Assembly (NCBI GenBank): GCA_016932435.1 | Contig: JAFGCW010000013.1 | Location: forward strand, 1 to 64,000 | From: Dehalococcoidales bacterium | Lineage (GTDB): Bacteria; Chloroflexota; Dehalococcoidia; Dehalococcoidales; UBA2162 | DNA: 64,000 nt | Direction: 5' to 3' | In this document: positions 1 through 64,000 of the stretch, one piece after another | How positions within the stretch are numbered: position 1 is the stretch's first letter | Layout of the letters: each line of letters begins with the position of its first letter | Notes under the pieces: generated by a model | The model's database searches: none | What the model was told of the DNA's origin: nothing | The model's input: the letters and a program-made list of their open reading frames with translations, nothing else | Position numbers and translations under genes: made by a program

Positions 1-980
1 ACAAAATCACCGGCGACGATACGATAAGCCTTAACGTCATCGGGGGCATACTGGATATTTACCTCGAATAACGGGGTGTAATGTATTCCTACCAGTTCCT
101 TACCTTGAAGTTTTTCTAAAATCGTGTATTCGTCAGTAACCGAAACGCCCAGCAACGATGAAGCCATAACAAGATATTCATTTTCAAGCTCGGCTACGGC
201 ATATTCAGCATCGGGCGACACCGCCAGAGCCACATTACCGGGCAGCGTCCAGGGAGTAGTCGTCCAGGCAAGGAAATAGCCCGGTTTATCGGACGATCTC
301 AACAATTCGGCAAGCCTGCTTTCCCCCAGAGAAGACTGGACGATTCTGAACTTTATGTAAATCGATGGATCTTCGGTATCGTCTTTATAACCCTGGGCAA
401 CCTCGTGAGAACTGAGAGACGTCTCGCACCTTGGGCAGTGAGGAGTGACTCTGTGACCCTGGTAGATAAGGCCTTTATCCCACATCTGTTTGAGAGCCCA
501 CCAGCAGGTCTCCATATAACTGTTTTTCATCGTGACATAGGCGTTTTTCATGTCGACCCAGTAGCCGATACGCTCCGTCATCTCCTCGAATTCTTTTATA
601 TACCCGAGAACACTTTCACGGCAGAGAGCGTTAAATTCCTTAATCCCGTATTCTTCTATCTGGGCTTTTCCTGAAAATCCCAGTTTCTTCTCCACTTCGA
701 GTTCGACCGGCAGTCCGTGAGTATCCCATCCACCGATACGCGGGGTATGATAACCTTTCATCGCCTTGTAGCGTGGAAATATATCCTTGATTGCCCTTGG
801 CATGGCGAAGTGGAGTCCGGGGCTGGCATTGGTTGTCGGTGGTCCTTCATACATGATAAAGGCAGGTTTTCCCTCTCGTTTGTCTACACTCTTCTGGAAA
901 ATATTCCCGTCTCTCCAGAGCTCAAGGATCGTTTCCTCGACCTGGGGAAAATTTACTCTGCTGTTTACCGGTTTGAACAT
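1..980 (-). CDS. ileS: Isoleucyl-tRNA synthetase (IleRS), N-terminal part, cut by window start
   Basis: Cytoplasmic class I synthetase that charges tRNA-Ile. The reading frame opens at an ATG (revcomp of 978-980) behind a GGAGAGG ribosome site and stays open to base 1, giving about 326 residues. Visible are the HIGH-type signature as PGLHF near residue 54-58 and GGWDTHGLPVE near 84-93, the latter typical of IleRS rather than ValRS or LeuRS. Residues from about 200 onward begin the inserted editing domain (TTTPWTLPGN is seen). The KMSKS motif and C-terminus lie outside the window. A T-box leader with an Ile specifier stands directly upstream, which independently supports the assignment. Confidence 0.97.
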   Translation of the reverse strand, partial: MFKPVNSRVNFPQVEETILELWRDGNIFQKSVDKREGKPAFIMYEGPPTTNASPGLHFAMPRAIKDIFPRYKAMKGYHTPRIGGWDTHGLPVELEVEKKLGFSGKAQIEEYGIKEFNALCRESVLGYIKEFEEMTERIGYWVDMKNAYVTMKNSYMETCWWALKQMWDKGLIYQGHRVTPHCPRCETSLSSHEVAQGYKDDTEDPSIYIKFRIVQSSLGESRLAELLRSSDKPGYFLAWTTTPWTLPGNVALAVSPDAEYAVAELENEYLVMASSLLGVSVTDEYTILEKLQGKELVGIHYTPLFEVNIQYAPDDVKAYRIVAGDF

Positions 981-994
981 GTTATACCTCTCCA

Positions 995-1026
995 CAAAAA
1001 AATCCCGCCCCTCTCAAGGGACGGGA
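995..1026 (-). terminator. T-box-controlled terminator before ileS
   Basis: On the minus strand a TCCCG/CGGGA-type stem with inner CCCT/AGGG pairing is followed by seven or more U residues. It overlaps the competing T-box antiterminator pairing and so forms the off state of the riboswitch. Confidence 0.9.
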
Positions 1027-1276
1027 AAAATATTACCCGCGGTACCACCCTAATTTCTCCCGACTACATCGGAAGACACTCATTAATGGCACATAAAAAT
1101 GCCCCGTCACTGGTAACGGTTGACGAACCCGGCCAAGCCTACAAGTCCCTCATCGGAACATTCGGTTGACGGCTCAGGAGTGATTTTCCGGAAGGCATCC
1201 ACATCTGCTTTCACCAAACCAGACTCGCTAAGTGTCTGTTATCTCCCGTACTCTTCTCCGTCACTGCCTTTTTCAG
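995..1276 (-). promoter_or_regulatory. T-box riboswitch leader of ileS (Ile specifier)
   Basis: Read on the minus strand, the leader holds the canonical T-box sequence AGGGTGGTACCGCGGGT (revcomp of 1035-1051), complementary to the tRNA acceptor end. It is followed by an intrinsic terminator (stem within 1003-1026, U-run 995-1002) that ends just before the ileS ribosome site. The stem I region carries the usual AGTACGGGAGA element near its 5' end. An ATC codon followed by A (revcomp of 1182-1184), before CTCCTGAGC, is the likely specifier and matches isoleucine. Known mechanism: uncharged tRNA-Ile stabilises the antiterminator and allows ileS transcription. Confidence 0.95.
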
Positions 1277-1280
1277 TAAA

Positions 1281-1309
1281 ATAGTATCGTATCTGCCTGT
1301 TTTTGTCAA
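1281..1309 (-). promoter_or_regulatory. Sigma-70-type promoter of the ileS T-box leader
   Basis: Minus strand: -35 TTGACA (revcomp of 1304-1309), a 17-nt spacer and -10 TACTAT (revcomp of 1281-1286). It starts only a few bases after the jag stop codon and fires into the T-box leader. Confidence 0.8.
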
Positions 1310-1314
1310 TTCGG

Positions 1315-1974
1315 TTATTCTTCTTTAGGAAGAATAACTACCCTGCGTGATTCACCCTGGCCGATACTCTCGGTTATCACGTCCTGATGTTCAGCCAGAG
1401 CCAGATGAATTATTCTTCGCTCATATGCCGACATCGGTTCGAGTGTAAATGACATATTTTTGGCATTTACCTGCTCAGCCATCTGACGAGCAAATACCTG
1501 GAGCGCCTGATACCGGCGTTGTTTATAACCTTCGACATCTATTATTACAGGCAGCCAGCTTTTCTTCTGGTGCCCTATGATCAACCTTACTATATACTGG
1601 AGACAGGATAGAGTCTGACCTCTCCGGCCAATTAGGATTCCGAGATCATCACCTTCTATATTAAGCGAAATCGACTCGGTAGGTTCTTCACCTTCTACGA
1701 CAGGTGGCGGCTGGAGAACAGCCGAACCATCCACCCCCAGTAAACCGAGAAGTTCATTGGTCGTGTTCTGTACATATTCAGTAATATCTTCATCCGGATC
1801 AGAAGTAATCGGAGTTACCCTGACAACTGCCTCATCGCTGCCCAATCCGAGTATACCGGATTTACCTTCGCTTATTACGTCTACTTCTACCTCCTCCCGA
1901 CTTACGCCTAATTGACTGATAGCTTGTTGAATAGCCTCCTCCACTGTCTTCGCTCTCGCTTCCAGACTCTCCAT
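1315..1974 (-). CDS. jag: Jag/KhpB-type RNA-binding protein (Jag-N, KH, R3H)
   Basis: 219 residues with the three-part Jag architecture: Jag-N domain at about 1-55 (KTVEEAIQQAISQLG, GILGLG), a KH domain at about 70-150 with the GxxG loop as IGRRGQ, and an R3H domain at the C-terminus (RRIIHLALAEH then GESRRVVI). KhpB/Jag proteins bind small and messenger RNAs and in Firmicutes affect cell elongation and division. It follows yidC, as in many bacteria. Its start lies inside the yidC gene in another frame, with a 113-nt overlap. The N-terminus matches the family from the first residues, so the start at 1974 looks real. Confidence 0.93.
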   Translation of the reverse strand: MESLEARAKTVEEAIQQAISQLGVSREEVEVDVISEGKSGILGLGSDEAVVRVTPITSDPDEDITEYVQNTTNELLGLLGVDGSAVLQPPPVVEGEEPTESISLNIEGDDLGILIGRRGQTLSCLQYIVRLIIGHQKKSWLPVIIDVEGYKQRRYQALQVFARQMAEQVNAKNMSFTLEPMSAYERRIIHLALAEHQDVITESIGQGESRRVVILPKEE

Positions 1975-2842
1975 CTTCTATTCCTTCTTCCCGGGCGGGA
2001 CTTGATTCGATTACTATATCGGCACTCGTATCGTCTGCCGATAATACTCTTTTCTGCTTGGGTTCCCGCCCCTGGTTTTTCTTTATATCAGGACCTTTAC
2101 CGCTGGTACCACCACCACGGAATGGCAAGGTAAGTCCTCCCCAGCCGGTGCTGAAATACTGCATTATAATCCGGATTATCGTCGAAGTCACCCAGTACAC
2201 TGCCAGGCCGCTGGGAAGTGACATACACAGGAATCCGAACATCAGCGGCATCATCCAGAGCATCATCTGTCCCTGTGCCGCCTGCTGAGGATCGGCGTTG
2301 GGATTCGTTGTCATCTTCTGCTGGACCCACATGGCAACACCAACGAGAATCGCCATAAACATATCAGGAGCAGCTAGGTTAAGCCACAGGAATTGGCTGT
2401 TAAGCGGTATCTGTGAGAACACCGGCCAGGACGTGTACAGTCTCTGGGACAGATCCATGAATCCTTCGGGTGCCGTGGCCAGCAACCGTATCACGGACTG
2501 GTAGAGGGCTATCCACACCGGCATCTGTACCAGCATCGGCAGCAGGCATCCCGCAGGGCTTACCCCGGATTCCTTCATTAACCTCATCTGTTCCTGGGCA
2601 GCCTTCTGCTTATCTTTTGCGTATTTTTTCCGTACTTCGGCAATTTCAGCCTGCATAGCCTGCATGGCTTTCGTTGCCTTTAGCTGCCTCTGGGTAAGCG
2701 GATACATAAGCAGGTTGACAACAACAGTGAGAACCATTATCGCCAGGCCGAAACTACCAACAAGGTAGTCGGACAGCATAATGAGTACATTAATTATCGG
2801 GTTAAGTATTATAAGGTCCCAGACGGTCCCGACCCATTCCAA
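1862..2842 (-). CDS. yidC: Membrane protein insertase YidC/Oxa1
   Basis: 326 residues of the short YidC type without the large periplasmic domain of proteobacteria. It inserts and folds membrane proteins with or without SecYEG. The core runs from about residue 28 to 235: a first membrane segment (FGLAIMVLTVVVNLLMYPL), a cytoplasmic hairpin rich in basic and charged residues (AEIAEVRKKYAKDKQKA), the CLLPMLVQMPVWIALY segment, then three further hydrophobic stretches. The C-terminal 90 residues are charged and end in a strongly basic tail (SIRRKSGGGRSRRNKRR), as in Oxa1-type proteins where the tail contacts ribosomes. That basic tail is encoded in sequence shared with the start of jag. Confidence 0.95.
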   Translation of the reverse strand: MEWVGTVWDLIILNPIINVLIMLSDYLVGSFGLAIMVLTVVVNLLMYPLTQRQLKATKAMQAMQAEIAEVRKKYAKDKQKAAQEQMRLMKESGVSPAGCLLPMLVQMPVWIALYQSVIRLLATAPEGFMDLSQRLYTSWPVFSQIPLNSQFLWLNLAAPDMFMAILVGVAMWVQQKMTTNPNADPQQAAQGQMMLWMMPLMFGFLCMSLPSGLAVYWVTSTIIRIIMQYFSTGWGGLTLPFRGGGTSGKGPDIKKNQGREPKQKRVLSADDTSADIVIESSPAREEGIEDGESGSESEDSGGGYSTSYQSIRRKSGGGRSRRNKRR

Positions 2843-2857
2843 GGGTATCTACCTCAC

Positions 2858-3997
2858 TTACTTCATATATATTTCGCGTTTTGCTCCTGTCATCGCGTCT
2901 ACTTCGTGAAGTGTATCGAGATTAGTATGAACATACACTTTCCCGTCTCCAGCGATAAGAGGAGCGAATATCGTTTCTTCGAGAGCGGCTAACTTCTCAT
3001 ATCCCGTACCGGTAACGTCGATCCCATATATCATACCATCTTGTGTAGCTACGACAATCACATCATCGATAAGAACCGGTGATGATGATACCGGACTTTC
3101 CAGGTCATAGTCAGTTATCTTTTCACCATTCGAGGTGTCGATTACGTATATTTTACCGTCAAGACAGGGAGCATATATCGTACTGCCGTAAATTACAGGA
3201 GTAGCCCAGAACCAGTTATCAGCCAGATATTTCCACTTCAGGCTTCCGGTATCTGCATTAATCGCGTATAGATTCCTGTCGAAAGAACTGAAATAAACCG
3301 TATTGCCGCTAACGACTGGAGTGGATACTATAGCACCTTCAGTCTCATATTCCCACTCGATACTGCCGTCTGCGGTATCAAGTGCGTAGAACTTTTTATC
3401 GAAGCACCCGATAAAAAGCATGTCATTCGATATTACGGGAGTCGACCATATTTTATCAGGAAGCTCGATTTCCCATTCCTTGTAGCCATCGGCTGCATCC
3501 AGTGCAAATACCTTATTATTTGCCGAACCAAAGTATAACTTACCCTGGTTATAGATAATACCGCCGATGATCGATCCTCCAACATTATCCTGCCGGGGAT
3601 AAACCCATCTTGGCTCCTGTCTTATTTCATTTCGACCAAAAGCATAGATCTTTCCGTTATAACCGCCGATACAGACTAGATCATCTGCTATCATGGGAGA
3701 ACTATATATAGCGACCGCAGATGAACCCTGCGCACAACTGAGAAATCCGCTGGTAGGTTGCTGTGTTTCAAGAGGGATCGATAGTATCAGGCGACCATCC
3801 GTAGCATTAACAGATACAAGGTTGCCTTCCATCGATCCTGTATAGATAACGCCGCCTTCCATTACACCACCAGCCCATCCTCGGGCAACGGCCCCACGGG
3901 TGGCGGCGCATCCCGGAAGAGTTAGTACCACAGCGAAAAGAACAAGCGCTAATAACGCTATCTTATATAACGGTCTTATTTTTTTTAGTTCATGCAT
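2858..3997 (-). CDS. PQQ-like beta-propeller lipoprotein (BamB-like fold)
   Basis: 379 residues. It has an N-terminal lipoprotein signal with lipobox LPGC (Cys30), then repeated blades with the pattern G..YALD..DG...W (for example VFALDAADGYKEWE, FYALDTADGSIEWEYE, LYAINADTGSLKWKY, IYVIDTSNGEK), about seven repeats. This is the PQQ/quinoprotein-type propeller also found in BamB. No enzymatic residues can be assigned, so it is probably a surface-anchored scaffold or binding protein. It sits between yidD and yidC, two genes that are usually adjacent, on the same strand and with a 15-bp gap to yidC. A role in membrane-protein or envelope assembly is an inference from position. Confidence 0.85.
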   Translation of the reverse strand: MHELKKIRPLYKIALLALVLFAVVLTLPGCAATRGAVARGWAGGVMEGGVIYTGSMEGNLVSVNATDGRLILSIPLETQQPTSGFLSCAQGSSAVAIYSSPMIADDLVCIGGYNGKIYAFGRNEIRQEPRWVYPRQDNVGGSIIGGIIYNQGKLYFGSANNKVFALDAADGYKEWEIELPDKIWSTPVISNDMLFIGCFDKKFYALDTADGSIEWEYETEGAIVSTPVVSGNTVYFSSFDRNLYAINADTGSLKWKYLADNWFWATPVIYGSTIYAPCLDGKIYVIDTSNGEKITDYDLESPVSSSPVLIDDVIVVATQDGMIYGIDVTGTGYEKLAALEETIFAPLIAGDGKVYVHTNLDTLHEVDAMTGAKREIYMK

Positions 3998-4022
3998 ATA
4001 TTTCTACTGCCTGGAGTGTGGG

Positions 4023-4232
4023 CTATGGTATAGGATCGTAACCGCCGGGATGAAAAGGATGGCAATGGGAAATCCTTCTGCAACCTAACCACACTCCTTT
4101 AAACAGCCCATATTTTTCTATTGCTTCATAGGTATATTGTGAACAGGTAGGAATAAACCGACAGGAAGATGGCATCACACGGGAAATGGTCATCTGGTAA
4201 ATCCTTATCATACCCATGCCAATTATCTTCAT
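4023..4232 (-). CDS. yidD: Membrane protein insertion efficiency factor YidD
   Basis: 69 residues, the usual size. It carries the diagnostic family signature: [20 protein letters not shown] followed by [10 protein letters not shown] and an [10 protein letters not shown] ending. YidD is a small membrane-associated amphipathic protein that helps insertion through the Sec/YidC route. It is located directly downstream of rnpA, the standard rpmH-rnpA-yidD-yidC order, here with a lipoprotein gene inserted before yidC. Confidence 0.95.
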
Positions 4233-4304
4233 ACCCTAAATAGCCTTATTGTTCCTGTTACAATATTCCGGTTCTATTAATAGCCGGGCTACGACCGTTT
4301 TACC

Positions 4305-4643
4305 TTATACCCTTTTTAGTATATCAGCTTTCGTTAATAAAAGTTCGACTGTTTCTTTCAGATTGGTGAAACTGGCTTTAGCCGCAGACGGTCGGAGTAT
4401 ATATACCATATCCCAACCCGACTTAATAGACTCTATCCTGTTTATTTCTCTCAACTGCCGTTTGAGTTTGTTTCTCGTTACCGCATTACCGACTTTCTTA
4501 CTGACTGATAAACCGTAACGAGAATAATCGAGATTATTTGGTAAGGTTCTCAGTACGATGAGTTTAGAAGGATACGACTTGCCTTTTCCGTAGACTTCCG
4601 CATATTGCCGGGGTTTGGTTATGCGTTCTTCTCTCTTCATCAT
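4305..4643 (-). CDS. rnpA: Ribonuclease P protein component
   Basis: Protein subunit of RNase P, which matures the 5' ends of tRNAs. About 112 residues from the ATGATG at 4638-4643, which follows a GAGGGAGGG ribosome site. A longer frame upstream would overlap rpmH and has no family similarity. The RNA-binding signature is clear: YGLSVSKKVGNAVTRNKLKRQLRE, reported here as KKVGNAVTRNKLKRQLRE around residues 50-70. Conserved companion of rpmH, which ends about 40 bases upstream. Confidence 0.95.
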   Translation of the reverse strand: MMKREERITKPRQYAEVYGKGKSYPSKLIVLRTLPNNLDYSRYGLSVSKKVGNAVTRNKLKRQLREINRIESIKSGWDMVYILRPSAAKASFTNLKETVELLLTKADILKRV

Positions 4644-4681
4644 TCCCTCCCTCGGGTATCGATGTAAGAGTAATGTTCGCA

Positions 4682-4822
4682 TCAAACTACGGTCAGTCGC
4701 TTACGACCCTTCAATCGCCTGGCAGCAAGTACAGCCCGGCCACCCTTGGAACTCATCCTTTTAAGAAAGCCATGTTCACGCTTTCGTGGTATCTTCTTCG
4801 GTTGATAGGTTCTTTTTGGCAT
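4682..4822 (-). CDS. rpmH: Ribosomal protein bL34
   Basis: 46 residues, highly basic. It begins [19 protein letters not shown] and ends GRKRLTVV, with the family core [20 protein letters not shown]. The start ATG is the revcomp of 4820-4822 and the stop TGA of 4682-4684. It is a small constituent of the 50S subunit and sits just upstream of rnpA, the near-universal bacterial pair. Confidence 0.97.
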
Positions 4823-4871
4823 TCTAACCCCTTATTATAAATAAATGGCAAAATCGAGAGGAAGAGTACAA

Positions 4872-5201
4872 TTACTCTGCCGTCGCCGCTTTTGATGATA
4901 TCGTCGCTGCAGCACCAACTTTCCGCATATGAGCCGGCACATAAGGTAATAGTGCCAAGTGCCGGGCCCGTTTTATCGCTACAGCCAGGCGACGCTGATG
5001 TTTGGCGCAGGTACCGGTTCTCCGACGCGGTACGATCTTGGCTCTATCGGATACAAAACTGCGCAATCTATCAGGATCTTTGTAATTTATCACCGCTGAT
5101 TTATCAGCACAGAAAACACATACTTTTCGTTTTGGTGCGTATCGTGGTCTGCTCCATCTTGTAGTTTTACTTTTTTCCCCACTCGGTTTTCTTCTTGCCA
5201 C
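4872..5201 (-). CDS. rpsR: Ribosomal protein bS18
   Basis: 109 residues, longer than the usual 75-80 because of N- and C-terminal extensions. Core: [19 protein letters not shown], then [20 protein letters not shown] and [17 protein letters not shown]. The CVFC pair plus the later Cys and His suggest the zinc-binding form of S18. It lies in the common rpsF-ssb-rpsR operon. Component of the 30S platform next to bS6. Confidence 0.96.
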
Positions 5202-5237
5202 TTGTTATATCTCCATACTTCAAGGTTATTTATATCC

Positions 5238-5645
5238 CTAAAAGGGAATATCTTCCGGTTCAATATCATCTATGCTGGTCTCGGCACCTTTATCCTCATT
5301 AAGAGGAGCTGAAGCCTGCCTGTCCAGGAAACTTACTCTATCGGCAACTATTTCATTTCGATATCGTTTCTGTCCGTCCTGGCCTTCCCAGCTATGAGTC
5401 CTTAATCTGCCTTCAACGTAGACCAGTCTTCCTTTGGATAAGAACTGGTTACATTGCTCGGCAAGCCTTCCCCATGTTACTACAGTAAACCATTCCGTTT
5501 CTTCTCTTCGTTCACCTTCGGACGTGGTGTACCTTCTATTTGTGGCGGCGCTGAACGAAGTTACCGGTCTGCCGTTAGGAGTGAAACGCATCTCAGGCTC
5601 ACTGCCGAGGTTACCGATGATTATTATTCTGTTTACGCTAACCAT
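5238..5645 (-). CDS. ssb: Single-stranded DNA-binding protein
   Basis: 135 residues. An OB-fold occupies about 1-110 (NRIIIIGNLGSEPEMRFTPNG, then WFTVVTWGRLAEQ and YVEGRLRTHSWEGQDG). It ends in the acidic tip DDIEPEDIPF that recruits partner proteins in replication and repair. It protects single-stranded DNA. Position between rpsF and rpsR matches the standard bacterial operon. Confidence 0.96.
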   Translation of the reverse strand: MVSVNRIIIIGNLGSEPEMRFTPNGRPVTSFSAATNRRYTTSEGERREETEWFTVVTWGRLAEQCNQFLSKGRLVYVEGRLRTHSWEGQDGQKRYRNEIVADRVSFLDRQASAPLNEDKGAETSIDDIEPEDIPF

Positions 5646-5707
5646 TCTTTCAAAGCTCCTTTAACTCTCCCCAAGCACACGGGAGAAACGGACTTTCTCC
5701 CGATTAT

Positions 5708-6028
5708 CTATTCAATGCTTATCAGCAGATGCCGTAGAACTTCTTCAGAAATCCGCAGGTTATTCTCCAGTTCTCTCCCATCCAAAGGTTTCATCTTGAA
5801 CTGGAGTAAGACATAGTATCCTTCTACAAAATGCTTAATGGGATAAGCCAGTTTTCTCTTGCCCCACCTTTGCACATCGGAAACCGCACCTCCCCTGTCG
5901 GTGATGTAGCGGCTGATACTCTCAATCGATGCTTCCAGCTTTTCTTCGGGTGTTTCCGGAGCGATTACAATGGTTAATTCGTAGTCGCGTAGTCCCAGTT
6001 CTTCTTGTGTTGTTGTATTGTCAGACAC
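5708..6028 (-). CDS. rpsF: Ribosomal protein bS6
   Basis: 106 residues. The S6 fold is shown by YELTIVIAPETPEEKLEASI near the start, GKRKLAYPIKHFVEGYYVLLQF in the middle and ISEEVLRHLLI at the end. Binds bS18 and 16S rRNA in the 30S platform. First gene of the rpsF-ssb-rpsR group, with a clear promoter 30 bases upstream. Confidence 0.96.
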   Translation of the reverse strand: MSDNTTTQEELGLRDYELTIVIAPETPEEKLEASIESISRYITDRGGAVSDVQRWGKRKLAYPIKHFVEGYYVLLQFKMKPLDGRELENNLRISEEVLRHLLISIE

Positions 6029-6057
6029 ATTCCCTCTTCTAAAAAATACTCTGGAGC

Positions 6058-6086
6058 ATTATACCACACAACAGGCAAATAAACAA
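6058..6086 (-). promoter_or_regulatory. Promoter of rpsF-ssb-rpsR
   Basis: Minus strand: -35 TTGTTT (revcomp of 6081-6086), 17-nt spacer, -10 TATAAT (revcomp of 6058-6063) preceded by TGG, an extended -10. Confidence 0.8.
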
Positions 6087-6139
6087 CATACCCTGAACCT
6101 GTCGGAGCTTATCATCACTCTACTTATGAACTAATATTA

Positions 6140-6173
6140 CGGAGGCTCCGACCGATACCGGTCGGAGCCTCCG
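6140..6173 (-). terminator. Perfect 15-bp hairpin downstream of the glutamate-synthase-like gene
   Basis: Arms 6140-6154 and 6159-6173 are exact inverted repeats with a 4-nt loop. It lies 23 bases beyond the stop of the gene at 6196. There is no long U-run, so it may act as a 3' RNA-stabilising hairpin or a weak terminator. Confidence 0.6.
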
Positions 6174-6195
6174 ACTCTGAGTATAAAATAAGTAA

Positions 6196-7785
6196 TTAAC
6201 CGAGTATCTTCATAGCTTCTTCTCGATATGCATCCATCAGGTAAGGAATGCCGGTGACTTGCGCACACTCTTCGGTCAGGGACATGAGATGTTTCCTTGA
6301 TAATGCGGAAATATTGAAACTCCTGGCACCGGCCATAAGCTGCTGGAGACCGACCTTGATCTTCTCCGAGTAGCTGTATATACCAATAGCACCCAGCGGG
6401 ATATTCTTCATCTCGTCGGCGCCGACTATATCTTTGACGTCCTCGTAGCAGACAAAGATTTCTTCAGGAGTAGAACCGTACTGGCTGACCGTATTAGGCA
6501 GCTTGCCATCGCTAATCCACTGGTTAATATTCTTGCCTACCATACCCGGAATCATCAAAGCGCGTCCCATGCATACGGCCTTGGTGAAAGGCGCACCGAG
6601 TGCAAGAGCTTTAAACACGCCGTCTTCACTGCTGAAACCACCGGCAAAGGCTATATCCGGAACCTTTTCTCCCCGGTCGGCGAGTTTCTTCAGGAATTCA
6701 TAAGCCAGTGAATGCAGGTAAAGACTGGGAATACCCCATTCTTCCATCATTCTCCACGGGCTCATCCCCGTACCACCACTGGCTCCGTCAAAGGTAAGAA
6801 GGTCGATCTTGGCATTCGAACTCCACTTAATGGCCATAGCCAGTTCACGCATACTGTAAGCCCCGGTTTTCAGGGTAACACGCTTGAAACCGATATCTCT
6901 AAGGCGCTGAACTTCATTGTAGAATGCATCCTCGCCGATAAATCCAAGACGGCTGTGCCGTTCAAACTCTTTCAGAGAACCGTCCTTGAAAGCTGCCTGT
7001 GCCAAAGGATCGGACGGATCGGGAGTGACAATGTAGCCGCGTTTTTGGAGTTCCAGGGCTCTCTCCAGGCTTCCAACCTTGATTTCACCACCGATGCATT
7101 TAGCGCCCTGTCCCCATTTTAATTCAATTGTATCAAGACCATGTTTCTTGCAGACGTACTCGGCCACACCAAGGCGTGTATCCTCTACGTTCATCTGGAC
7201 AAGGATTTCGCCGTATCCCTGGTGATAGCGACGGTAAGTCTCTATCCTGCGGTCCATATCCGGAGCGTTGGTTACCTTACCGTTCGAGTCCAGTTCCAGC
7301 TGAGGATCGATACCGCATACATTCTCGCCGCAGACCAGTGTAACACCGCTGATTGCAGCGCCAACAGCGAAATGTTCCCAGTTCTTACGGGCGATTTCAG
7401 TCGAACCGAGAGCGCCGGTAAAGATGGGGACTTTCATTTTTACTTTCTTGTCCCAGCCGTATTCTGTCTCGGTGTTTACTGCTGGGAAGGTAGCAGTATC
7501 CGGACCTCCCACCACTCCTTCCGGCAGGCCTTCCGCTCCAAGAGCATATCCCTGGATATTCAGGTGAGAATAATCAATGGGATAATCCTTGTCGCCGCCG
7601 GCGGTCACGTCACCGAAAGGTCCCGGGTAAATTAATTCGCGGCCTCGGAACGTGGCTTTAAAAACTTCGCAATTTCCGGTACAGCCGTCGATACAGCGTG
7701 AGCATAATCCGCTTGAAGGGACGACACTCCTTGAACGATTGGCAGTTCTGGTTGCTTCATTGGCATTCGGGGATCTTAGGTTCAT
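6196..7785 (-). CDS. Glutamate-synthase-like FMN-binding oxidoreductase
   Basis: 529 residues, matching the FMN/GltS central domain of glutamate synthase (large-subunit core) but without the glutaminase domain. An N-terminal cysteine cluster at about residues 27-39 (CSRCIDGCTGNCEVF) suggests an Fe-S or metal site. The TIM-barrel region has KWGQGAKCIGGE near 225, LLTFDGASGGTGMSPWRMME near 335 and IAFAGGFSSEDGVFKALALGA near 380, the flavin and 2-oxoglutarate-binding parts of GltS-type enzymes. It probably transfers electrons for glutamate formation or is a related flavoenzyme. The nrpR gene immediately upstream on the same strand supports a nitrogen-assimilation role. Confidence 0.85.
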   Translation of the reverse strand: MNLRSPNANEATRTANRSRSVVPSSGLCSRCIDGCTGNCEVFKATFRGRELIYPGPFGDVTAGGDKDYPIDYSHLNIQGYALGAEGLPEGVVGGPDTATFPAVNTETEYGWDKKVKMKVPIFTGALGSTEIARKNWEHFAVGAAISGVTLVCGENVCGIDPQLELDSNGKVTNAPDMDRRIETYRRYHQGYGEILVQMNVEDTRLGVAEYVCKKHGLDTIELKWGQGAKCIGGEIKVGSLERALELQKRGYIVTPDPSDPLAQAAFKDGSLKEFERHSRLGFIGEDAFYNEVQRLRDIGFKRVTLKTGAYSMRELAMAIKWSSNAKIDLLTFDGASGGTGMSPWRMMEEWGIPSLYLHSLAYEFLKKLADRGEKVPDIAFAGGFSSEDGVFKALALGAPFTKAVCMGRALMIPGMVGKNINQWISDGKLPNTVSQYGSTPEEIFVCYEDVKDIVGADEMKNIPLGAIGIYSYSEKIKVGLQQLMAGARSFNISALSRKHLMSLTEECAQVTGIPYLMDAYREEAMKILG

Positions 7786-7872
7786 TAATTTTTCCTCCTG
7801 TTTATTAATTTATCTTATATTTCAAGGGCAAATTACCCCTTTAAATAAGTTTTCATACTACGGATATTTAAT

Positions 7873-8874
7873 TTAAAGAATAGAATCGAAACTGACCATA
7901 TCGCCATAATCAAGTAAAGTACTCATCGCCTTGTTTTCAACCTCTATTCCTGATTCAACGGCGGCCGCCACCGGTGTCAAACCGCCAAGCAGTATCATTC
8001 CAACCCTGTTCAAACCAACGGAAATACCGCATGTAGCTTCACTCGGATTTCCTAAAAGAATCAGTCCGTTAATACCGGCTTTCTGTAATCTTTCGATAAT
8101 GTCCTCGGTCAATGCAAGACAATGAGTCGGCATCTCCCGGAAATTCGCCAGGACCTTTCCTTCGCCACCAGAGATAATATTACGAACGCTTGTCATCCCC
8201 GCGCGGATGAAAACTTCGGAAGGATCGACCGTAGAGCCTGAATATTGAATCAGATCAACAAATCTCAAGGGAAGGTTATTCCGCATCTGGAGAACTCCTC
8301 CGAACTTTGAATCTATCGGTACCCCTGCCTTAAGGAGACAGCCGTTGATTATCAGGCTGCATATGGTAGCTAATCCGATCCTGCCTGGAGGAATCAGAAC
8401 GTCGCCCAGTTTTTCACCCTCATTCGCCACCGCCACACGATCACTGACACAGAAACCTTCTGAAAAGGCTTTTTTCATTTTCCCGATAGCGGTGTTGAAT
8501 TTCGTTTTCTGGAATAAAGATACATTTACCGGGACCATCCCGGTGGCCGTATTAACATCGAAAGTGGTACGGAAAGAAAGGAGTTCTATTTTTTCGAGTA
8601 CGAAGCCTACTTTATCGGACACCAGGGCGTTGTTCAGTTCGTCGACACCGAGCGGGGTTATCACCCTGCCGTCTCTCCGCTCCAGGGGTAAGGTAAGTCC
8701 CCGTTCATCCATCATCTTGAGATGGTATCGTACCGCCCTTTCACCAAGTTCTATCCCATAATCTCTCAGCTTGATGGATAACAACCTGGCACCAAGTGGC
8801 TGCGGTGATTCCTTAAGTATTCTCAGGATCGATATTACCTTGCGTTCTACTATCTTATTATCGGCACCTATCAT
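7873..8874 (-). CDS. NrpR-type transcriptional repressor (winged helix plus NrpR/DUF128 domain)
   Basis: 333 residues. The N-terminal winged helix at about 8-75 (KVISILRILKESPQPLGARLL, AVRYHLKMMDERGLT) is followed by one NrpR/DUF128 regulatory domain (GRIGLATICSLIINGCLLKAGVP near 175, GLILLGNPSEATCGISVGLNRVGMILLGGLTPVAA near 275-310, cited in part). NrpR was defined in methanogens as a global nitrogen repressor that releases DNA on binding 2-oxoglutarate. Its adjacency to the glutamate-synthase-like gene suggests local control of ammonia assimilation. A palindrome 33 bases upstream of the start could be an autoregulatory operator. Confidence 0.85.
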   Translation of the reverse strand: MIGADNKIVERKVISILRILKESPQPLGARLLSIKLRDYGIELGERAVRYHLKMMDERGLTLPLERRDGRVITPLGVDELNNALVSDKVGFVLEKIELLSFRTTFDVNTATGMVPVNVSLFQKTKFNTAIGKMKKAFSEGFCVSDRVAVANEGEKLGDVLIPPGRIGLATICSLIINGCLLKAGVPIDSKFGGVLQMRNNLPLRFVDLIQYSGSTVDPSEVFIRAGMTSVRNIISGGEGKVLANFREMPTHCLALTEDIIERLQKAGINGLILLGNPSEATCGISVGLNRVGMILLGGLTPVAAAVESGIEVENKAMSTLLDYGDMVSFDSIL

Positions 8875-8907
8875 GATATTCCTTTATCCGGTATCTTTTG
8901 AAAAACA

Positions 8908-8921
8908 TACCGACACCGGTA
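8908..8921. promoter_or_regulatory. Candidate NrpR operator (TACC-N6-GGTA palindrome)
   Basis: TACC GACACC GGTA, 33 bp upstream of the nrpR start. A second outward pair GGTA...TACC flanks it on one side. Archaeal NrpR operators are short inverted repeats with a 6-nt spacer, but of GGAA-N6-TTCC type, so this assignment is tentative. Confidence 0.35.
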
Positions 8922-9220
8922 ACCGTTTTCCTATTATATTTGAGACTAAAATAGGTGTCAAGTACTGATTTTTCATAAAAATTTACATAAGTAAATTTCT
9001 CTATTCCAGTGAACAGAACGGCGAAAATGATTAATAAAATATTTATCAAGTATTGATAATAGAATGGCTGTATCCTTGGGTATCATTTTTTTCGCTGAAA
9101 GTCTATTGACATGTTATTCGTACCTGTTCATAATCATCATTACCAAAAAACTCACCGGTGAATATTTTATAGACCACTCCTCTGAACCTTAAAACTACTC
9201 ATACTGAATCTCATAATCCC

Positions 9221-9280
9221 GTTCATCCTGAGCCTGTCGAAGGATGAACACATCGAAGGATGAGCACATCGGAAGATGAC
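9221..9280. repeat. Intergenic inverted repeat with short tandem copies
   Basis: Inverted arms GTTCATCCT (9221-9229) and AGGATGAAC (9241-9249), then two further imperfect copies of an ATCGAAGGATGAGCAC-like unit up to 9280. The rest of the 8922-9324 gap shows no gene. This resembles small dispersed intergenic repeats. Confidence 0.6.
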
Positions 9281-9324
9281 CTGCAACTACCGTAAGAAAA
9301 GTGCGTGATAGAAGAGGTGTGGTC

Positions 9325-9827
9325 ATGTACGGTAACAGAATTATCCTCGTTTCCCATGATTCTGACATTGCGTTAATGTGTCAAAAAGCGCTTGAGAAAG
9401 AGAATATCCGGATTCAGGCGCGGATATCTGCATCGAAGTGCCGATTAACACAGACGAACTACTCGCTCAGATAAAAGCGCTGCGTCGAAAGGTCGGCTCC
9501 GGTGAACTCCATCCCGATAAAGCTGTATTCGTTTCAGGCGACCTGCGCATCGACTATCACAGGAGGCTGGTAACGGTGAAGGGTGAAAAAGTCACCCTAA
9601 CGCACGAGGAATACGGTCTGCTTACAGAACTGACAAAAAACGCGGGAGCTGTGCTCAGCTATCGCCACCTTCTGCATACGATCTGGGGGAATGAATATAC
9701 CGACGAAAGGCAATACGTTCACCAGCATATCTGCCGTTTAAAGAAAAAGATAGAGCCGGACCCGCGTAATCCTGTGTACATACACACCATTTATCAGGAA
9801 GACTATATTTTCAGAGAAAAAGACTGA
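9325..9827 (+). pseudogene. Response regulator with deleted receiver core and frameshift; intact OmpR-type DNA-binding domain
   Basis: From ATG at 9325 the frame reads MYGNRIILVSHDSDIALMC, a receiver beta1-alpha1 start, and stops at about 9474. In another frame, from about 9400, SGADICIEVPINTDELLAQI matches the end of a receiver domain and runs into a complete winged helix (LTHEEYGLLTELTKNAGAV, VHQHICRLKKKIEPDPRNP), ending at 9827. Roughly 70 receiver residues, including the phosphorylated Asp, are absent, and the two parts are out of frame. A 129-residue protein could still start at GTG 9438 and give a free DNA-binding domain. No histidine kinase is nearby. Confidence 0.8.
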
Positions 9828-9905
9828 TGCTTCTCCGTCTTTGTTCAAGGAATATTGTATGAACTACTTTCAATAACCAGCCGGCGGTACGTTTTAAAGA
9901 AAAAT

Positions 9906-9961
9906 TCAAGAAAAAAACAAGAAATATTCAAGAACTTTTGAAGAATTTTTGTGGTATCATA
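9906..9961 (+). promoter_or_regulatory. Four direct repeats, 11-bp period, before an extended -10
   Basis: CAAGAA-type units start at 9906, 9917, 9928 and 9939 (TTCAAGAA, AACAAGAA, TTCAAGAA, TTGAAGAA). They are followed by TGGTATCAT (extended -10 at about 9953-9961). This geometry is typical of OmpR/PhoB-family binding sites overlapping the -35 region. It lies 160 bp upstream of the secreted-protein gene. Nothing else is seen in 9828-10116. Confidence 0.6.
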
Positions 9962-10116
9962 CCTCGCTGATGAAATAAAGTGTGAAAATATGGTGAGGTA
10001 ATGCCTATGGAACAGCACAATTGAATAAATTATCTATTTTGTACAGGAGATAGGTAACGTATCGTAATTACTGTAAAAAAAGAGTAAATTATCTCAATTC
10101 ATGGGAGGACAATATT

Positions 10117-11190
10117 ATGAAAATACTAACCAAGTTACGATTTGTTATTTTACTCGTTCTAGTTATGTCACTAGTGATTCCTTATTCAGTCCAGGCTGCT
10201 GGAGAAAACCAAATATATCCTAATTCTATTGCTGGTTATCCGGTGATCTACGTAAAAACACAAGAAAATACTGTTGGACTGGAGGAAGGCGAAGTAACCT
10301 TGGTTCTCTATGACAAAACACCAATATATGACCAAGAGACACAACCACCTTCTCGTAGGGTTGTAGGTATGTTTTTACGTGAAAATACATTACCAAAAAG
10401 CTGGAGGATAGAAGTTGTCGGTGGGCCTGGTATGACAAAGGAAAAAATTAAAGAAGTCCATGAACAAAATCAGCTAAAAATGAAAGCTTATTCAGAAGAA
10501 ATAGCAATGGAATCTACTAGGGCCCAAGATGATAAAACTTTCACTATAATTCGAAACAATGGACCACTATATTATACTGTAGACTTAATCTCAGCAACCA
10601 TAGACGAAGCACCTTCAGAATCTTATGATCAAGATGTATTCAGTTTTTGGATGGTAAATGGTCTTACCGATGAGGAGTATTTTATCCAAGCTGGTCAAAA
10701 GTATCTTGGTAATGGTTCTTGCTTAAATGTGTGGGCTGATCAGTTTGGTGCGGGATCACCAGTACCCACTGAATTCGACACATATGAATTACCTTATTAT
10801 TCTGGAGATACCTACAAATTTGAAGTCGGGTTAGCAGGGAATTACTGGTATGCATATGGCAATAATCTTGATACTGGTGGTCACGACACCGTGTATACAG
10901 AAAGTACGGGTACGGCTGGAGAATATTTCGTCTATGATACTAACACAAGTGTATTTTTTGAAAACGCAAATACTGGATCAGATTGGTACGATGGATTTGA
11001 TGTTAATCCTCTCGAAATCAAGTGGGCACGGGAGAGAAGAAATGATTCAAATTCTTACTGGCTGTATGAATCAAAATTAATAATAGATAGTGACGAAAAT
11101 GTCTATTCAGCAACCGATGAAATAACCGGATCACTTCTGTATTTTGGGACTGCATATATACATTTGGATGAGCTTCCTATCGTAGAGTAA
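10117..11190 (+). CDS. Secreted protein of unknown function
   Basis: 357 residues behind a GGGAGG ribosome site. A signal peptide covers about 1-28 (KLRFVILLVLVMSLVIPYSV, cleavage after QAA). The mature part is rich in Tyr, Asn, Asp and Gly, and residues 150-350 look like an all-beta domain (EYFIQAGQKYLGNGSCLNVW, YKFEVGLAGNYWYAYGNN). No cysteine-rich or catalytic motif is evident. It is noticeably more AT-rich than the housekeeping genes, which hints at acquisition. A response-regulator-type repeat array precedes it and a perfect hairpin follows it, so it is probably a single-gene transcription unit. Confidence 0.8.
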   Translation: MKILTKLRFVILLVLVMSLVIPYSVQAAGENQIYPNSIAGYPVIYVKTQENTVGLEEGEVTLVLYDKTPIYDQETQPPSRRVVGMFLRENTLPKSWRIEVVGGPGMTKEKIKEVHEQNQLKMKAYSEEIAMESTRAQDDKTFTIIRNNGPLYYTVDLISATIDEAPSESYDQDVFSFWMVNGLTDEEYFIQAGQKYLGNGSCLNVWADQFGAGSPVPTEFDTYELPYYSGDTYKFEVGLAGNYWYAYGNNLDTGGHDTVYTESTGTAGEYFVYDTNTSVFFENANTGSDWYDGFDVNPLEIKWARERRNDSNSYWLYESKLIIDSDENVYSATDEITGSLLYFGTAYIHLDELPIVE

Positions 11191-11227
11191 TTTCTTATTG
11201 ATGCCACTGTATATCGGACATGGTATA

Positions 11228-11279
11228 ACACAGGTTCCAGTGAAAGAAGAACATAATATGAATTCACTGGAACCTGTGT
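11228..11279 (+). terminator. 17-bp perfect inverted repeat after the secreted-protein gene
   Basis: Arms 11228-11244 (ACACAGGTTCCAGTGAA) and 11263-11279 are exact complements with an 18-nt loop. No strong U-run follows. It is a terminator-like or RNA-stabilising hairpin. Confidence 0.6.
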
Positions 11280-11332
11280 CAAGTGTAGTATAATACGTAC
11301 AGAGATTACAACACTTATGAAATGGATGGAAA

Positions 11333-12427
11333 ATGAATTTCACAACCAAAAAACTCACTCTATCAATTATTTCATTTCTGCTAATAATTTCCGTCCTATC
11401 TTGTGATCGTGATATAGATACCGCGTTTCCAGTGTCAAGTGAAGAAGTAGATATTCCGGACTCTATAGTAGAGGCAGCGATCAGAGAAGTTACCGGTAAA
11501 CCAAAAGGACCGCTTTTAATTTCTGACCTGGAGCCTATAACAAAATTATACTTTGACGGCGGTGCAGTTAGCCTGGAGGGTCTGGAATACTGCTCCAATT
11601 TAACATATCTGGATGTAAGCGGAAACAGAATTATAGACCTTTCTCCTCTTTCAGGACTGGCAAATCTGGAAAAACTGTTTCTTAAAAATAATATGATAAC
11701 CGATATCTCTTCATTATCTGGGCTTGTTAATCTGTACGGACTCACCCTCTCTCAGAACCAGATATTCGATATATCTCCGTTAACGAACTTGATAAACCTT
11801 GAAATTCTCATGTTGAGTTCCAATCATTTACCCGATATTTCTCCGATTTTTTCCCTGACTAATCTCCGTTACCTGGATATTCGTAGTTGCGAAATAAGGG
11901 ATATAACGCCTCTGTCAACGTTAACCAACCTGGAATTCCTTATTATCGGCAATAATCCTGTCTATGACATTTCTCCGATTTCGCATCTGAATAATTTGAT
12001 AAAATTAAGTTTCAGGGAGAGCTCGCTGGTTGATATCAGTACGCTGAAAAACCTGACGACTCTGGAACAACTGGATCTGGCTAAAAACCAGATCGTCGAT
12101 ATTTCACCATTGGCTTCTCTTGGTAATCTTCATCATCTTTCACTAGGTGGCAACCGAATAAATGATATCTCGCCGTTAATCGGAATGAGCTTACTTGAAA
12201 CGCTGGGATTAACGGATAACCGGATCATCGATGTCTTTCCCCTTGATTCTGAGTCCTTAGAAAACCTGACAACCTTGTTCCTTGAAGGCAATATGATAAC
12301 GGATGTTCCCCCGTTTTCCGGACCGCCAAAGCTTAGATCGTTACGTATTCTAGACGGCAATCCACTCAGTGTAGAATCCCTGGCTACAATTGAACAAATG
12401 AAAGAGAGAGGCATCGAAGTAAGATAA
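11333..12427 (+). CDS. Leucine-rich-repeat lipoprotein (internalin-type LRRs)
   Basis: 364 residues. A lipoprotein signal ends at Cys24 (SVLSC). Residues 25-65 resemble the helical cap seen before such repeats (IVEAAIREVTGKPKGPLLISDL). From about residue 70 there are roughly thirteen 22-residue repeats of the pattern NLxxLxLxxNxIxDISPL, as in bacterial internalin-like proteins. It should form a curved surface-bound protein-binding solenoid. It ends soon after the last repeat, without an LPXTG or other anchor, consistent with lipid anchoring. The ligand is unknown. Confidence 0.92.
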   Translation: MNFTTKKLTLSIISFLLIISVLSCDRDIDTAFPVSSEEVDIPDSIVEAAIREVTGKPKGPLLISDLEPITKLYFDGGAVSLEGLEYCSNLTYLDVSGNRIIDLSPLSGLANLEKLFLKNNMITDISSLSGLVNLYGLTLSQNQIFDISPLTNLINLEILMLSSNHLPDISPIFSLTNLRYLDIRSCEIRDITPLSTLTNLEFLIIGNNPVYDISPISHLNNLIKLSFRESSLVDISTLKNLTTLEQLDLAKNQIVDISPLASLGNLHHLSLGGNRINDISPLIGMSLLETLGLTDNRIIDVFPLDSESLENLTTLFLEGNMITDVPPFSGPPKLRSLRILDGNPLSVESLATIEQMKERGIEVR

Positions 12428-12659
12428 ATTTACGAATACTTGTGTTAACCATCCAAACCTGTAAGGTTTGCAGGCAGATTAAAAACTCCTTGGATCGTTT
12501 ACGGAGCTGTCCCGTATACCAATCGATCAGGCTGATCGCATATTATCCCATTAATTTTTATTTTCATATATTGAAATCATATCATTCAAGAACTATAATT
12601 CTTACATATATGTCACTTAAGCATCAATCAACGATGAGGGGTAATATAGACAAAGAAGC

Positions 12660-13250
12660 ATGCAAAAGTTTATTCACATCAGCACATTAGGAATTCTGTT
12701 CGTGGTCATCGTGACCGGAGCCGGTTGTGCTAATCCCGATACTCTTACCAACACAAAATCTCCGGAGTCCGTTATCGAACATGGATGCGAGTGGTCCGAA
12801 ACTCTTTCGGAATCACGACCTGCCGATTTCAATCTTGTTTTCAAATATGGGTATGGCACTATCAATAAAAACGTATTAAATACATTCAACGGGACCTACA
12901 CATGGGATATGGTAGTCGATCCGCCCATCACGATAGATTTCAGTTTATCTGATGAAGACATGGACAGGATCTATCAAAAGATGGTGGAGATAGATTTCTT
13001 CTGTTATCCTGACGAATTTGCCATTCCTTTACCCGAAGAAGGGATTGTCGGTATGGGAACTCCCTATCAGGGATATTACTTCATGGTAGAGTGCGACAAT
13101 AAAGTAAAGGTATTACGGTGGGAGGATAAGATAACAAATAAGAATGAAGAAGCTGACAAATTAAGATGGCTGACAGGTCTTATCATAAGTCTCATTGAAT
13201 CCAAAGATGAATACTGGGAGTTACCATCGCCCAGAGGTGGATATCTATAA
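12660..13250 (+). CDS. Lipoprotein of unknown function
   Basis: 196 residues with a lipoprotein signal ending at Cys23 (VTGAGC). The middle part has NTFNGTYTWDMVVDPPITI and SLSDEDMDRIYQKMVEIDFF, a layout also seen in small Gram-positive lipoproteins without known function. It ends ELPSPRGGYL, which looks like a natural C-terminus. Gap 12428-12659 upstream shows no gene. No enzyme motif is seen. Confidence 0.75.
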   Translation: MQKFIHISTLGILFVVIVTGAGCANPDTLTNTKSPESVIEHGCEWSETLSESRPADFNLVFKYGYGTINKNVLNTFNGTYTWDMVVDPPITIDFSLSDEDMDRIYQKMVEIDFFCYPDEFAIPLPEEGIVGMGTPYQGYYFMVECDNKVKVLRWEDKITNKNEEADKLRWLTGLIISLIESKDEYWELPSPRGGYL

Positions 13251-13461
13251 ATACAACCAGGTAGAACATTCAGATCAATCAAATCCCGGGGACAGTAAGA
13301 AAATCTATCCGACTGATGAAGTTAGTCTTCTTGTTCATCCTGAGACGGATGTATTATTAGAAATTAGATCTAAGTCTGGTACCTTGCTTTATTCCAGAGC
13401 TTTCACTTATGACGAAGCGCTGGCAGCTCTATATACTCGCGAATCCTTTCCGGATTGGTGA
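13207..13461 (+). CDS. Small hypothetical protein overlapping the preceding lipoprotein gene
   Basis: About 84 residues if started at ATG 13207; GTG 13237 or TTG 13195 are also possible. No convincing ribosome site decides between them. The later part (YPTDEVSLLVHPETDVLLEI, SRAFTYDEALAALYTRESF) has protein-like composition with a predicted beta-then-helix layout. It overlaps the end of the preceding lipoprotein gene by 44 bases in another frame. Function not recognised. Confidence 0.4.
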   Translation: MNTGSYHRPEVDIYKYNQVEHSDQSNPGDSKKIYPTDEVSLLVHPETDVLLEIRSKSGTLLYSRAFTYDEALAALYTRESFPDW

Positions 13462-13488
13462 AAATAATCAGGTCTTACCCTCGAATTA

Positions 13489-13517
13489 TTGCCGCCTGCA
13501 CAATGATATGATATACT
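13489..13517 (+). promoter_or_regulatory. Promoter of the rpsB operon
   Basis: -35 TTGCCG (13489-13494), 17-nt spacer, -10 TATACT (13512-13517), 34 bp before the rpsB start with its AGGAG ribosome site. Confidence 0.75.
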
Positions 13518-13551
13518 TTATGCTAGTTTATTAGGAGAAAGGGGAAAAAAT

Positions 13552-14340
13552 TTGCCAGAAATTGTTTCAGTAAAACAGCTTCTGGAAGCCGGGGCTCATT
13601 TCGGACATCAGACAAGCCGATGGCACCCTCGCATGAAGAAATACATCTTCACAAAACGCGAGGGAATCCATATTATCGACCTTGAACAAACCACAACCAT
13701 GCTTGCCAAAGCATGTGAGTTTATCACCCAGGTTGTAGCTGATGGAGGAAAGGTACTCTTCGTAGGTACCAAGAAGCAGGCTCAGGAAGCCATAGAGGAA
13801 GCAGCTACACGCTGCAACATGTATTATGTTAATCAGAGATGGATCGGTGGAGTACTTACCAATTTTGCTACCATCCAGGCAAGAATCGACTATCTGGTTC
13901 GGCTGGAAGATCAGCAGGCCAGGGGTGAATTCAGCCGTCTTCCGAAGAAGGAAGCCTTAAAGCTTGAAAAGGAAATCGCCAAGCTTAATAGACAGATGGG
14001 TGGTTTCAAGGAAATGACCAGTATTCCGGCAGCGTTATTTATCGTTGACCCGCCAAAGGAGAAAATCGCACTGGCTGAAGCCAAACGGGTAGGAATACCT
14101 GTCGTTGCCATCGCAGACACGAGCTGCAATCCTGATGAGATAGATTACCCTGTCCCGGCAAATGACGACGCTATCAGAGCAATCAGGCTGATATGCAATA
14201 AGATAGCTGACGCAGTACTTGAAGGTACCCCCGGCCAGGAAATGATACAGACAGAAGAAGAAAAAAGTCCCGTAGATACGGTTGAGACCAAAGCAACGGA
14301 AGAAGATGAAACTCTAGTCTTAACCCCGGATGACGAGTAG
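13552..14340 (+). CDS. rpsB: Ribosomal protein uS2
   Basis: 262 residues, starting at a TTG behind AGGAGAAAGG. Family signatures: [19 protein letters not shown] at about 9-28, [13 protein letters not shown] near 65, [14 protein letters not shown] near 88 and [20 protein letters not shown] near 180. The C-terminal 35 residues are acidic and variable. Component of the 30S subunit. First gene of the rpsB-tsf-pyrH-frr block, 15 bases before tsf. Confidence 0.98.
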
Positions 14341-14355
14341 ACCAAGGAGGAAAGT

Positions 14356-14865
14356 TTGAGTATCTCTACTGATAAACTCAAGGAGCTCAGAGAGCAGTCT
14401 GGAGCGGGTATCATGGCTTGCCGAAATGCTTATATAGAAGCAAGCGAAGATATGGGTAAAGCTCTGGAACTACTCAAAGAGCAGAATTTATATATAGCGG
14501 AAAAGAAAAAAGAACGTTCCACTTCGCAGGGAATAGTGGAAGCCTATATTCATGCCGGCGGGCGTATCGGCGCCATGGTAGAAGTAAATTGTGAGACCGA
14601 TTTCGTTGCTCGTACCGATGAATTCAAAGAACTCGCCCACCTGATAGCAATGCAGGTAGCAGCGATGGACCCGCAGTATATTTCACAGGACGCGGTACCT
14701 GAAGATGCAGAACTTGAGCAAAGCGTTGAAGAAATATGCCTGTTAACCCAGGCCTGTATCAAGGACCCTGCCGTTACTATCCAGGACCTTATTACAGAAG
14801 CCATCGGTAAAGTGGGAGAAAATATCAGAGTAAGTAAAATTGCCAGGTTCGAGCTAGGATTATAG
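14356..14865 (+). CDS. tsf: Elongation factor Ts, short form
   Basis: 169 residues against about 280 in E. coli. The N-terminal UBA-like domain is intact (KLKELREQSGAGIMACRNAY) and the core has the family signature EVNCETDFVARTDEF near residue 77. One of the two core subdomains is essentially absent, as in other short EF-Ts proteins such as those of Thermus and cyanobacteria. It exchanges GDP for GTP on EF-Tu. Starts with TTG after an AAGGAGG site. Directly downstream of rpsB. Confidence 0.96.
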   Translation: MSISTDKLKELREQSGAGIMACRNAYIEASEDMGKALELLKEQNLYIAEKKKERSTSQGIVEAYIHAGGRIGAMVEVNCETDFVARTDEFKELAHLIAMQVAAMDPQYISQDAVPEDAELEQSVEEICLLTQACIKDPAVTIQDLITEAIGKVGENIRVSKIARFELGL

Positions 14866-14877
14866 TAATACTGCTAA

Positions 14878-16177
<1,300 letters not shown>

Positions 16178-16200
16178 TCCACCAGAGCGGAGTAGAAATT

Positions 16201-16923
16201 ATGACGGCTTCCTCATCGTCTACATCCGGTAAACATTCTCTACTCCCTACCCACATCGCCATAGTACCGGACGGTAACGGTAGATGGGCTGAAAAGCGTG
16301 GTTTATCCCGACTCGAAGGTCACCGGGAAGGCATGGAAAACATGTATCGCCTGGTAGAATACGTGGATGAATATAATATACCCTACCTTACACTGTATGG
16401 ATTCTCCACGGAAAACTGGAATCGGCCTGAAGAAGAAGTACTCGGACTGTTTTCATCACTTACAGAATTCATCAAGAGAACCTCGCCCGATATTCACCGT
16501 CGCGGGATCAAGATAAACCATATCGGCAGACTCTCCGAACTTCCGGAAGAATTCCGCCAATCTATAAAAGATGCGGTAATATTAACAGAAAATAATACCG
16601 GAATGACTCTGAACATCGCTTTTAACTATGGAGGTCGTGCTGAAATAACCGACGCCATACGTAGAATTATTGATGACGGTATTCCTTCGGAGAAAGTAAC
16701 CGAGGTTATGATAGAAAACTATCTCTATACCGCCGGAATGCCAAGTGTCGACCTCCTGATACGTACCAGTAACGAAAGACGTCTCAGCAACTTCCTGATA
16801 TGGCAAACTTCCTACAGCGAATATTACTTCACCAGGGTCCTCTGGCCGGATTTCCGGAAAAAAGATATCGATAAAGCCCTGGAGTTTTACAGGCGAAGAA
16901 AAAGACGTTTTGGCGGGTTATAG
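16201..16923 (+). CDS. uppS: Undecaprenyl diphosphate synthase (isoprenyl transferase)
   Basis: 240 residues. cis-Prenyltransferase that makes the C55 lipid carrier for cell-wall precursors. Motif I reads IVPDGNGRWAEKRGLSRLEG (residues about 20-39), with a Pro where most family members have Met before the catalytic Asp. YGFSTENWNRP follows, and the substrate-binding end is VDLLIRTSNERRLSNFLIWQ near 182. Situated 24 bases after frr and 12 before cdsA. Confidence 0.96.
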   Translation: MTASSSSTSGKHSLLPTHIAIVPDGNGRWAEKRGLSRLEGHREGMENMYRLVEYVDEYNIPYLTLYGFSTENWNRPEEEVLGLFSSLTEFIKRTSPDIHRRGIKINHIGRLSELPEEFRQSIKDAVILTENNTGMTLNIAFNYGGRAEITDAIRRIIDDGIPSEKVTEVMIENYLYTAGMPSVDLLIRTSNERRLSNFLIWQTSYSEYYFTRVLWPDFRKKDIDKALEFYRRRKRRFGGL

Positions 16924-16935
16924 AATTCATTTATT

Positions 16936-17778
16936 ATGCTTAAAAAACGAGTGATAACATCAATCCTGGGTATCCCGGTACTGATTGCCGCCGTATGGTT
17001 CGAGGAATTTCTGCCCTGGTTCACAATGCTGGCAGCATTGCTGGGAGTGCTGGCATCCCTGGAATTCTCACGGCTGGTAAACGCTTCCAGGGCACAGACC
17101 TTCGCGTTCTACGGAGCCTGCATGACCTTCTTTTTTATACTGCTCCGTGATGTGAACCTCCTTGAGATTATCGATACCGCGTTCAGTACGGCTTATATTC
17201 TCCCTTTACTGCTGGCAGCCCTTGTTCTGCCTTTACTGTGGTCATGGCTGCCTGTACGATTCAGGGGTGAAGGTTCGACCTGGAAAGGTGGAGTATGGAC
17301 GATTATCGGGATCATCTATCTGGGCTGGACGCTTGGGCACCTGGTAGCACTCAGGGGTATAGAAGACGGAAGGAACTGGGTATTCCTGGCGCTTTTCGTC
17401 ACCTTCGCCTATGACACGGCAGCCTATTTTACAGGAAGATCGATCGGCAGGCACAAGATGGCTCCGCGAATCAGCCCGGGCAAGACATGGGAAGGAGCAG
17501 CAGGCGGAGTCGTAGGGGCTGTTCTTCTCAGTCTTTTCTTTACTCTTGATACTCCGCTGGGATTACCGATTAACTGGGGACATGCGGTTGTCCTCGGTCT
17601 GCTGGTGAGTTTCTTCGGCCAGATCGGTGACCTTCTGGAATCGGCATTCAAGCGTTATACCAGTGTGAAAGATTCCGGAAATACTCTTCCCGGTCACGGC
17701 GGTTTCCTGGACAGGCTGGACAGCATTGTCTTTAGCGGCCTGGTAGTATACTATTATGTTATATGGGTGATTCAGTAA
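16936..17778 (+). CDS. cdsA: Phosphatidate cytidylyltransferase
   Basis: 280 residues, with about eight hydrophobic membrane segments. It makes CDP-diacylglycerol from phosphatidic acid and CTP. The C-terminal signature of the family is clear: FGQIGDLLESAFKRYTSVKD followed by PGHGGFLDRLDSIVFSG at residues about 224-270. Overlaps the start of dxr by 16 bases. Confidence 0.96.
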   Translation: MLKKRVITSILGIPVLIAAVWFEEFLPWFTMLAALLGVLASLEFSRLVNASRAQTFAFYGACMTFFFILLRDVNLLEIIDTAFSTAYILPLLLAALVLPLLWSWLPVRFRGEGSTWKGGVWTIIGIIYLGWTLGHLVALRGIEDGRNWVFLALFVTFAYDTAAYFTGRSIGRHKMAPRISPGKTWEGAAGGVVGAVLLSLFFTLDTPLGLPINWGHAVVLGLLVSFFGQIGDLLESAFKRYTSVKDSGNTLPGHGGFLDRLDSIVFSGLVVYYYVIWVIQ

Positions 17779-18905
17779 AGAAAATAGCCGTCCTTGGTTC
17801 CACGGGTTCGATCGGGCGGCAGACTCTCGAGGTAGTGCGTGCCCTTCCCGACCATTTCAAGATCATTGCTCTGGCTGCCGGGAATAACACTACTCTCCTT
17901 GCAGAACAAATAAGTGAATTCAAACCTGAAGTAGTATTCTGCCAAGGAGATAAATCTCCCCTCGAAAAAACCGGTATCGATTACGGCTTCCTGCCACTGG
18001 AAGACATTGCTCTTTTACCGGATGCAGATATCGTCGTCATCGCAACTTCAGGTACAGCAGGGTTAAAGGCAACGCTGGCTGCTGCGAAAGCAGGAAAAAA
18101 TATAGCCCTGGCTAATAAAGAATCACTTGTCATGGCCGGACAATTTATTATTACCGAAGCGCAGCATAGTAATGCCGAGATTCTACCCATTGACAGCGAA
18201 CACAGCGCTATCTGGCAATGTCTCAGAGGTGAGACAGCACCGGAAAGGATTATCCTGACAGCATCCGGCGGCCCGTTCAGGGGATATACTCGGAATCAAC
18301 TCGAAAAGGTAACTGCCGACCAGGCACTCAAACACCCTTCCTGGCAGATGGGTGAAAAGGTAACCATCGATTCAGCTACGCTGATGAACAAGGGACTGGA
18401 GATAATCGAAGCCCGCTGGCTATTCGATATGCCCGTAGAAAAAATTAGCGTGGTCATACATCCCCAGAGTATAATACATTCAATGGTTGAATTCGCAGAC
18501 GGTTCTACGAAAGCACAGCTCAGTTACCCGGATATGCGATTGCCTATCCAGTACGCACTTATGTATCCGGAACGTCTTCCCAACGAAAACTTTAGCAAGA
18601 TGAACTGGGACAATATAAGAGATTTTACTTTCGAGAAGCCTGATTACGATACCTTCCCCTGCCTGAAACTGGCAATCGAAGCCCTCAGACAGGGAGGAAC
18701 ATACCCGGCTGCGTTATGCGCGGCAGATGAAGCTGCTGTAGAGTTATTCCTCAGGAATCAGATAGGCTTTATGGATATTCCCGGATTGATAGAACAGGTA
18801 CTGGATGAACACAAATCAGTAACCAATCCTGCACTGGATGATATCCTGGCGACCGATGCGCAGGCTAGAGAAAGAGTAATACAGATGGCAGGTATCGCAG
18901 GCTAA
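17763..18905 (+). CDS. dxr: 1-deoxy-D-xylulose 5-phosphate reductoisomerase
   Basis: 380 residues. Second step of the MEP isoprenoid pathway. The N-terminal NADPH-binding motif is VLGSTGSIGRQTLEVV, and ANKESLVMAG is near residue 118. The metal and substrate region has PIDSEHSAIWQCL and ASGGPFRG, followed by the flexible-loop region with HPSWQMGEKVTIDSATLMNK. Translationally coupled to cdsA upstream (overlap of 16) and to rseP downstream (overlap of 1). Confidence 0.97.
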   Translation: MGDSVKKIAVLGSTGSIGRQTLEVVRALPDHFKIIALAAGNNTTLLAEQISEFKPEVVFCQGDKSPLEKTGIDYGFLPLEDIALLPDADIVVIATSGTAGLKATLAAAKAGKNIALANKESLVMAGQFIITEAQHSNAEILPIDSEHSAIWQCLRGETAPERIILTASGGPFRGYTRNQLEKVTADQALKHPSWQMGEKVTIDSATLMNKGLEIIEARWLFDMPVEKISVVIHPQSIIHSMVEFADGSTKAQLSYPDMRLPIQYALMYPERLPNENFSKMNWDNIRDFTFEKPDYDTFPCLKLAIEALRQGGTYPAALCAADEAAVELFLRNQIGFMDIPGLIEQVLDEHKSVTNPALDDILATDAQARERVIQMAGIAG

Positions 18906-19972
18906 TGGATGTTCTTGTTTCGATATTAACCTTTCTGGTCATCATTATTGTGCTGATTCTCGCCCACGAGATCGGCCACCTGGTTGCAGCAAAATCGACC
19001 GGCATTACCGTTGAAGAATTCGGCCTGTTCTATCCACCACGGCTGTTTTCCTATAAATGGCGTGGAACATTATATTCAATAAACGCAATACCTCTCGGCG
19101 GATTCTGTAAAATGGCGGGAGAAGAAGACCCGGATGTGCCGGGAAGCCTTGCCAGTAAAAACACCGCAGTCAAACTGTGGGCACTCGGTGCGGGTTCTCT
19201 GATGAACTTCCTCCTCCCGATACTTCTTTTCTCGATAGCGTATATGATACCCCATAACGAGGTTACAGATGGTAATGTGAAAATACTTGATGTTTCTGAT
19301 AACTCCCCGGCGGCACTGACAGTTATGGTACCCGGCGATACGATTATCAGTGTGAACGGAAAGAACGTCTCCAGCAACAACGATGTCAGCCGGTATATCC
19401 AGATGAATCTCGGTACCGATATGGAAATGACGGTACTGCACGAAAACGGCACTACTGACACTGTATCTGTGGTACCGCGATGGAAGCCACCTGAAGGGGA
19501 GGGATCCGTCGGTATCCTGACTGCCACTGAAGACCCGGTTGTCGAAGAAGTAAGTTACCCGTTCTGGAAAGCTGTTCCGAAAGGATTCGGCTCCTGTATC
19601 GATACGTTCGTATTGTTCAAGAACGGGATAATCAGTATGATTATCGGTGCCGTACCTTTCCAGGTTGCCGGTCCTGTAGGCATCGCCGCGGTAACCGGTG
19701 AGTTTATCCAGGCAGGAATGAGTCCTCTGCTGGAATTCGCTGCCTTTCTCAGTATGAACCTTGCTATAGTTAACCTGTTCCCCCTGCCGGCGCTTGACGG
19801 CGGACGGATAGTCTTTGTCCTTCTCCAGTGGATCCGTAGAGGTAAACGAATATCTCCTCAAAAGGAAGGTTGGGTACATGTTATCGGCTTCGCTCTCCTG
19901 ATGGTCTTTTTCCTTGCCGTTACCTTCCAGGACATCATCCGAATTATCAGGGGCGACAGCCTGCTGCCGTAA
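18905..19972 (+). CDS. rseP: Site-2-type intramembrane zinc metalloprotease (RseP/RasP family)
   Basis: 355 residues, four membrane segments. The zinc site HExxH is at residues about 21-25 (AHEIGHLVAA) and the second ligand motif at about 297-305 (PLPALDGGRIVF). A single PDZ domain lies between them (SPAALTVMVPGDTIISVNGK). These proteases cleave membrane-bound regulators or signal-peptide remnants. Shares its first base with the dxr stop, a common arrangement in the cdsA-dxr-rseP block. Confidence 0.95.
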   Translation: MDVLVSILTFLVIIIVLILAHEIGHLVAAKSTGITVEEFGLFYPPRLFSYKWRGTLYSINAIPLGGFCKMAGEEDPDVPGSLASKNTAVKLWALGAGSLMNFLLPILLFSIAYMIPHNEVTDGNVKILDVSDNSPAALTVMVPGDTIISVNGKNVSSNNDVSRYIQMNLGTDMEMTVLHENGTTDTVSVVPRWKPPEGEGSVGILTATEDPVVEEVSYPFWKAVPKGFGSCIDTFVLFKNGIISMIIGAVPFQVAGPVGIAAVTGEFIQAGMSPLLEFAAFLSMNLAIVNLFPLPALDGGRIVFVLLQWIRRGKRISPQKEGWVHVIGFALLMVFFLAVTFQDIIRIIRGDSLLP

Positions 19973-19994
19973 GTATATATGTCACTCTTCGCTT

Positions 19995-20025
19995 TGTCAT
20001 TCTGAACGAAGTGAAGAATCTTATC
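19995..20025 (+). repeat. Short dispersed intergenic repeat between rseP and ispG
   Basis: TGTCATTCTGAACGAAGTGA followed by AGAATCTTA. This is the type of short motif commonly scattered between genes in such genomes. It occupies the place where the ispG ribosome site would be expected, and no clear Shine-Dalgarno is seen before ispG. Confidence 0.5.
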
Positions 20026-20039
20026 CGATAAATAAAAAA

Positions 20040-21086
20040 ATGAATCCACGTAGAAAATCGATACCCATACAGATCGGTAATGTTATAATCGGTGGCAACG
20101 CCCCGGTAGTTGTCCAGTCGATGACTAACACGGATACCCATGATGTTATGTCAACAATCAGCCAGATTAAGGAACTGGAAGAATACGATTGCGAGATAAT
20201 CCGGGTCGCCGTGCCTGACATACAGGCAGCGGAAGCTTTGAAAGGAATCAAAAAAGGTATCTCTATACCGCTGATCGCCGATATACACTTCGATCACCAG
20301 CTGGCGCTGGCTGCGCTTGAAGCCGGAGTGGACGGTTTGCGATTGAATCCGGGAAACATCGGTGAACCGGAAAACGTGAAAGCAGTGGTGAAAGCCGCCG
20401 CCGAGAGAAGCGTCCCAATACGCATCGGCGTGAATGCCGGGAGCCTGCCGAAAAAAGTTACTCCCGGTTTGACCGTGCCACAGCGTATGGTGGAAGCGGC
20501 GATGGAACACATCAATATACTGGAGAGCCTTGATTTTGGTCTGATAAAGGTTTCTTTGAAAGCGTTCGATGTACCCACCACCATCGAAGCATACCAGGAG
20601 ATCGCCGGGAAAATCCCCTATCCACTGCATATTGGGATCACTGAAGCCGGACCACCCCGGACCGGAGTAATACGCAGTGCGGTAGGCATCAGCACGCTGC
20701 TGTATCTGGGTATCGGCGATACCATACGTGTCTCGCTGACCACGCATCCGCGTGAAGAAGTGATAGCCGGATATGAAATACTGAAAAGCCTTAACCTCAG
20801 GCAGCATGGCCCGGTATTGGTGAGTTGTCCGACTTGTGGTCGCACAGAGGTTGAACTGGTTAAAATAGCCGAAGCCGTAGAGAAAGAGCTTCTGAAAATA
20901 GCCAAGCCGGTCAAGGTAGCCGTAATGGGCTGCATCGTAAACGGACCGGGTGAAGCCAAGGACGCCGACGTCGGCATCGCCTGCGGCAAAGGCCGGGCAG
21001 TCCTCTTTAGAAAAGGCGAACAAATAAAGACCATCGAAGAAAAAGATTTCGTTAAAGCCCTTATGGAAGAGGTGGGGAAGCTGTAA
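20040..21086 (+). CDS. ispG: 4-hydroxy-3-methylbut-2-enyl diphosphate synthase (flavodoxin/ferredoxin)
   Basis: 348 residues from ATG at 20040. An upstream in-frame ATG at 19914 would lie within rseP and adds no conserved sequence. Penultimate MEP pathway enzyme with a 4Fe-4S cluster. N-terminal TIM barrel: PVVVQSMTNTDTHD and LRLNPGNIGEPENVKAVV. The C-terminal domain carries the cluster cysteines in LVSCPTCGRTEVEL and VMGCIVNGPGEAKDADVGIA. It works in the same pathway as dxr, two genes upstream. Confidence 0.97.
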   Translation: MNPRRKSIPIQIGNVIIGGNAPVVVQSMTNTDTHDVMSTISQIKELEEYDCEIIRVAVPDIQAAEALKGIKKGISIPLIADIHFDHQLALAALEAGVDGLRLNPGNIGEPENVKAVVKAAAERSVPIRIGVNAGSLPKKVTPGLTVPQRMVEAAMEHINILESLDFGLIKVSLKAFDVPTTIEAYQEIAGKIPYPLHIGITEAGPPRTGVIRSAVGISTLLYLGIGDTIRVSLTTHPREEVIAGYEILKSLNLRQHGPVLVSCPTCGRTEVELVKIAEAVEKELLKIAKPVKVAVMGCIVNGPGEAKDADVGIACGKGRAVLFRKGEQIKTIEEKDFVKALMEEVGKL

Positions 21087-21111
21087 TATCCTTCTTACCA
21101 AGCGGTATCAA

Positions 21112-21906
21112 ATGTCAAAGCTTAAAATAACAACCGGCTACTCGAGTAATAATCTTCCCTATATGAAAATGGGTGACAGCCCCCGAATCCTCGTTGTCTT
21201 CGAAGGCTTGAATTTCAATCATAAACCGCCTGCAGGTATGGCTCTACGGATGAACTCGATGATGTTTAAGGTAATCGTTCAAGACTACACCGTATACATG
21301 GTCGGAAGGAAACCCGGTCTTCCCGAAGGTTATACAATGCGGGATATGTCCAATGATTACGCGGAAATGATACGCCATGATATCGGCACCATAGTAAATA
21401 TCTCCGGCGTCTCTACCGGAGGGCCGATAGCGCAGTGGTTCACCGTCGACCATCCCGAACTGGTCCGAAAGCTGGTACTAATCTCGACCGGGTACCGCTT
21501 GAGTGATTTTGGAAAGCAGGCACAGTTGAAGATGCTGGAAGCTGCCCGGACTGGCAGCAGGAGGACTACCGCTGCCTCGATGATAGGTTTGATATTAAAA
21601 GGTCTTACGGGGAGGTTAGTGTCAGGCCTGTTCTGGCTGATGGGTCCAATGATTTATGGGAGTGACATGTCCGATGGTATAGCGGAACTGGATGCCGAAG
21701 ATAAGTTTAATTTCAAGGAACGGCTTCCTGAAATCAAGGTCCCCACGCTGGTTATCGGAGGAGCTGAAGATCCTTTATACCTGATAAGAGAGACCGCCGA
21801 AGGAATTCCTGATGCCAGGCTTATCCTCTACGAAAACGCCGGTCACACCGCCATGATGAAAAAGGATTTCCAGAATACTGTACTGAATTTCCTGAATGAA
21901 GAGTAA
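21112..21906 (+). CDS. Alpha/beta hydrolase
   Basis: 264 residues. The nucleophile elbow is GVSTGG near residue 104, so the serine is the likely catalytic residue. The acid is in GGAEDPLYLI near 222 and the histidine in NAGHTAMMKKDF near 245. The substrate is unknown; a carboxylesterase or related hydrolase is likely. The C-terminus ends like a typical single-domain hydrolase. It is the first gene of the accessory block between ispG and proS and faces the ABC permease gene tail to tail, 13 bases away. Confidence 0.88.
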   Translation: MSKLKITTGYSSNNLPYMKMGDSPRILVVFEGLNFNHKPPAGMALRMNSMMFKVIVQDYTVYMVGRKPGLPEGYTMRDMSNDYAEMIRHDIGTIVNISGVSTGGPIAQWFTVDHPELVRKLVLISTGYRLSDFGKQAQLKMLEAARTGSRRTTAASMIGLILKGLTGRLVSGLFWLMGPMIYGSDMSDGIAELDAEDKFNFKERLPEIKVPTLVIGGAEDPLYLIRETAEGIPDARLILYENAGHTAMMKKDFQNTVLNFLNEE

Positions 21907-21919
21907 ATCCCGGAGCGTG

Positions 21920-23662
21920 TTACTCCATAACTTTAGCCCAAACCGCCTTGGATCGGAATCCTAGCCTTTCCAGTAGAGCATCACCTGCCATTACCCATAT
22001 CAGCAATATCAATACTAGCCACAGAGAAGGCCATTGCGCCATCCAGGGAGCTTGATGCATGTATTGTCTGCCTGTTCCCGTTAGCAGAATACCCAGTTCC
22101 GGGACCGGTGGATTGATACCGAAGCCATAGTAACCGGTTGATGCAAGGTAGAGAATACTACCGCCAACGGTGAATATACACATCACCGGTACAGCACGCA
22201 GCAGTCTTCTCAGCCAGCCTTCTTCCTCGGGCATGGTCAGATAGGCCTCTCTTACCATCGCCACGCCGCGTGGCAGCAGCACAAGGCTGACCACCAGAGT
22301 CGCCAGTATCGTGTGATGGTCGATGTCGCGATTTATCATACTCATCATCAGCCAGACCAGCACCAGCCAGGGAACAGCGGTTATCACGTTGCCGGGCAGC
22401 AATATCAGCTTTTCTAAAAAGCCCTTCCACCGGCTGTTTTTCTTTCCGAAATAACCCGCCAGCATCGCCCAGGCGGTGGCAAGCACTGCCAGTATTCCGG
22501 CACAGGTGAGACCGGCGAAGATATCCAGCCGTGTCGCGTAAAGCAGTCTGCTCAATATGTCGCGCCCGAGATTATCCGTACCAAGCAGATATGTCGATGA
22601 AGGTCCGGTAAGCCTGTCATCCAGGAAAATCGCGTTATACCCGTATGGAGCCAGCATCGGTCCGAATATCGCCACCAGCAGGACTATTCCTACCAGTACC
22701 ATACAGGCTATCAACCACCCTTTCGGTAAAGCGAATTTGAGGGGAGATTCTTCGTCTGATGTATTCGCAGTAACAGATATATCCGAGCGATGATAGGCAA
22801 TCTCTATCAGGTCGGCAATCAACTTTACCAGCACTACGATAAGAACGAATATCCAGACAATACTGAAGATTACCGGAAAATCTCTGGTCGATAAGCTTTG
22901 TCTCAACAACGTTCCGAATCCCTGCGGAATCACCATACTGGAGGTGATAGTGACGATGATTACTATTCCGATCAGCCGGAACAGCCTGATAATCATTTTC
23001 ACCGCCAGGTGCCGTATCGCCATACCCACCGGAATAGTGTTATTCAGGTTCGCTATCTCCCCATGACCTGCCTGTACCAGAAGCCAGGCAGGTAAGAGTG
23101 AAGCGAAGAATACGGAATATTTTGTTGATGCTGCCGAACCTAAGGTTGTCGACCAGCTCCAGCCGGTTGTCATGAGAAAAAGAGCGAGGACCATACCGAC
23201 GAGAGAAACGGGGGTACTGGCTCCGCAGGAGATAAGTACCAGTCGCAATATACTTCTCAGTTTCGCCAGCCAGCCGGGACGTGGTGTCACCTTGTTGATA
23301 AGTGTGCCGAGAAAAAGTAATATCGCGGCGATAACCAGGCTGAAAAGACCGGTCAGTGCGATTGATCCCAGTGTGTTGCCCAATCTCTCTCCGACCATCG
23401 TTGATACCGGCTCGCCCTTTGATATTGATGTATCCCAGTCCCAGTCCCAGGAATCGTGGGAAACAATTATTTCATTCTGACCTTCCTCGTTCATCAGGTC
23501 GATAATTTGGTCCGGTATAGCCCCTCTGAGCGCCAGCAATGCCAGCCAGGCTATCAGAATTACCAGTCCGGTGAAGGCTATCTTCTGCAGTACCGTAAGG
23601 AATACCGGTTTTTCATCAGTGCCCGTTTTGTTTTCCATCGCTTCCTGTATCTCAGTATTCAT
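21920..23662 (-). CDS. Fused DppB-DppC-like ABC transporter permease
   Basis: 580 residues holding both permease halves of a peptide/nickel-type ABC importer. Residues about 1-290 are DppB-like (GERLGNTLGSIALTGLFSLV; ending STRDFPVIFSIVWIFVLIVV). Residues about 310-570 are DppC-like (LAPYGYNAIFLDDRLTGPSS, LGTDNLGRDILSRLLYATRL). These halves are normally separate genes. The EAA loop that contacts the ATPase is poorly conserved in the first half. No ATPase or binding-protein gene is adjacent, so the gene is an orphan here. Substrate unknown. Confidence 0.8.
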   Translation of the reverse strand: MNTEIQEAMENKTGTDEKPVFLTVLQKIAFTGLVILIAWLALLALRGAIPDQIIDLMNEEGQNEIIVSHDSWDWDWDTSISKGEPVSTMVGERLGNTLGSIALTGLFSLVIAAILLFLGTLINKVTPRPGWLAKLRSILRLVLISCGASTPVSLVGMVLALFLMTTGWSWSTTLGSAASTKYSVFFASLLPAWLLVQAGHGEIANLNNTIPVGMAIRHLAVKMIIRLFRLIGIVIIVTITSSMVIPQGFGTLLRQSLSTRDFPVIFSIVWIFVLIVVLVKLIADLIEIAYHRSDISVTANTSDEESPLKFALPKGWLIACMVLVGIVLLVAIFGPMLAPYGYNAIFLDDRLTGPSSTYLLGTDNLGRDILSRLLYATRLDIFAGLTCAGILAVLATAWAMLAGYFGKKNSRWKGFLEKLILLPGNVITAVPWLVLVWLMMSMINRDIDHHTILATLVVSLVLLPRGVAMVREAYLTMPEEEGWLRRLLRAVPVMCIFTVGGSILYLASTGYYGFGINPPVPELGILLTGTGRQYMHQAPWMAQWPSLWLVLILLIWVMAGDALLERLGFRSKAVWAKVME

Positions 23663-23849
23663 TTCCCGTTTATCGGACTAAATACCGGTGAACATTATAC
23701 AGGAAAATTAAAAATATATCACATCGGATTTATCTAATGAGATAAGTCAGGAATATATACTGTCAGATTTCATCACGTTAAAGAAAAGGCTTACATTCCG
23801 ACACAGTAATGTGTAAGATAAGATAACTGAAAAATCACGCGAGGCAGGT

Positions 23850-24614
23850 ATGAATAGAGTAAAGCACAAGATAATTATAATCACCGGAGGTGGCTCGGGT
23901 ATCGGAGAAGCGACCGCTAAGCTGTTAGCCAGGGAAGGCGCGACTGTCGCAATCGTTGATATTGACGGCGAAGGCGGCAACAGGGTGGCCGGAGAGATAA
24001 ATCGCACCGGAGGCAAGGCCGGTTTCTATCACCTTGACGTGTCCAAAGAAAAGGACGTAGAGAAGGTTATTACCGAAATATGCGAGAAATATGGAAAACT
24101 GGATGTACTGGTAAACTGCGCCGGGATAGTCGGAAGCGACGCTCCGCCGCATGAGATAACGAACGAGCAGTGGGATACCGTGATGAATACCAACCTGAAA
24201 GGGCCATTCTTCTGCACGAAATACGCTGTGCCGTACCTGAAAAAAACCGGCGGCGGCAGCGTAGTCAACGTTTCATCGATTATGGGAATGCTTGCCGGTC
24301 CCACCATGGTTTACAACACCTCGAAAAGCGGCGTTCGGCATATGACAAAGAATGACGCCTATATCTACGCGAAAGATAATATACGCTTCAACTCGGTGCA
24401 TCCCGGATACATAGTCACCCCGCTATTCAAGAAACTGGCGGCTGAGAAAGACAGCTTCGAAGAATCGGTTTCCAGGGAGAGTATGATGATCCCGATGGGC
24501 AGGATGGGAATGCCGGACGATATCGCCAACGGTATACTCTACCTCGCGTCCGATGAGTCCAGCTATGTAACAGGCTCGGAACTGATAATCGACGGCGGCT
24601 GCATGATTGTGTAA
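23850..24614 (+). CDS. Short-chain dehydrogenase/reductase (SDR, classical type)
   Basis: 254 residues. NAD(P)-binding GGGSGIGE at about residues 13-20, VDIDGE after beta2 (suggesting NAD preference through the Asp), NCAGIVG near 90, and the catalytic Ser plus YNTSK (Tyr-x-x-x-Lys) near 155-160. The C-terminal GSELIIDGGCMIV is typical of the family. It reduces or oxidises an unknown alcohol/ketone. Convergent with the broken flavin oxidoreductase gene; a small hairpin (24688-24709) lies between them. Confidence 0.93.
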   Translation: MNRVKHKIIIITGGGSGIGEATAKLLAREGATVAIVDIDGEGGNRVAGEINRTGGKAGFYHLDVSKEKDVEKVITEICEKYGKLDVLVNCAGIVGSDAPPHEITNEQWDTVMNTNLKGPFFCTKYAVPYLKKTGGGSVVNVSSIMGMLAGPTMVYNTSKSGVRHMTKNDAYIYAKDNIRFNSVHPGYIVTPLFKKLAAEKDSFEESVSRESMMIPMGRMGMPDDIANGILYLASDESSYVTGSELIIDGGCMIV

Positions 24615-24728
24615 ATTGATGCAGACCTTTCCTGGTTGTAACAACGAAAGGTATCAACAAGTGTTATTGTTTTACAATAGAGAACATCTCCCTTTTTGAA
24701 AGGGAGAAACTACTTTTCCAGAGGTTTC

Positions 24729-26699
24729 CTAAATACCGAACGCTGTCATATACCCTTCGTGGATAGCGTCGAGAGATCGTCGCGGGAGTTTGCAGTCTCC
24801 TATCTCGTAGACTTCAACCAGCCTGTTTTTAAGTGCTTTAAAAAGCCGGTTTTCCGAACGATAGCCGGTCGCCATTACCACCGTATTGATATCCTGAATA
24901 ATGCGATCTTCACCGGATATGACGTCCGAGACCGTGACTGTCTTTTCTGATATCTCTTTAATGGTCGTATATGGGATTATGGTTACTCCATTGCTTTTCA
25001 GGCGTTTCCAGATAACCGGAATATGCGTGCCATACGCCAACGATTTCAGTCCCCAGTGAGCGCAGATTGCCGGAAACTCCGTTACCAGTTCGACCGACTT
25101 GCCCTGTTCCGCCAGGTAATCCGCCGTTGTCGGTCCTTCTGGCATTCCGGTAGTCTCGAACACGAGTACCTTGTCGCCTGTTACTACATGGTCTGCCAGC
25201 ACCTGTGAAGGACTGACAACATTATCCTGCTCACTGCCGGGCACAGGCAGTATATACGGATTTGCTCCGGTAGCAACGATAACCGCATCAGGATTTTCGC
25301 TGGTAATAAAGTCAGGAGTTACTTCGGTATTCAGCTTAACTTCCACTCCCAGCTTGCATATCTGGTTTTCCAGATACCTTGTTGCCTGGCTGAATTCCTT
25401 TCGACCCGGAGCCCTGCTTAAGATGTTGACCTGACCTCCCAGCCTGCCGCTCTTTTCATACAGGATAATATTATGACCCTTAATGGCAGCCACCCTTGCC
25501 GCTTCCATTCCGCCCGGGCCTGCGCCGACGACTATTACCTTCTTCTTCACCGCTGCCGGTTTGATAACCGCGTATTCCATCGATTCTTTATTGGCAACGG
25601 CATTCTGGAGACAGGTTGCTTCGACTTCGGATTCCCAGCACCCCTGGTTGCACCCGACGCACAACCGGATATCATCAACTCTCCCTTCAAGGGCTTTGTT
25701 GCCGAATTCAGGATCGGCAATCTGTCCGCGAACCAGCCCCACCATATCGGTATGCCCCCCGGCTATGGCTTATTCCGCCAGTTCCGGAGTATTTATCCGG
25801 CTTGTCGCTACTATGGGCACAGAGCCGACCGCCTGCCTGATCTTAGAAGCCAGCGGTATACTGATCGATCCGGCCGGAATGTACATGGAACCGATAGTAT
25901 ACGCATTCGAAGGTCCTTCACATCCCAGGCTTACTCCCAGCAGGTCGACATTCCCGGTGCCAGCCAGCGCACCGGCAATCTTAACGGTATCATCGATTCC
26001 CATTCCTCCGTGGCTGTAATCGTCAACGGACATCCGGATACTGACGATGAAATCTTTCCCGACAGCCGACCGTACCGCCAAGAGTATCTCTGTGGCAAAA
26101 AACGCCGGTTCTCCCTACCTGTCATCGCTCTGGTTCGACCACTTACTCCAGGACTGCTGGACCAGGTCGCCGTGACAGGCATGGATCTGAATGCCGTCGA
26201 CACCTCCCCGTTCGCACAGATTCGTATATTTGGCGAATAATTCCACGTGTTTTTCCAGGTCCGCTTCGTCCATGTTCTGCCATTCGGCAATACTCTCCAT
26301 CCGGGCAGCCAGTCCCGTATATCCAAGCGTCCCGTTGGAAGGGATCGAAAGAAATGCGTCGCTGAATATGTAAAGCTGGATTAGGCATAATGTATCGTAT
26401 TCGTGCAGCCTGTCCGCCAGTCTCTGGAGTTTTGGGATCAGGATTTCAGGAGTCGGAGGGTACGAAGGAGTCGGACCCAGGCGTATCGGTTTATCGTAAC
26501 AGCCGAGATTACCGACAACGGTCAATCCGCAGCCGCCCCTTGCACGGGCAGCCTGGTACTCGATAAAGGCACTCCCGTCAGCGCTGTCATCCATAAACGG
26601 AAGTGACGGCACGCCGTGCGCCGGGAAGACGATCCGGTTCCTGGCAGTCTTCGAACCGATCTTTATTGGAGTGAATAAATTCGGAAAATGTGCGGCCAT
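24729..26699 (-). pseudogene. NADH:flavin oxidoreductase (2,4-dienoyl-CoA reductase type) interrupted by two in-frame stops
   Basis: One continuous minus-strand frame of about 656 codons encodes an Old-Yellow-Enzyme TIM barrel, an Fe-S cluster region (CVGCNQGCWESEVEATC) and a C-terminal FAD/NAD domain (VIVVGAGPGGMEAARVAA). It is broken by TAG (revcomp of 26115-26117, after SNQSDDR, where the family has an aromatic residue) and TAA (revcomp of 25770-25772, after NTPELAE, where Lys is usual). Both fit single-base nonsense changes and no frame change is needed. The rest is well preserved, suggesting recent inactivation. Read-through or assembly error remain possible. Confidence 0.85.
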
Positions 26700-26970
26700 T
26701 GTTTTCCTCCGGAATGTTTCTCTGCAGCATCAGGAATATACTACCGGATTTTCAAAGGTATATCATCACTCTTCCCTGAAATAGCACCTGCCGAGTGTGA
26801 ATACTTCCAATATCAACAAAATACAGTTACAATAAGTAACGGGAAGAGTCAGATTACTTTTTCGGTAAGAGTTTAGGCCGGTATAAACCGGATTTATATA
26901 TTATCGATTCGGTTCCTCTCTCCAGACATTTTTTCGGTTCCTTCATGGATAGAAATGGTATTCTACTGAA

Positions 26971-28233
26971 ATGAGTTCTTCAGAGAAAATAGGTACTTTC
27001 GCTTCGCTGCGTATTCATAATTTCCGCATGCTCTTTGCAGGAACTACGCTGTCCAACGCGGCCCAGTGGATACAGCAAATAGCGTTAAGCTGGCTTATCT
27101 ATGACATAACGGGTTCAGGGACTATCCTGGGAACGGTAAATCTCGTCCGGTCGGCAGCATCTCTGGCGATGATACCGGTGGCCGGAATTCTGATCGACAG
27201 TCTGAAACGTCGCAGGCTGATGATGATAAATAATACCTGGCTGCTTATTATTACAGCCGGTTTCGGTCTCATCCTGTTGATGGGCTTCGATCAGATGGTA
27301 TATGTATTTATATTTGCTATTCTCGGGGGTATTGTCGGAACGACCGATAACACGCTTCGTCAGGTAATTGTGTTCGATCTTTTGCCGCGTCATCTTACTC
27401 CCAACGGGATGGCGTTAATACAGACAGGATGGAGCCTGATGCGTTCTTTCGGCCCGACTATAGGCAGCTTCCTCATTCTATGGCTCGGTGCCGGAGGGAA
27501 CTTCATGGTACAGGCCGGTGCCTACGCCCTGATCATTTTCACAATAATCAAAATTCGTTTTCCGGAAAGAAAGACCGCTACCACGGTAAAAAGTTCTCCT
27601 ATATCGAATATTAAAGAAGGTATCCGGTATATCAGGAACGAACGCGTTACCCGGGCGATCATGATGTTGGGATTCGCTTTACCGTTATTGATAATTCCTA
27701 TCTTCACAATTTTACCGGCAATCTATGCTGTGGAGATTTTCGGAGACGAATCTGGAAAGATACTGGGGTTCCTTATGGCATCGGTAGGTCTCGGTGGGAT
27801 ATTCGGTGGTTTTGTTGTTGCTTCTCTCGGAAATATGGAGAGAAGAGGTTTACTCCAGCTTGGTTCGCTGTTCCTTCTCAGCCTTTCCCTGGTGGGATTC
27901 GCATTCAGTAATATTCTGATTGTTTCACTGCTGTTCCTGGTTCTTTCAGGATTTTTTGAGATTATCTTCCTCACGACAAACCAGACATTACTCCAGCTTT
28001 CGATACCGGATGACCTGCGTGGCCGGGTAACCAGTGTCGTGAACCTGAATATGGCACTGCAACCGCTCGGAGGACTAATCGCCGGAATAGGTTCCGATCT
28101 CCTGGGAGGTCCGAAAATGATAACGATAGTGATGGCAGGGCTGGCCGCAGTAGTGGTAATAGTCATATTCCTTCTGTCTCCAACCATCCGCAACTACCGG
28201 CTCAGCCAGGCAATTCGACCTGACAGTCCGTAG
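26971..28233 (+). CDS. MFS transporter, EntS/multidrug-exporter type
   Basis: 420 residues with about 12 hydrophobic segments. The first half has the loop 2-3 motif as GILIDSLKRRRLM near residue 75 and the family opening FRMLFAGTTLSNAAQWIQQI. The second half has LSIPDDLRGRVTSVVNLNMA near 345, a motif typical of MFS_3 (EntS-like) efflux proteins. Probably exports small hydrophobic compounds. It is a single gene with no regulator next to it. A second MFS exporter of a related type is encoded at 57.4 kb. Confidence 0.9.
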   Translation: MSSSEKIGTFASLRIHNFRMLFAGTTLSNAAQWIQQIALSWLIYDITGSGTILGTVNLVRSAASLAMIPVAGILIDSLKRRRLMMINNTWLLIITAGFGLILLMGFDQMVYVFIFAILGGIVGTTDNTLRQVIVFDLLPRHLTPNGMALIQTGWSLMRSFGPTIGSFLILWLGAGGNFMVQAGAYALIIFTIIKIRFPERKTATTVKSSPISNIKEGIRYIRNERVTRAIMMLGFALPLLIIPIFTILPAIYAVEIFGDESGKILGFLMASVGLGGIFGGFVVASLGNMERRGLLQLGSLFLLSLSLVGFAFSNILIVSLLFLVLSGFFEIIFLTTNQTLLQLSIPDDLRGRVTSVVNLNMALQPLGGLIAGIGSDLLGGPKMITIVMAGLAAVVVIVIFLLSPTIRNYRLSQAIRPDSP

Positions 28234-28335
28234 GGTTTTGGTTAAATCTGATTGATGCTGATGTCATTACGAATATCGCAGCCTGCCTTTTTTTCATTCG
28301 CTTCCTAAACTATGTTAACAAATCTTCCTTTTTCA

Positions 28336-28388
28336 TCATTCCCACCGTTCCTTAATTTATGTTTATAAATCCGTTGAACGGGAATCCA
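28336..28388 (+). repeat. 53-bp dispersed intergenic repeat, copy 1
   Basis: 49 of 53 positions match the copy at 36662-36714 (TCATTCCCACC at one end, GGGAATCCA at the other). No coding content. The rest of the 28234-28487 gap shows nothing recognisable. Confidence 0.75.
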
Positions 28389-28487
28389 TATCCTTATTTT
28401 TACCCGTCGGAGCCTTAGTATAGACCGGGGTTACAAATTCAGGCATAAAAGTGTAATATAGATAAGAATAATCAACGGAGTGAGAAG

Positions 28488-30182
28488 GTGCGCGTATCAA
28501 AACTGTTCAGCAAAACCCAGAGAGAAATACCGGCAGACGCGGATACAATAAGTCACCAGCTACTGCTTAGAGCCGGTATGATAAACCAGCTTGTTACCGG
28601 AGCCTATTCATATCTGCCCCTCGGGTATAGGGTGTTGAGAAAAATCGAGAATATTACCCGCGAGGAAATGGATCGTGCCGGAGGGCAGGAAGTTAACATG
28701 CCGGTGATACAACCATATGATATCTGGGAACAGAGCGGACGGGACGACGTGATTGGCAAAGCTCTTTTCACTCTCTATGATCGCCGTGAGCGTAAACTGG
28801 CTTTGGGTCCGACCCACGAGGAAGTTATTACCCTCCTTGCAGGGCGTTACGTACAGAGTTTCCGCGACCTCCCTCAAAGACCGTACCAGATACAGGTAAA
28901 ATTCAGAGACGAACCCCGACCTCGAGCCGGTCTTATACGGGTACGTGAGTTTCTGATGATGGATATGTACAGTTTCGACGCCGATGAAGAAGGGCTGGAC
29001 AAGAGTTACCAGACAATGCTTCAGGCGTATAAAAACCTGTACGAACGATGCGGTCTCCCCACCATGATGGTGGAAGCCGACAGTGGCGCCATCGGCGGTA
29101 AGGAATCACATGAATTCATCCTTATTACGGATAGTGGAGAAGACGAGATTATCCACTGCGACTGCGGTTACGCCGCCAATCAGGAGAAAGCCGAACTGGA
29201 TAAGGGAGAGGTTGGAGGCGGTGAACCGCTGCCGGTAGAAGAAGTTCCTACCCCAGGCAAATTCTCTATCGAAGACGTAGCCGGATTTTTCAGCATCCCG
29301 GAGAATCACACCCTCAAAGCAGTATTCTACATCGCCGACGGCAAATTCGTTTTCGGTGTGATCAGGGGTGATCTCGATGTGAATGAGATCAAGCTTCAGA
29401 ACGCCCTGAAATGTATGGACCTCAGAATGGCTACCGAAGAAGAAGTAATTGAAGCGGGGATCGTACCCGGCGCCGCTTCTCCGGTCGGTATCACCGGAAT
29501 AACCATAATCGCCGACGACTCGGTTTCATCCGGCAGCAATTTCGTCGCCGGCGCCAACAAACCGGAAACACACATCAAGAACGTAAATTATCCGCGCGAT
29601 TTCACTGCTGATATCGTAGCCGATTTAGCCAAGGCAAGTGCCGGAGATACCTGCCCCAGGTGCGGCAAGACTCTGAGTTCCAGCAGGGGTATCGAGGTAG
29701 GTCATAATTTCAAACTGGGCACTCTATACAGCGAAGCCTTCGACACGAAATACATCGACAAAGATGGAAACAGCCAGCTACTGGTAATGGGCTGCTATGG
29801 CATCGGCCTTGGCAGACTTATGGCCGCCGCAATCGAACAGAATCATGATGACAAGGGTATTATCTGGCCGATGGCAATCGCACCCTACCAGATTTACCTT
29901 TGCCCGTTGTATCGCGAAGGCACGGAAGTCTCCGCTACCGCTGAAAAGCTCTATGCTGAATTAAGTGAAAACGGTATCGAGGTACTCATTGATGACCGCG
30001 CCGAATCACCCGGTGTAAAATTCAATGATGCAGACCTGCTGGGAATACCTGTCAGGATAACCGTTAGTCCTCGTTCGCTCGAAAAAGGTAGCGTTGAGAT
30101 AAAACAACGGGCTGAAAAAGACTCCGAACTCATCCCACTCGAAAACGCAGTCGAGAAGCTTGTTAAGATAGTAACCGGTTAA
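28488..30182 (+). CDS. proS: Prolyl-tRNA synthetase (bacterial type with inserted editing domain)
   Basis: 564 residues, GTG start. Class II synthetase: motif 1 region RKIENITREEMDRAGGQEV, motif 2 FRDEPRPRAGLIRVREFLM near 140, and motif 3 YGIGLGRLMAAAIEQN near 440. The INS editing domain (about 225-400) removes mischarged alanine (EEVIEAGIVPGAASPVGI is visible). The C-terminal anticodon-binding domain is complete (LIDDRAESPGVKFNDADLLG). In Dehalococcoides-type genomes it follows ispG closely, but here 7.4 kb of other genes intervene. Confidence 0.97.
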   Translation: MRVSKLFSKTQREIPADADTISHQLLLRAGMINQLVTGAYSYLPLGYRVLRKIENITREEMDRAGGQEVNMPVIQPYDIWEQSGRDDVIGKALFTLYDRRERKLALGPTHEEVITLLAGRYVQSFRDLPQRPYQIQVKFRDEPRPRAGLIRVREFLMMDMYSFDADEEGLDKSYQTMLQAYKNLYERCGLPTMMVEADSGAIGGKESHEFILITDSGEDEIIHCDCGYAANQEKAELDKGEVGGGEPLPVEEVPTPGKFSIEDVAGFFSIPENHTLKAVFYIADGKFVFGVIRGDLDVNEIKLQNALKCMDLRMATEEEVIEAGIVPGAASPVGITGITIIADDSVSSGSNFVAGANKPETHIKNVNYPRDFTADIVADLAKASAGDTCPRCGKTLSSSRGIEVGHNFKLGTLYSEAFDTKYIDKDGNSQLLVMGCYGIGLGRLMAAAIEQNHDDKGIIWPMAIAPYQIYLCPLYREGTEVSATAEKLYAELSENGIEVLIDDRAESPGVKFNDADLLGIPVRITVSPRSLEKGSVEIKQRAEKDSELIPLENAVEKLVKIVTG

Positions 30183-30545
30183 ATTCGGTTTACACTATAC
30201 TTCATGGTTCCCATCCCGGGATATTGAGCTATGTACATTACGCTGATAATCACTGTCCTGCCATGTTGTTGTGACCCAGGCAAAGTTAAAATTCGGAAAT
30301 CGAAACCGCTCAGTGAATTTCCACATTGACACAGTTAGCTGTAGTCAATACATAAACACGATTCATTTTCCGTCGATACAGGTTAATGCCAGGACTACTC
30401 GATAAGTTATACTTTCAGTCTGGGTTTTTGATACTTTTAGCGATAGATTATCCTTACAACACCCTTTTAGAATTTGTCTAGCGCATGTTCTCTTATCTTA
30501 ACCTAACTGTATAAGAGAAATCGTTAGAAGGAGCTACTTTTACCG
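30183..30545. other. Non-coding stretch before the GspF remnant
   Basis: No frame with recognisable protein content and no strong terminator after proS. The AT-rich composition and the remnant that follows suggest decayed sequence. Confidence 0.5.
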
Positions 30546-30707
30546 GTGATGGTACAGATGACTGAGGTTGGGGAAGAATCTGGCCGCTTTGATAAGACAC
30601 TTTTGGCTGTGGCTAACAGTTTTGAAACCGAAGCAGAAGACAGAATGCACGCCACAATAAGCCTGATTCAACCATTCATAACAGCGGATATACCGGTGGT
30701 GTTGTGA
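30546..30707 (+). pseudogene. Remnant of a GspF/PilC-type inner-membrane pilus assembly protein (C-terminal piece)
   Basis: A 52-53-codon frame (ATG 30549 or GTG 30546, stop 30705-30707) reads MVQMTEVGEESGRFDKTLLA and then SFETEAEDRMHATISLIQPF. This matches the last cytoplasmic helix bundle of GspF/PilC, whose family motif is QMIxVGEExG. The final transmembrane helix is lost and a stop lies just upstream of the match. It ends 3 bases before the first prepilin gene of cassette A. A ribosome site AAGGAG precedes it, so a short peptide could still be made. Confidence 0.75.
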
Positions 30708-30710
30708 GTT

Positions 30711-31103
30711 ATGCGATGTAGAAAAAGCCTACTAAAGAACAGCCAATCAGGGATGACACTCATCGAGTCAATTGTAGCTATCGCTATTCTATCGGCGATC
30801 AGTGTGGTGTTTCTCGGCGGATTGGTTGTGAGTTCAAAAGGAACTCTTGAGTCTGATGAACAGGCAACGGCGGAAAGCGTTGCCCGGTGTCAGATGGAAT
30901 GGGTGCAGGGATCGACCTACGTTGATAATGCAACACAATATATTCCTATGAATTTAGATAATTTTAACGATTACGTGGGATACTCGGCAAATATCTCCGC
31001 CGAACCTCTCCATTCACCTGATGATGGTATACAAAAGGTTACCATTACCGTTTTCCACAATGGTAACTGGGTAATGTCGATAGAGGGATATAAGCGTAAA
31101 TAA
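30711..31103 (+). CDS. Minor pseudopilin, GspI/PilV type (cassette A, gene 1)
   Basis: 130 residues. Class III signal: the leader ends in SQSG, followed by MTLIESIVAIAILSAISVVF, with Glu at +5, cut by prepilin peptidase. The body shares QMEWVQ, GYSANIS, IQKVTITVFHNG and SIEGYK with the first genes of the cassettes at 51.4 and 52.6 kb, so the three are paralogs. It should assemble in an inner-membrane-based pilus or pseudopilus. It is followed with no gap by gene 2. Confidence 0.88.
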   Translation: MRCRKSLLKNSQSGMTLIESIVAIAILSAISVVFLGGLVVSSKGTLESDEQATAESVARCQMEWVQGSTYVDNATQYIPMNLDNFNDYVGYSANISAEPLHSPDDGIQKVTITVFHNGNWVMSIEGYKRK

Positions 31104-31634
31104 ATGAGAAAAAAAGAGCTTGGATTTACTCTTATCGAGTTAATGATAGCCATTTCAATCATGGCTCTGGCAAGTGTAGCAGCAGGCATGGCTATATACC
31201 AGGTCTTCGGCGGTACTGAAGGTAATAATGACCGTATGACGGCCTTGCATCAGGTACAGAATGCCGGATACTGGATAAGTCGAGATACCCAGATGGCGAT
31301 AAGTGTAAATACTACCGATACCCTGACTTTTCCTGACTTCCTGCATATAGGATGGACGGAATGGGACGACGCAGGAACTCCTACCTATCATTTGATCAAC
31401 TATACCCTGGAGAACGGCTCCAATAACCTCTATTCTTTGAAACGAATGCATACGGTTATCGGTGGTTCAACAGAAGAGGTAATGGTTGCCGATTATATTT
31501 TCTACCAATCTGGAACTGAGTATAGCAGTAACACGTCGTCCAATAACACAAATATAAACGTCAATATTACCTCGATATACGATGAAACCAGGGAATCCAG
31601 AGAATACCGGATAAAACGTAGAGCAGGCTTATAA
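31104..31634 (+). CDS. Minor pseudopilin, GspJ/PilW type (cassette A, gene 2)
   Basis: 176 residues. Class III signal with ELG before FTLIELMIAISIMALASVAA, Glu at +5. The soluble part has ALHQVQNAGYWISRDTQMAI and a WTEWDDAGTPTYHLINYTLE stretch, shared in layout with the second genes of the other two cassettes (QIEKALYWISMDTQMAQ, QVENAIHWMRRDVIQAQ). It starts one base after gene 1 ends, so it is co-translated. Confidence 0.88.
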   Translation: MRKKELGFTLIELMIAISIMALASVAAGMAIYQVFGGTEGNNDRMTALHQVQNAGYWISRDTQMAISVNTTDTLTFPDFLHIGWTEWDDAGTPTYHLINYTLENGSNNLYSLKRMHTVIGGSTEEVMVADYIFYQSGTEYSSNTSSNNTNINVNITSIYDETRESREYRIKRRAGL

Positions 31635-31650
31635 GTAAGAATACTATATC

Positions 31651-32514
31651 ATGATTACGCGATTGAAAAGACATAATTACAAAGAGAGCGGGATGGCTTT
31701 GATACTCGTGCTAGTTCTCCTTGCACTGGGAGGACTGACTATAGCAACCAGTCTGAATTATGTTAGTACTTTAATATATGATAACCAGATTTCAGGTTGG
31801 GCAATGGATTGTATGTACTCAGCCGGCGCCGGGGTGGAATATGCTATCTGGGCATTAGAGAATAATGAAGCTATTCCAGTATACTTGTCGGATAATGTGA
31901 ACGGGAAATCCATTTCAATCGATATTGAGGATAATGGTATATTTACGTTGTATTGCGGTGACCTTATGTATGTCGGTAGCCTCCCGTCACATTACGACTG
32001 GTTAACGACTAACGGGTCTGCAGTATGCGACGGCACTGGACCTGGATCTACCTGCAACTATACTATATCAGTATACTACACTGGTGATGCAAACCAGAGA
32101 AAAATAGTAGAACTGGGAGCCAAGTTACCGAATGGCTATGGATATGTTCCTGGTTCGGCTAATTTTACTGATAATGTTGCACTCTATGATCCAGATGAGA
32201 CGGGTCAGTGTTCGGGAGGTGAGTGGATAAAATGGCTCTGGAATCCTGGGGCAGGCCCCGTGATAGACCAGGCTAATCCGACGGTGAACCAGACATTCAT
32301 GATAGTAGATTTGGGAACAGGGTCACTCGTAGACGATTACACCTGGGTGGAGGTACAGAGCAACGATATCGGACTGGTTGGAGAAATTACTGGCGAGAGG
32401 AAAACCGTTACTGGTACTGCTATTGGACCCGCGACAGTGGACAGTATAATTGAAGCCGATCTCGTTCTTGTAGGTGGTACAGTATATGTAATGTCATGGC
32501 AGGTACTGGACTAA
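31651..32514 (+). CDS. Minor pseudopilin, GspK/PilX type, short version (cassette A, gene 3)
   Basis: 287 residues. Leader ending SG, then MALILVLVLLALGGLTIATS with no Glu at +5, the hallmark of GspK/PilX-type tip pilins. AGAGVEYAIWALENNE follows the helix as in the other cassettes. The C-terminal region keeps a beta-rich domain (ELGAKLPNGYGYVPGSANF) equivalent to the first domain of the ~780-residue homologs at 48.5 and 53.5 kb, but lacks their long distal part. Last gene of cassette A; a terminator follows at 32538. Confidence 0.85.
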   Translation: MITRLKRHNYKESGMALILVLVLLALGGLTIATSLNYVSTLIYDNQISGWAMDCMYSAGAGVEYAIWALENNEAIPVYLSDNVNGKSISIDIEDNGIFTLYCGDLMYVGSLPSHYDWLTTNGSAVCDGTGPGSTCNYTISVYYTGDANQRKIVELGAKLPNGYGYVPGSANFTDNVALYDPDETGQCSGGEWIKWLWNPGAGPVIDQANPTVNQTFMIVDLGTGSLVDDYTWVEVQSNDIGLVGEITGERKTVTGTAIGPATVDSIIEADLVLVGGTVYVMSWQVLD

Positions 32515-32537
32515 AGAAAAATAAGTAATCAGGAATC

Positions 32538-32579
32538 AAAAGAGGAGCTTCTCCGCACTTCACCCAGCTCCTCTTTTTC
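32538..32579 (+). terminator. Intrinsic terminator after pilin cassette A
   Basis: AAAAGAGGAGCT (32538-32549) pairs with AGCTCCTCTTTT starting at 32566, followed by a T-rich run. Confidence 0.8.
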
Positions 32580-32588
32580 TTTTATAAA

Positions 32589-32655
32589 CCGTATTCTCTA
32601 TGCCCTTAGTGTCGCCCCAAGCTCTTTCTCAAGTTTCTTCAGTATCTGTTCCTGG
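32589..32655 (-). pseudogene. Remnant of the 3' end of pheT
   Basis: 67 bp, 60 identical to the last 67 bp region of pheT (36934-37000) in the same orientation and without gaps. Read on the minus strand it encodes QEQILKKLEKELGATLRA and a TAG stop, against QEQILKRLEKELGAVLRA in pheT. Similarity fades upstream of QEQ. The two copies are direct repeats bounding 4.3 kb that hold two response regulators and a secreted protein. No integrase is present. Confidence 0.85.
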
Positions 32656-32747
32656 CAACCTTGGTATTCTTCATAGTTCGTACTTTTTCTCGTTAATTAT
32701 CTCCTTTCCCAGAGCGTCAACAAAGATATTCCTGTATTTTTTCATAA

Positions 32748-32801
32748 GTGACACAGAGTAACGTCACGGTAACAGTAAGGTAACAACAGTGTAACAACCG
32801 G
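32748..32801 (+). promoter_or_regulatory. Tandem GTAAC repeats, 11-bp period, before response regulator 1
   Basis: GTAAC occurs at 32758, 32769, 32780 and 32791, exactly 11 bp apart, with a GTGAC at 32748. This is the spacing of tandem OmpR/PhoB-family binding sites. A TATGAT at 32825 may be the -10. The start of the regulator gene is 105 bp downstream of the last unit, so autoregulation is plausible. Confidence 0.7.
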
Positions 32802-32895
32802 GACAGTCTGTACGTATTAATAAGTATGATCCATCCTTAAAAAAGATGGCTGCAACGTACGGTATAATATGATAGATACAGGATACAGCTAATAA

Positions 32896-33594
32896 ATGAA
32901 AATAGTGCTTATAGAAAATGATGAAAGGACACTCAGGATACTTCTCCTCTGGTTAAAGGAAAAGTATCCCCAGGCGGAATTTGTTACGTTCGAAGGCAGC
33001 AGTGAATGCATGGTAACAATTGGAGACGAGAAACCAGACCTTATCATCGTCGATATGTCATTATTCGATGATTATTTTGACATACAGGAGTTCATTACCA
33101 GCGTAAAGGAATTCTGCCTTTGCCCGTTGTACTTCCTGACAAGAGAAGACAGTGAGATCGAGAGAGCCCAGGTGATAGAAATGGGAGTCGATGACTGCAT
33201 GAGTCTTCCCCTGAAACCCATGGAGTTTCTGGCCAGAACAGGGGCTTTACTCAGGAAAGCCTCCCGGGAAAAGAGTTCAGCTAAAAACCACGAAATATCA
33301 GTTAACGATAAGCTGGTTATCGACCTGGATACGGGAATTCTGGTACGTAACGGCGAAACGGTCTCACTGACCCCCTACGAGATAAGGCTGCTTTCAGCAA
33401 TGATCAGTAACGCGAACCGCGTAGTGACACGGGAAACATTGATGCGAAAGGTTTGGGGTGAGGATTACCTTGGTGACAGTCATATTTTAAAGCAACATAT
33501 CTACCGGTTACGTACAAAGATTGAGGAAAATCCCCGTAATCCTAAAATTATCGTGAACCACCGCGGACTCGGTTATGTTTTTGTCCGTGAGTAG
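32896..33594 (+). CDS. OmpR-family response regulator, atypical receiver
   Basis: 232 residues: receiver at about 1-120 and winged-helix DNA-binding domain at about 135-230 (LTPYEIRLLSAMISNANRVV, ILKQHIYRLRTKIEENPRNP). The receiver keeps the acidic pocket (IENDE) and the phosphorylatable Asp (LIIVDMSL) and a Thr (FLTRED). However, the invariant Lys of the KP motif is Leu (MSLPLKP), which usually disturbs phosphorylation switching. No histidine kinase is nearby, so it is an orphan. An 11-bp-period repeat array lies in front of its own gene. Confidence 0.9.
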   Translation: MKIVLIENDERTLRILLLWLKEKYPQAEFVTFEGSSECMVTIGDEKPDLIIVDMSLFDDYFDIQEFITSVKEFCLCPLYFLTREDSEIERAQVIEMGVDDCMSLPLKPMEFLARTGALLRKASREKSSAKNHEISVNDKLVIDLDTGILVRNGETVSLTPYEIRLLSAMISNANRVVTRETLMRKVWGEDYLGDSHILKQHIYRLRTKIEENPRNPKIIVNHRGLGYVFVRE

Positions 33595-33949
33595 AATTAA
33601 AGGTTGAATCAATTTATACCAATCCCCATTTCCCTCCCTCGACCCCTTATTCACATAAGCAAGCGCTTTACACCATTAAAAATAATACAACGAATGCCGA
33701 CATGCTATTTTCGAAAATCCCCGTCTTTTATCTATAAGAGAAGGGGATTTTCGTAACCGGGGAAGAGATCAAAAAGAAAAACTGAGTAATTATTCAAATA
33801 GACAAGAATCGAGACATTCGAGAATTTACTGGATTCCCGGCTTCGCGGGAATGATGAGAGAGTATAAGGATTTTGCAGTAAAAGCTTCTCACCTTTCACT
33901 GGTATAATGACCCCAATGGTTCACATCATATGAGCCATAAGGCTCAATT
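33595..33949. other. Intergenic stretch with two hairpins
   Basis: Contains a terminator-like hairpin (CGAAAATCCCC 33712-33722 with GGGGATTTTCG 33743-33753) after the regulator gene. A short dispersed-type inverted repeat follows (ATTCCCG 33833-33839, CGGGAAT 33846-33852). No gene is seen. Confidence 0.6.
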
Positions 33950-34024
33950 GTGACCTAAAAGTTACCATGGCGTGACCGAAAAGTAACAATGGTTACCGGA
34001 ATTATTACCTTCCCATCGTAAAAT
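33950..34024 (+). promoter_or_regulatory. Tandem GTNAC repeats, 11-bp period, before response regulator 2
   Basis: GTGACC at 33950, GTTACC at 33961, GTGACC at 33972 and GTAACA at 33983 are exactly 11 bp apart. A further GTTACC stands at 33992 and ATTACC at 34004. A -10-like TAAAAT is at 34019. The units are the same as in the array before response regulator 1, suggesting one common regulator. Confidence 0.7.
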
Positions 34025-34058
34025 GTAACTTACGCGTCATTTAACTGGTGGAGAAGGT

Positions 34059-34475
34059 ATGCGCGAAATCCCTAAAGTTTTAATACTCGATATGGATGAG
34101 GAGCTGATTTCAATAAAAACGAAGCTCCTTGAAGAGGACGGTGTAGCTGTAATCAGCAGTTCCGATGCAAGTGATGTTCTCGGAAGACTGGACCAGATAA
34201 ATCCTGACCTGATTGTCATGGATACCGAGGTACCGATGATAAACGGAGAACTTCCTTTGACGCTTTTTCGCAGGCTGACTAATGTACCCATCCTGGTAAT
34301 CGGACACCGGGAAGAACTGGTATACATGCTGGAACTTGGTGCAGACCGGTTTATTTCAAAACCCATGGACATGGCAGAATTCATTGCCATAGTACGCAAC
34401 CTGTTACGCCGTTATCCGGATTATCCTGATAAAGGTAACAGTATTGACAAGATAATAAACCATGTAAAGAACTAG
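34059..34475 (+). CDS. Stand-alone response-regulator receiver protein
   Basis: 138 residues, a single CheY-like receiver without output domain. Acidic pocket LDMDEE, phospho-acceptor Asp in PDLIVMDTEVPM (about residue 51) and the conserved Lys in FISKPMDM are present. The conserved Thr/Ser after beta4 is replaced by Gly (ILVIGHREE), which would alter signal transmission. The 25 residues after the domain are charged and unclassified. It is preceded by an 11-bp-period repeat array and followed by a secreted-protein gene on the same strand. No kinase is nearby. Confidence 0.9.
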   Translation: MREIPKVLILDMDEELISIKTKLLEEDGVAVISSSDASDVLGRLDQINPDLIVMDTEVPMINGELPLTLFRRLTNVPILVIGHREELVYMLELGADRFISKPMDMAEFIAIVRNLLRRYPDYPDKGNSIDKIINHVKN

Positions 34476-34503
34476 ATTAAAGGAGAAACGAATATACCCT
34501 GTC

Positions 34504-34541
34504 ATTGCAAGATTCACCGTCAACAGGTGAACCGTGGCAAT
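34504..34541. repeat. Small dispersed-type inverted repeat
   Basis: ATTGC...TTCACC (34504-34518) faces GGTGAA...GCAAT (34526-34541). This is the pattern of the short palindromic CATTGC/GCAATC intergenic elements common in bacterial genomes of this type. Confidence 0.55.
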
Positions 34542-34680
34542 CTCTATCAATTAATAACATAGTAATTCCGATCAAGTGCTTATTAGGAGGAGGAATACTG
34601 GAAGGAGGTGGCAGATAGAGGAAAGAAAGAGGGTCATAATGAAACCAGAAAGGCAATAAATGAATATAAAAGGAGAAAAA

Positions 34681-36420
34681 GTGAAAAGAAAAGGATTTTT
34701 AAGCATACTTTTAACACTGGCTGTGTTAACCGGTCTGCTGTTTACCTCGGCAATCCCGGCGGGTGCTAATGGAGGTAATCTTATCGTTAACGGCGACTTC
34801 GAGGCTGGTAACACCGGCTTTACTACCGAGTACACCTACCTCAATCCTTCAAATACAGGAACCTGGACACTGGGACCAGAGTATATGTACACTGTATCCA
34901 CGGATCCGAGTCTGTACCACTCAGCCTGGACTTCTTTCGGGGATCATACCACAGGCTCTGGACAAATGATGATAGTGAACGGGACCTGGGAGGATACGAG
35001 CCCTGGTTATGACGCAATTGTGTGGGAGCAGGAAGTGACATTACCCGTGTGTGACCCCGTGTCTACCTATCCCCTCTATGCGGGGCAAACAATGCTTGTC
35101 GGCGATGTTCTTGTAGAGAGCGAAAATGGTGATATCTGCGTCAAATTTGTACTCAATGCGGACGCCATCGCTGCCGGCTGGCTCATAACAGAGACCCATG
35201 TTGCCATCGGAAATGTTGAAGGTGATATTCCGCAAAAGAACGGCAACCCGATTCCTGGAAAATTCCCGGGAGGTGAAACGCTTGATCCGGGACAGACAGA
35301 AGCTGGACCGTACTGTCTATCTATAGGAGCGGGTTGGGTAACCCCATATGCAGTCGCGGCACATGCGGTGATTGAGAAGACTGAATGTATCATGGTTGCT
35401 GAGGCAGGTTCCGCTGACATAATTAGCGATACCAGCACCATAGTAACCACTGGGAACCTGGGAACAGAACCACATGCTGCGGTACTGGCTTCTCCCACTC
35501 CTGGGTATTCGGCCACTACATGGACAACCCCAACCGGTTCTAATAGCTGGGCTACTCCGTCGCCTAGTTGGATTTGGGAATCCGACCCGGAAACCTATCC
35601 TAGAGATGGGGCTATAGTAACGTTTGAAAAGACCTTTAATATCCCTGGTGATCCGGCTGACAGTACATTAAAAATTGCCGTAGATAATGGGTATGCGGTG
35701 TGGGTAAATGGTAACTTTATCGGCTCGGATAATCTGCTGGAAGGGTTTGGTGGACCGGTTCCGGAGACAGAGGTTGAACTACGCGCCGCACTCGTTGCAT
35801 TGACCCAGGATTATGTTGATACAGATACATGGCAAGACGAAAAAACATTTACCATCCCTGCCGCTTATCTTCAGACAGGTGATAATAAACTAACAATCTT
35901 AGGCGTAAACGAATACTGCGATACCGATGATCCGAATGGCAAGGGAGGGTTTAATCCTCTGGCTACCGTAGAGAACGGTAAAAATCCGGGCGGCGTGGTA
36001 TTCTACCTTGATGTAAACTGGGATGCATTATATGAATGCAATACTTACGATGAAACCGCCTGGGGAGGCTTATGCGACTTCAGTGGTAAAAACTGGGCAA
36101 GGTTGATCTGTGAATATGAACCTGTTGAATGTTCCACTGAGTACCTCCTTAAGTTCTGGGCAGCAAACTCATATCCAGGAAGTGTAGCATACCCTGCACA
36201 ACCGGCAATATTAGAGGTCACAATCAATGGTGATGATGTTGGAACACTTGCTTTGGCTTATACCGATCCGACCGCTCCAACCCCTGGCTGGATGGAGTTC
36301 AGTGCTACTTGGGACGCAGGATCAGCGGATTCGGCTGACATAATAATCAGAGATACACGCCACATAATGTATGGTGACGACTTCTGTATCGACGATATAT
36401 CTTTCGTAAAGCAGCCGTAG
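34681..36420 (+). CDS. Large secreted protein of unknown function
   Basis: 579 residues from GTG 34681, chosen because AAAGGAG stands 5 bases before it; ATG 34660 in frame has a weaker site. Signal peptide about 1-29 (FLSILLTLAVLTGLLFTSAI, then PAGA). The opening NLIVNGDFEAG and the closing WMEFSATWDAGSADSADIII and CIDDISFV are features of carbohydrate-binding-like jelly-roll domains (DUF642/CBM type). The middle part (YPRDGAIVTFEKTFNIPGDP, YAVWVNGNFIGS) resembles another beta-sandwich. No C-terminal anchor is seen. It follows the stand-alone receiver gene and is probably under the same control. The pheT-repeat-bounded segment ends just downstream. Confidence 0.8.
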   Translation: MKRKGFLSILLTLAVLTGLLFTSAIPAGANGGNLIVNGDFEAGNTGFTTEYTYLNPSNTGTWTLGPEYMYTVSTDPSLYHSAWTSFGDHTTGSGQMMIVNGTWEDTSPGYDAIVWEQEVTLPVCDPVSTYPLYAGQTMLVGDVLVESENGDICVKFVLNADAIAAGWLITETHVAIGNVEGDIPQKNGNPIPGKFPGGETLDPGQTEAGPYCLSIGAGWVTPYAVAAHAVIEKTECIMVAEAGSADIISDTSTIVTTGNLGTEPHAAVLASPTPGYSATTWTTPTGSNSWATPSPSWIWESDPETYPRDGAIVTFEKTFNIPGDPADSTLKIAVDNGYAVWVNGNFIGSDNLLEGFGGPVPETEVELRAALVALTQDYVDTDTWQDEKTFTIPAAYLQTGDNKLTILGVNEYCDTDDPNGKGGFNPLATVENGKNPGGVVFYLDVNWDALYECNTYDETAWGGLCDFSGKNWARLICEYEPVECSTEYLLKFWAANSYPGSVAYPAQPAILEVTINGDDVGTLALAYTDPTAPTPGWMEFSATWDAGSADSADIIIRDTRHIMYGDDFCIDDISFVKQP

Positions 36421-36455
36421 ACCATACTGTTTACTTTTGTTTTTTACCAGTACAA

Positions 36456-36481
36456 AAGGGAGTCTCTTAAGAGACTCCCTT
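36456..36481 (+). terminator. Perfect palindromic terminator after the secreted-protein gene
   Basis: A 26-bp perfect palindrome (AAGGGAGTCTCTT and its complement) followed by a TC-rich run, 36 bases past the stop codon. Confidence 0.8.
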
Positions 36482-36893
36482 CTTCTTATATCTCTATTAA
36501 ATAGGTGATTATTCTATGAGACCGGCGGTGAGAAACCAGGCGTCGGTAAAACCGGTGTCCCGTGGGCATTATTTTTTATTAACACTCCATTCCAGGCTGT
36601 CATGCTGATGACGACGGCAATACAGTTCCCCGCCTTCTCAGAGATGACGTATCCTTTTTTGTCATTCCCACCCTTCCTTAATTTATGTTTACAAATCTGT
36701 TGAGCGGGAATCCAGTAATTTCCGTAAAGTGTGCTTTTCCGTATTATTCACTGGTATATGGTGAAGGTATAGATTCCTGCCTCCGCGAGAATAACAAATT
36801 ATTAACACTGGAATGCCAGGAGATCTTCGAAAGAATGTCCACCTCTGGCACATAACCGGGGTAGAGGAAAGAAATAGAAAAATGATGAAAAAG
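36482..36893. other. Intergenic stretch with a dispersed repeat
   Basis: No gene seen. Contains repeat copy 2 at 36662-36714 (listed separately) and neighbouring fragments of similar intergenic repeats (for example around 36768-36795). Confidence 0.5.
36662..36714 (+). repeat. 53-bp dispersed intergenic repeat, copy 2
   Basis: Four mismatches to the copy at 28336-28388, same orientation, no gaps. Confidence 0.75.
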
Positions 36894-36915
36894 AGAGGGG
36901 CTTTAAAGCCCCTCT
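36894..36915 (-). terminator. Terminator of pheT
   Basis: AGAGGGGCTTT and AAAGCCCCTCT form a perfect 22-bp palindrome. On the minus strand it is followed by CTTTTTC, 28 bases after the pheT stop. Confidence 0.8.
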
Positions 36916-36942
36916 TAAATTTATTATTGAAAGCCGTATTCT

Positions 36943-39348
36943 CTATGCCCTCAATACAGCCCCAAGCTCTTTCTCGAGTCTCTTCAGTATCTGTTCCTGG
37001 ACCTTGTTCACTTCCTTATCCGTGAGTGTGTGACCGGGCGACTGGTAGGTAAGCCGGTACGCCAGTGATTTCTTGCCCGGCGGTACCTGTTCGCCCGAGT
37101 AAACATCGAAGATATCCACCGCCACAACCAGAGAAAATCCCCTGATTATCTCGACTACCTGCGTATGAATAACACCGGAGTCGACAATAAGCGCCATGTC
37201 CCTTACGACAGACGGGAACCTTGGTAACGCCGTAAACGTCCTGTCGGAAAGAGTGTGTTCAAGCAGAGCCGGCAGGACTATCTCGAACAGGTAAACAGGC
37301 TCATCGATATCGAATTTCTCCAGAACCGACGGATGGATTTCCCCGATAACGCCGATTTCGTTTCCATCCACCGTCACGGAAGCTTGCCTGGAAGCATGCA
37401 GTCCGGCGTCTTTCCCCGGAACATAGACAGTTTTTATACCGAGTTTCGCCAGGAGAGTCTCGATAATGCCCTTGGCGTCGTAGAAATCCGACTGTCGGCC
37501 TTCACCATGCCAGGAATTTTCGGTGTCGATCCCTGCTATCAGGCCGCACAGCATCTCACGTTCTTCCGGCAGGTCATTCTGTTGCGGAATGAACACTTTC
37601 CCGACCTCGAATATCCTGATACCCCCGTCCTGATATCTCCGGTTCGACTCGAGGGCGATTAGTAAATTCATCCTGAGACTTGGACGCATATATTCCTGGT
37701 CGGCTGTCATCGGATTGGACACCCTGATAAGTGAAGATTCGTCCGCTTCTGGTCCGGTCGAAATCCGGTCTATCAAATCACGGCTGGTCATGGTATAGGT
37801 CATCACTTCCTGCAATCCGAATCCCGCCAGGAGCCGGGTTATCTCCCGCTTCAATTCAACTACCGGTGGCGCGTCATGCCTGGGTATCGGTTCGCTTATC
37901 ATCGTCGTCGGGATTTCATTGTAACCGACAACACGCGCTACTTCTTCGATAAGGTCTTCTCTGATACTGACGTCAGTACGCCAGTACGGCGCTGTCGCCG
38001 TGACTTCACCGGCTGTATCATCTCTCTTTATGTCAAATCCAAGTAGTTCGAGTGAGTTTGCGATTTCATCGAGACTATACTCTCTTCCTATGCAGCGTTT
38101 GACCGCTTTAATGGATAAAGTGACCGGTTCCTGGACAAGCTTTTCGGGGTATATGTCCACGATACCCTTAGCCACTTCTCCACCACCCAGTTCGGCAAGA
38201 AGCTGTGTCGCCCGTTTCAGGGCAGGAAGAGTCAACTCCCGGCTGATACCCCGCTCAAAGCGCATACAGGCTTCGCTGGGAATACCGAGAGATCGTCCGG
38301 TATAATGAATACTCCTGGCATTGAAACTGGCTGCTTCAAGCAATATGGAAGTAGTATTTTCAGTTACTTCGCTGTTGGCGCCCCCCATGACACCGGCGAT
38401 AGCCACCGCGCCCATAGGATCCGAAATTACCAGCATGCCGGAATCGAGTTCTCTCTCATTGTCGTCCAGCGTGATCATTGGCTCATAATCGGAAGCCCGG
38501 CGTACAATTATCTTTTTTCCCCTTATCTTCTCATAATCGAAGGAATGAAGCGGCTGTCCGTACTCGAGCATCACGTAGTTGGTGACATCTACCAGATTAT
38601 TAATTGGTCTCATTCCGGCAGCAAGCAGTCTCTGCTGCATCCAGGGGGGTGATTCGCCAATAGTTACGTTCTTAATCAGCGTCACTGCATAGCGGGGACA
38701 CAGGTCCGGTGCATTTATCTCTATCGTTATCTGGTCTTCGAGTGGATCGCCTGTTTCTTCGTAAACAACATCCTGGATATGCGTTTTCCGCCCGGTCAGC
38801 GCCGCCACTTCCCTGGCAATCCCTGTTACCGAAAGGCAGTCCGCTCGGTTCGGCGTGATATCTATATTGAAAACGACATCGCCCATGTAGTCAGCCAGCG
38901 GCGTTCCCACCGGAGCGTCGTCGGGTAATACCATGATCCCTTCATGCCTGTCCGATATACCGAGTTCCTTCTCGGAGCAGACCATACCCGAGGATTTGAC
39001 CCCGCGTATCTTTGCCGGCTTGAGCACTTCCAGTTTCCCGGTATGTCCATCGATGAGTTCGGCTCCGACATAGGCGAACGGTACTTTATCGCCTACCTTC
39101 AGGTTAGGCGCTCCGCAGACGACGGTCGCTTCCTCACTACCCAGGTCGAGTGTAGGCAGGGTCAAACGGTCGGCGTTGGGATGGGGATTCACCGCCTTTA
39201 TCTGGCCAACGACCACTTTATCCCAGCCGCTGCCTGTTCTGATTATCTCCTCCACCTCGAATCCGGCCATAGTTAACTTTTCGGCAATATCTTCCACCGG
39301 TATCGTGATATCGACATATTCCTTTAGCCAGCTAATCGGTACTTTCAT
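36943..39348 (-). CDS. pheT: Phenylalanyl-tRNA synthetase beta subunit
   Basis: 801 residues, full-length bacterial type. N-terminal tRNA-binding OB domain (GQIKAVNPHPNADRLTLPTL) at about 48-150, B3/B4 editing region (RFERGISRELTLPALKRATQ near 365), B5, and the C-terminal anticodon-binding FDX-ACB domain (PRFPSVVRDMALIVDSGV near 713). Pairs with PheS as an alpha2-beta2 enzyme in the cytoplasm. Last gene of the thrS-infC-rpmI-rplT-pheS-pheT series, 45 bases after pheS. A degenerate copy of its 3' end lies at 32.6 kb. Confidence 0.97.
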   Translation of the reverse strand: MKVPISWLKEYVDITIPVEDIAEKLTMAGFEVEEIIRTGSGWDKVVVGQIKAVNPHPNADRLTLPTLDLGSEEATVVCGAPNLKVGDKVPFAYVGAELIDGHTGKLEVLKPAKIRGVKSSGMVCSEKELGISDRHEGIMVLPDDAPVGTPLADYMGDVVFNIDITPNRADCLSVTGIAREVAALTGRKTHIQDVVYEETGDPLEDQITIEINAPDLCPRYAVTLIKNVTIGESPPWMQQRLLAAGMRPINNLVDVTNYVMLEYGQPLHSFDYEKIRGKKIIVRRASDYEPMITLDDNERELDSGMLVISDPMGAVAIAGVMGGANSEVTENTTSILLEAASFNARSIHYTGRSLGIPSEACMRFERGISRELTLPALKRATQLLAELGGGEVAKGIVDIYPEKLVQEPVTLSIKAVKRCIGREYSLDEIANSLELLGFDIKRDDTAGEVTATAPYWRTDVSIREDLIEEVARVVGYNEIPTTMISEPIPRHDAPPVVELKREITRLLAGFGLQEVMTYTMTSRDLIDRISTGPEADESSLIRVSNPMTADQEYMRPSLRMNLLIALESNRRYQDGGIRIFEVGKVFIPQQNDLPEEREMLCGLIAGIDTENSWHGEGRQSDFYDAKGIIETLLAKLGIKTVYVPGKDAGLHASRQASVTVDGNEIGVIGEIHPSVLEKFDIDEPVYLFEIVLPALLEHTLSDRTFTALPRFPSVVRDMALIVDSGVIHTQVVEIIRGFSLVVAVDIFDVYSGEQVPPGKKSLAYRLTYQSPGHTLTDKEVNKVQEQILKRLEKELGAVLRA

Positions 39349-39393
39349 TTTTATCTACTCTTTATTTTTTTTATTGTTTCAAATTTATCTATT

Positions 39394-40431
39394 CTAGAAC
39401 TGCCTTAAAAATCTCAGGTCGGAATTATAGAATAACCTGATATCATCTATTCCGTATTTCAGCATGGGAAGTCGTTCCAGGCCCATACCGAAGGCGAAGC
39501 TTGTATATTCATCAGGATCGATTCCGCCCATGCGAAGTACGTTCGGATGAGTCATCCCCGCCCCGAGTATCTCCAGCCATCCGCTGTTTCCGCAGAATCG
39601 GCATCCGTCCCCGTGACACACCGCGCAGTCAATCGCCATCTCCACGCCCGGCTCGACGAAGGGGAAGAAATCGACCCTGAACCGTACTTTCCTGTCTTTA
39701 CCGAAGTAACGCCGGGCGAATTCGTAAAGCGTGCCCTTGAGATCGGCCATAGTTATGCCCTTGTCCACCGCAATACCGTCTATGTTGTGATAGATGTTTA
39801 GATGAGTAGCGTCGGTTGCTTCATAGCGATAGACCCTGGCGGGTTCGATTGTTCTTATCGGTGGTTCCCTTTCCTCAACCATCCTGGCGCTGATCGCCGT
39901 ACCATGCGTACGCAGCATCATCGGACTTTCTCCCCTGGTATTCACATAGTCTATCCAGTAGGTAGACATGTTATCACGGGAAGGATGTTCTTCCGGTATA
40001 TTAAGAGCTTCGAAATTATAATGCTCCCATTCCACATCCGGACCCTGTGCTATCTGGAAACCCATCGACTTGAAGATATCGCATACTTCGTTTATCGCCT
40101 GGGTTATCGGGTGAATTCTGCCTTTCGGAAGAGGTTTCCCTGGTAGCGTGATATCTATCGCGTCGCTATCCACGGAAGAAAGGAGTGATTCTTTTATCTC
40201 CCGTTCTTTTTCTTTCAGGCTTTTTTCCAGGCTGGCCTTCACCTTGTTTGCAGTCGCGCCTACACTCTTTCTCTCTTCAGGGGGAAGACTCACCAGGCCA
40301 CGGAGTATCGCAGTCAGTTCGCCCTTCCTGCCAAGATAACGGATTCGCCAGGCTTCAAGGTTTTCTTCAGCACTTATGGTTTTCAGTTCGTCAAGCGCTT
40401 CCTGTTTCAGTTGTTCCGGATTCTCTGCCAT
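39394..40431 (-). CDS. pheS: Phenylalanyl-tRNA synthetase alpha subunit
   Basis: 345 residues. N-terminal coiled-coil arm at about 1-85, then the class II catalytic core: KGRIHPITQAINEVCDIFKS, motif 2 area with HLNIYHNIDGIAVDKGITMA, and motif 3 with SFAFGMGLERLPMLKYGIDD near 320. A CAVCHGDGCRFCGNSGWLE segment near 265 carries several cysteines. Charges tRNA-Phe together with PheT. An attenuator-like terminator ends 35 bases upstream of its start, and a separate promoter lies at about 40.65 kb. Confidence 0.97.
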   Translation of the reverse strand: MAENPEQLKQEALDELKTISAEENLEAWRIRYLGRKGELTAILRGLVSLPPEERKSVGATANKVKASLEKSLKEKEREIKESLLSSVDSDAIDITLPGKPLPKGRIHPITQAINEVCDIFKSMGFQIAQGPDVEWEHYNFEALNIPEEHPSRDNMSTYWIDYVNTRGESPMMLRTHGTAISARMVEEREPPIRTIEPARVYRYEATDATHLNIYHNIDGIAVDKGITMADLKGTLYEFARRYFGKDRKVRFRVDFFPFVEPGVEMAIDCAVCHGDGCRFCGNSGWLEILGAGMTHPNVLRMGGIDPDEYTSFAFGMGLERLPMLKYGIDDIRLFYNSDLRFLRQF

Positions 40432-40466
40432 CTGTCTATATCCTTATATTTTAATTTCATATTACT

Positions 40467-40490
40467 AAAAAACCCTCCACTCGGGAGGGC
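40467..40490 (-). terminator. Leader terminator (attenuator candidate) immediately before pheS
   Basis: Minus strand: CCCTCC-CGAGT-GGAGGG stem followed by six U. It sits between the pheS promoter and the pheS start, so read-through must be regulated or leaky. No T-box consensus is visible in the leader. Confidence 0.8.
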
Positions 40491-40631
40491 ATATCTGTGT
40501 CCGCAATAACCAGCTAATGATTACACTACAATACTACCTTCCCACGCGCGTTTAGCGCCCGGTAAACATGAAGTTAAAGTTAAACCGAAAGCAAGTATTG
40601 TATATCATTTCCATATTCAACTTCCGGCAAA

Positions 40632-40661
40632 AGTGTATCATATCGCCTAAGTTATTGTCAA
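40632..40661 (-). promoter_or_regulatory. Promoter of pheS-pheT
   Basis: -35 TTGACA (revcomp of 40656-40661), 18-nt spacer, -10 TACACT (revcomp of 40632-40637) preceded by TGA, an extended -10. It gives a leader of about 190 nt before pheS. Confidence 0.7.
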
Positions 40662-40766
40662 CTAAGACAGCCGAAAAACCACACTGGTTAACCGCCTTCG
40701 TCATCCTGTGAAATATCCGGATTCAACGTTTCAGGGATTCCTGGAATAAGAGTTTCCGCATAAAAA

Positions 40767-40792
40767 TATCCCCCTGAAATCCAGGAGGATAA
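40767..40792 (-). terminator. Terminator after rplT
   Basis: Minus strand: TATCCTCCTGGA pairs with TTCAGGGGGATA and is followed by TTTTT. It separates the infC-rpmI-rplT unit from pheS-pheT. Confidence 0.75.
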
Positions 40793-40829
40793 TAATAATG
40801 TTTGAACGTTTTAGACAGATATTCCTGTC

Positions 40830-41189
40830 TTAATCTTCTACCTGACTTTTTGCCGTCGTAACCAGCTGGGCGAAAGCTTCCGGTTCCCTGACCGCCATAT
40901 CGGCAAGCATTTTGCGGTTGATCTCGATTCCCGACTTCTTCAGACCTTCCATAAAACGCCCGTAATTAAGTCCGTTATTCCGGCTGGCTGCGTTTATGCG
41001 GGTGATCCAGAGACGCCGCATATCACCTTTGCGCTCGCGGCGGTGCGCAAAGGCATAACTTAATGAGTGAAGCATCGCCTCGTGCGCTCGCCGGTAAAGT
41101 TTATGACGGGAGGCTCTTTGCCCCCTGGTAAGGGCAAGTACTTTCTTATGTCGGTGATGTCCTGTAAAACCTCTTTTCACTCGTGGCAA
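40830..41189 (-). CDS. rplT: Ribosomal protein bL20
   Basis: 119 residues, basic. Begins [20 protein letters not shown] and has [20 protein letters not shown] and [20 protein letters not shown], as in all bL20 proteins. Assembly protein of the 50S subunit. In several bacteria it represses its own operon by binding the mRNA. Follows rpmI by 14 bases and is followed by a terminator. Confidence 0.98.
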
Positions 41190-41203
41190 GGTTCGTTCTC
41201 CTC

Positions 41204-41407
41204 TTATTTCACCCCATAGGGTATTAATCTGCTAATTCTTTTTCTGTCGGCAGGATGCAGTTCGATTTTCTCATTAAAAAGCCTTTTCACACGTTTCGCT
41301 TTTTTCATGCGCAGATGACTCTTCGGTCCTTTGACACGCATAATCTTACCGGTGCCGGTAATATGGAAACGGCTCTTAGCCCCTTTGTGTGTTTTCATTT
41401 TTGGCAT
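41204..41407 (-). CDS. rpmI: Ribosomal protein bL35
   Basis: 67 residues: [20 protein letters not shown] at the start and [16 protein letters not shown] at the end are family-typical. 50S subunit component. Located six bases after infC, in the conserved infC-rpmI-rplT order. Confidence 0.97.
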
Positions 41408-41413
41408 CGATCT

Positions 41414-41965
41414 CTAATTAACCTCTTCCTTAACTTTTTCGGTTTTCGCTTTCTGTGCTGCTCCGGGAGTCATCACTACATGCATTCTTCTTCCTTCCAT
41501 GAGCGGTTGTCCTTCAACAGCAGCTATATCTTTCAGCGATTCCGCCATTCTCTGCAGTAATTTCCATGCTAGTTCAGGATGAGTTACTTCACGTCCCCTG
41601 AACATTATAGTGACTTTTACCTTATCTCCGCCATTAATCAACTTCCGGGCTAATCTCGCCTTGGCATCAAAATCATGGTCGCCAATCTTAGGCCGCAATC
41701 TGACTTCCCTGAGTGAGACGATCTTTTGTCCCTTTTTGGCTTCCTTCTCTTTTTTTGCCTGTTCGTATTTATATTTCCCGTAATCGAGTAAACGGCATAC
41801 CGGCGGTACGGCAGTAGCCGCAACCTCAACCAGGTCAAGACCTCGATTTCTTGCCATTTCTCTTGCCTGATCCAGAGGCATCACCCCAAGTTGTTCGCCT
41901 TTCTCTCCAACAAGGCGAACCTCTGAAGCTCTTATTTCTCTATTAACTCGTAGCTTCTTTGCTAT
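41414..41965 (-). CDS. infC: Translation initiation factor IF-3, with a non-canonical AUA start
   Basis: About 183 residues. The conserved N-terminal sequence VNREIRASEVRLVGEKGEQL lies upstream of the first ATG/GTG of the frame. Between the in-frame TGA and that sequence there is no ATG, GTG or TTG. The best start is ATA (revcomp of 41963-41965), reading MAKKLRVNREIRA, with AGGAGG eleven bases upstream. E. coli infC starts at AUU and uses this for autoregulation, because IF-3 rejects non-AUG starts. The two-domain protein is otherwise normal (VCRLLDYGKYKYEQAKK, VTIMFRGREVTHPELAWKLL). It binds the 30S subunit and proofreads initiation. Confidence 0.93.
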   Translation of the reverse strand: MAKKLRVNREIRASEVRLVGEKGEQLGVMPLDQAREMARNRGLDLVEVAATAVPPVCRLLDYGKYKYEQAKKEKEAKKGQKIVSLREVRLRPKIGDHDFDAKARLARKLINGGDKVKVTIMFRGREVTHPELAWKLLQRMAESLKDIAAVEGQPLMEGRRMHVVMTPGAAQKAKTEKVKEEVN

Positions 41966-42067
41966 GTTTAGTTTATCCTCCTGTCATTAAACATTGCTTC
42001 GAGATAGAACTATATCACATTTCAGACTGATAATCAAATTTCAGACTCATATGCAACCGGTATTATT

Positions 42068-43819
42068 TCATTTGAGACCGGTCGCCTTGGTATCGATAGC
42101 TTCCTTGACAGATGAACGAAATTCCTCGAGTGATTGTGTTGTCTGTTCACCGGTCCGTAGTCTGACAGAAACGATGGATGATTCTACTTCCTTATCACCG
42201 ATGATCAGCATGTACGGAATTTTTTCTAATTGTGCCTGCCTGATTTTCTGGTTCATGCGTTCCGAACGGTCATCAACTTCAACTCGGATATCATCCGCTC
42301 GAAGTTCTTTCTCTATCTCACGGCAGTAATCATTATGCCTGTCAGCCACCGGTATTATTTGGACCTGTACCGGTGCCAGCCATACCGGGAAAGCTCCGGC
42401 GTAATGTTCTATAAGCAGACCGAAGAAACGTTCCCAGGCACCGAGTAAAGCACGGTGAACCATATACGGCCGGTGTTCCTGGCCATCATCCCCGATATAG
42501 GTCATATCAAACCGTTCGGGTAAGTTAAAATCGAATTGTATCGTCGAAAGCTGCCACTCCCGCCCCATCGCGTCTTCCACCTTCAAGTCTATTTTCGGTC
42601 CGTAGAAAGCACCGCCGCCTTCGTCGACCTGGAATGGTAGACCTGATTCGTCGATTACCCGGCGAAGGGCTGCTTCAGCATCCAGCCATCGCTGTTCTTC
42701 ACCTACCGAGTCATCTGGACGGGTGGAGAGATAAATCTTGTATTTTTCAAATCCGAAAGTCTTCAGTATTGAGAGAGAAAAGCGTAATACCTCGGAAATT
42801 TCATCATCCATCTGTGCAGGCGTACAAAAAATATGCGCATCGTCCTGGGTAAATCCCCGAACTCTGAGTAACCCATGGAGAACACCGCTTTTCTCATATC
42901 GGTACACTGTCCCCTGCTCTGCCCACCTCAGTGGAAGTTCCCGGTACGAACGTATCCTGGACTTATACGCAAGTATGTGGAAGGGACAATTCATCGGTTT
43001 CAGGTAAAATTCCTGTTCCTCGATAGTTAATGGTGCATACATATTCTCTTTGTAATGATCGAGGTGACCGCTGATGTCCCATAATTTTGACAGGCCGATA
43101 TGCGGTGTATAGAGAATCTCATAGCCGTTAGCGAAATGTTCTTTTTTCCAGAAATCCTCTACGATCGACCGGATACGTCCGCCCTTTGGTGGCAATATAG
43201 CCAGACCACCGCCTATCTCTTCCGGAAGGATAAACAATTCTAGTTCCTTACCCAGTTTACGATGATCTCTCCGTGCAGCTTCTTCCAGCTGTTGGAGATA
43301 TTGTCTTAATTCTTTCGGCGATTCGAATGCTACTCCGTATATTCTCTGGAGCATAGGATTTTTTTCCGAACCTCGCCAGTATGCACCGGCTATACTGGTA
43401 AGTTTGAACGCTTTCGCCTGACCGGTTGTCTCAACATGAGGGCCCCGGCACAAGTCGGTAAAATCCCCCTGTCGGTAAATCCCAACTTTCTCATCTTCCA
43501 GTTCATCGATAAGCTCGAGTTTATACGGCTGATCGGCAAACAGTTTACGGGCTTCTTCCTTTGATATCTCATCTTTTTCAAAGGGAGAATTCGATTTTAC
43601 TATCTCGTTCATCTTCTCTTCGATAACCGGAAGATCGTCCGGGGTGAGTGAACGTGGTAGTTCAAAATCGTAATAAAAACCATTCTCTATTGCCGGACCG
43701 ATACCGAATTTTGCGTTCGGAAACATCGATAACACGGCTTCGGCCATAATATGAGACGCCGAATGCCTCATGGTTTCCAGTTTTTCTTCTTTTTCTCTAA
43801 CCTTATCTTCGCTTGCCAT
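42068..43819 (-). CDS. thrS: Threonyl-tRNA synthetase
   Basis: About 583 residues from ATG at 43817-43819; a TTG three codons earlier is also possible and neither has a good ribosome site. It lacks most of the N-terminal TGS domain and begins near the SAD editing domain (METMRHSASHIMAEAVLSMF), whose metal motif HSASH is at about residue 18-22. The class II core has motif 2 RVRGFTQDDAHIFCTPAQMD and the zinc-binding residues in KPMNCPFHILAYK. The C-terminal anticodon domain ends normally. First gene of the thrS-infC-rpmI-rplT series; an attenuator-like terminator abuts its start. Confidence 0.95.
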   Translation of the reverse strand: MASEDKVREKEEKLETMRHSASHIMAEAVLSMFPNAKFGIGPAIENGFYYDFELPRSLTPDDLPVIEEKMNEIVKSNSPFEKDEISKEEARKLFADQPYKLELIDELEDEKVGIYRQGDFTDLCRGPHVETTGQAKAFKLTSIAGAYWRGSEKNPMLQRIYGVAFESPKELRQYLQQLEEAARRDHRKLGKELELFILPEEIGGGLAILPPKGGRIRSIVEDFWKKEHFANGYEILYTPHIGLSKLWDISGHLDHYKENMYAPLTIEEQEFYLKPMNCPFHILAYKSRIRSYRELPLRWAEQGTVYRYEKSGVLHGLLRVRGFTQDDAHIFCTPAQMDDEISEVLRFSLSILKTFGFEKYKIYLSTRPDDSVGEEQRWLDAEAALRRVIDESGLPFQVDEGGGAFYGPKIDLKVEDAMGREWQLSTIQFDFNLPERFDMTYIGDDGQEHRPYMVHRALLGAWERFFGLLIEHYAGAFPVWLAPVQVQIIPVADRHNDYCREIEKELRADDIRVEVDDRSERMNQKIRQAQLEKIPYMLIIGDKEVESSIVSVRLRTGEQTTQSLEEFRSSVKEAIDTKATGLK

Positions 43820-43830
43820 GATTACCAATT

Positions 43831-43863
43831 AAAAACCTCTCATCCGATTCAGGGATGAGAGGC
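43831..43863 (-). terminator. Leader terminator (attenuator candidate) directly before thrS
   Basis: Minus strand: CCTCTCATCC pairs perfectly with GGATGAGAGG (10 bp), followed by five U. Only 11 bases separate it from the start codon. The leader from the promoter is about 120 nt, with neither a T-box consensus nor a run of Thr codons. Confidence 0.85.
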
Positions 43864-43953
43864 TCATTCCAGTTTCTCGGGACTAAATAAAGTATTATCA
43901 ATCGCTCACTAAAGAAAAATGAGTCGGAGTATACGAATCCCCAAACTTGTTTT

Positions 43954-43982
43954 ATTATACCAGTGACAGCCTGCAAGCGCAA
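43954..43982 (-). promoter_or_regulatory. Promoter of thrS
   Basis: -35 TTGCGC (revcomp of 43977-43982), 17-nt spacer, -10 TATAAT (revcomp of 43954-43959). Confidence 0.8.
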
Positions 43983-44025
43983 TATCTTATGGTAAGAAAA
44001 CACAACAATACCATGCAGGCGGTGG

Positions 44026-44466
44026 TTAGTACCCTATTATTAAATAGGGTATTACCGACACGGCTACACTCACTATTATCCAAAAAATCGTCAAGCCTAT
44101 CCCCGTCCATAATAACTTAACCGCTTTATTCCTGTCGCTATCCTTCACAACCAGAAATGCAATCAATCCCCCTATCCAGGCCATGAATATCGGTAAAAGC
44201 CACCAGGCAGCAGAAGTTTTTACTTGCGTCGTAGCCTTGATATCAGGTTGTTGCTGAATCTCTGGAGATAATCTTGATCCGCAGTTTTTACAGAAAACAC
44301 TGTCCCTGGTATTAGGTGCATTACAGCGTGAGCATATGATCTCGTCTACATGGGTCGGGATTTCTGAAATCGAATCGACTGGTTCATCTATAACAAGTTC
44401 CGTGCCGCAATTTCCACAAAAGGCAGCTCCTTCCTCGTTTACAAAATTACACCGACTACATCTCAT
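44026..44466 (-). CDS. Membrane protein with two N-terminal zinc ribbons
   Basis: 146 residues. Two double-CxxC zinc ribbons: CSRCNFVNEEGAAFCGNCGT at about 3-22 and CSRCNAPNTRDSVFCKNCGS at about 45-64. The C-terminal half has two membrane segments (AWWLLPIFMAWIGGLIAFLV; LTIFWIIVSVAVSVIPYLII). The ribbons probably face the cytoplasm. Last gene of the four-gene operon starting at 48.1 kb. Function unknown; the neighbours suggest a subunit of a membrane complex. Confidence 0.85.
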   Translation of the reverse strand: MRCSRCNFVNEEGAAFCGNCGTELVIDEPVDSISEIPTHVDEIICSRCNAPNTRDSVFCKNCGSRLSPEIQQQPDIKATTQVKTSAAWWLLPIFMAWIGGLIAFLVVKDSDRNKAVKLLWTGIGLTIFWIIVSVAVSVIPYLIIGY

Positions 44467-44476
44467 AATAATTCCC

Positions 44477-45130
44477 TCACCGGCTTTTCAATGGTTTCCC
44501 GCAATGTATGCAAAATTTCATACCTTTAGCGTTCTGCGTATTACAATTAGGACAAACCATAGAATCTGGTCCGATAGGTCTATCAGCGGTTTCCACAGGT
44601 GCTGCTAAAGCTTTCCCGCAGTGCACACAAAAAAGCAAGCCTTTTGCATTACGCTCTCCGCAATTAGGACATACTATATCACCGTTCAACTTTATTAACT
44701 TGTAGAGTATTATCGCCTGTGTCCCTAATGTTACTCCGGTTCCGAGGCTCATCCCTCCGAATCCGATACTCAGGCTAAGCGATTGCCCCAGAACAACAAG
44801 TGTCTGATTTACACCGTAACACAACGCCCAGATAACGAGAAACCATATTGTGTTCTGTGCTTTCTTCCGATTATCCTTCTCGAGCCATACCTTTGTCTTG
44901 TTGCCCTGCCCCAATCCCAGTAATAGACCGAATACCATGATTATCATAACAATATAAAAAGGCAGACTGGTTCCGACTATAGCCGCGTAAACAATAATAG
45001 CTATCGTGCTGATGGCAATCGCTATCAATGGACCCTTAATGGATACCGAACGTATCCGACGAAACGTCAAGATCATTATTGCGATTAATACATATGATAG
45101 TATGGTGAGTACTACTCCTAATACCTGCAC
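44477..45130 (-). CDS. Polytopic membrane protein with two C-terminal zinc ribbons
   Basis: 217 residues. Five or so membrane segments in the first 140 residues (VVLTILSYVLIAIMILTF; AIAISTIAIIVYAAIVGTSL; FYIVMIIMVFGLLLGLGQG; FLVIWALCYGVNQTLVVLG). Two zinc ribbons follow at about 153-174 and 191-212, each of the form CPNC...FCxHCGK. The topology mirrors the next gene, where the ribbons are N-terminal. Three bases separate it from the DUF2299-like gene upstream. Function unknown. Confidence 0.85.
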   Translation of the reverse strand: MQVLGVVLTILSYVLIAIMILTFRRIRSVSIKGPLIAIAISTIAIIVYAAIVGTSLPFYIVMIIMVFGLLLGLGQGNKTKVWLEKDNRKKAQNTIWFLVIWALCYGVNQTLVVLGQSLSLSIGFGGMSLGTGVTLGTQAIILYKLIKLNGDIVCPNCGERNAKGLLFCVHCGKALAAPVETADRPIGPDSMVCPNCNTQNAKGMKFCIHCGKPLKSR

Positions 45131-45133
45131 GGC

Positions 45134-45802
45134 TTAATTCTCCTCTTCGAGTGAAGCCCCGCACTTCGTACAGAATTTCGCTTTCTTTTTATTCTCTTTT
45201 CCGCATTCCGGGCAAAAACCTGCACTTTCTTTAGCAGTCACCGCTATATCAACCGTATCATCCGCGCTGATATCAACATCATTATCGTCACTGTCCATTA
45301 GTGAACCTGAGTCCGAAACACCGGACAATACTTCCAGCGTTGGCCGCAATATCCACAGAGCTAGTATTAAACTCTTGTTCACGCCCTTGATCGCGGTTAT
45401 CAGCCTGTCTTTGGTAAGTCCGTCAAAGAATATCTCTTCAAATACCACCAGAGTTTTGATGACGTTGTCGGTATGATCCAGCAGATATGACTCGGGCCTG
45501 CTTTCCAGGGTCATATGGAGGTCGAAAATTAACTGTTCACTTTCCTGTAATGTCTTCATATATGCCATGAAGTCCTCGTCGAATGATATCCCTGCCTGGA
45601 CTATCACTACATCGTTTTCTCCTGCAGGCTGGATGATATCAATCGTACTGAAATCGAACGAGGTAACGTCCAGAGAGCCTTTATTAGGAGCAAGAACACG
45701 GAAATGAAATGAGGTGCGTTCATCAACAATCTCTTCTTTGAAAAGCTGTACTTCCTGACACCACTGCTTTATCTTTTCTTTTACGGGTATTTCCATGTTC
45801 AC
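45134..45802 (-). CDS. DUF2299-like protein with C-terminal zinc ribbon
   Basis: 222 residues, no membrane segment. Residues 1-155 resemble the DUF2299 family described mainly from archaea: VKEKIKQWCQEVQLFKEEIV, then IIQPAGENDVVIVQAGISF, and IFFDGLTKDRLITAIKGVNK. This family has a predicted chaperone-like alpha/beta fold. An acidic linker (about 165-190) leads to a zinc ribbon, CPECGKENKKKAKFCTKCGA. Placed 20 bases after the exported HExxH protein gene. The DUF2299 match is from memory of the family and needs a profile search. Confidence 0.75.
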   Translation of the reverse strand: MNMEIPVKEKIKQWCQEVQLFKEEIVDERTSFHFRVLAPNKGSLDVTSFDFSTIDIIQPAGENDVVIVQAGISFDEDFMAYMKTLQESEQLIFDLHMTLESRPESYLLDHTDNVIKTLVVFEEIFFDGLTKDRLITAIKGVNKSLILALWILRPTLEVLSGVSDSGSLMDSDDNDVDISADDTVDIAVTAKESAGFCPECGKENKKKAKFCTKCGASLEEEN

Positions 45803-45822
45803 CTCCTGCCTGATTCCTGATG

Positions 45823-48111
45823 CTATGGTTTTAGTTTTAACTGGCTCTTCAGTAAGTCTCTTTGTAAGCGCAAGTCATCGAGTCTGGTTGTATTAAATTT
45901 CTCCCAGGCTGCGAAATCCTGGTTCGTAACGTTCGGAATTTTACCTGCCTGGAAGTCCATTCGCAGATGCTGCTGGACACCTTCTTCAACACGTATCTTG
46001 TTTGCTATTGTTTGTAATTTCAACTTGTCGATATTAATGCTTTCCCTTGGCGCAATTTTCACAATTACTTTCACATCAGCTTTTGGAGCCGTAGGATTTT
46101 CCACAAGAGGGCTGTACCGCAGGTTTGCCTTGGAGTGGTAATATTCATGGCCTTTCGTCAGTTCTTCGAATGCCTGCGGGTTGCCGCCATATTTTGCAGC
46201 GGTATTTCGTATCTCGTTTGGATTTATCCGCATGTAATCAGGAGCAAGCCGGTTATTCTCTCCCAGTTTTTTTAACCCATCGTCACGGATAACCCTCATT
46301 CCTTTGTATGTCTCGCCCTTCCATTTCGATGCAAGATTTTCTCGTAATAATGTATTCTCGTTAAGTACCTGGTCCTGCAGTCCTTTCCTGAGGAGTGGAT
46401 CGCCAGGATTCAGTTTCATGGAACTTAGTCCTTCAACCGGCACAGGTTTTGTTTGGAATGAAGGTGAACTGAATAATTTATCTCCACGGTTTAACTTTAA
46501 CTTGGGTAATCCCTTGGCAGCATCACCGGCCGGTGGGCTTTCACCGGTCTTAAAAACACCTCTCTGCCCCGGAAGACTGCCCCGCCTTGCCTGATCCAGT
46601 AAATTATTGGTCATTCTACCGGCAGTCAAGGTCGTTCTACTCAGTCCTATCGCATCTGAAGCGCCTCTGTGTCCCAGTTTCATCGATGCTCCGATACCAC
46701 GCATCATTATCCGGTCAGCAGCTTTTTGCATGCGCTTAGAACAATTATCCTTGGCAGCGTTGACCCATTTCAAATTTTCGCGCGCTAAATCCAATTGCTC
46801 TTTGAGGTATTCAGCTATATCGGTATTTCCGGCTCGTTCGGCTTCGTCCATGGCGTCTCGTATCTTATTCATTTCACCGATGACGCCTTTCTGTAACTCC
46901 AGGAGTACATCCATACGCTTTTTCTGGTAGTTATACTCATCGACAGCACTGACAACTTTTGCCACCGGGGCTATATAACCAGAAGCAAAATCGTCCCTCT
47001 TCGCTTCACTCTCCGCCCACTTTTCACTCATCCTGTTTTTTGCAGATGATTCAGTTTCTAACCTCAAGGCTATATGATTCAAAGGCTCTACCTTGATTTC
47101 AGGTTTTACCCAGTTCTTACCGTCGAAAACATAGCCTTCTTCCTTCATCTTCTGCTTTTTAAGCTCATCCCTGTGGACCCACTTCCCGGTTTTCGGATCC
47201 CACTCATGATCAGGCGAAGGTCTGTTTGCCAGGCTCCACGCAGGTGACCGGGTTTTGTTCGTTTGTTTTTCAGATTTTTTATCATCCTTCTTTTGATCAT
47301 CCTCTGGCGTTTTCGTATCTTCGGATTTTTCTTCAGGAGGTTTTTCTTCTCCGGTTTCTTCAAGAACTTCTGAATTTGTATCGGTACCACCATCCCCGGT
47401 AAATATCCGTAAAAGACCTTTCACAAATTCCATGAAAGCCGGACCAGTCCCATTAGACAACGCCCACGCAAGTATTAATGCGGTGAGTATCGCCGCGGCT
47501 CCGGCAGCCTCTTCGCTACTCGGGCCGCTGCCGCCGGAGAGTTCTTGCGCTCTTTCGTTGCTGGATATATCCAGGTTGTCCGTCTTATTCCAGACCGCAT
47601 CCTGGGCATCGCTATTAAAAGTGTTCGATTTGTTAATCCGTTGCAGCACCTTCAGGAGGTCCGAATCTACGAATCCATCCGGACGGAAAACATTACTTGA
47701 TCCGGGAGCGGAATCATGCTTCTCACCGCAAAAGGCTTTGAAGACAAAATCACTTTGTCCCGGAGGAATTGTAAATATCTCATTACCGGCGGTTACCATC
47801 GTCTGCACGCTGATATTATCGGGAGCCAAACGAAGTCCTATCGGAACTCTCACCTTGATAGTACTCCCGGTATTATTATTGAAATATACCCTCATCGAAT
47901 CGCCATACCATCCGCCACCCGAACCTCTTACCTGTACGTCAAGGCCTGACATACCCCCGGTCATGGCGTTATGAAGATCGATATCATAATCAGCAGCATG
48001 AACCGGATTTGAAATGCAGATTAATAGACCGAATGCAAAAAAAAGAACGACCAGAAGTATTCTGATCTTCGATAACATAACTAAACGCAACAAATTCTCT
48101 CTCAATGTCAT
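45823..48111 (-). CDS. Exported, membrane-anchored protein with C-terminal HExxH metallopeptidase-like domain
   Basis: 762 residues. A signal peptide ends at about 40 (VHA, then ADYDIDL). A beta-rich extracellular domain covers about 41-185 (RVYFNNNTGSTIKVRVPIGL; IPPGQSDFVFKAFCGEKHDS). A membrane segment follows at about 205-230, then a highly charged linker (EEKPPEEKSEDTKTPEDDQK) and a W-motif pair (DPKTGKWVHRDE; FDGKNWVKPE). A long helical region (about 380-480) comes next. The last 150 residues carry GHEYYHSKANLRYSP, an HExxH zinc site at about 655-659, and a downstream RVEEGVQQH that could give the third ligand. It may be a polymorphic-toxin-like or signalling protease. First gene of the zinc-ribbon operon. 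Confidence 0.8.
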   Translation of the reverse strand: MTLRENLLRLVMLSKIRILLVVLFFAFGLLICISNPVHAADYDIDLHNAMTGGMSGLDVQVRGSGGGWYGDSMRVYFNNNTGSTIKVRVPIGLRLAPDNISVQTMVTAGNEIFTIPPGQSDFVFKAFCGEKHDSAPGSSNVFRPDGFVDSDLLKVLQRINKSNTFNSDAQDAVWNKTDNLDISSNERAQELSGGSGPSSEEAAGAAAILTALILAWALSNGTGPAFMEFVKGLLRIFTGDGGTDTNSEVLEETGEEKPPEEKSEDTKTPEDDQKKDDKKSEKQTNKTRSPAWSLANRPSPDHEWDPKTGKWVHRDELKKQKMKEEGYVFDGKNWVKPEIKVEPLNHIALRLETESSAKNRMSEKWAESEAKRDDFASGYIAPVAKVVSAVDEYNYQKKRMDVLLELQKGVIGEMNKIRDAMDEAERAGNTDIAEYLKEQLDLARENLKWVNAAKDNCSKRMQKAADRIMMRGIGASMKLGHRGASDAIGLSRTTLTAGRMTNNLLDQARRGSLPGQRGVFKTGESPPAGDAAKGLPKLKLNRGDKLFSSPSFQTKPVPVEGLSSMKLNPGDPLLRKGLQDQVLNENTLLRENLASKWKGETYKGMRVIRDDGLKKLGENNRLAPDYMRINPNEIRNTAAKYGGNPQAFEELTKGHEYYHSKANLRYSPLVENPTAPKADVKVIVKIAPRESINIDKLKLQTIANKIRVEEGVQQHLRMDFQAGKIPNVTNQDFAAWEKFNTTRLDDLRLQRDLLKSQLKLKP

Positions 48112-48534
48112 CTATAATAAACTAACAGATTATCTCTCCAAAATCCAATAGAATCCTGATTATTGGTTTCTACAGTAAACATAAATAATACCGCCAAACA
48201 CAGGCCGCTGTAACGATAATTAACTACCGAATCATTGAGTATACCGCATTTGATTTAAACAAGACGAAAAAATCTGTTAAAATATAAGCAAAACCCAAAA
48301 CGGGTACTCAAAATACTGCCGGATTATGTACAAATAGACAATAGGAAGAAATGCAAGGAGGATTTTTTGTATCTGGGGTAGACAGACAGCTTCACTTTTC
48401 GTTTGCAGAATCGTTAGCTTGTCTTAGCATCGTCCTGATTATTTCTTTACTTAACCAATACAGTTATTGTCAGCCTGTGACAGATCAAAGAAACATCGTC
48501 TGGCTTTAATATATATTTATCAGGTTAATAATAA
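48112..48534. other. Intergenic stretch, nothing firm
   Basis: Holds the upstream region of the HExxH gene, where a -10-like TATACT occurs on the minus strand near 48250. A 52-codon open frame from about 48351 (+) has no family resemblance. No RNA gene recognised. Confidence 0.4.
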
Positions 48535-50859
48535 TTACTCGTTTATCAGGTAACTGAGGGCATCGCCGGTCCTGGTTTCGTCGCGGAAAGAAAGGATTAT
48601 ATATATCAGACTCCATTCATCCGTACCAGTTTCTAAATCGATTTGAGCAGTGGTATGACCGGGCATGAGTAGTCCGCTTGCCCAGGTAACATAAAAAGTA
48701 TCGACATCCACTCCATCGGCAGTCATTCCTAGAGACATACCATTCCAGCAGTTATTGGGATTACCTGCATTGTTTTGGTTGGAGTTCGTGCCGTCCCAGA
48801 ATTTGGTACCATTGAATTTCAGGTAGTCACCAGTCCAGCCATCATCACCTTCACCGACGAACACGGTCATCTTGGCTGCATTAACCTCACCTGCGACTGG
48901 TTCGGGAACTAAAAACTTGGTAATTGTTCCTCCCGGTGAACCATCCTGGTCGAAATCGAAATTTTGATTTCCATCGCAATGTAAAAACGTATCATAAAGG
49001 TAAAGACTGTGTCCTTGTGTCTCTGCGCTTGAGTAGATAATTACCATAGACCATCCGGCATATGCAAGGTAGCTTTCACTTCCGGAGGTGTAACCGGTGC
49101 TTATAGTATCCGCAGCTACATCCCCGACCGTATAAACAGCGTTACCCGGGTGGTTGATAGCTGGATCAGGTGCCTTTGGGCTGAAAGCCTTCACCAGGGC
49201 AGTTACGTCTTTAAAACAGACATATGAATATCCTTCTGGAGTAGCACCTATGAAGTTTTCCATACTGTCTGACCAGCCTGCGACGATTTTTTCGGCACCC
49301 ATTGTAGGAGTTCCATCGCCTGCGAAATACACCTGGTTTCCATCTATCTTAAATTCTATCGAAGTATCAGGGATCATTTCCGAAGTTGTTACCGTAATAG
49401 TATCGATGTAACAGTATTCATAATAACCATCAAAACCCTCGATGTAAAACCTCATTGAGAAATTTTCGGTTAAACAGGCTTGAGGAATATCATATTCGAA
49501 GGTTGAAGCCGGATTATCATTTTCAAATGCCTTTATATTTCCTCCCCAACTACTCCCATTATCTGAAGAAAATGCGAACCATAGCTTATCGCCTGATTCC
49601 AGTGTTCCATATTCAGACTGGTTCCACATTACTTTCACATCGCCTTCAATGAAACCGCTCAGGTTAACGCTTTCATTTAGAGTGACAGTTCTTGCAGCAG
49701 GAACGATCCCGGAACTGTAATGTCCCCTGAATCTACTACTCGAAATACTCCAGGCACTGCCATTATTCCAGTTATCAAAATTATTACAGGTATCGTAAAA
49801 CTCTACTCCGTTCCTCCAGCCTGTCCAGTAAAGATAAGCGGCTCTCACGGTAGCATCGACTGGAATCTCACTGACATTCGCGCTGCTCTCGGAAAGCAAC
49901 GTATCACGAAATTGACCATCATGGTCTGCGTCTATCATTAATGAATTTCCAGATGCTATATAATCTCCAGCGATACCTCCGCTTAACAGGCGTGTCTCGC
50001 TTTTCGCCATCCAGGCTTCTATTGCGGTTGTTCCCGCAATAGAAGTAGCTTTATATACCTTAACATCCGATTCCCAAGAGAAAGGTATATCGGCAACGTT
50101 ACTGGTTGATATCCAAGCAACTGTATCAGGATCAGTATCGGATAGTTCCGAGTCGAGTTGGAAGGTAATCTCAGCGACTCTGGGGGAATTCGCAGGATTT
50201 ACTCCCGGCAGGTTGTCAAAATCCTCGGAAGTGAAATTCCAGATTACGGCTTCATTGCCGGCATGCGACACGACCGTGATATTATCCGTAAAAGGAGGTT
50301 CCATATTGGAACTCCCTGAAACATAACGGAAACCTCTCGGGAGCCACACACCTATACTTTCAACTTTTAGATCATCTCCTACCTCGGGGAAATAGGTAAT
50401 TATTATATTATAACTTGAAGAGCCGTTTGCGCTGGTAATTATTAATTTTTCCTCCTCGACTATCGCTCTGGCTACTGAATCGCTTGGTGCGGGAATGTCA
50501 ACAGGAATCCAGACGTTCTCGATCGTTATGGTAACGTTTTCACCATTAATTAATTCAGAAGTACTATAGGTCCAGTCATTGGAAAATTTATAATATTCAT
50601 ACGTTGGACTGGTTAAGAATGTATCCAGATAATCGTATTTGATTATCCATCTGGCATCTTCGATACCGGCATCAGCAGCATACAGTTCGGCTGCCTTATT
50701 TTCATAAACCTGACCGGTCAGCATCCCCGATATTGAGGATTGAAGCAGGATAACACAAAGAGAGCTGCCCACCAGGAACATTACCAGTACCAGGACCAGT
50801 ACACTGCCCTTTTGTCTGCGACCTTTACTTTTTTTCAGATATTGAAATGAGTTAAACAT
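48535..50859 (-). CDS. Giant GspK/PilX-type minor pilin (cassette B, gene 3)
   Basis: 774 residues. Prepilin-like N-terminus: a basic leader (KKSKGRRQKG), then SVLVLVLVMFLVGSSLCVIL without Glu at +5 and AAELYAADAGIEDARWIIKY after the helix, the GspK/PilX pattern. A first beta domain (about 150-270, GVWLPRGFRYVSGSSNMEPP) is shared with the cassette A protein. Further on are a jelly-roll-like domain (about 355-490) and a distal domain with AAYLYWTGWRNG, SYLAYAGWSMVIIYSSAETQ and DFDQDGSPGG, a possible calcium loop. The distal part recalls DUF3344-type surface domains. Likely a tip adhesin of a type IV-like pilus. Paralog of the protein at 53.5 kb. Confidence 0.85.
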   Translation of the reverse strand: MFNSFQYLKKSKGRRQKGSVLVLVLVMFLVGSSLCVILLQSSISGMLTGQVYENKAAELYAADAGIEDARWIIKYDYLDTFLTSPTYEYYKFSNDWTYSTSELINGENVTITIENVWIPVDIPAPSDSVARAIVEEEKLIITSANGSSSYNIIITYFPEVGDDLKVESIGVWLPRGFRYVSGSSNMEPPFTDNITVVSHAGNEAVIWNFTSEDFDNLPGVNPANSPRVAEITFQLDSELSDTDPDTVAWISTSNVADIPFSWESDVKVYKATSIAGTTAIEAWMAKSETRLLSGGIAGDYIASGNSLMIDADHDGQFRDTLLSESSANVSEIPVDATVRAAYLYWTGWRNGVEFYDTCNNFDNWNNGSAWSISSSRFRGHYSSGIVPAARTVTLNESVNLSGFIEGDVKVMWNQSEYGTLESGDKLWFAFSSDNGSSWGGNIKAFENDNPASTFEYDIPQACLTENFSMRFYIEGFDGYYEYCYIDTITVTTSEMIPDTSIEFKIDGNQVYFAGDGTPTMGAEKIVAGWSDSMENFIGATPEGYSYVCFKDVTALVKAFSPKAPDPAINHPGNAVYTVGDVAADTISTGYTSGSESYLAYAGWSMVIIYSSAETQGHSLYLYDTFLHCDGNQNFDFDQDGSPGGTITKFLVPEPVAGEVNAAKMTVFVGEGDDGWTGDYLKFNGTKFWDGTNSNQNNAGNPNNCWNGMSLGMTADGVDVDTFYVTWASGLLMPGHTTAQIDLETGTDEWSLIYIILSFRDETRTGDALSYLINE

Positions 50860-50873
50860 CCTTCAATCCTCAA

Positions 50874-51392
50874 CTACTGTGATTTAGGTATAATGATAAC
50901 CTCTCTTGTTTCATTTACCGGTTTGTACCCACCTGTCGAGATGGTAATCACAAAGGTAAGTGCGCTACCACTATATGTACAATTCGTTGCGGTTGAAGCC
51001 TCGTTAACATATTGAGCAGCGACCGTAACAACAGGTGTATTGCCATTTTTAGAGCAAGAACGGAGGAGTTCGTTATTCTGGACTGTATAGGTAATATTAG
51101 ATGTCGTGTTGTCCCACCCAACCCAATAGAGAGAGAGGGGGAATCCCGAGGCGCCTGCGTCAGTTTGAACACTTTGCGCCATCTGCGTGTCCATGCTAAT
51201 CCAGTAAAGCGCTTTTTCTATCTGCTTTATAGCAAGCAAATGATTACTTTCAGATGAGTTGATGTCCTGGATGTGGATTATTAACAGGTTAATAACCGGA
51301 GCAAGAATGCCTATTATGGCCACACTCACAAGCATCTCTACAAGAGTAAAGCCCTTCTTATTAACTGGTCTGGTTTTCAATAATTTACACAT
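50874..51392 (-). CDS. Minor pseudopilin, GspJ/PilW type (cassette B, gene 2)
   Basis: 172 residues. Leader ending KKG, then FTLVEMLVSVAIIGILAPVI with Glu at +5. The soluble part shares AIKQIEKALYWISMDTQMAQ, FPLSLYWVGWDNTTSNITYT and a C-terminal ETREVIIIP with the second genes of cassettes A and C. It starts one base after gene 1 ends and is 14 bases before gene 3, so the cassette is an operon. Confidence 0.9.
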   Translation of the reverse strand: MCKLLKTRPVNKKGFTLVEMLVSVAIIGILAPVINLLIIHIQDINSSESNHLLAIKQIEKALYWISMDTQMAQSVQTDAGASGFPLSLYWVGWDNTTSNITYTVQNNELLRSCSKNGNTPVVTVAAQYVNEASTATNCTYSGSALTFVITISTGGYKPVNETREVIIIPKSQ

Positions 51393-51393
51393 A

Positions 51394-51768
51394 TCAATTC
51401 AATTTATAGCCTTCCAGACTTGTTACATTTATCCCGTGGTGTACGATTTTCACTGTAATTTTCTGGATGTTGCCATCACGTAGATTTACCATACTAGTGG
51501 TGATATTTGCAGTGTAATTACTATAAGCTTCAGGAATCGGAGCCGGTTCATAAGAAACCATGTAAGCCTGGTTTTTAATATATTCCATCTGATATTCAGC
51601 TAGATTCTTCGCTGTTTCATCTTCATCTATCGAAGCGCCAAGACTAGTCGAGGTACCCAAGCTGTTAACAAAAAACACAGCTATAAAGCCTACGATAGCT
51701 ACAGCTACCAGTGACTCTATTAACGTAAATCCGGATTGATTGGGATGAATGAACTTAAAAGCTCTCAT
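51394..51768 (-). CDS. Minor pseudopilin, GspI/PilV type (cassette B, gene 1)
   Basis: 124 residues. Leader ending NQSG, then FTLIESLVAVAIVGFIAVFF with Glu at +5. The body has LAEYQMEYIKNQAYM, YTANITTS, IQKITVKIVHHG and SLEGYK, shared with the first genes of the other two cassettes. Transcribed away from cassette C across a 788-bp divergent region. Confidence 0.9.
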   Translation of the reverse strand: MRAFKFIHPNQSGFTLIESLVAVAIVGFIAVFFVNSLGTSTSLGASIDEDETAKNLAEYQMEYIKNQAYMVSYEPAPIPEAYSNYTANITTSMVNLRDGNIQKITVKIVHHGINVTSLEGYKLN

Positions 51769-52556
51769 AGGATATTTTAATTAATCCTTTGTGGTTCTTA
51801 ATGTTTTTATATGAACTAATATTTTCAAATATAAATGAAATATTGTCCCATTTCAATGTTCAATTGGCTACATTATTTATAACTTTTAGCTCATACCATT
51901 ACCGGTATTAACCTATTGCCAACAGTAGATTATCCTACAGGGGTGAATTTTCTTTACCCACCATTCCAGATAAATAGAAGAAATACTTTTTTACTTACTC
52001 AATCTACACCGCCAAGCTTAAATATTCGTTAATAAGTGTCAGGCAATCTTACAAAATCATTACAAAACCATTACAAAATTAATAATAGTATTAGCTACTT
52101 GTGTTAGTTTGTATGAATCGGATTCTTACCGCATTATGTTCGTCTCCCCTGTTTCGGAATTTGCGATGAATACATACGTCAGCCACTTGCTTTTTAAGTC
52201 GGTGCCGTCGAGCTCTGTGACAGGCTTTGTCTCCGGTTTTATATATCCGTGTATCCTTTGAAGAATTGTGACTGCGATTAATACAGTTTGCTTTTTTTTA
52301 TGACGCAGTGAAAATTATCAGGTGAAAATACCGGTAACACTCCCACTGATAAAGCATCCGGTATTAAATGAATAATCTACCACCACTCCCTACCAAATCC
52401 AACCCAATTCGAACGCTACCATAACCTGTTCAGTCATTGACACTAATAATAGGGTGCTATACGCTTGAGACAGTGTGGAAGAATGGGAGGATTACGGTTT
52501 TCTCTTTTCGTTCTTCCGGAAAGTCCAACTAGAAAGCACTGAAGGAAAAGAATCCA
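51769..52556. other. 788-bp divergent control region between pilin cassettes B and C
   Basis: No gene seen on either strand. It contains the 11-bp-period repeats at 52049-52081 and several AT-rich stretches that could hold promoters in both directions. Confidence 0.55.
52049..52091 (+). promoter_or_regulatory. Three TTACAAAA repeats, 11-bp period, between pilin cassettes
   Basis: TTACAAAAT at 52049, TTACAAAAC at 52060 and TTACAAAAT at 52071, exactly 11 bp apart. A -10-like TAGTAT begins at 52086, 15 bp after the start of the last unit. The layout fits a response-regulator site on the plus-strand side. Confidence 0.65.
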
Positions 52557-52913
52557 TTGAAAATCGAGAGAGGATTCAATCTAATCGAGATACTGCTGTC
52601 TTTAGCACTTCTCGGCATACTGGCAATCGTCTTTTTGTCTACTTTCAGCAGTGGCTCTAAAGTACTCATTTTGACCGATGAGCAGGAGACAGCGAAGAAC
52701 GTGGCTGAGAGTCAGATGGAGTATGTCCAGAAGCAACCCTTCGCTTCTGCCTATTCCGCAGCCCCGATTGGAGCTGATTATCCCGGATATTCTGCCAATA
52801 TTTCCACCACGAGTATCACTTCAAGGGATAGTAATATCCAGAGGATAATAGTGATAGTAATACGTCATGGAGAAGAGATAACACGATTAGAAGGATTCAA
52901 GACAAGGTTATGA
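52557..52913 (+). CDS. Minor pseudopilin, GspI/PilV type (cassette C, gene 1)
   Basis: 118 residues, TTG start behind GAAGGAAAAG. Very short leader MKIERG, then FNLIEILLSLALLGILAIVF with Glu at +5. The body has VAESQMEYVQKQPFASAYSA, GYSANIST, IQRIIVIVIRHG and RLEGFK, parallel to the first genes of cassettes A and B. Its stop overlaps the start of gene 2 by 4 bases. Confidence 0.9.
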   Translation: MKIERGFNLIEILLSLALLGILAIVFLSTFSSGSKVLILTDEQETAKNVAESQMEYVQKQPFASAYSAAPIGADYPGYSANISTTSITSRDSNIQRIIVIVIRHGEEITRLEGFKTRL

Positions 52914-53446
52914 CGTTCAGAAAATTATATCTGACAGTTAGAAATCAACACGGCTTCACGCTGATTGAACTGCTCGTAGCAATGTGTATAGCCGGCTTAA
53001 TTATCGGTACGATTACTATGACCATCTTTCAGGTGCTGGTCAATCCGGCTCAAAGCAGCAATCACATGACCGCTGTAAAACAGGTTGAGAATGCCATCCA
53101 CTGGATGAGGCGTGATGTCATACAGGCTCAAATTATAGAACCTGGTGTAAGTTCAGGTTTTCCTCTGAAACTGACATGGACCGATTGGAACAACATTAAA
53201 AATGAAGTCACTTACAGCCTGCAAAATGACAGGCTTCAACGAGGATATGTCACTTATGATGCAGAAGGCGACTTAACAGATAATCGGACTCAAATTGTGG
53301 CTGAACATATCGACAGCGACTCTGGAATGACCAGCTGCCAGATAGTTGGTAGTGTCCTTTCTTTTAAAATAACGTCTAACGTTACGGGATTTTGGCCCTC
53401 CATTGAAACCAGGTTAGTTGAAATTGCCGCCAGACCTGCCGATTGA
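52910..53446 (+). CDS. Minor pseudopilin, GspJ/PilW type (cassette C, gene 2)
   Basis: 178 residues. Leader ending QHG, then FTLIELLVAMCIAGLIIGTI with Glu at +5. The soluble part has AVKQVENAIHWMRRDVIQAQ, FPLKLTWTDWNNIKNEVTYS and an ETRLVEIAA end, parallel to cassette B gene 2. Twelve bases before gene 3. Confidence 0.9.
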   Translation: MTFRKLYLTVRNQHGFTLIELLVAMCIAGLIIGTITMTIFQVLVNPAQSSNHMTAVKQVENAIHWMRRDVIQAQIIEPGVSSGFPLKLTWTDWNNIKNEVTYSLQNDRLQRGYVTYDAEGDLTDNRTQIVAEHIDSDSGMTSCQIVGSVLSFKITSNVTGFWPSIETRLVEIAARPAD

Positions 53447-53458
53447 GGTGAGTAGTTA

Positions 53459-55813
53459 ATGGTAAAGCAGAAAAGAATAGTGTCAAACAGGAAAACCGGT
53501 CAAAGAGGACATACCCTGATTATGGTGCTAATTCTGCTACTCCTGGGCAGTCTGATAATAACCCCTTTTCTAAGTCACTTAACCACAGGTACCAGAACCA
53601 GTCTGGAATTCGAAAGGAAAACGCATGAGTTTTATGCGGCAGATTCCGGTATACAGGATGGTCAGTGGCAGATAAGGTTCAATCATTTGAGTGATACCTT
53701 CGTTGACTACAGCCCGTATGACTACATCTCGTCCTGGAGTTATAACCTGCCGGAACAGGTAAATACCTTCACGGTCAATACCACTCTACAAAATTCCTGG
53801 ATTCCTAAAAACATGCCACCCCCGGACGAGAGTGACGTAAAGCGTATACTCATGGGTGATCAGAGTAACCCGCCGAAGGTAATAATAACCGGAACCGTTT
53901 CAGACGTATCAACCTTCCAGATAAAGCTACAATACTATCCCGATGCCGGAGAGGATCTGAGAATAGAGACTATCGGAGTGTGGCTGCCTGCCGGCTTCAA
54001 TTACGTCAACGGATCAGGCAGTCTTGAAGCATCTCCCTACCACTTCACGCCGGATGTTGAATCCTGGGCTGGCGGGCAGGTTGTTCTCTGGAGTTGTGGT
54101 TCCTATCCTTTCGCTGGTGATGCATTTTTTGATCCCTTCCCCGGAGCTGATCCTGCAGACACCCCCATGGTCAGTACTATGACCTTCCAGTTCACCGGCC
54201 CGTCTCAGGACCTTGAAGCCATCTCCTGGGTAGACACAAACCTGGACTTGACCCGGGGAGGAACCGAATTTATAACCTACGCCTGGGATGCAGATATTAA
54301 AGTTTACAAGATTACCGCTGTGGCTGGTGATACTGAGATAGAAGCCTATTTCCCGAAGAGTGAATTACGAGAACTTGGGGCTGCCATCGGAGGTGACTAC
54401 CGGGCTATAGGCAACAGCCTGATGGCACGTAGTAATAATACGTATAAATACCGGGATATCCTCCTTACTGAGACCAGCACCACCGTTGACGATATACCAT
54501 CTGGTGCCTATGTGGCTAAGGCTTATCTTTACTGGTCGGGCTGGTTTAAAGATATTACCACTGTATGGGGCCCGGATGACTGTTCAAATTTCACGGCACC
54601 GATTATGAACTGGAACGCCGATAACGCTTGGGATGTTGATTCGTCCAGATTCCGAGGATACACTTACGGTAAAAGTAGTCCCGGTAGATATCTTACCATG
54701 GACTCTACCGTTGACCTGAGTGGCTATGCAGGAGAAATAATAAAGATTTCCTGGCAACAATGGGAAGAGGGAGGCCTTAATCCCGATGACGCTCTTGAGT
54801 TTCAGTTCTCGGGGAATGGTGGTGCTACGTGGAGCAGTCTTATAACTGCGTTCTCCGGGAATATTGGAAGCACACCGGAAACCTTCGCATTTACTATTCC
54901 TGATCAGTACCTAACCGGTAATTTTAAAATAAGGTTCTACCTGGAAGGCTTCGATAGCCCGGGAGAAATTGCTTATATCGACAATATTGAGATTAGATGG
55001 CTACCTGCCGATACCTCCGCTATCTTCAAGATAGATGGTCAGCAGGTTTACTTTGATTCTAATGGCATTCCTCAGAAGGGTAACCAGGAGATTATTGTCG
55101 ATCCGGCTAATCTGGGTGACAGAGTGCAGGTTATCGACAACACGAGCCACGGTAATCCTCATGGCTATTCTTACTCCTCCCGTAAAGATGTTACCGCACT
55201 TGTCAGGGAATATAGTGACTGCGGTAACGCTGACTACACTGTAGGCAGTGTGGAGGCTACCTGTGATGCGGATGATGAGTGGGCTTACGCAGGCTGGTCG
55301 CTGATTATAGTCTATTCCAGCGTAGATACAGTAGGGCACCGGCTCTATCTCTATGATGATTTCCTTTACAAAGATCACGATGGCACATATCTTGATTTTG
55401 ACCAGGACGGCAATGAAGGAGGTATTATCAGTGGATTTATTATCCCCGAACCGATGAGTGGTGAAGTAAACGCAGCCAGGATAACAGCCTTCGTCGGTGA
55501 GGGTGATATATGGTACTCCGGTGATTATCTTCAATTCAATGGTGACAGGCTCTGGGATGGCACGACTACTAATGGCAACACTGAAAGTGGTCCGAATAAC
55601 TGCTGGAACGGTGAGTCAGTCGGTATGAGTGCTGAAGGCGTCGATGTAGATACCTTTAACATTGCCTGGAGTGAAGGATTGCTTGAGCCAGGAGATACAT
55701 CAGCCCGGATAGACATCTTAACCAATTATGACATTTGGAACCTTGTCTATATCATTCTTTCATTCCGAAGTGAATCGACGACCGGTCGAAGCATAAGTTA
55801 TCTGATACGCTGA
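53459..55813 (+). CDS. Giant GspK/PilX-type minor pilin (cassette C, gene 3)
   Basis: 784 residues, collinear with the 774-residue protein of cassette B. After a basic leader comes HTLIMVLILLLLGSLIITPF, then HEFYAADSGIQDGQWQIRFN. Domains: first beta domain (IGVWLPAGFNYVNGSGSLEA), jelly-roll-like domain around 365-510 (STVDLSGYAGEIIKISWQQW), distal domain with AKAYLYWSGWFKDI, HGYSYSSRKDVTALVREYS, EWAYAGWSLIIVYSSVDTVG and DFDQDGNEGG, and the shared close NLVYIILSFRSESTTGRSIS. Probably a pilus-tip surface-binding protein; ligand unknown. No assembly ATPase or peptidase gene is in the window. Confidence 0.85.
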   Translation: MVKQKRIVSNRKTGQRGHTLIMVLILLLLGSLIITPFLSHLTTGTRTSLEFERKTHEFYAADSGIQDGQWQIRFNHLSDTFVDYSPYDYISSWSYNLPEQVNTFTVNTTLQNSWIPKNMPPPDESDVKRILMGDQSNPPKVIITGTVSDVSTFQIKLQYYPDAGEDLRIETIGVWLPAGFNYVNGSGSLEASPYHFTPDVESWAGGQVVLWSCGSYPFAGDAFFDPFPGADPADTPMVSTMTFQFTGPSQDLEAISWVDTNLDLTRGGTEFITYAWDADIKVYKITAVAGDTEIEAYFPKSELRELGAAIGGDYRAIGNSLMARSNNTYKYRDILLTETSTTVDDIPSGAYVAKAYLYWSGWFKDITTVWGPDDCSNFTAPIMNWNADNAWDVDSSRFRGYTYGKSSPGRYLTMDSTVDLSGYAGEIIKISWQQWEEGGLNPDDALEFQFSGNGGATWSSLITAFSGNIGSTPETFAFTIPDQYLTGNFKIRFYLEGFDSPGEIAYIDNIEIRWLPADTSAIFKIDGQQVYFDSNGIPQKGNQEIIVDPANLGDRVQVIDNTSHGNPHGYSYSSRKDVTALVREYSDCGNADYTVGSVEATCDADDEWAYAGWSLIIVYSSVDTVGHRLYLYDDFLYKDHDGTYLDFDQDGNEGGIISGFIIPEPMSGEVNAARITAFVGEGDIWYSGDYLQFNGDRLWDGTTTNGNTESGPNNCWNGESVGMSAEGVDVDTFNIAWSEGLLEPGDTSARIDILTNYDIWNLVYIILSFRSESTTGRSISYLIR

Positions 55814-55888
55814 CAGTAATTAGAATAAAGACTTGCTGCACACTCATTACAGGTTACACCACTTTACAACCCCGATAAGCTTGTTTTA

Positions 55889-56047
55889 TCAGACTACATG
55901 CTTTAAATTGATACAATAATTGGCGCTTTCCCCTTGATTACCCGTTCCTATGTAGACATTCCCAGTCAGTGTACTTTTTAACTCCTGCATGTCTTTCAGC
56001 GCTTTGATTATTACGTTCCGTTTCATTCTCTTTGCATGGCCGTTCAT
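55889..56047 (-). CDS. Possible 52-residue protein
   Basis: ATG (revcomp of 56045-56047) to TGA (55889-55891), with an in-frame stop just upstream. It reads MNGHAKRMKRNVIIKALKDM and later GNVYIGTGNQGESANYCINL: a basic helix followed by a beta-like stretch with protein-like composition. The ribosome site is weak. Not recognised. The rest of 55814-56262 shows no gene. Confidence 0.25.
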   Translation of the reverse strand: MNGHAKRMKRNVIIKALKDMQELKSTLTGNVYIGTGNQGESANYCINLKHVV

Positions 56048-56262
56048 TTTTCTTCAGTCATTATTCCCTTGTATCAAACTTCTTGATTAATATAAAGAAC
56101 TGTACAGGTATCTCACGATCATGCCTGTGAATTACCGGGCTTTCCTGTATTACATATTCGATTACTGCTATCAGGAATGTCTATAACTCCCAGCGCTTCT
56201 GAGTAATTCTTGAAAAACCTGGAGGTCCAAGGTAAAATGACGTTCCAGGTATTGACTTAATG

Positions 56263-56322
56263 ATTTAATTTATGTTTTAATTTCTTGTTTAATTATTATT
56301 TTGATTTATAGTTTAATATTCG
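56263..56322 (+). repeat. 12-bp-period AT-rich tandem repeat before the DUF2807-type gene
   Basis: TTAAT/TTGAT units begin at 56265, 56277, 56289, 56301 and 56313, exactly 12 bp apart (consensus TTAATTTATNNT). It ends 25 bp before the start codon, so it may act in the promoter or the 5' untranslated region. Confidence 0.6.
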
Positions 56323-56346
56323 AACCAATTTTCAATGGAGGTTAAT

Positions 56347-57246
56347 ATGGAAAATAAAGATTCGAATGAAACAAGCGACATTATCAAAACCATAATGGAA
56401 GGTCTAAAAGACGAACTGGAAACTATCAAGTCTGAAATTAAAGAAGACCTGAAAACAGAACTGGATAACATTCGGTCGACCTTAAAAGATGAGATCGATG
56501 ATATCAGGTCAGGAAAACCGTCTCCTCCTGACACACCATTCCCTCCGGATAGTCCGTTTCCTCATCAAACTTTCGATGACTTTAGTCCACCCGGCTTTAT
56601 AGCTAGCGATGATGACAGGGAGACTAACGGATTCGATATCTCAGATTTCAATAAAGTCCATATCAGCGGGATTTTCGATGTGGACATTACTCAATCCGAT
56701 ACGTACAAAGTGAACGTAGATGCTAATCATAATTTCTTTAAAAACCTTGATGTATCGAAAGAAGGAGATACTCTACGGATCCGGCATAGCAGACATATCG
56801 GCTGGAGAGCCGCGTTAGTAAAACCCAGAGTCGAGTTAATTCTGCCTGTCTTAAATGAACTCCGTCTTTCAGGCGCTGCCAGCGTAAAAATATCAGGATT
56901 CAATTCTAGTGAATCGTTCAAACTGGAGATGTCCGGCGCCAGTTCACTGGAAGGTGAAATAACTGCCGGCAATGCTGACTTTGATGTTTCGGGAGCGAGT
57001 CGGATACGACTGTACGGCTCATCCAGAGATGCTGTTATAAGAGCCTCCGGAGCGAACCGCATCGATCTTCATGAATTTACAGTAATGAACGCTGCTGTCA
57101 AACTAAGTGGCGCCAGCCGTCTCTCTGCAAACGTCTCAGGAAGACTGGATGCTCGACTCAGTGGTGCTTCATATTTCGGCTGGCGCGGCGAGCCGGTGAT
57201 GGGAGATATCAGGACTTCCGGTGCCGCGAGGCTCAGCAAGGAATAA
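56347..57246 (+). CDS. DUF2807-type (putative adhesin) beta-solenoid protein with N-terminal coiled coil
   Basis: 299 residues from ATG 56347. GGAGG stands just before it, so the ATG at 56335 is not used. Residues 1-55 form a charged coiled coil (GLKDELETIKSEIKEDLKTE), then a Pro-rich linker with repeated PPD/FP motifs. From about 95 comes the DUF2807 domain, with the opening DFNKVHISGIFDVDITQSDT and repeated SGAS/SGA(A/N)R turns in the second half (LSGAASVKISGF, VSGASRIRLYG, LSGASRLSANVSG). No signal peptide or membrane segment is seen, unusual for a family named as putative autotransporter adhesin. Role unknown. Confidence 0.85.
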   Translation: MENKDSNETSDIIKTIMEGLKDELETIKSEIKEDLKTELDNIRSTLKDEIDDIRSGKPSPPDTPFPPDSPFPHQTFDDFSPPGFIASDDDRETNGFDISDFNKVHISGIFDVDITQSDTYKVNVDANHNFFKNLDVSKEGDTLRIRHSRHIGWRAALVKPRVELILPVLNELRLSGAASVKISGFNSSESFKLEMSGASSLEGEITAGNADFDVSGASRIRLYGSSRDAVIRASGANRIDLHEFTVMNAAVKLSGASRLSANVSGRLDARLSGASYFGWRGEPVMGDIRTSGAARLSKE

Positions 57247-57368
57247 TATTTTGATAAATCTGTTTTTCAGGTAAAGAATACGTGATAAACTGAATAAATC
57301 GTTACTGTATTATACAAGACAGATACGGAGCTGCCGAAGCAAGACCAAATACCCACCAAAGAACTTAG

Positions 57369-58601
57369 ATGAAAAAATTCGTTGTAATCTGGATAAGTCA
57401 GGTTGTTTCGTATCTCGGCAGTTCCGTAGTTAATTTTGCATTGGCATGGTATCTGACAATAGAGACCGGCTCAGCAACCATACTCGCCACTGCCGTATCG
57501 GTATCGCTTCTTCCTCGAATCTTTCTCGGTCCGTTTATCGGACCGTATATTGACCGATGGGATCGTAAAAAGATAATAATAATCTCCGATTCACTTGTTG
57601 CTCTGATCACTGCCGGTCTGGTATTACTCTTTTTCACTGAAGCAATTGAAATCTGGCATATTTACGTAGCCATGATTCTCAGATCAATAGGAGATACTTT
57701 CCACTTTCCGGCAATGAAAGCTACGATTCCTCTCATAGTCCCTGAAAAGCACCTCACCCGCGTAGCCGGGTTGAACCAGATACTCGAGGGTGTTACGGAT
57801 ATTATCGGTCCGCCTATGGGCGCTGTAATGATGGAAACACTTCCCGTATACGGCGTACTGTCTGTAGATATTGCTACCGCTGTAGTAGCTGTCGGATGTA
57901 TTGCCCTCATATCGATTCCTCAACCCGTTCGAACGACTCTTACCTCGACAACCTCTGTAATCACCGATATGGTACAGGGCTTCCGTTATATATGGTCATG
58001 GCGAGGTTTCACTTTACTGCTGGGCCTCATCGCCCTGCTTCGCATTTTCACTACACCGGCTATCGTCCTATTACCTGTCTTCGTTACCGAACGCCTTGAT
58101 AGTGATGTGCTGAAACTGGGATGGTTGGATTCTGCTTTCGGTTTCGGTACGATTGCCGGCGGATTAATCATCGGTGTTTGGGGAGGTTTCAAACGACGTA
58201 TTATAACCAGCCTGGCAGGACTTTTTATATCAGGAATATCGATAATAGGGCTGGGCTTCACTACAGTAAATCTCTTCTTCTTCGGAATTGCCGCTGCCTT
58301 CCTGATAGCGCTGGGATTCACTTTCCGTGATGCGCCACTGATAGCTATTTTTCAATCGGTTATCGATAAAGATATGCAGGGCCGTATTTTTTCATTAATC
58401 GGCTCTATCAACGGTATTACACAAGCTTTAGGATTGGCAGTCGCCGGTCCGGTAGCGGACGCCATAGGTACTCGTTTTCTGCTGTATATGGCGGGAGCCG
58501 CCGTCATCGCAATTGGTATATTCTGTATCGTTATCCCATCGATAATGAACCTCGAAAACTACAAATCCAGCGAATCAACGGAGCCGGTGACTGATTCCTG
58601 A
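57369..58601 (+). CDS. MFS transporter, macrolide/multidrug-efflux type
   Basis: 410 residues, about 12 membrane segments. Opening FVVIWISQVVSYLGSSVVNF and the loop 2-3 motif GPYIDRWDRKKIIIISD near residue 60 are typical of Mef-type and related efflux proteins. The second half has the DKDMQGRIFSLIGSINGITQ motif near 340. Distinct from, though related in type to, the exporter at 27.0 kb. Probably exports a small hydrophobic compound; no regulator is adjacent. Confidence 0.9.
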   Translation: MKKFVVIWISQVVSYLGSSVVNFALAWYLTIETGSATILATAVSVSLLPRIFLGPFIGPYIDRWDRKKIIIISDSLVALITAGLVLLFFTEAIEIWHIYVAMILRSIGDTFHFPAMKATIPLIVPEKHLTRVAGLNQILEGVTDIIGPPMGAVMMETLPVYGVLSVDIATAVVAVGCIALISIPQPVRTTLTSTTSVITDMVQGFRYIWSWRGFTLLLGLIALLRIFTTPAIVLLPVFVTERLDSDVLKLGWLDSAFGFGTIAGGLIIGVWGGFKRRIITSLAGLFISGISIIGLGFTTVNLFFFGIAAAFLIALGFTFRDAPLIAIFQSVIDKDMQGRIFSLIGSINGITQALGLAVAGPVADAIGTRFLLYMAGAAVIAIGIFCIVIPSIMNLENYKSSESTEPVTDS

Positions 58602-58617
58602 TTGACACACTGCTAAC

Positions 58618-58644
58618 GTTATGTTAAAGTGACACATAGGTAAT
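58618..58644 (+). promoter_or_regulatory. Weak three-unit GTNAN repeat, 11-bp period
   Basis: GTTAT at 58618, GTGAC at 58629 and GTAAT at 58640, 11 bp apart, resemble the arrays at 32.76 and 33.95 kb. They stand just before the candidate structured RNA. Confidence 0.35.
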
Positions 58645-58656
58645 ACATTATGAATA

Positions 58657-58799
58657 CAGGACAAAACAAAACCTTTAAGACTAAGAATTATTACTTTACG
58701 TTTTCATACTCCGAAAATGTAAGGGAGATTTTGTCCTGATAATATCTGAATAAGGAATATAAACGGATAAAGAAAACCCTCCCTGGCGGAGGGTTTTTG
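58657..58799 (+). ncRNA. Candidate structured RNA ending in a terminator, upstream of aroB
   Basis: Outer stem CAGGACAAAA (58657-58666) with TTTTGTCCTG (58729-58738), 10 perfect pairs. It encloses a 12-pair hairpin (58694-58705 with 58713-58724, 7-nt loop) that contains two G-U pairs valid only if the plus strand is transcribed. An intrinsic terminator (AAAACCCTCC...GGAGGGTTTTT, about 58771-58799) follows. It could be a small RNA, an attenuated leader of the aro operon, or a 3' structure of the MFS gene. Confidence 0.45.
58771..58799 (+). terminator. Intrinsic terminator between the MFS gene and aroB
   Basis: Stem CCCTCC/GGAGGG with CTGGC-type loop, flanked by AAAA and TTTTTG. A -10-like TATAAT at 58834-58839 downstream may start the aro operon. 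Confidence 0.85.
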
Positions 58800-58861
58800 T
58801 ATATACAGGAAGAGTTTATACAACGCTATAGTATATAATGAGCATAATTCAGGGAATATAA

Positions 58862-59938
58862 ATGAAAACAATAACGCTAAAAACAGCTAATACAAGCTAT
58901 GATATCCTTGTCGGAGACGGGCTTCTCTCTCAGGCAGGTATCCTGCTAAAAGACAGGGGACTCACCGCTGGAAAAATTGTGGTGGTAACCGATTCCAGGA
59001 TAAGAAAACTGCACTGTAATACTCTGGAGAAAAACCTCAAGGACTCTGGGTTTGATGTCCTGGTAATAGACATCCCCGAAGGTGAAGACCAGAAATCACT
59101 CGAGACAGCCGGAAGACTGTATGAGAAGTTAACTGTATTTTACGCCGAACGCAGTACACCCCTGCTGGCACTGGGTGGAGGTGTGATCGGGGACCTTACC
59201 GGATTCATTGCCGCTACCTATATGCGGGGAGTACCCCTTGTCCAGATACCCACTACCCTGCTTTCACAGGGCGACAGCAGCATAGGCGGAAAGACAGCAG
59301 TAAACCACGGGCAGGTGAAAAACAAGATAGGGGCATTCTATCATCCCCGGCTGACAATTTCCGATATTTCAACACTCGGCACTCTGAATACCAGGGAGTT
59401 AAGCAATGGACTGTCCGAGATAATAAAGCATGGGTTGATACTGGATGCCGACTTTTTCGCATATCTAGAGAACAACATGGATAAGATCAAGTCTCTGGAT
59501 AAAAACGTACTTGAAAATATTGTCGCGCGTTCGGCAGAAATAAAGGCCGGGGTGGTAGAGCAAGATGAACTTGACCTCGGTTTACGGAATATACTGAATA
59601 GTGGACATACGGTCGGACACGCAATCGAATCGGTTTCCAGTCTCAAGACATGGCATGGTGAAGCAGTATCGATCGGCTTGGTGGTGGAAGCAAGGATTTC
59701 GAACGAACTGGGAATGATGAAAGATAACGAGCTACAACGGCTTGAGGCTATTCTGGAAAAAGCAGGACTTCCGACCAAAATGCCGGCACTTGCACCGGAC
59801 AAGTTACTGGAAGCTATGAAGCATGATAAAAAGGTAGTTGAAGGTAAGGTCCGGCTGGCTTTACCAAGAAAAATAGGCGAAGCATTCATTACCGATGGTG
59901 TGAGTGTTTCTGTAATCGAAAAAGCGCTGGTGAATTGA
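58862..59938 (+). CDS. aroB: 3-dehydroquinate synthase
   Basis: 358 residues. NAD-dependent zinc enzyme, second step of the shikimate pathway. Signatures: GGGVIGDLTGFIAATYMRG near 100, PTTLLSQGDSSIGGKTAVNH near 125 (usual family residues AQVDSS here SQGDSS), the metal-binding SGHTVGHAIESV near 243, and HDKKVVEGKVRLALP near 320. First gene of the aro operon; it ends two bases before aroD. Confidence 0.97.
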   Translation: MKTITLKTANTSYDILVGDGLLSQAGILLKDRGLTAGKIVVVTDSRIRKLHCNTLEKNLKDSGFDVLVIDIPEGEDQKSLETAGRLYEKLTVFYAERSTPLLALGGGVIGDLTGFIAATYMRGVPLVQIPTTLLSQGDSSIGGKTAVNHGQVKNKIGAFYHPRLTISDISTLGTLNTRELSNGLSEIIKHGLILDADFFAYLENNMDKIKSLDKNVLENIVARSAEIKAGVVEQDELDLGLRNILNSGHTVGHAIESVSSLKTWHGEAVSIGLVVEARISNELGMMKDNELQRLEAILEKAGLPTKMPALAPDKLLEAMKHDKKVVEGKVRLALPRKIGEAFITDGVSVSVIEKALVN

Positions 59939-59939
59939 A

Positions 59940-60602
59940 ATGGACAGGCCAAAAATCTGCGCAGCAATTATAAATGATGATCTGGTGAAAATCAGGGACG
60001 TGGAACCGATGGTAGACCTGTTCGAGGTGAGAATCGACCTTATCGGTGATACGTGGGAGAAGGTTGCCAAGACTATCAAAAGACCCTGGATAGCCACGAA
60101 CCGGACAATTGACGAAGGTGGTAAATGGAATGGAAACGAAGCGCGTCGAATAGAGAAACTACTGCAGGCGATTGAACTGGGCGCAGAGATGGTCGACGTT
60201 GAATTCAGGACAAAGAACCTTAAAAATATAGTGCCGCTGGTGAAGAAAAGAGTCAAGTGTATACTATCATTCCATGATACAGAGAAAACCCCACCGTTAA
60301 CCGAACTGAAAAATATCGTCGATGGCCAGATCAAAGCCGGAGCTGATTTATGTAAAGTCGTAACTACCGCAAGAGAATATCGGGACAACCTGACGGTACT
60401 GGAACTTGTACGAATGTACCATAACAGCAGGATAGTATCTTTTGCTATGGGTCAAACCGGTCAGACCAGCCGGATTCTTTCTCCACTGGTCGGGGCTGAG
60501 TTCACCTACGGTTCGATCGAAGAAGGTAAAGAATCAGCACCGGGGCAGGTAACGGTAAAACAGATGATCGATACATACCGATTACTGGGAATAGGAGATT
60601 AG
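59940..60602 (+). CDS. aroD: 3-dehydroquinate dehydratase, type I
   Basis: 220 residues. Class I Schiff-base enzyme. The catalytic Lys is in GADLCKVVTTA near 140 and the His in CILSFHDTEKTPP near 115. An early MVDLFEVRIDLI motif supplies the substrate-binding acidic residues, and FAMGQTGQTSRILSPLVGA follows near 175. Lies one base after aroB and eight before the methyltransferase gene. Confidence 0.95.
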   Translation: MDRPKICAAIINDDLVKIRDVEPMVDLFEVRIDLIGDTWEKVAKTIKRPWIATNRTIDEGGKWNGNEARRIEKLLQAIELGAEMVDVEFRTKNLKNIVPLVKKRVKCILSFHDTEKTPPLTELKNIVDGQIKAGADLCKVVTTAREYRDNLTVLELVRMYHNSRIVSFAMGQTGQTSRILSPLVGAEFTYGSIEEGKESAPGQVTVKQMIDTYRLLGIGD

Positions 60603-60610
60603 TCGGTAAA

Positions 60611-61375
60611 ATGGCAATATTTAGAGACAACCAGGATGCGTTCGGTCACCTGCTGTATGATTACTATGTAAAAGGGATTACTGACAGCCGGCTGCCCGGG
60701 ATTCTCGAGAGATATGACGGGTATATTACCGATGCCGGTTCAACTGCCACTTACTTCAGCGAGTATAAAGACTGGCCGCTCATTGAGAGAAAAGCCCTGC
60801 GACTGGCGAGAGGTAGAGTCCTGGATATTGGATGCGGTGCCGGCAAGCATAGTTTATACCTGCAGAATAAGGGACTTGAGGTAACCGGGATCGATAACTC
60901 TCCGCTTTCAATTGAGGTTTGCAAACAGAGAGGACTAAAGAACACCGTTGTTCTTGCATTGAATGACATTTCTCCCGACCTTGGGATATTTGATACGGTA
61001 TTGATGCTTGGTCATAACTTCGGACTGTTCGGCAGCTTTAAAAACACCAGGCGAATAGTCAAGAAACTGGACGAGATAACATCCGGACAAGCCAGGATAA
61101 TAGCAACGACGAACGATATGTATCAAACTGAAAATCCCGACCACTTGAGTTACCATGAATTCAACAGGAATCATGACAGAATGGGTGGTCAACTAAAGGT
61201 AAAAGTACGATATCAAAAATACGCCACTCCCTGGTTCGATTACCTGATGGTCTCGAAAGATGAAATGGAAACTATAATGGATGGAACAGCCCGGAGAGTA
61301 ACCAGGTATATAGATGCTGGTGATTCTCATTACGCAGCGATTATTGAAAAACAGAAGGGCAGGAAAAAGAGATGA
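60611..61375 (+). CDS. SAM-dependent methyltransferase within the aro operon
   Basis: 254 residues. Class I fold with motif I VLDIGCGAGKHSLYLQNKG at about 72-90, the acidic loop GIDNSPLSIEVCKQRGL and a post-I ILDTVLMLGHNFGLFG-like stretch (FDTVLMLGHNFGLFGSFKNT). Substrate unknown. It overlaps the start of aroE by 4 bases, so it is translationally coupled to the shikimate genes. No known shikimate step needs a methyl transfer. Confidence 0.88.
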   Translation: MAIFRDNQDAFGHLLYDYYVKGITDSRLPGILERYDGYITDAGSTATYFSEYKDWPLIERKALRLARGRVLDIGCGAGKHSLYLQNKGLEVTGIDNSPLSIEVCKQRGLKNTVVLALNDISPDLGIFDTVLMLGHNFGLFGSFKNTRRIVKKLDEITSGQARIIATTNDMYQTENPDHLSYHEFNRNHDRMGGQLKVKVRYQKYATPWFDYLMVSKDEMETIMDGTARRVTRYIDAGDSHYAAIIEKQKGRKKR

Positions 61376-62229
61376 AAGATATATCAGGAAAGACGAAAGT
61401 ATGCGCCTTGATTGGCGATCCTATAGAGCACACCATGTCTCCGGCAATGCATAACGCAGCCTTTAGCGAACTTGGACTCGATTACGTATATGTTGCTTTC
61501 GGAGTGAAACCCGATGAACTTGCCGGTGCAATCAATGGAATGAAATCTCTGGGAATGCCGGGCTGGAACGTAACGATACCACATAAGGTAAATGTAATTC
61601 CCCTGCTGGATAAGCTCGATCCGCTGGCAGAAAAAATAGGCGCCGTCAATACAGTAGTCAATGATAACGGCATACTGACCGGTCATAATACGGACGCTAC
61701 CGGGTTTCTCCAGGCAATGCTTGAGAAAGGTGTCGAACCAAAAGGTAAGAATATAGCGATAATGGGTGCCGGAGGAGCGGCCAGGGCTGTGTCTTTTATC
61801 CTGGCGGATCGCGGCGCACATCCCGTGATCCTCAACCGGATCGAAGAACTTGACTGGGCTGAAAACCTGGCCGCAATGATCTCCAGAGAATTCGACATCG
61901 AAGTACCGGCAAAGGAATTAACGAAAGAAAATCTCGGTAAAGTCCTGGAGGATGCCGATATCCTTGTCAATGCTACCAGTGTCGGAATGAGTCCGAACGA
62001 TAATGTTTCGCCTGCACCGGCTGAATTATTGAAAGCCGATCTGACAGTGTATGACGTTATTTATAATCCCATTCAGACCAGGCTGTTGAAAGACGCCGAA
62101 GCTGCCGGGGCAACGACTATAGGCGGAATCGATATGCTGGTATGGCAGGGAATCATGGCATTCGAAAAATGGACCGGACAGAAACCGCCGTTCGACCTGA
62201 TGAAAAGTCAGGCGATGAAATTCCTTTAG
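61372..62229 (+). CDS. aroE: Shikimate dehydrogenase
   Basis: 285 residues. The substrate site SxS-type motif IEHTMSPAMHNAAF is near 18, catalytic Lys in NVTIPHKVN near 68, Asp in GHNTDATGFLQA near 105. The NADP-binding MGAGGAARAVSFILADRGA is near 128, and ILVNATSVGMSPND lies further on. Reduces 3-dehydroshikimate to shikimate. Overlaps the methyltransferase gene by 4 bases and precedes aroK by 13. Confidence 0.97.
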   Translation: MKDISGKTKVCALIGDPIEHTMSPAMHNAAFSELGLDYVYVAFGVKPDELAGAINGMKSLGMPGWNVTIPHKVNVIPLLDKLDPLAEKIGAVNTVVNDNGILTGHNTDATGFLQAMLEKGVEPKGKNIAIMGAGGAARAVSFILADRGAHPVILNRIEELDWAENLAAMISREFDIEVPAKELTKENLGKVLEDADILVNATSVGMSPNDNVSPAPAELLKADLTVYDVIYNPIQTRLLKDAEAAGATTIGGIDMLVWQGIMAFEKWTGQKPPFDLMKSQAMKFL

Positions 62230-62242
62230 TCTGCGAGGAACT

Positions 62243-62773
62243 ATGAAAACAAATATTGCGTTGATAGGTTATATGGGAACCGGTAAGACCATCGTCGGTC
62301 AGGCGCTTGCCGAAAAACTGGATATGAACCTGGTCGAGATGGACTGGTTTATCGAGCAGGAAGCTGGTATGAGTATACCGGAAATATTCAGTAAAGAAGG
62401 TGAAATCGGCTTCAGGGAGCATGAAATAGACGCCACGAAAAAGATAGCTGGAGAAACGAAATGCGTTATTGCCTGTGGCGGCGGTATAGTCCTAAATAAG
62501 ATAAATATAGACAGGCTCAAGGAAAGCTCGGTAATCGTTTATCTCACGGCTTCACCCGGGACTATCCTGAAACGCGTGTCCGGTGAAGCCGGACAGAGAC
62601 CGCTGCTGGAGGTTGAAGACCAGTTGAAAACGATAAAGGAGATGCTGAAATACAGGGGGCCATATTACGAACGGGCTGCCGGCATAACCGTGAATACCTC
62701 CCGACTCACTGTTGATGCAGTTACTGCAACGATAATCTCCAGACTGAAAGAATATGAAGGCTTCAATATCTAA
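62243..62773 (+). CDS. aroK: Shikimate kinase
   Basis: 176 residues. P-loop GYMGTGKTIVGQALA at about 8-22, shikimate-binding Asp in EMDWFIEQEAGMSIPEIF and GEIGFREHE, ACGGGIVLN near 76, and the lid region RVSGEAGQRPLLE near 108. Phosphorylates shikimate at O3. Its last 20 bases overlap the start of aroA. Confidence 0.96.
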   Translation: MKTNIALIGYMGTGKTIVGQALAEKLDMNLVEMDWFIEQEAGMSIPEIFSKEGEIGFREHEIDATKKIAGETKCVIACGGGIVLNKINIDRLKESSVIVYLTASPGTILKRVSGEAGQRPLLEVEDQLKTIKEMLKYRGPYYERAAGITVNTSRLTVDAVTATIISRLKEYEGFNI

Positions 62774-64000
62774 GAGTATAATCAAGGGCAGTGTTATCGC
62801 CCCGTCATCGAAAAGCTACACTATCCGGGCATTAGTCTGTGCCGCCCTTTCCGAGGGTAAGAGCGAAATCATAAATCCGCTGGGTTCGGATGATACCGAA
62901 GCATGCCAGGATATCCTGAATGCGCTGGGAGTACGGATAGAACAGGATGATACTTCATGGCTGGTTAACGGTGGTACTCTGCATCAACCGGATAGAGAAC
63001 TCTACTGCCGTGAGTCGGCCGCCACGCAACGATTCATGACAGCAGTGTGTTCGATAGTACCGGGGATGTGCCGCCTGACATCAGCCCCGTCACTGGCACG
63101 AAGACCTGTTCAACCGCTTATACAACCGTTACATCAACTCGGCGTGGATTGTAATTATTATGAAGCCGATTCGACGATAATGGTCAACGGAGGTAACCTG
63201 AAAGGAGGACTGGCAGAGCTTCCCGGTGATATCAGTTCGCAGTATGTGTCAGCTCTCTTGTTCATCTCACCATATGCAGGCGAAGGCATGACAGTCAAAT
63301 TGACCACTCCTCTTGAATCGAAACCGTACGTATCGATGACCCTGAGCTGTCTTAAAGAATTCGGAATAGAGATTGAAACATTCGATGAAATGAGGGAGTA
63401 CAGGACTGCCCGGCAAACTTATAAACCGGCGAAATATACGGTTGAGGGAGACTGGTCATCGGCATCATATCTTCTCGCGGCAGGAGCCATTGCCGGAGAT
63501 ATTATCGTAAAGAACCTTAATCCTGACAGCCTTCAGGGAGATAAAGTAATGCTGGACATTCTTGAAGACATGGGAGTCTCGGTCGAGATTAGTAATGACG
63601 GTATAACAGTTAAGAAATCGGCGTTGAAAGCTATACAGGCTGATCTTACCGACTGTATCGACCTGCTCCCGACGACGGCTGTTCTGGCCGCAATGGCTGA
63701 AGGAACCAGTAAATTCACCGGTATAGCACGAGCGAGAATCAAGGAATCCAACCGTGTTTCAGCAGTAAAAGCCGGACTTGAAAAAGCAGGTATCAAGGTA
63801 ATTGAAGGAAAAGATAAACTGATAATTACAGGCGGTGAAACAGTTAGTGCTGTAATAGACTCTAACAACGATCACCGCATTGCAATGGCTTTCAGCCTTC
63901 TGGGTCTGAAAGAAGAAAACATTGAAATAGAGAATGCCGAATGTGTCTCGAAGACATATCCTGAATTCTGGGATATACTGAAACATATTGGGGGCAAGGT
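62754..64000 (+). CDS. aroA: 3-phosphoshikimate 1-carboxyvinyltransferase (EPSP synthase), cut by window end
   Basis: At least 415 residues from ATG 62754-62756, open to the end of the window and probably lacking only the last few codons. PEP-dependent sixth step of the shikimate pathway. Visible: GSVIAPSSKSYTIRALVCAA near 12-31 (the phosphate-binding Ser-Lys-Ser), TAVCSIVPGM, ISSQYVSALLFISPYAG near 160, and the late motifs IKESNRVSAVKAGLEKAGI and NNDHRIAMAFSLLGL. It starts inside the end of aroK, so it is translationally coupled. Confidence 0.96.
   Translation, partial: MKASISKSIIKGSVIAPSSKSYTIRALVCAALSEGKSEIINPLGSDDTEACQDILNALGVRIEQDDTSWLVNGGTLHQPDRELYCRESAATQRFMTAVCSIVPGMCRLTSAPSLARRPVQPLIQPLHQLGVDCNYYEADSTIMVNGGNLKGGLAELPGDISSQYVSALLFISPYAGEGMTVKLTTPLESKPYVSMTLSCLKEFGIEIETFDEMREYRTARQTYKPAKYTVEGDWSSASYLLAAGAIAGDIIVKNLNPDSLQGDKVMLDILEDMGVSVEISNDGITVKKSALKAIQADLTDCIDLLPTTAVLAAMAEGTSKFTGIARARIKESNRVSAVKAGLEKAGIKVIEGKDKLIITGGETVSAVIDSNNDHRIAMAFSLLGLKEENIEIENAECVSKTYPEFWDILKHIGGK

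Follow-up and report, generated by a model that had tools for sequence, protein, structure and literature searches.

A four-gene operon of membrane and zinc-ribbon proteins in Dehalococcoidia with a constant ectodomain and differing C-terminal tails

Polymorphic toxin systems, as described in PMC3482391, join a constant N-terminus to dissimilar, exchangeable C-terminal domains; HExxH metallopeptidases are among the listed toxin classes, and a polytopic membrane peptidase, PrsW, is tied to toxin release. Export chaperones offer a second point of comparison. Through the structure 3CXJ, DUF2299 (PF10061) is akin to the type III secretion chaperone fold (PMC3575483), and dedicated Sec-type export chaperones exist, such as SatS for SecA2, which is reported to have a new fold and not that of DUF2299 (PMC6333443). 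Literature searches and family scans returned no description of a four-gene system of the kind reported here, and a full-text literature search by name returned no papers on DUF2299.

The locus lies in a window of 64,000 nucleotides from a Dehalococcoidales bacterium, the whole stretch of DNA analyzed. Gene 1 resembles the polymorphic toxins in its constant N-terminus, in its exchangeable C-terminal domains with a candidate HExxH peptidase among them, and in the small variable gene directly downstream. It differs in having no recognized toxin, trafficking or immunity family above cut-off, and in its polytopic partner, which in another phylum forms one chain with the ectodomain. Gene 2 belongs to DUF2299 but is set apart by a zinc-ribbon tail and a membrane operon; like the export chaperones it is a small soluble protein encoded beside an exported client, although as a client gene 1 differs from those of type III chaperones in its Sec-type signal peptide. 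Genes 3 and 4 are like the zinc-ribbon membrane proteins (DZR) in their ribbons, and strong gene 4 matches are confined to five genomes that also encode the ectodomain.

Composition of the operon

The ORF coordinates confirm the first-pass annotation of four minus-strand genes in a tight row, with gaps of 20, 3 and 10 bases (Table 1). The zinc ribbons it assigned to the last three genes are likewise borne out by Pfam, with Zn_Ribbon_1 in gene 2 and DZR (PF12773) scoring 50.7 bits in gene 3 and 53 bits in gene 4 against a cut-off of 27.3, and among the ORFs of at least 60 aa in the window the two-knuckle ribbon pattern occurs in genes 2-4 only. This confinement, together with an HEYWH motif kept in the three nearest relatives of gene 1, argues that the four-gene observation is not due to chance. 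Gene 2, annotated as DUF2299-like, matches PF10061 at 64 bits (cut-off 22.8) over profile positions 1-138 of 138, and PDB 3CXJ with an E-value of 2.3e-21; its one hydrophobic segment is marginal and lies inside DUF2299. Four hydrophobic segments rise above threshold in gene 3 and two in gene 4.

Table 1. Features of the operon, in coordinates of the window
Feature	Position	Strand	Description
Gene 1 (P1)	45823..48111	-	762 aa; signal peptide, constant ectodomain, Gly/Ala-rich hydrophobic segment, disordered linker, coiled coil, HExxH tail
Signal peptide / first membrane segment	47998..48111	-	residues 1-38; hydrophobic core 16-34
Constant ectodomain	47539..47991	-	residues 41-191; common to 20 family proteins
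Gly/Ala-rich hydrophobic segment	47452..47508	-	residues 202-220; possible membrane span, borderline
Helical hairpin / coiled coil	46681..46971	-	residues 381-477, predicted
C-terminal tail domain, metallopeptidase-like	45826..46290	-	residues 608-762
HEYYH	46135..46149	-	residues 655-659; HEYWH in P0002-P0004
EE, candidate third metal ligand	45982..45987	-	residues 709-710; invariant in four tails
Gene 2 (slot 2)	45134..45802	-	222 aa; DUF2299 domain and single C-terminal zinc ribbon
DUF2299 domain	45347..45775	-	gene 2 residues 10-152
Gene 2 zinc ribbon	45149..45217	-	residues 196-218; Zn_Ribbon_1 (Pfam)
Gene 3 (P3)	44477..45130	-	217 aa; polytopic membrane domain and two zinc ribbons
Gene 3 membrane domain	44702..45124	-	part fused to ectodomain in Acidimicrobiia
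Gene 3 zinc ribbons, two	44489..44677	-	residues 152-214
Gene 4 (P4)	44026..44466	-	146 aa; two N-terminal zinc ribbons, two membrane helices

Gene 1 has no listed Pfam family at E<=0.5. The signal peptide and beta-rich ectodomain ascribed to it hold up: the N-terminal hydrophobic segment is strong, with a net charge of +2 before and -3 after its core, and residues 43-191 are modelled by AlphaFold2 as a confident beta-rich block (pLDDT mostly 83-96), for which no PDB match was found over its ~150 residues. The full-length AlphaFold2 model (13 rows) has low-confidence linkers, an overall pLDDT of 66.5 and a pTM of 0.33. Translation may start at a TTG six codons downstream, where the database copy P0001 begins.

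Where a membrane segment was annotated after the ectodomain, there is a hydrophobic segment weaker than the N-terminal one, and its hydropathy makes it a candidate span only. Mean hydropathy in this segment is at least 1.5 in 15 of the 20 family proteins (L001, L002, G645 and P0009 fall below, as does L004, where the script missed the anchor); 66 stretches from four soluble control proteins give a 95th percentile of 1.53 and a maximum of 1.77. Such borderline values would suit an unlikely alternative in which the segment is no span and gene 1 is exported whole to act outside, either as a peptidase that is anchored there or as a protein of the envelope, with slot 2 proteins (here the gene 2 product) acting as export chaperones that hold the tail unfolded or inactive in the cytoplasm until Sec export; the DUF2299 kinship with secretion chaperones and the SatS example cited above speak for it as well. 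Against it, 17 of the 20 proteins have no charged residue in their best stretch of 19 residues beyond the ectodomain, the exceptions being G645, P0009 (one Glu at the end) and L004 (anchor missed), and full export would leave no obvious role for the ribbons on gene 2 and on both membrane proteins.

Linkage of the four genes, and fusion of the gene 3 membrane domain with the ectodomain in Acidimicrobiia

Searching 5.8 billion proteins with gene 1 yielded nine clusters, among them that of the window itself, and a further query using residues 36-215 brought in P0010 and P0011. P0002-P0004 are full-length relatives; the remainder align over the N-terminal ~200 residues only. Scanning 84,980 species, each represented by one genome, uncovered four loci, namely L001 in a Dehalococcoidaceae MAG (the locus of P0010) and L002-L004 in three Acidimicrobiia MAGs, and the viral collection held no relatives of gene 1. 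The ectodomain family is rare: its profile (A3) matches 6 of 393 genomes in the class of G001, strongly in five (G001, G087, G139, G150, G193), and 4 of 296 in the class of G003, strongly in three (G003, G450, G645); the 7 matches among 400 genomes in the phylum of G001 are the same five and two weak ones.

Six Dehalococcoidia loci (window, L001, G087, G193, G139, G150), representing only four genomic contexts, all preserve on one strand the order of gene 1, a soluble zinc-ribbon protein, a polytopic protein with ribbons, and a protein with ribbons and membrane helices. As read from translations, G087 and G193 share flanks with trypsin-like proteases, G139 and G150 share purine genes on the gene 4 side, and the flanks of L001 differ from those of the window and of the other contexts. 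In architecture the genes thus stay together in these relatives, a point that the first-pass annotation had proposed to check, with a change of domain at the second position (slot 2). Gene 4-like ribbon proteins are common, with some match in 185 of 393 genomes; the best five matches of this search belong to the five ectodomain genomes and are separated from the rest by a gap. The window's gene 4 is 51% identical to the L001 copy.

Slot 2 holds DUF2299 with a ribbon in the window and a ‘WTIGxxxGxWYR’-type protein with a ribbon in the five other Dehalococcoidia loci, so that the ribbon is constant and the domain preceding it is exchanged. The L001 copy is the most divergent of the five (27% identity), and L001 carries a second soluble zinc-ribbon gene of 371 aa with a C-terminal ribbon, which finds matches in 18 of 147 other class genomes solely from residue 301 on, at the ribbon end. 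Elsewhere in the class DUF2299 is rare, occurring in 2 of 197 genomes besides the window among genes that read as unrelated, with no zinc-ribbon ORF beside either member in the stretches fetched. Judged from these sequences, DUF2299 is outside the common core.

Each of the five Acidimicrobiia proteins is a single chain in which the membrane domain of gene 3 lies ahead of the ectodomain. A profile built from six free-standing gene 3 proteins scores the fusions at 24.8-79.5 bits, the maximum in 2000 shuffles of the fusion segments being 8.5 bits, and at E<=1 it recovers gene 3 copies and fusions only (2089 ORFs from 73 sequences, many overlapping). This fusion in 5/5 loci argues for a physical complex of the gene 1 and gene 3 products and is the best evidence that the two would form one. 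The five Acidimicrobiia loci, of which L002 and L003 lie at contig ends with flanks partly unseen, revealed no zinc-ribbon ORF; this absence fits ribbons that serve as plugs between separate subunits.

Variable tails and the HExxH motif

Twenty family proteins were compared (window; P0002-P0009; P0011; L001; G087; G193; G139; G150; L002; L003; L004; G450; G645), leaving out G506 and G060, which have weak ectodomain matches and another architecture. Beyond the ectodomain they fall into seven tail groups without detectable similarity (BLASTP, E<=1e-3): HExxH (n=4), proline-rich (n=8), an Acidimicrobiia repeat (n=4), and the single tails of P0008, P0009, L001 and L004. P0008 is tied to the proline-rich group by a 54-residue linker match only, and the tail of L002 is incomplete, the protein running off its contig. 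Four related genomes share one tail kind while diverging down to 31% identity, which resembles vertical upkeep.

A constant N-terminus whose tails are swapped, followed directly by a small gene that varies, is what a polymorphic toxin-like system would display, with exchangeable C-terminal toxins on gene 1, slot 2 as immunity protein or chaperone, and genes 3 and 4 as an export or release device of unrecognized type. The first-pass suggestion of a toxin-like protein with its handling factors survives in this form as a rival reading, one that we consider rather unlikely. HExxH metallopeptidases as a toxin class would suit it, and the PrsW precedent (PMC3482391) means that a membrane partner alone is no argument against it. 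The single copy per genome and the lack of a free-standing tail cassette (4/4 genomes with the second tail kind) tell against it, as does the tail kept by four related genomes despite their divergence. Moreover, no toxin or trafficking domain exceeds the curated cut-offs in the window's gene 1 (Pfam, NCBIfam, PHROGs) or in its relatives (6 + 3 in Pfam; L001 and L014 also in PHROGs); weak matches below cut-off include those of the coiled coil to PHROG scaffolding proteins (E 0.05-0.1) and of L001 to EAD9 (E 0.43). No immunity family was found for slot 2, though slot 2 varies. Among the anti-phage defence models of PADLOC, genes 1 and 3 have no match, and gene 2 (E 0.097) and gene 4 (E 0.027-0.079) have weak partial ones.

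The HEYYH motif expected near residue 655 is found at that position, and the EE pair lies 49 residues beyond its last His. In P0002-P0004, the nearest relatives at 45-50% identity, H655, E656, H659, E709 and E710 are all retained, so that these residues are invariant across four tails in which 62 of 155 positions are invariant overall. With the HExxH and the downstream acidic pair kept in 4/4 tails, the EE may serve as a metal ligand, and the tail may be a zincin-like metallopeptidase with peptidase activity. The conservation fits the metallopeptidase-like label given to this domain, but Pfam assigns it no metallopeptidase family; nor was any peptidase family found for the window's tail in NCBIfam or PHROGs, four such tail sequences being known, or for the P0002 tail in Pfam. 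Within full-length gene 1, AlphaFold2 models the tail as helices joined by low-confidence linkers, without confident strands, and fold searches, filled by the coiled coil, gave no match for the tail.

The idea that homologs keep the HExxH residues holds for the three same-tail relatives (3/3) but not for the family, since 16 of the 20 proteins have other tails without the motif. Its absence from those tails, several of which look on reading like repeats or coiled coils, and the lack of a peptidase family or fold would agree with an envelope assembly or scaffolding complex devoid of peptidase activity, in which HExxH is structural and the tails are spacers or scaffolds. The invariance of the two His and three Glu residues in the four tails argues the other way, and we regard such a scaffold as distinctly improbable.

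A proposed membrane complex

We tentatively favor, as a possibility short of an even chance, a membrane chassis that is conserved while its payload is exchanged, a peptidase being one kind of payload. The four products would form one complex. The signal peptide would export gene 1 and leave the constant beta ectodomain outside, while the Gly/Ala-rich segment would anchor the chain and keep the coiled coil and tail in the cytoplasm, the weakest step of the model. The membrane domain of gene 3 would pack on the membrane segment and ectodomain of gene 1, as the Acidimicrobiia fusions suggest. From the pattern of swaps and losses, the N-terminal domain of the soluble slot 2 protein, here DUF2299, may recognize the variable tail, and its ribbon may dock on gene 3 and/or gene 4 through their zinc ribbons. 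In the window the payload would be the zincin-like metallopeptidase, with HEYYH and a downstream Glu; DUF2299 might hold it, or keep it inactive, as long as the ectodomain has sensed no ligand or envelope state, and once it has, the peptidase would cut a cytoplasmic or membrane target. The linkage and the fusion are seen directly, and from them and the other features we infer the topology, the peptidase activity and the function of the complex.

The membrane proteolytic signalling complex first suggested for this operon is thus supported as a membrane complex, by the gene order in 6/6 loci and the fusions in 5/5, but proteolysis would apply at most to one branch, HExxH being carried by 4/20 proteins. 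The chassis model is weakened by the borderline second span, by a tail without family or fold, and by the rarity of the family. Charge flanks in gene 4 would place its ribbons outside, which weakens a cytoplasmic ribbon hub. The chassis model is weakened further by a pairing of tail and slot 2 that is not strict: the WTIG-type protein accompanies two tail kinds, that of G087, G193, G139 and G150 and that of L001, and DUF2299 stands beside an HExxH tail at a single locus among those with a visible neighborhood. The link is thus loose, and any pairing could reside in the additional gene of L001 or not exist at all. In its most specific form the proposal is doubtful, namely an undescribed transmembrane device in which a beta ectodomain without recognized fold and a polytopic partner carry interchangeable cytoplasmic effector tails with zinc-ribbon holders, the ribbon is a common plug that lets payload and holder change while the chassis stays as it is and that is lost upon subunit fusion, as in Acidimicrobiia, and the window's metallopeptidase and DUF2299 holder place proteolysis under control from outside.

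The outer part appears constant between species and the tail and its partner appear swapped, the window's tail resembling a protein-cutting enzyme. If the chassis model is true, two bacterial groups for which the genomes here are mainly metagenomic possess a modular membrane signalling or effector platform with a swap logic resembling that of toxin systems. DUF2299 would gain a first testable role, and an odd operon would become a family with a prediction, that a DUF2299-ribbon protein lies beside every HExxH tail.

In the window the operon is flanked by ThrRS, so labelled from reading its translation, and by pilin-like genes with N_methyl or weak PilX_N matches in Pfam. The window's ThrRS, whose identities point to Dehalococcoidia as the probable source of the window, is 64-65% identical to those of G087, G139 and G150 and 52-53% identical to those of the other four genomes that gave a full-length match, G003, G450, G060 and G938; G004 yielded pieces only, and G001 a weak match to another synthetase-like frame.

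Predicted orientation of the gene 4 zinc ribbons

The charges flanking the two helices of gene 4 suggest that its zinc ribbons face outside, which is at odds with the usual cytoplasmic location of such ribbons.

Genes adjoining the operon and its relatives

The operon is adjoined by two divergent pilin-like gene sets, wherein two small proteins match N_methyl and the large proteins (774 and 784 aa) match PilX_N weakly. In two related genomes (L014 and L015) the ectodomain gene is immediately preceded by two genes labeled as secreted trypsin-like proteases by reading rather than by family search. In two of the genomes with the fused gene, which joins the gene 3 membrane domain to the ectodomain (L021 and L022), proteins with RTX-like repeats recur near that gene, as does a membrane-segment protein of 850 aa, these labels also being assigned by reading.

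Positions of the genes described
Feature	Sequence	Positions	Strand
Gene 4	window	44026-44466	-
Pilin-like set A	window	48535-51768	-
Pilin-like set B	window	52557-55813	+
Small N_methyl proteins	window	50874-51392 and 52910-53446	
Trypsin-like proteases	L014	11084-12872	
Trypsin-like proteases	L015	1598-3386	
RTX-like repeat/850-aa membrane-segment proteins	L021	2417-3802 and 12017-14569	
RTX-like repeat/850-aa membrane-segment proteins	L022	11299-12618 and 339-2891	
371-aa ribbon protein	L001	9004-10119	
Lipoprotein-like triplet	L061	6312-8316	
Lipoprotein-like triplet	L062	6090-8086	

Distant ectodomain kin and an additional ribbon protein

Two genomes from the same phylum, neither of which has a strong ectodomain match, carry tandem triplets of ~215-aa lipoprotein-like genes that encode distant kin of the ectodomain with an "AIWALTD" end. 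One protein encoded in the Dehalococcoidaceae locus L001 is 371 aa long and carries a zinc ribbon at its C-terminus; its matches (18 of 147 other genomes of the class) are limited to the ribbon end.
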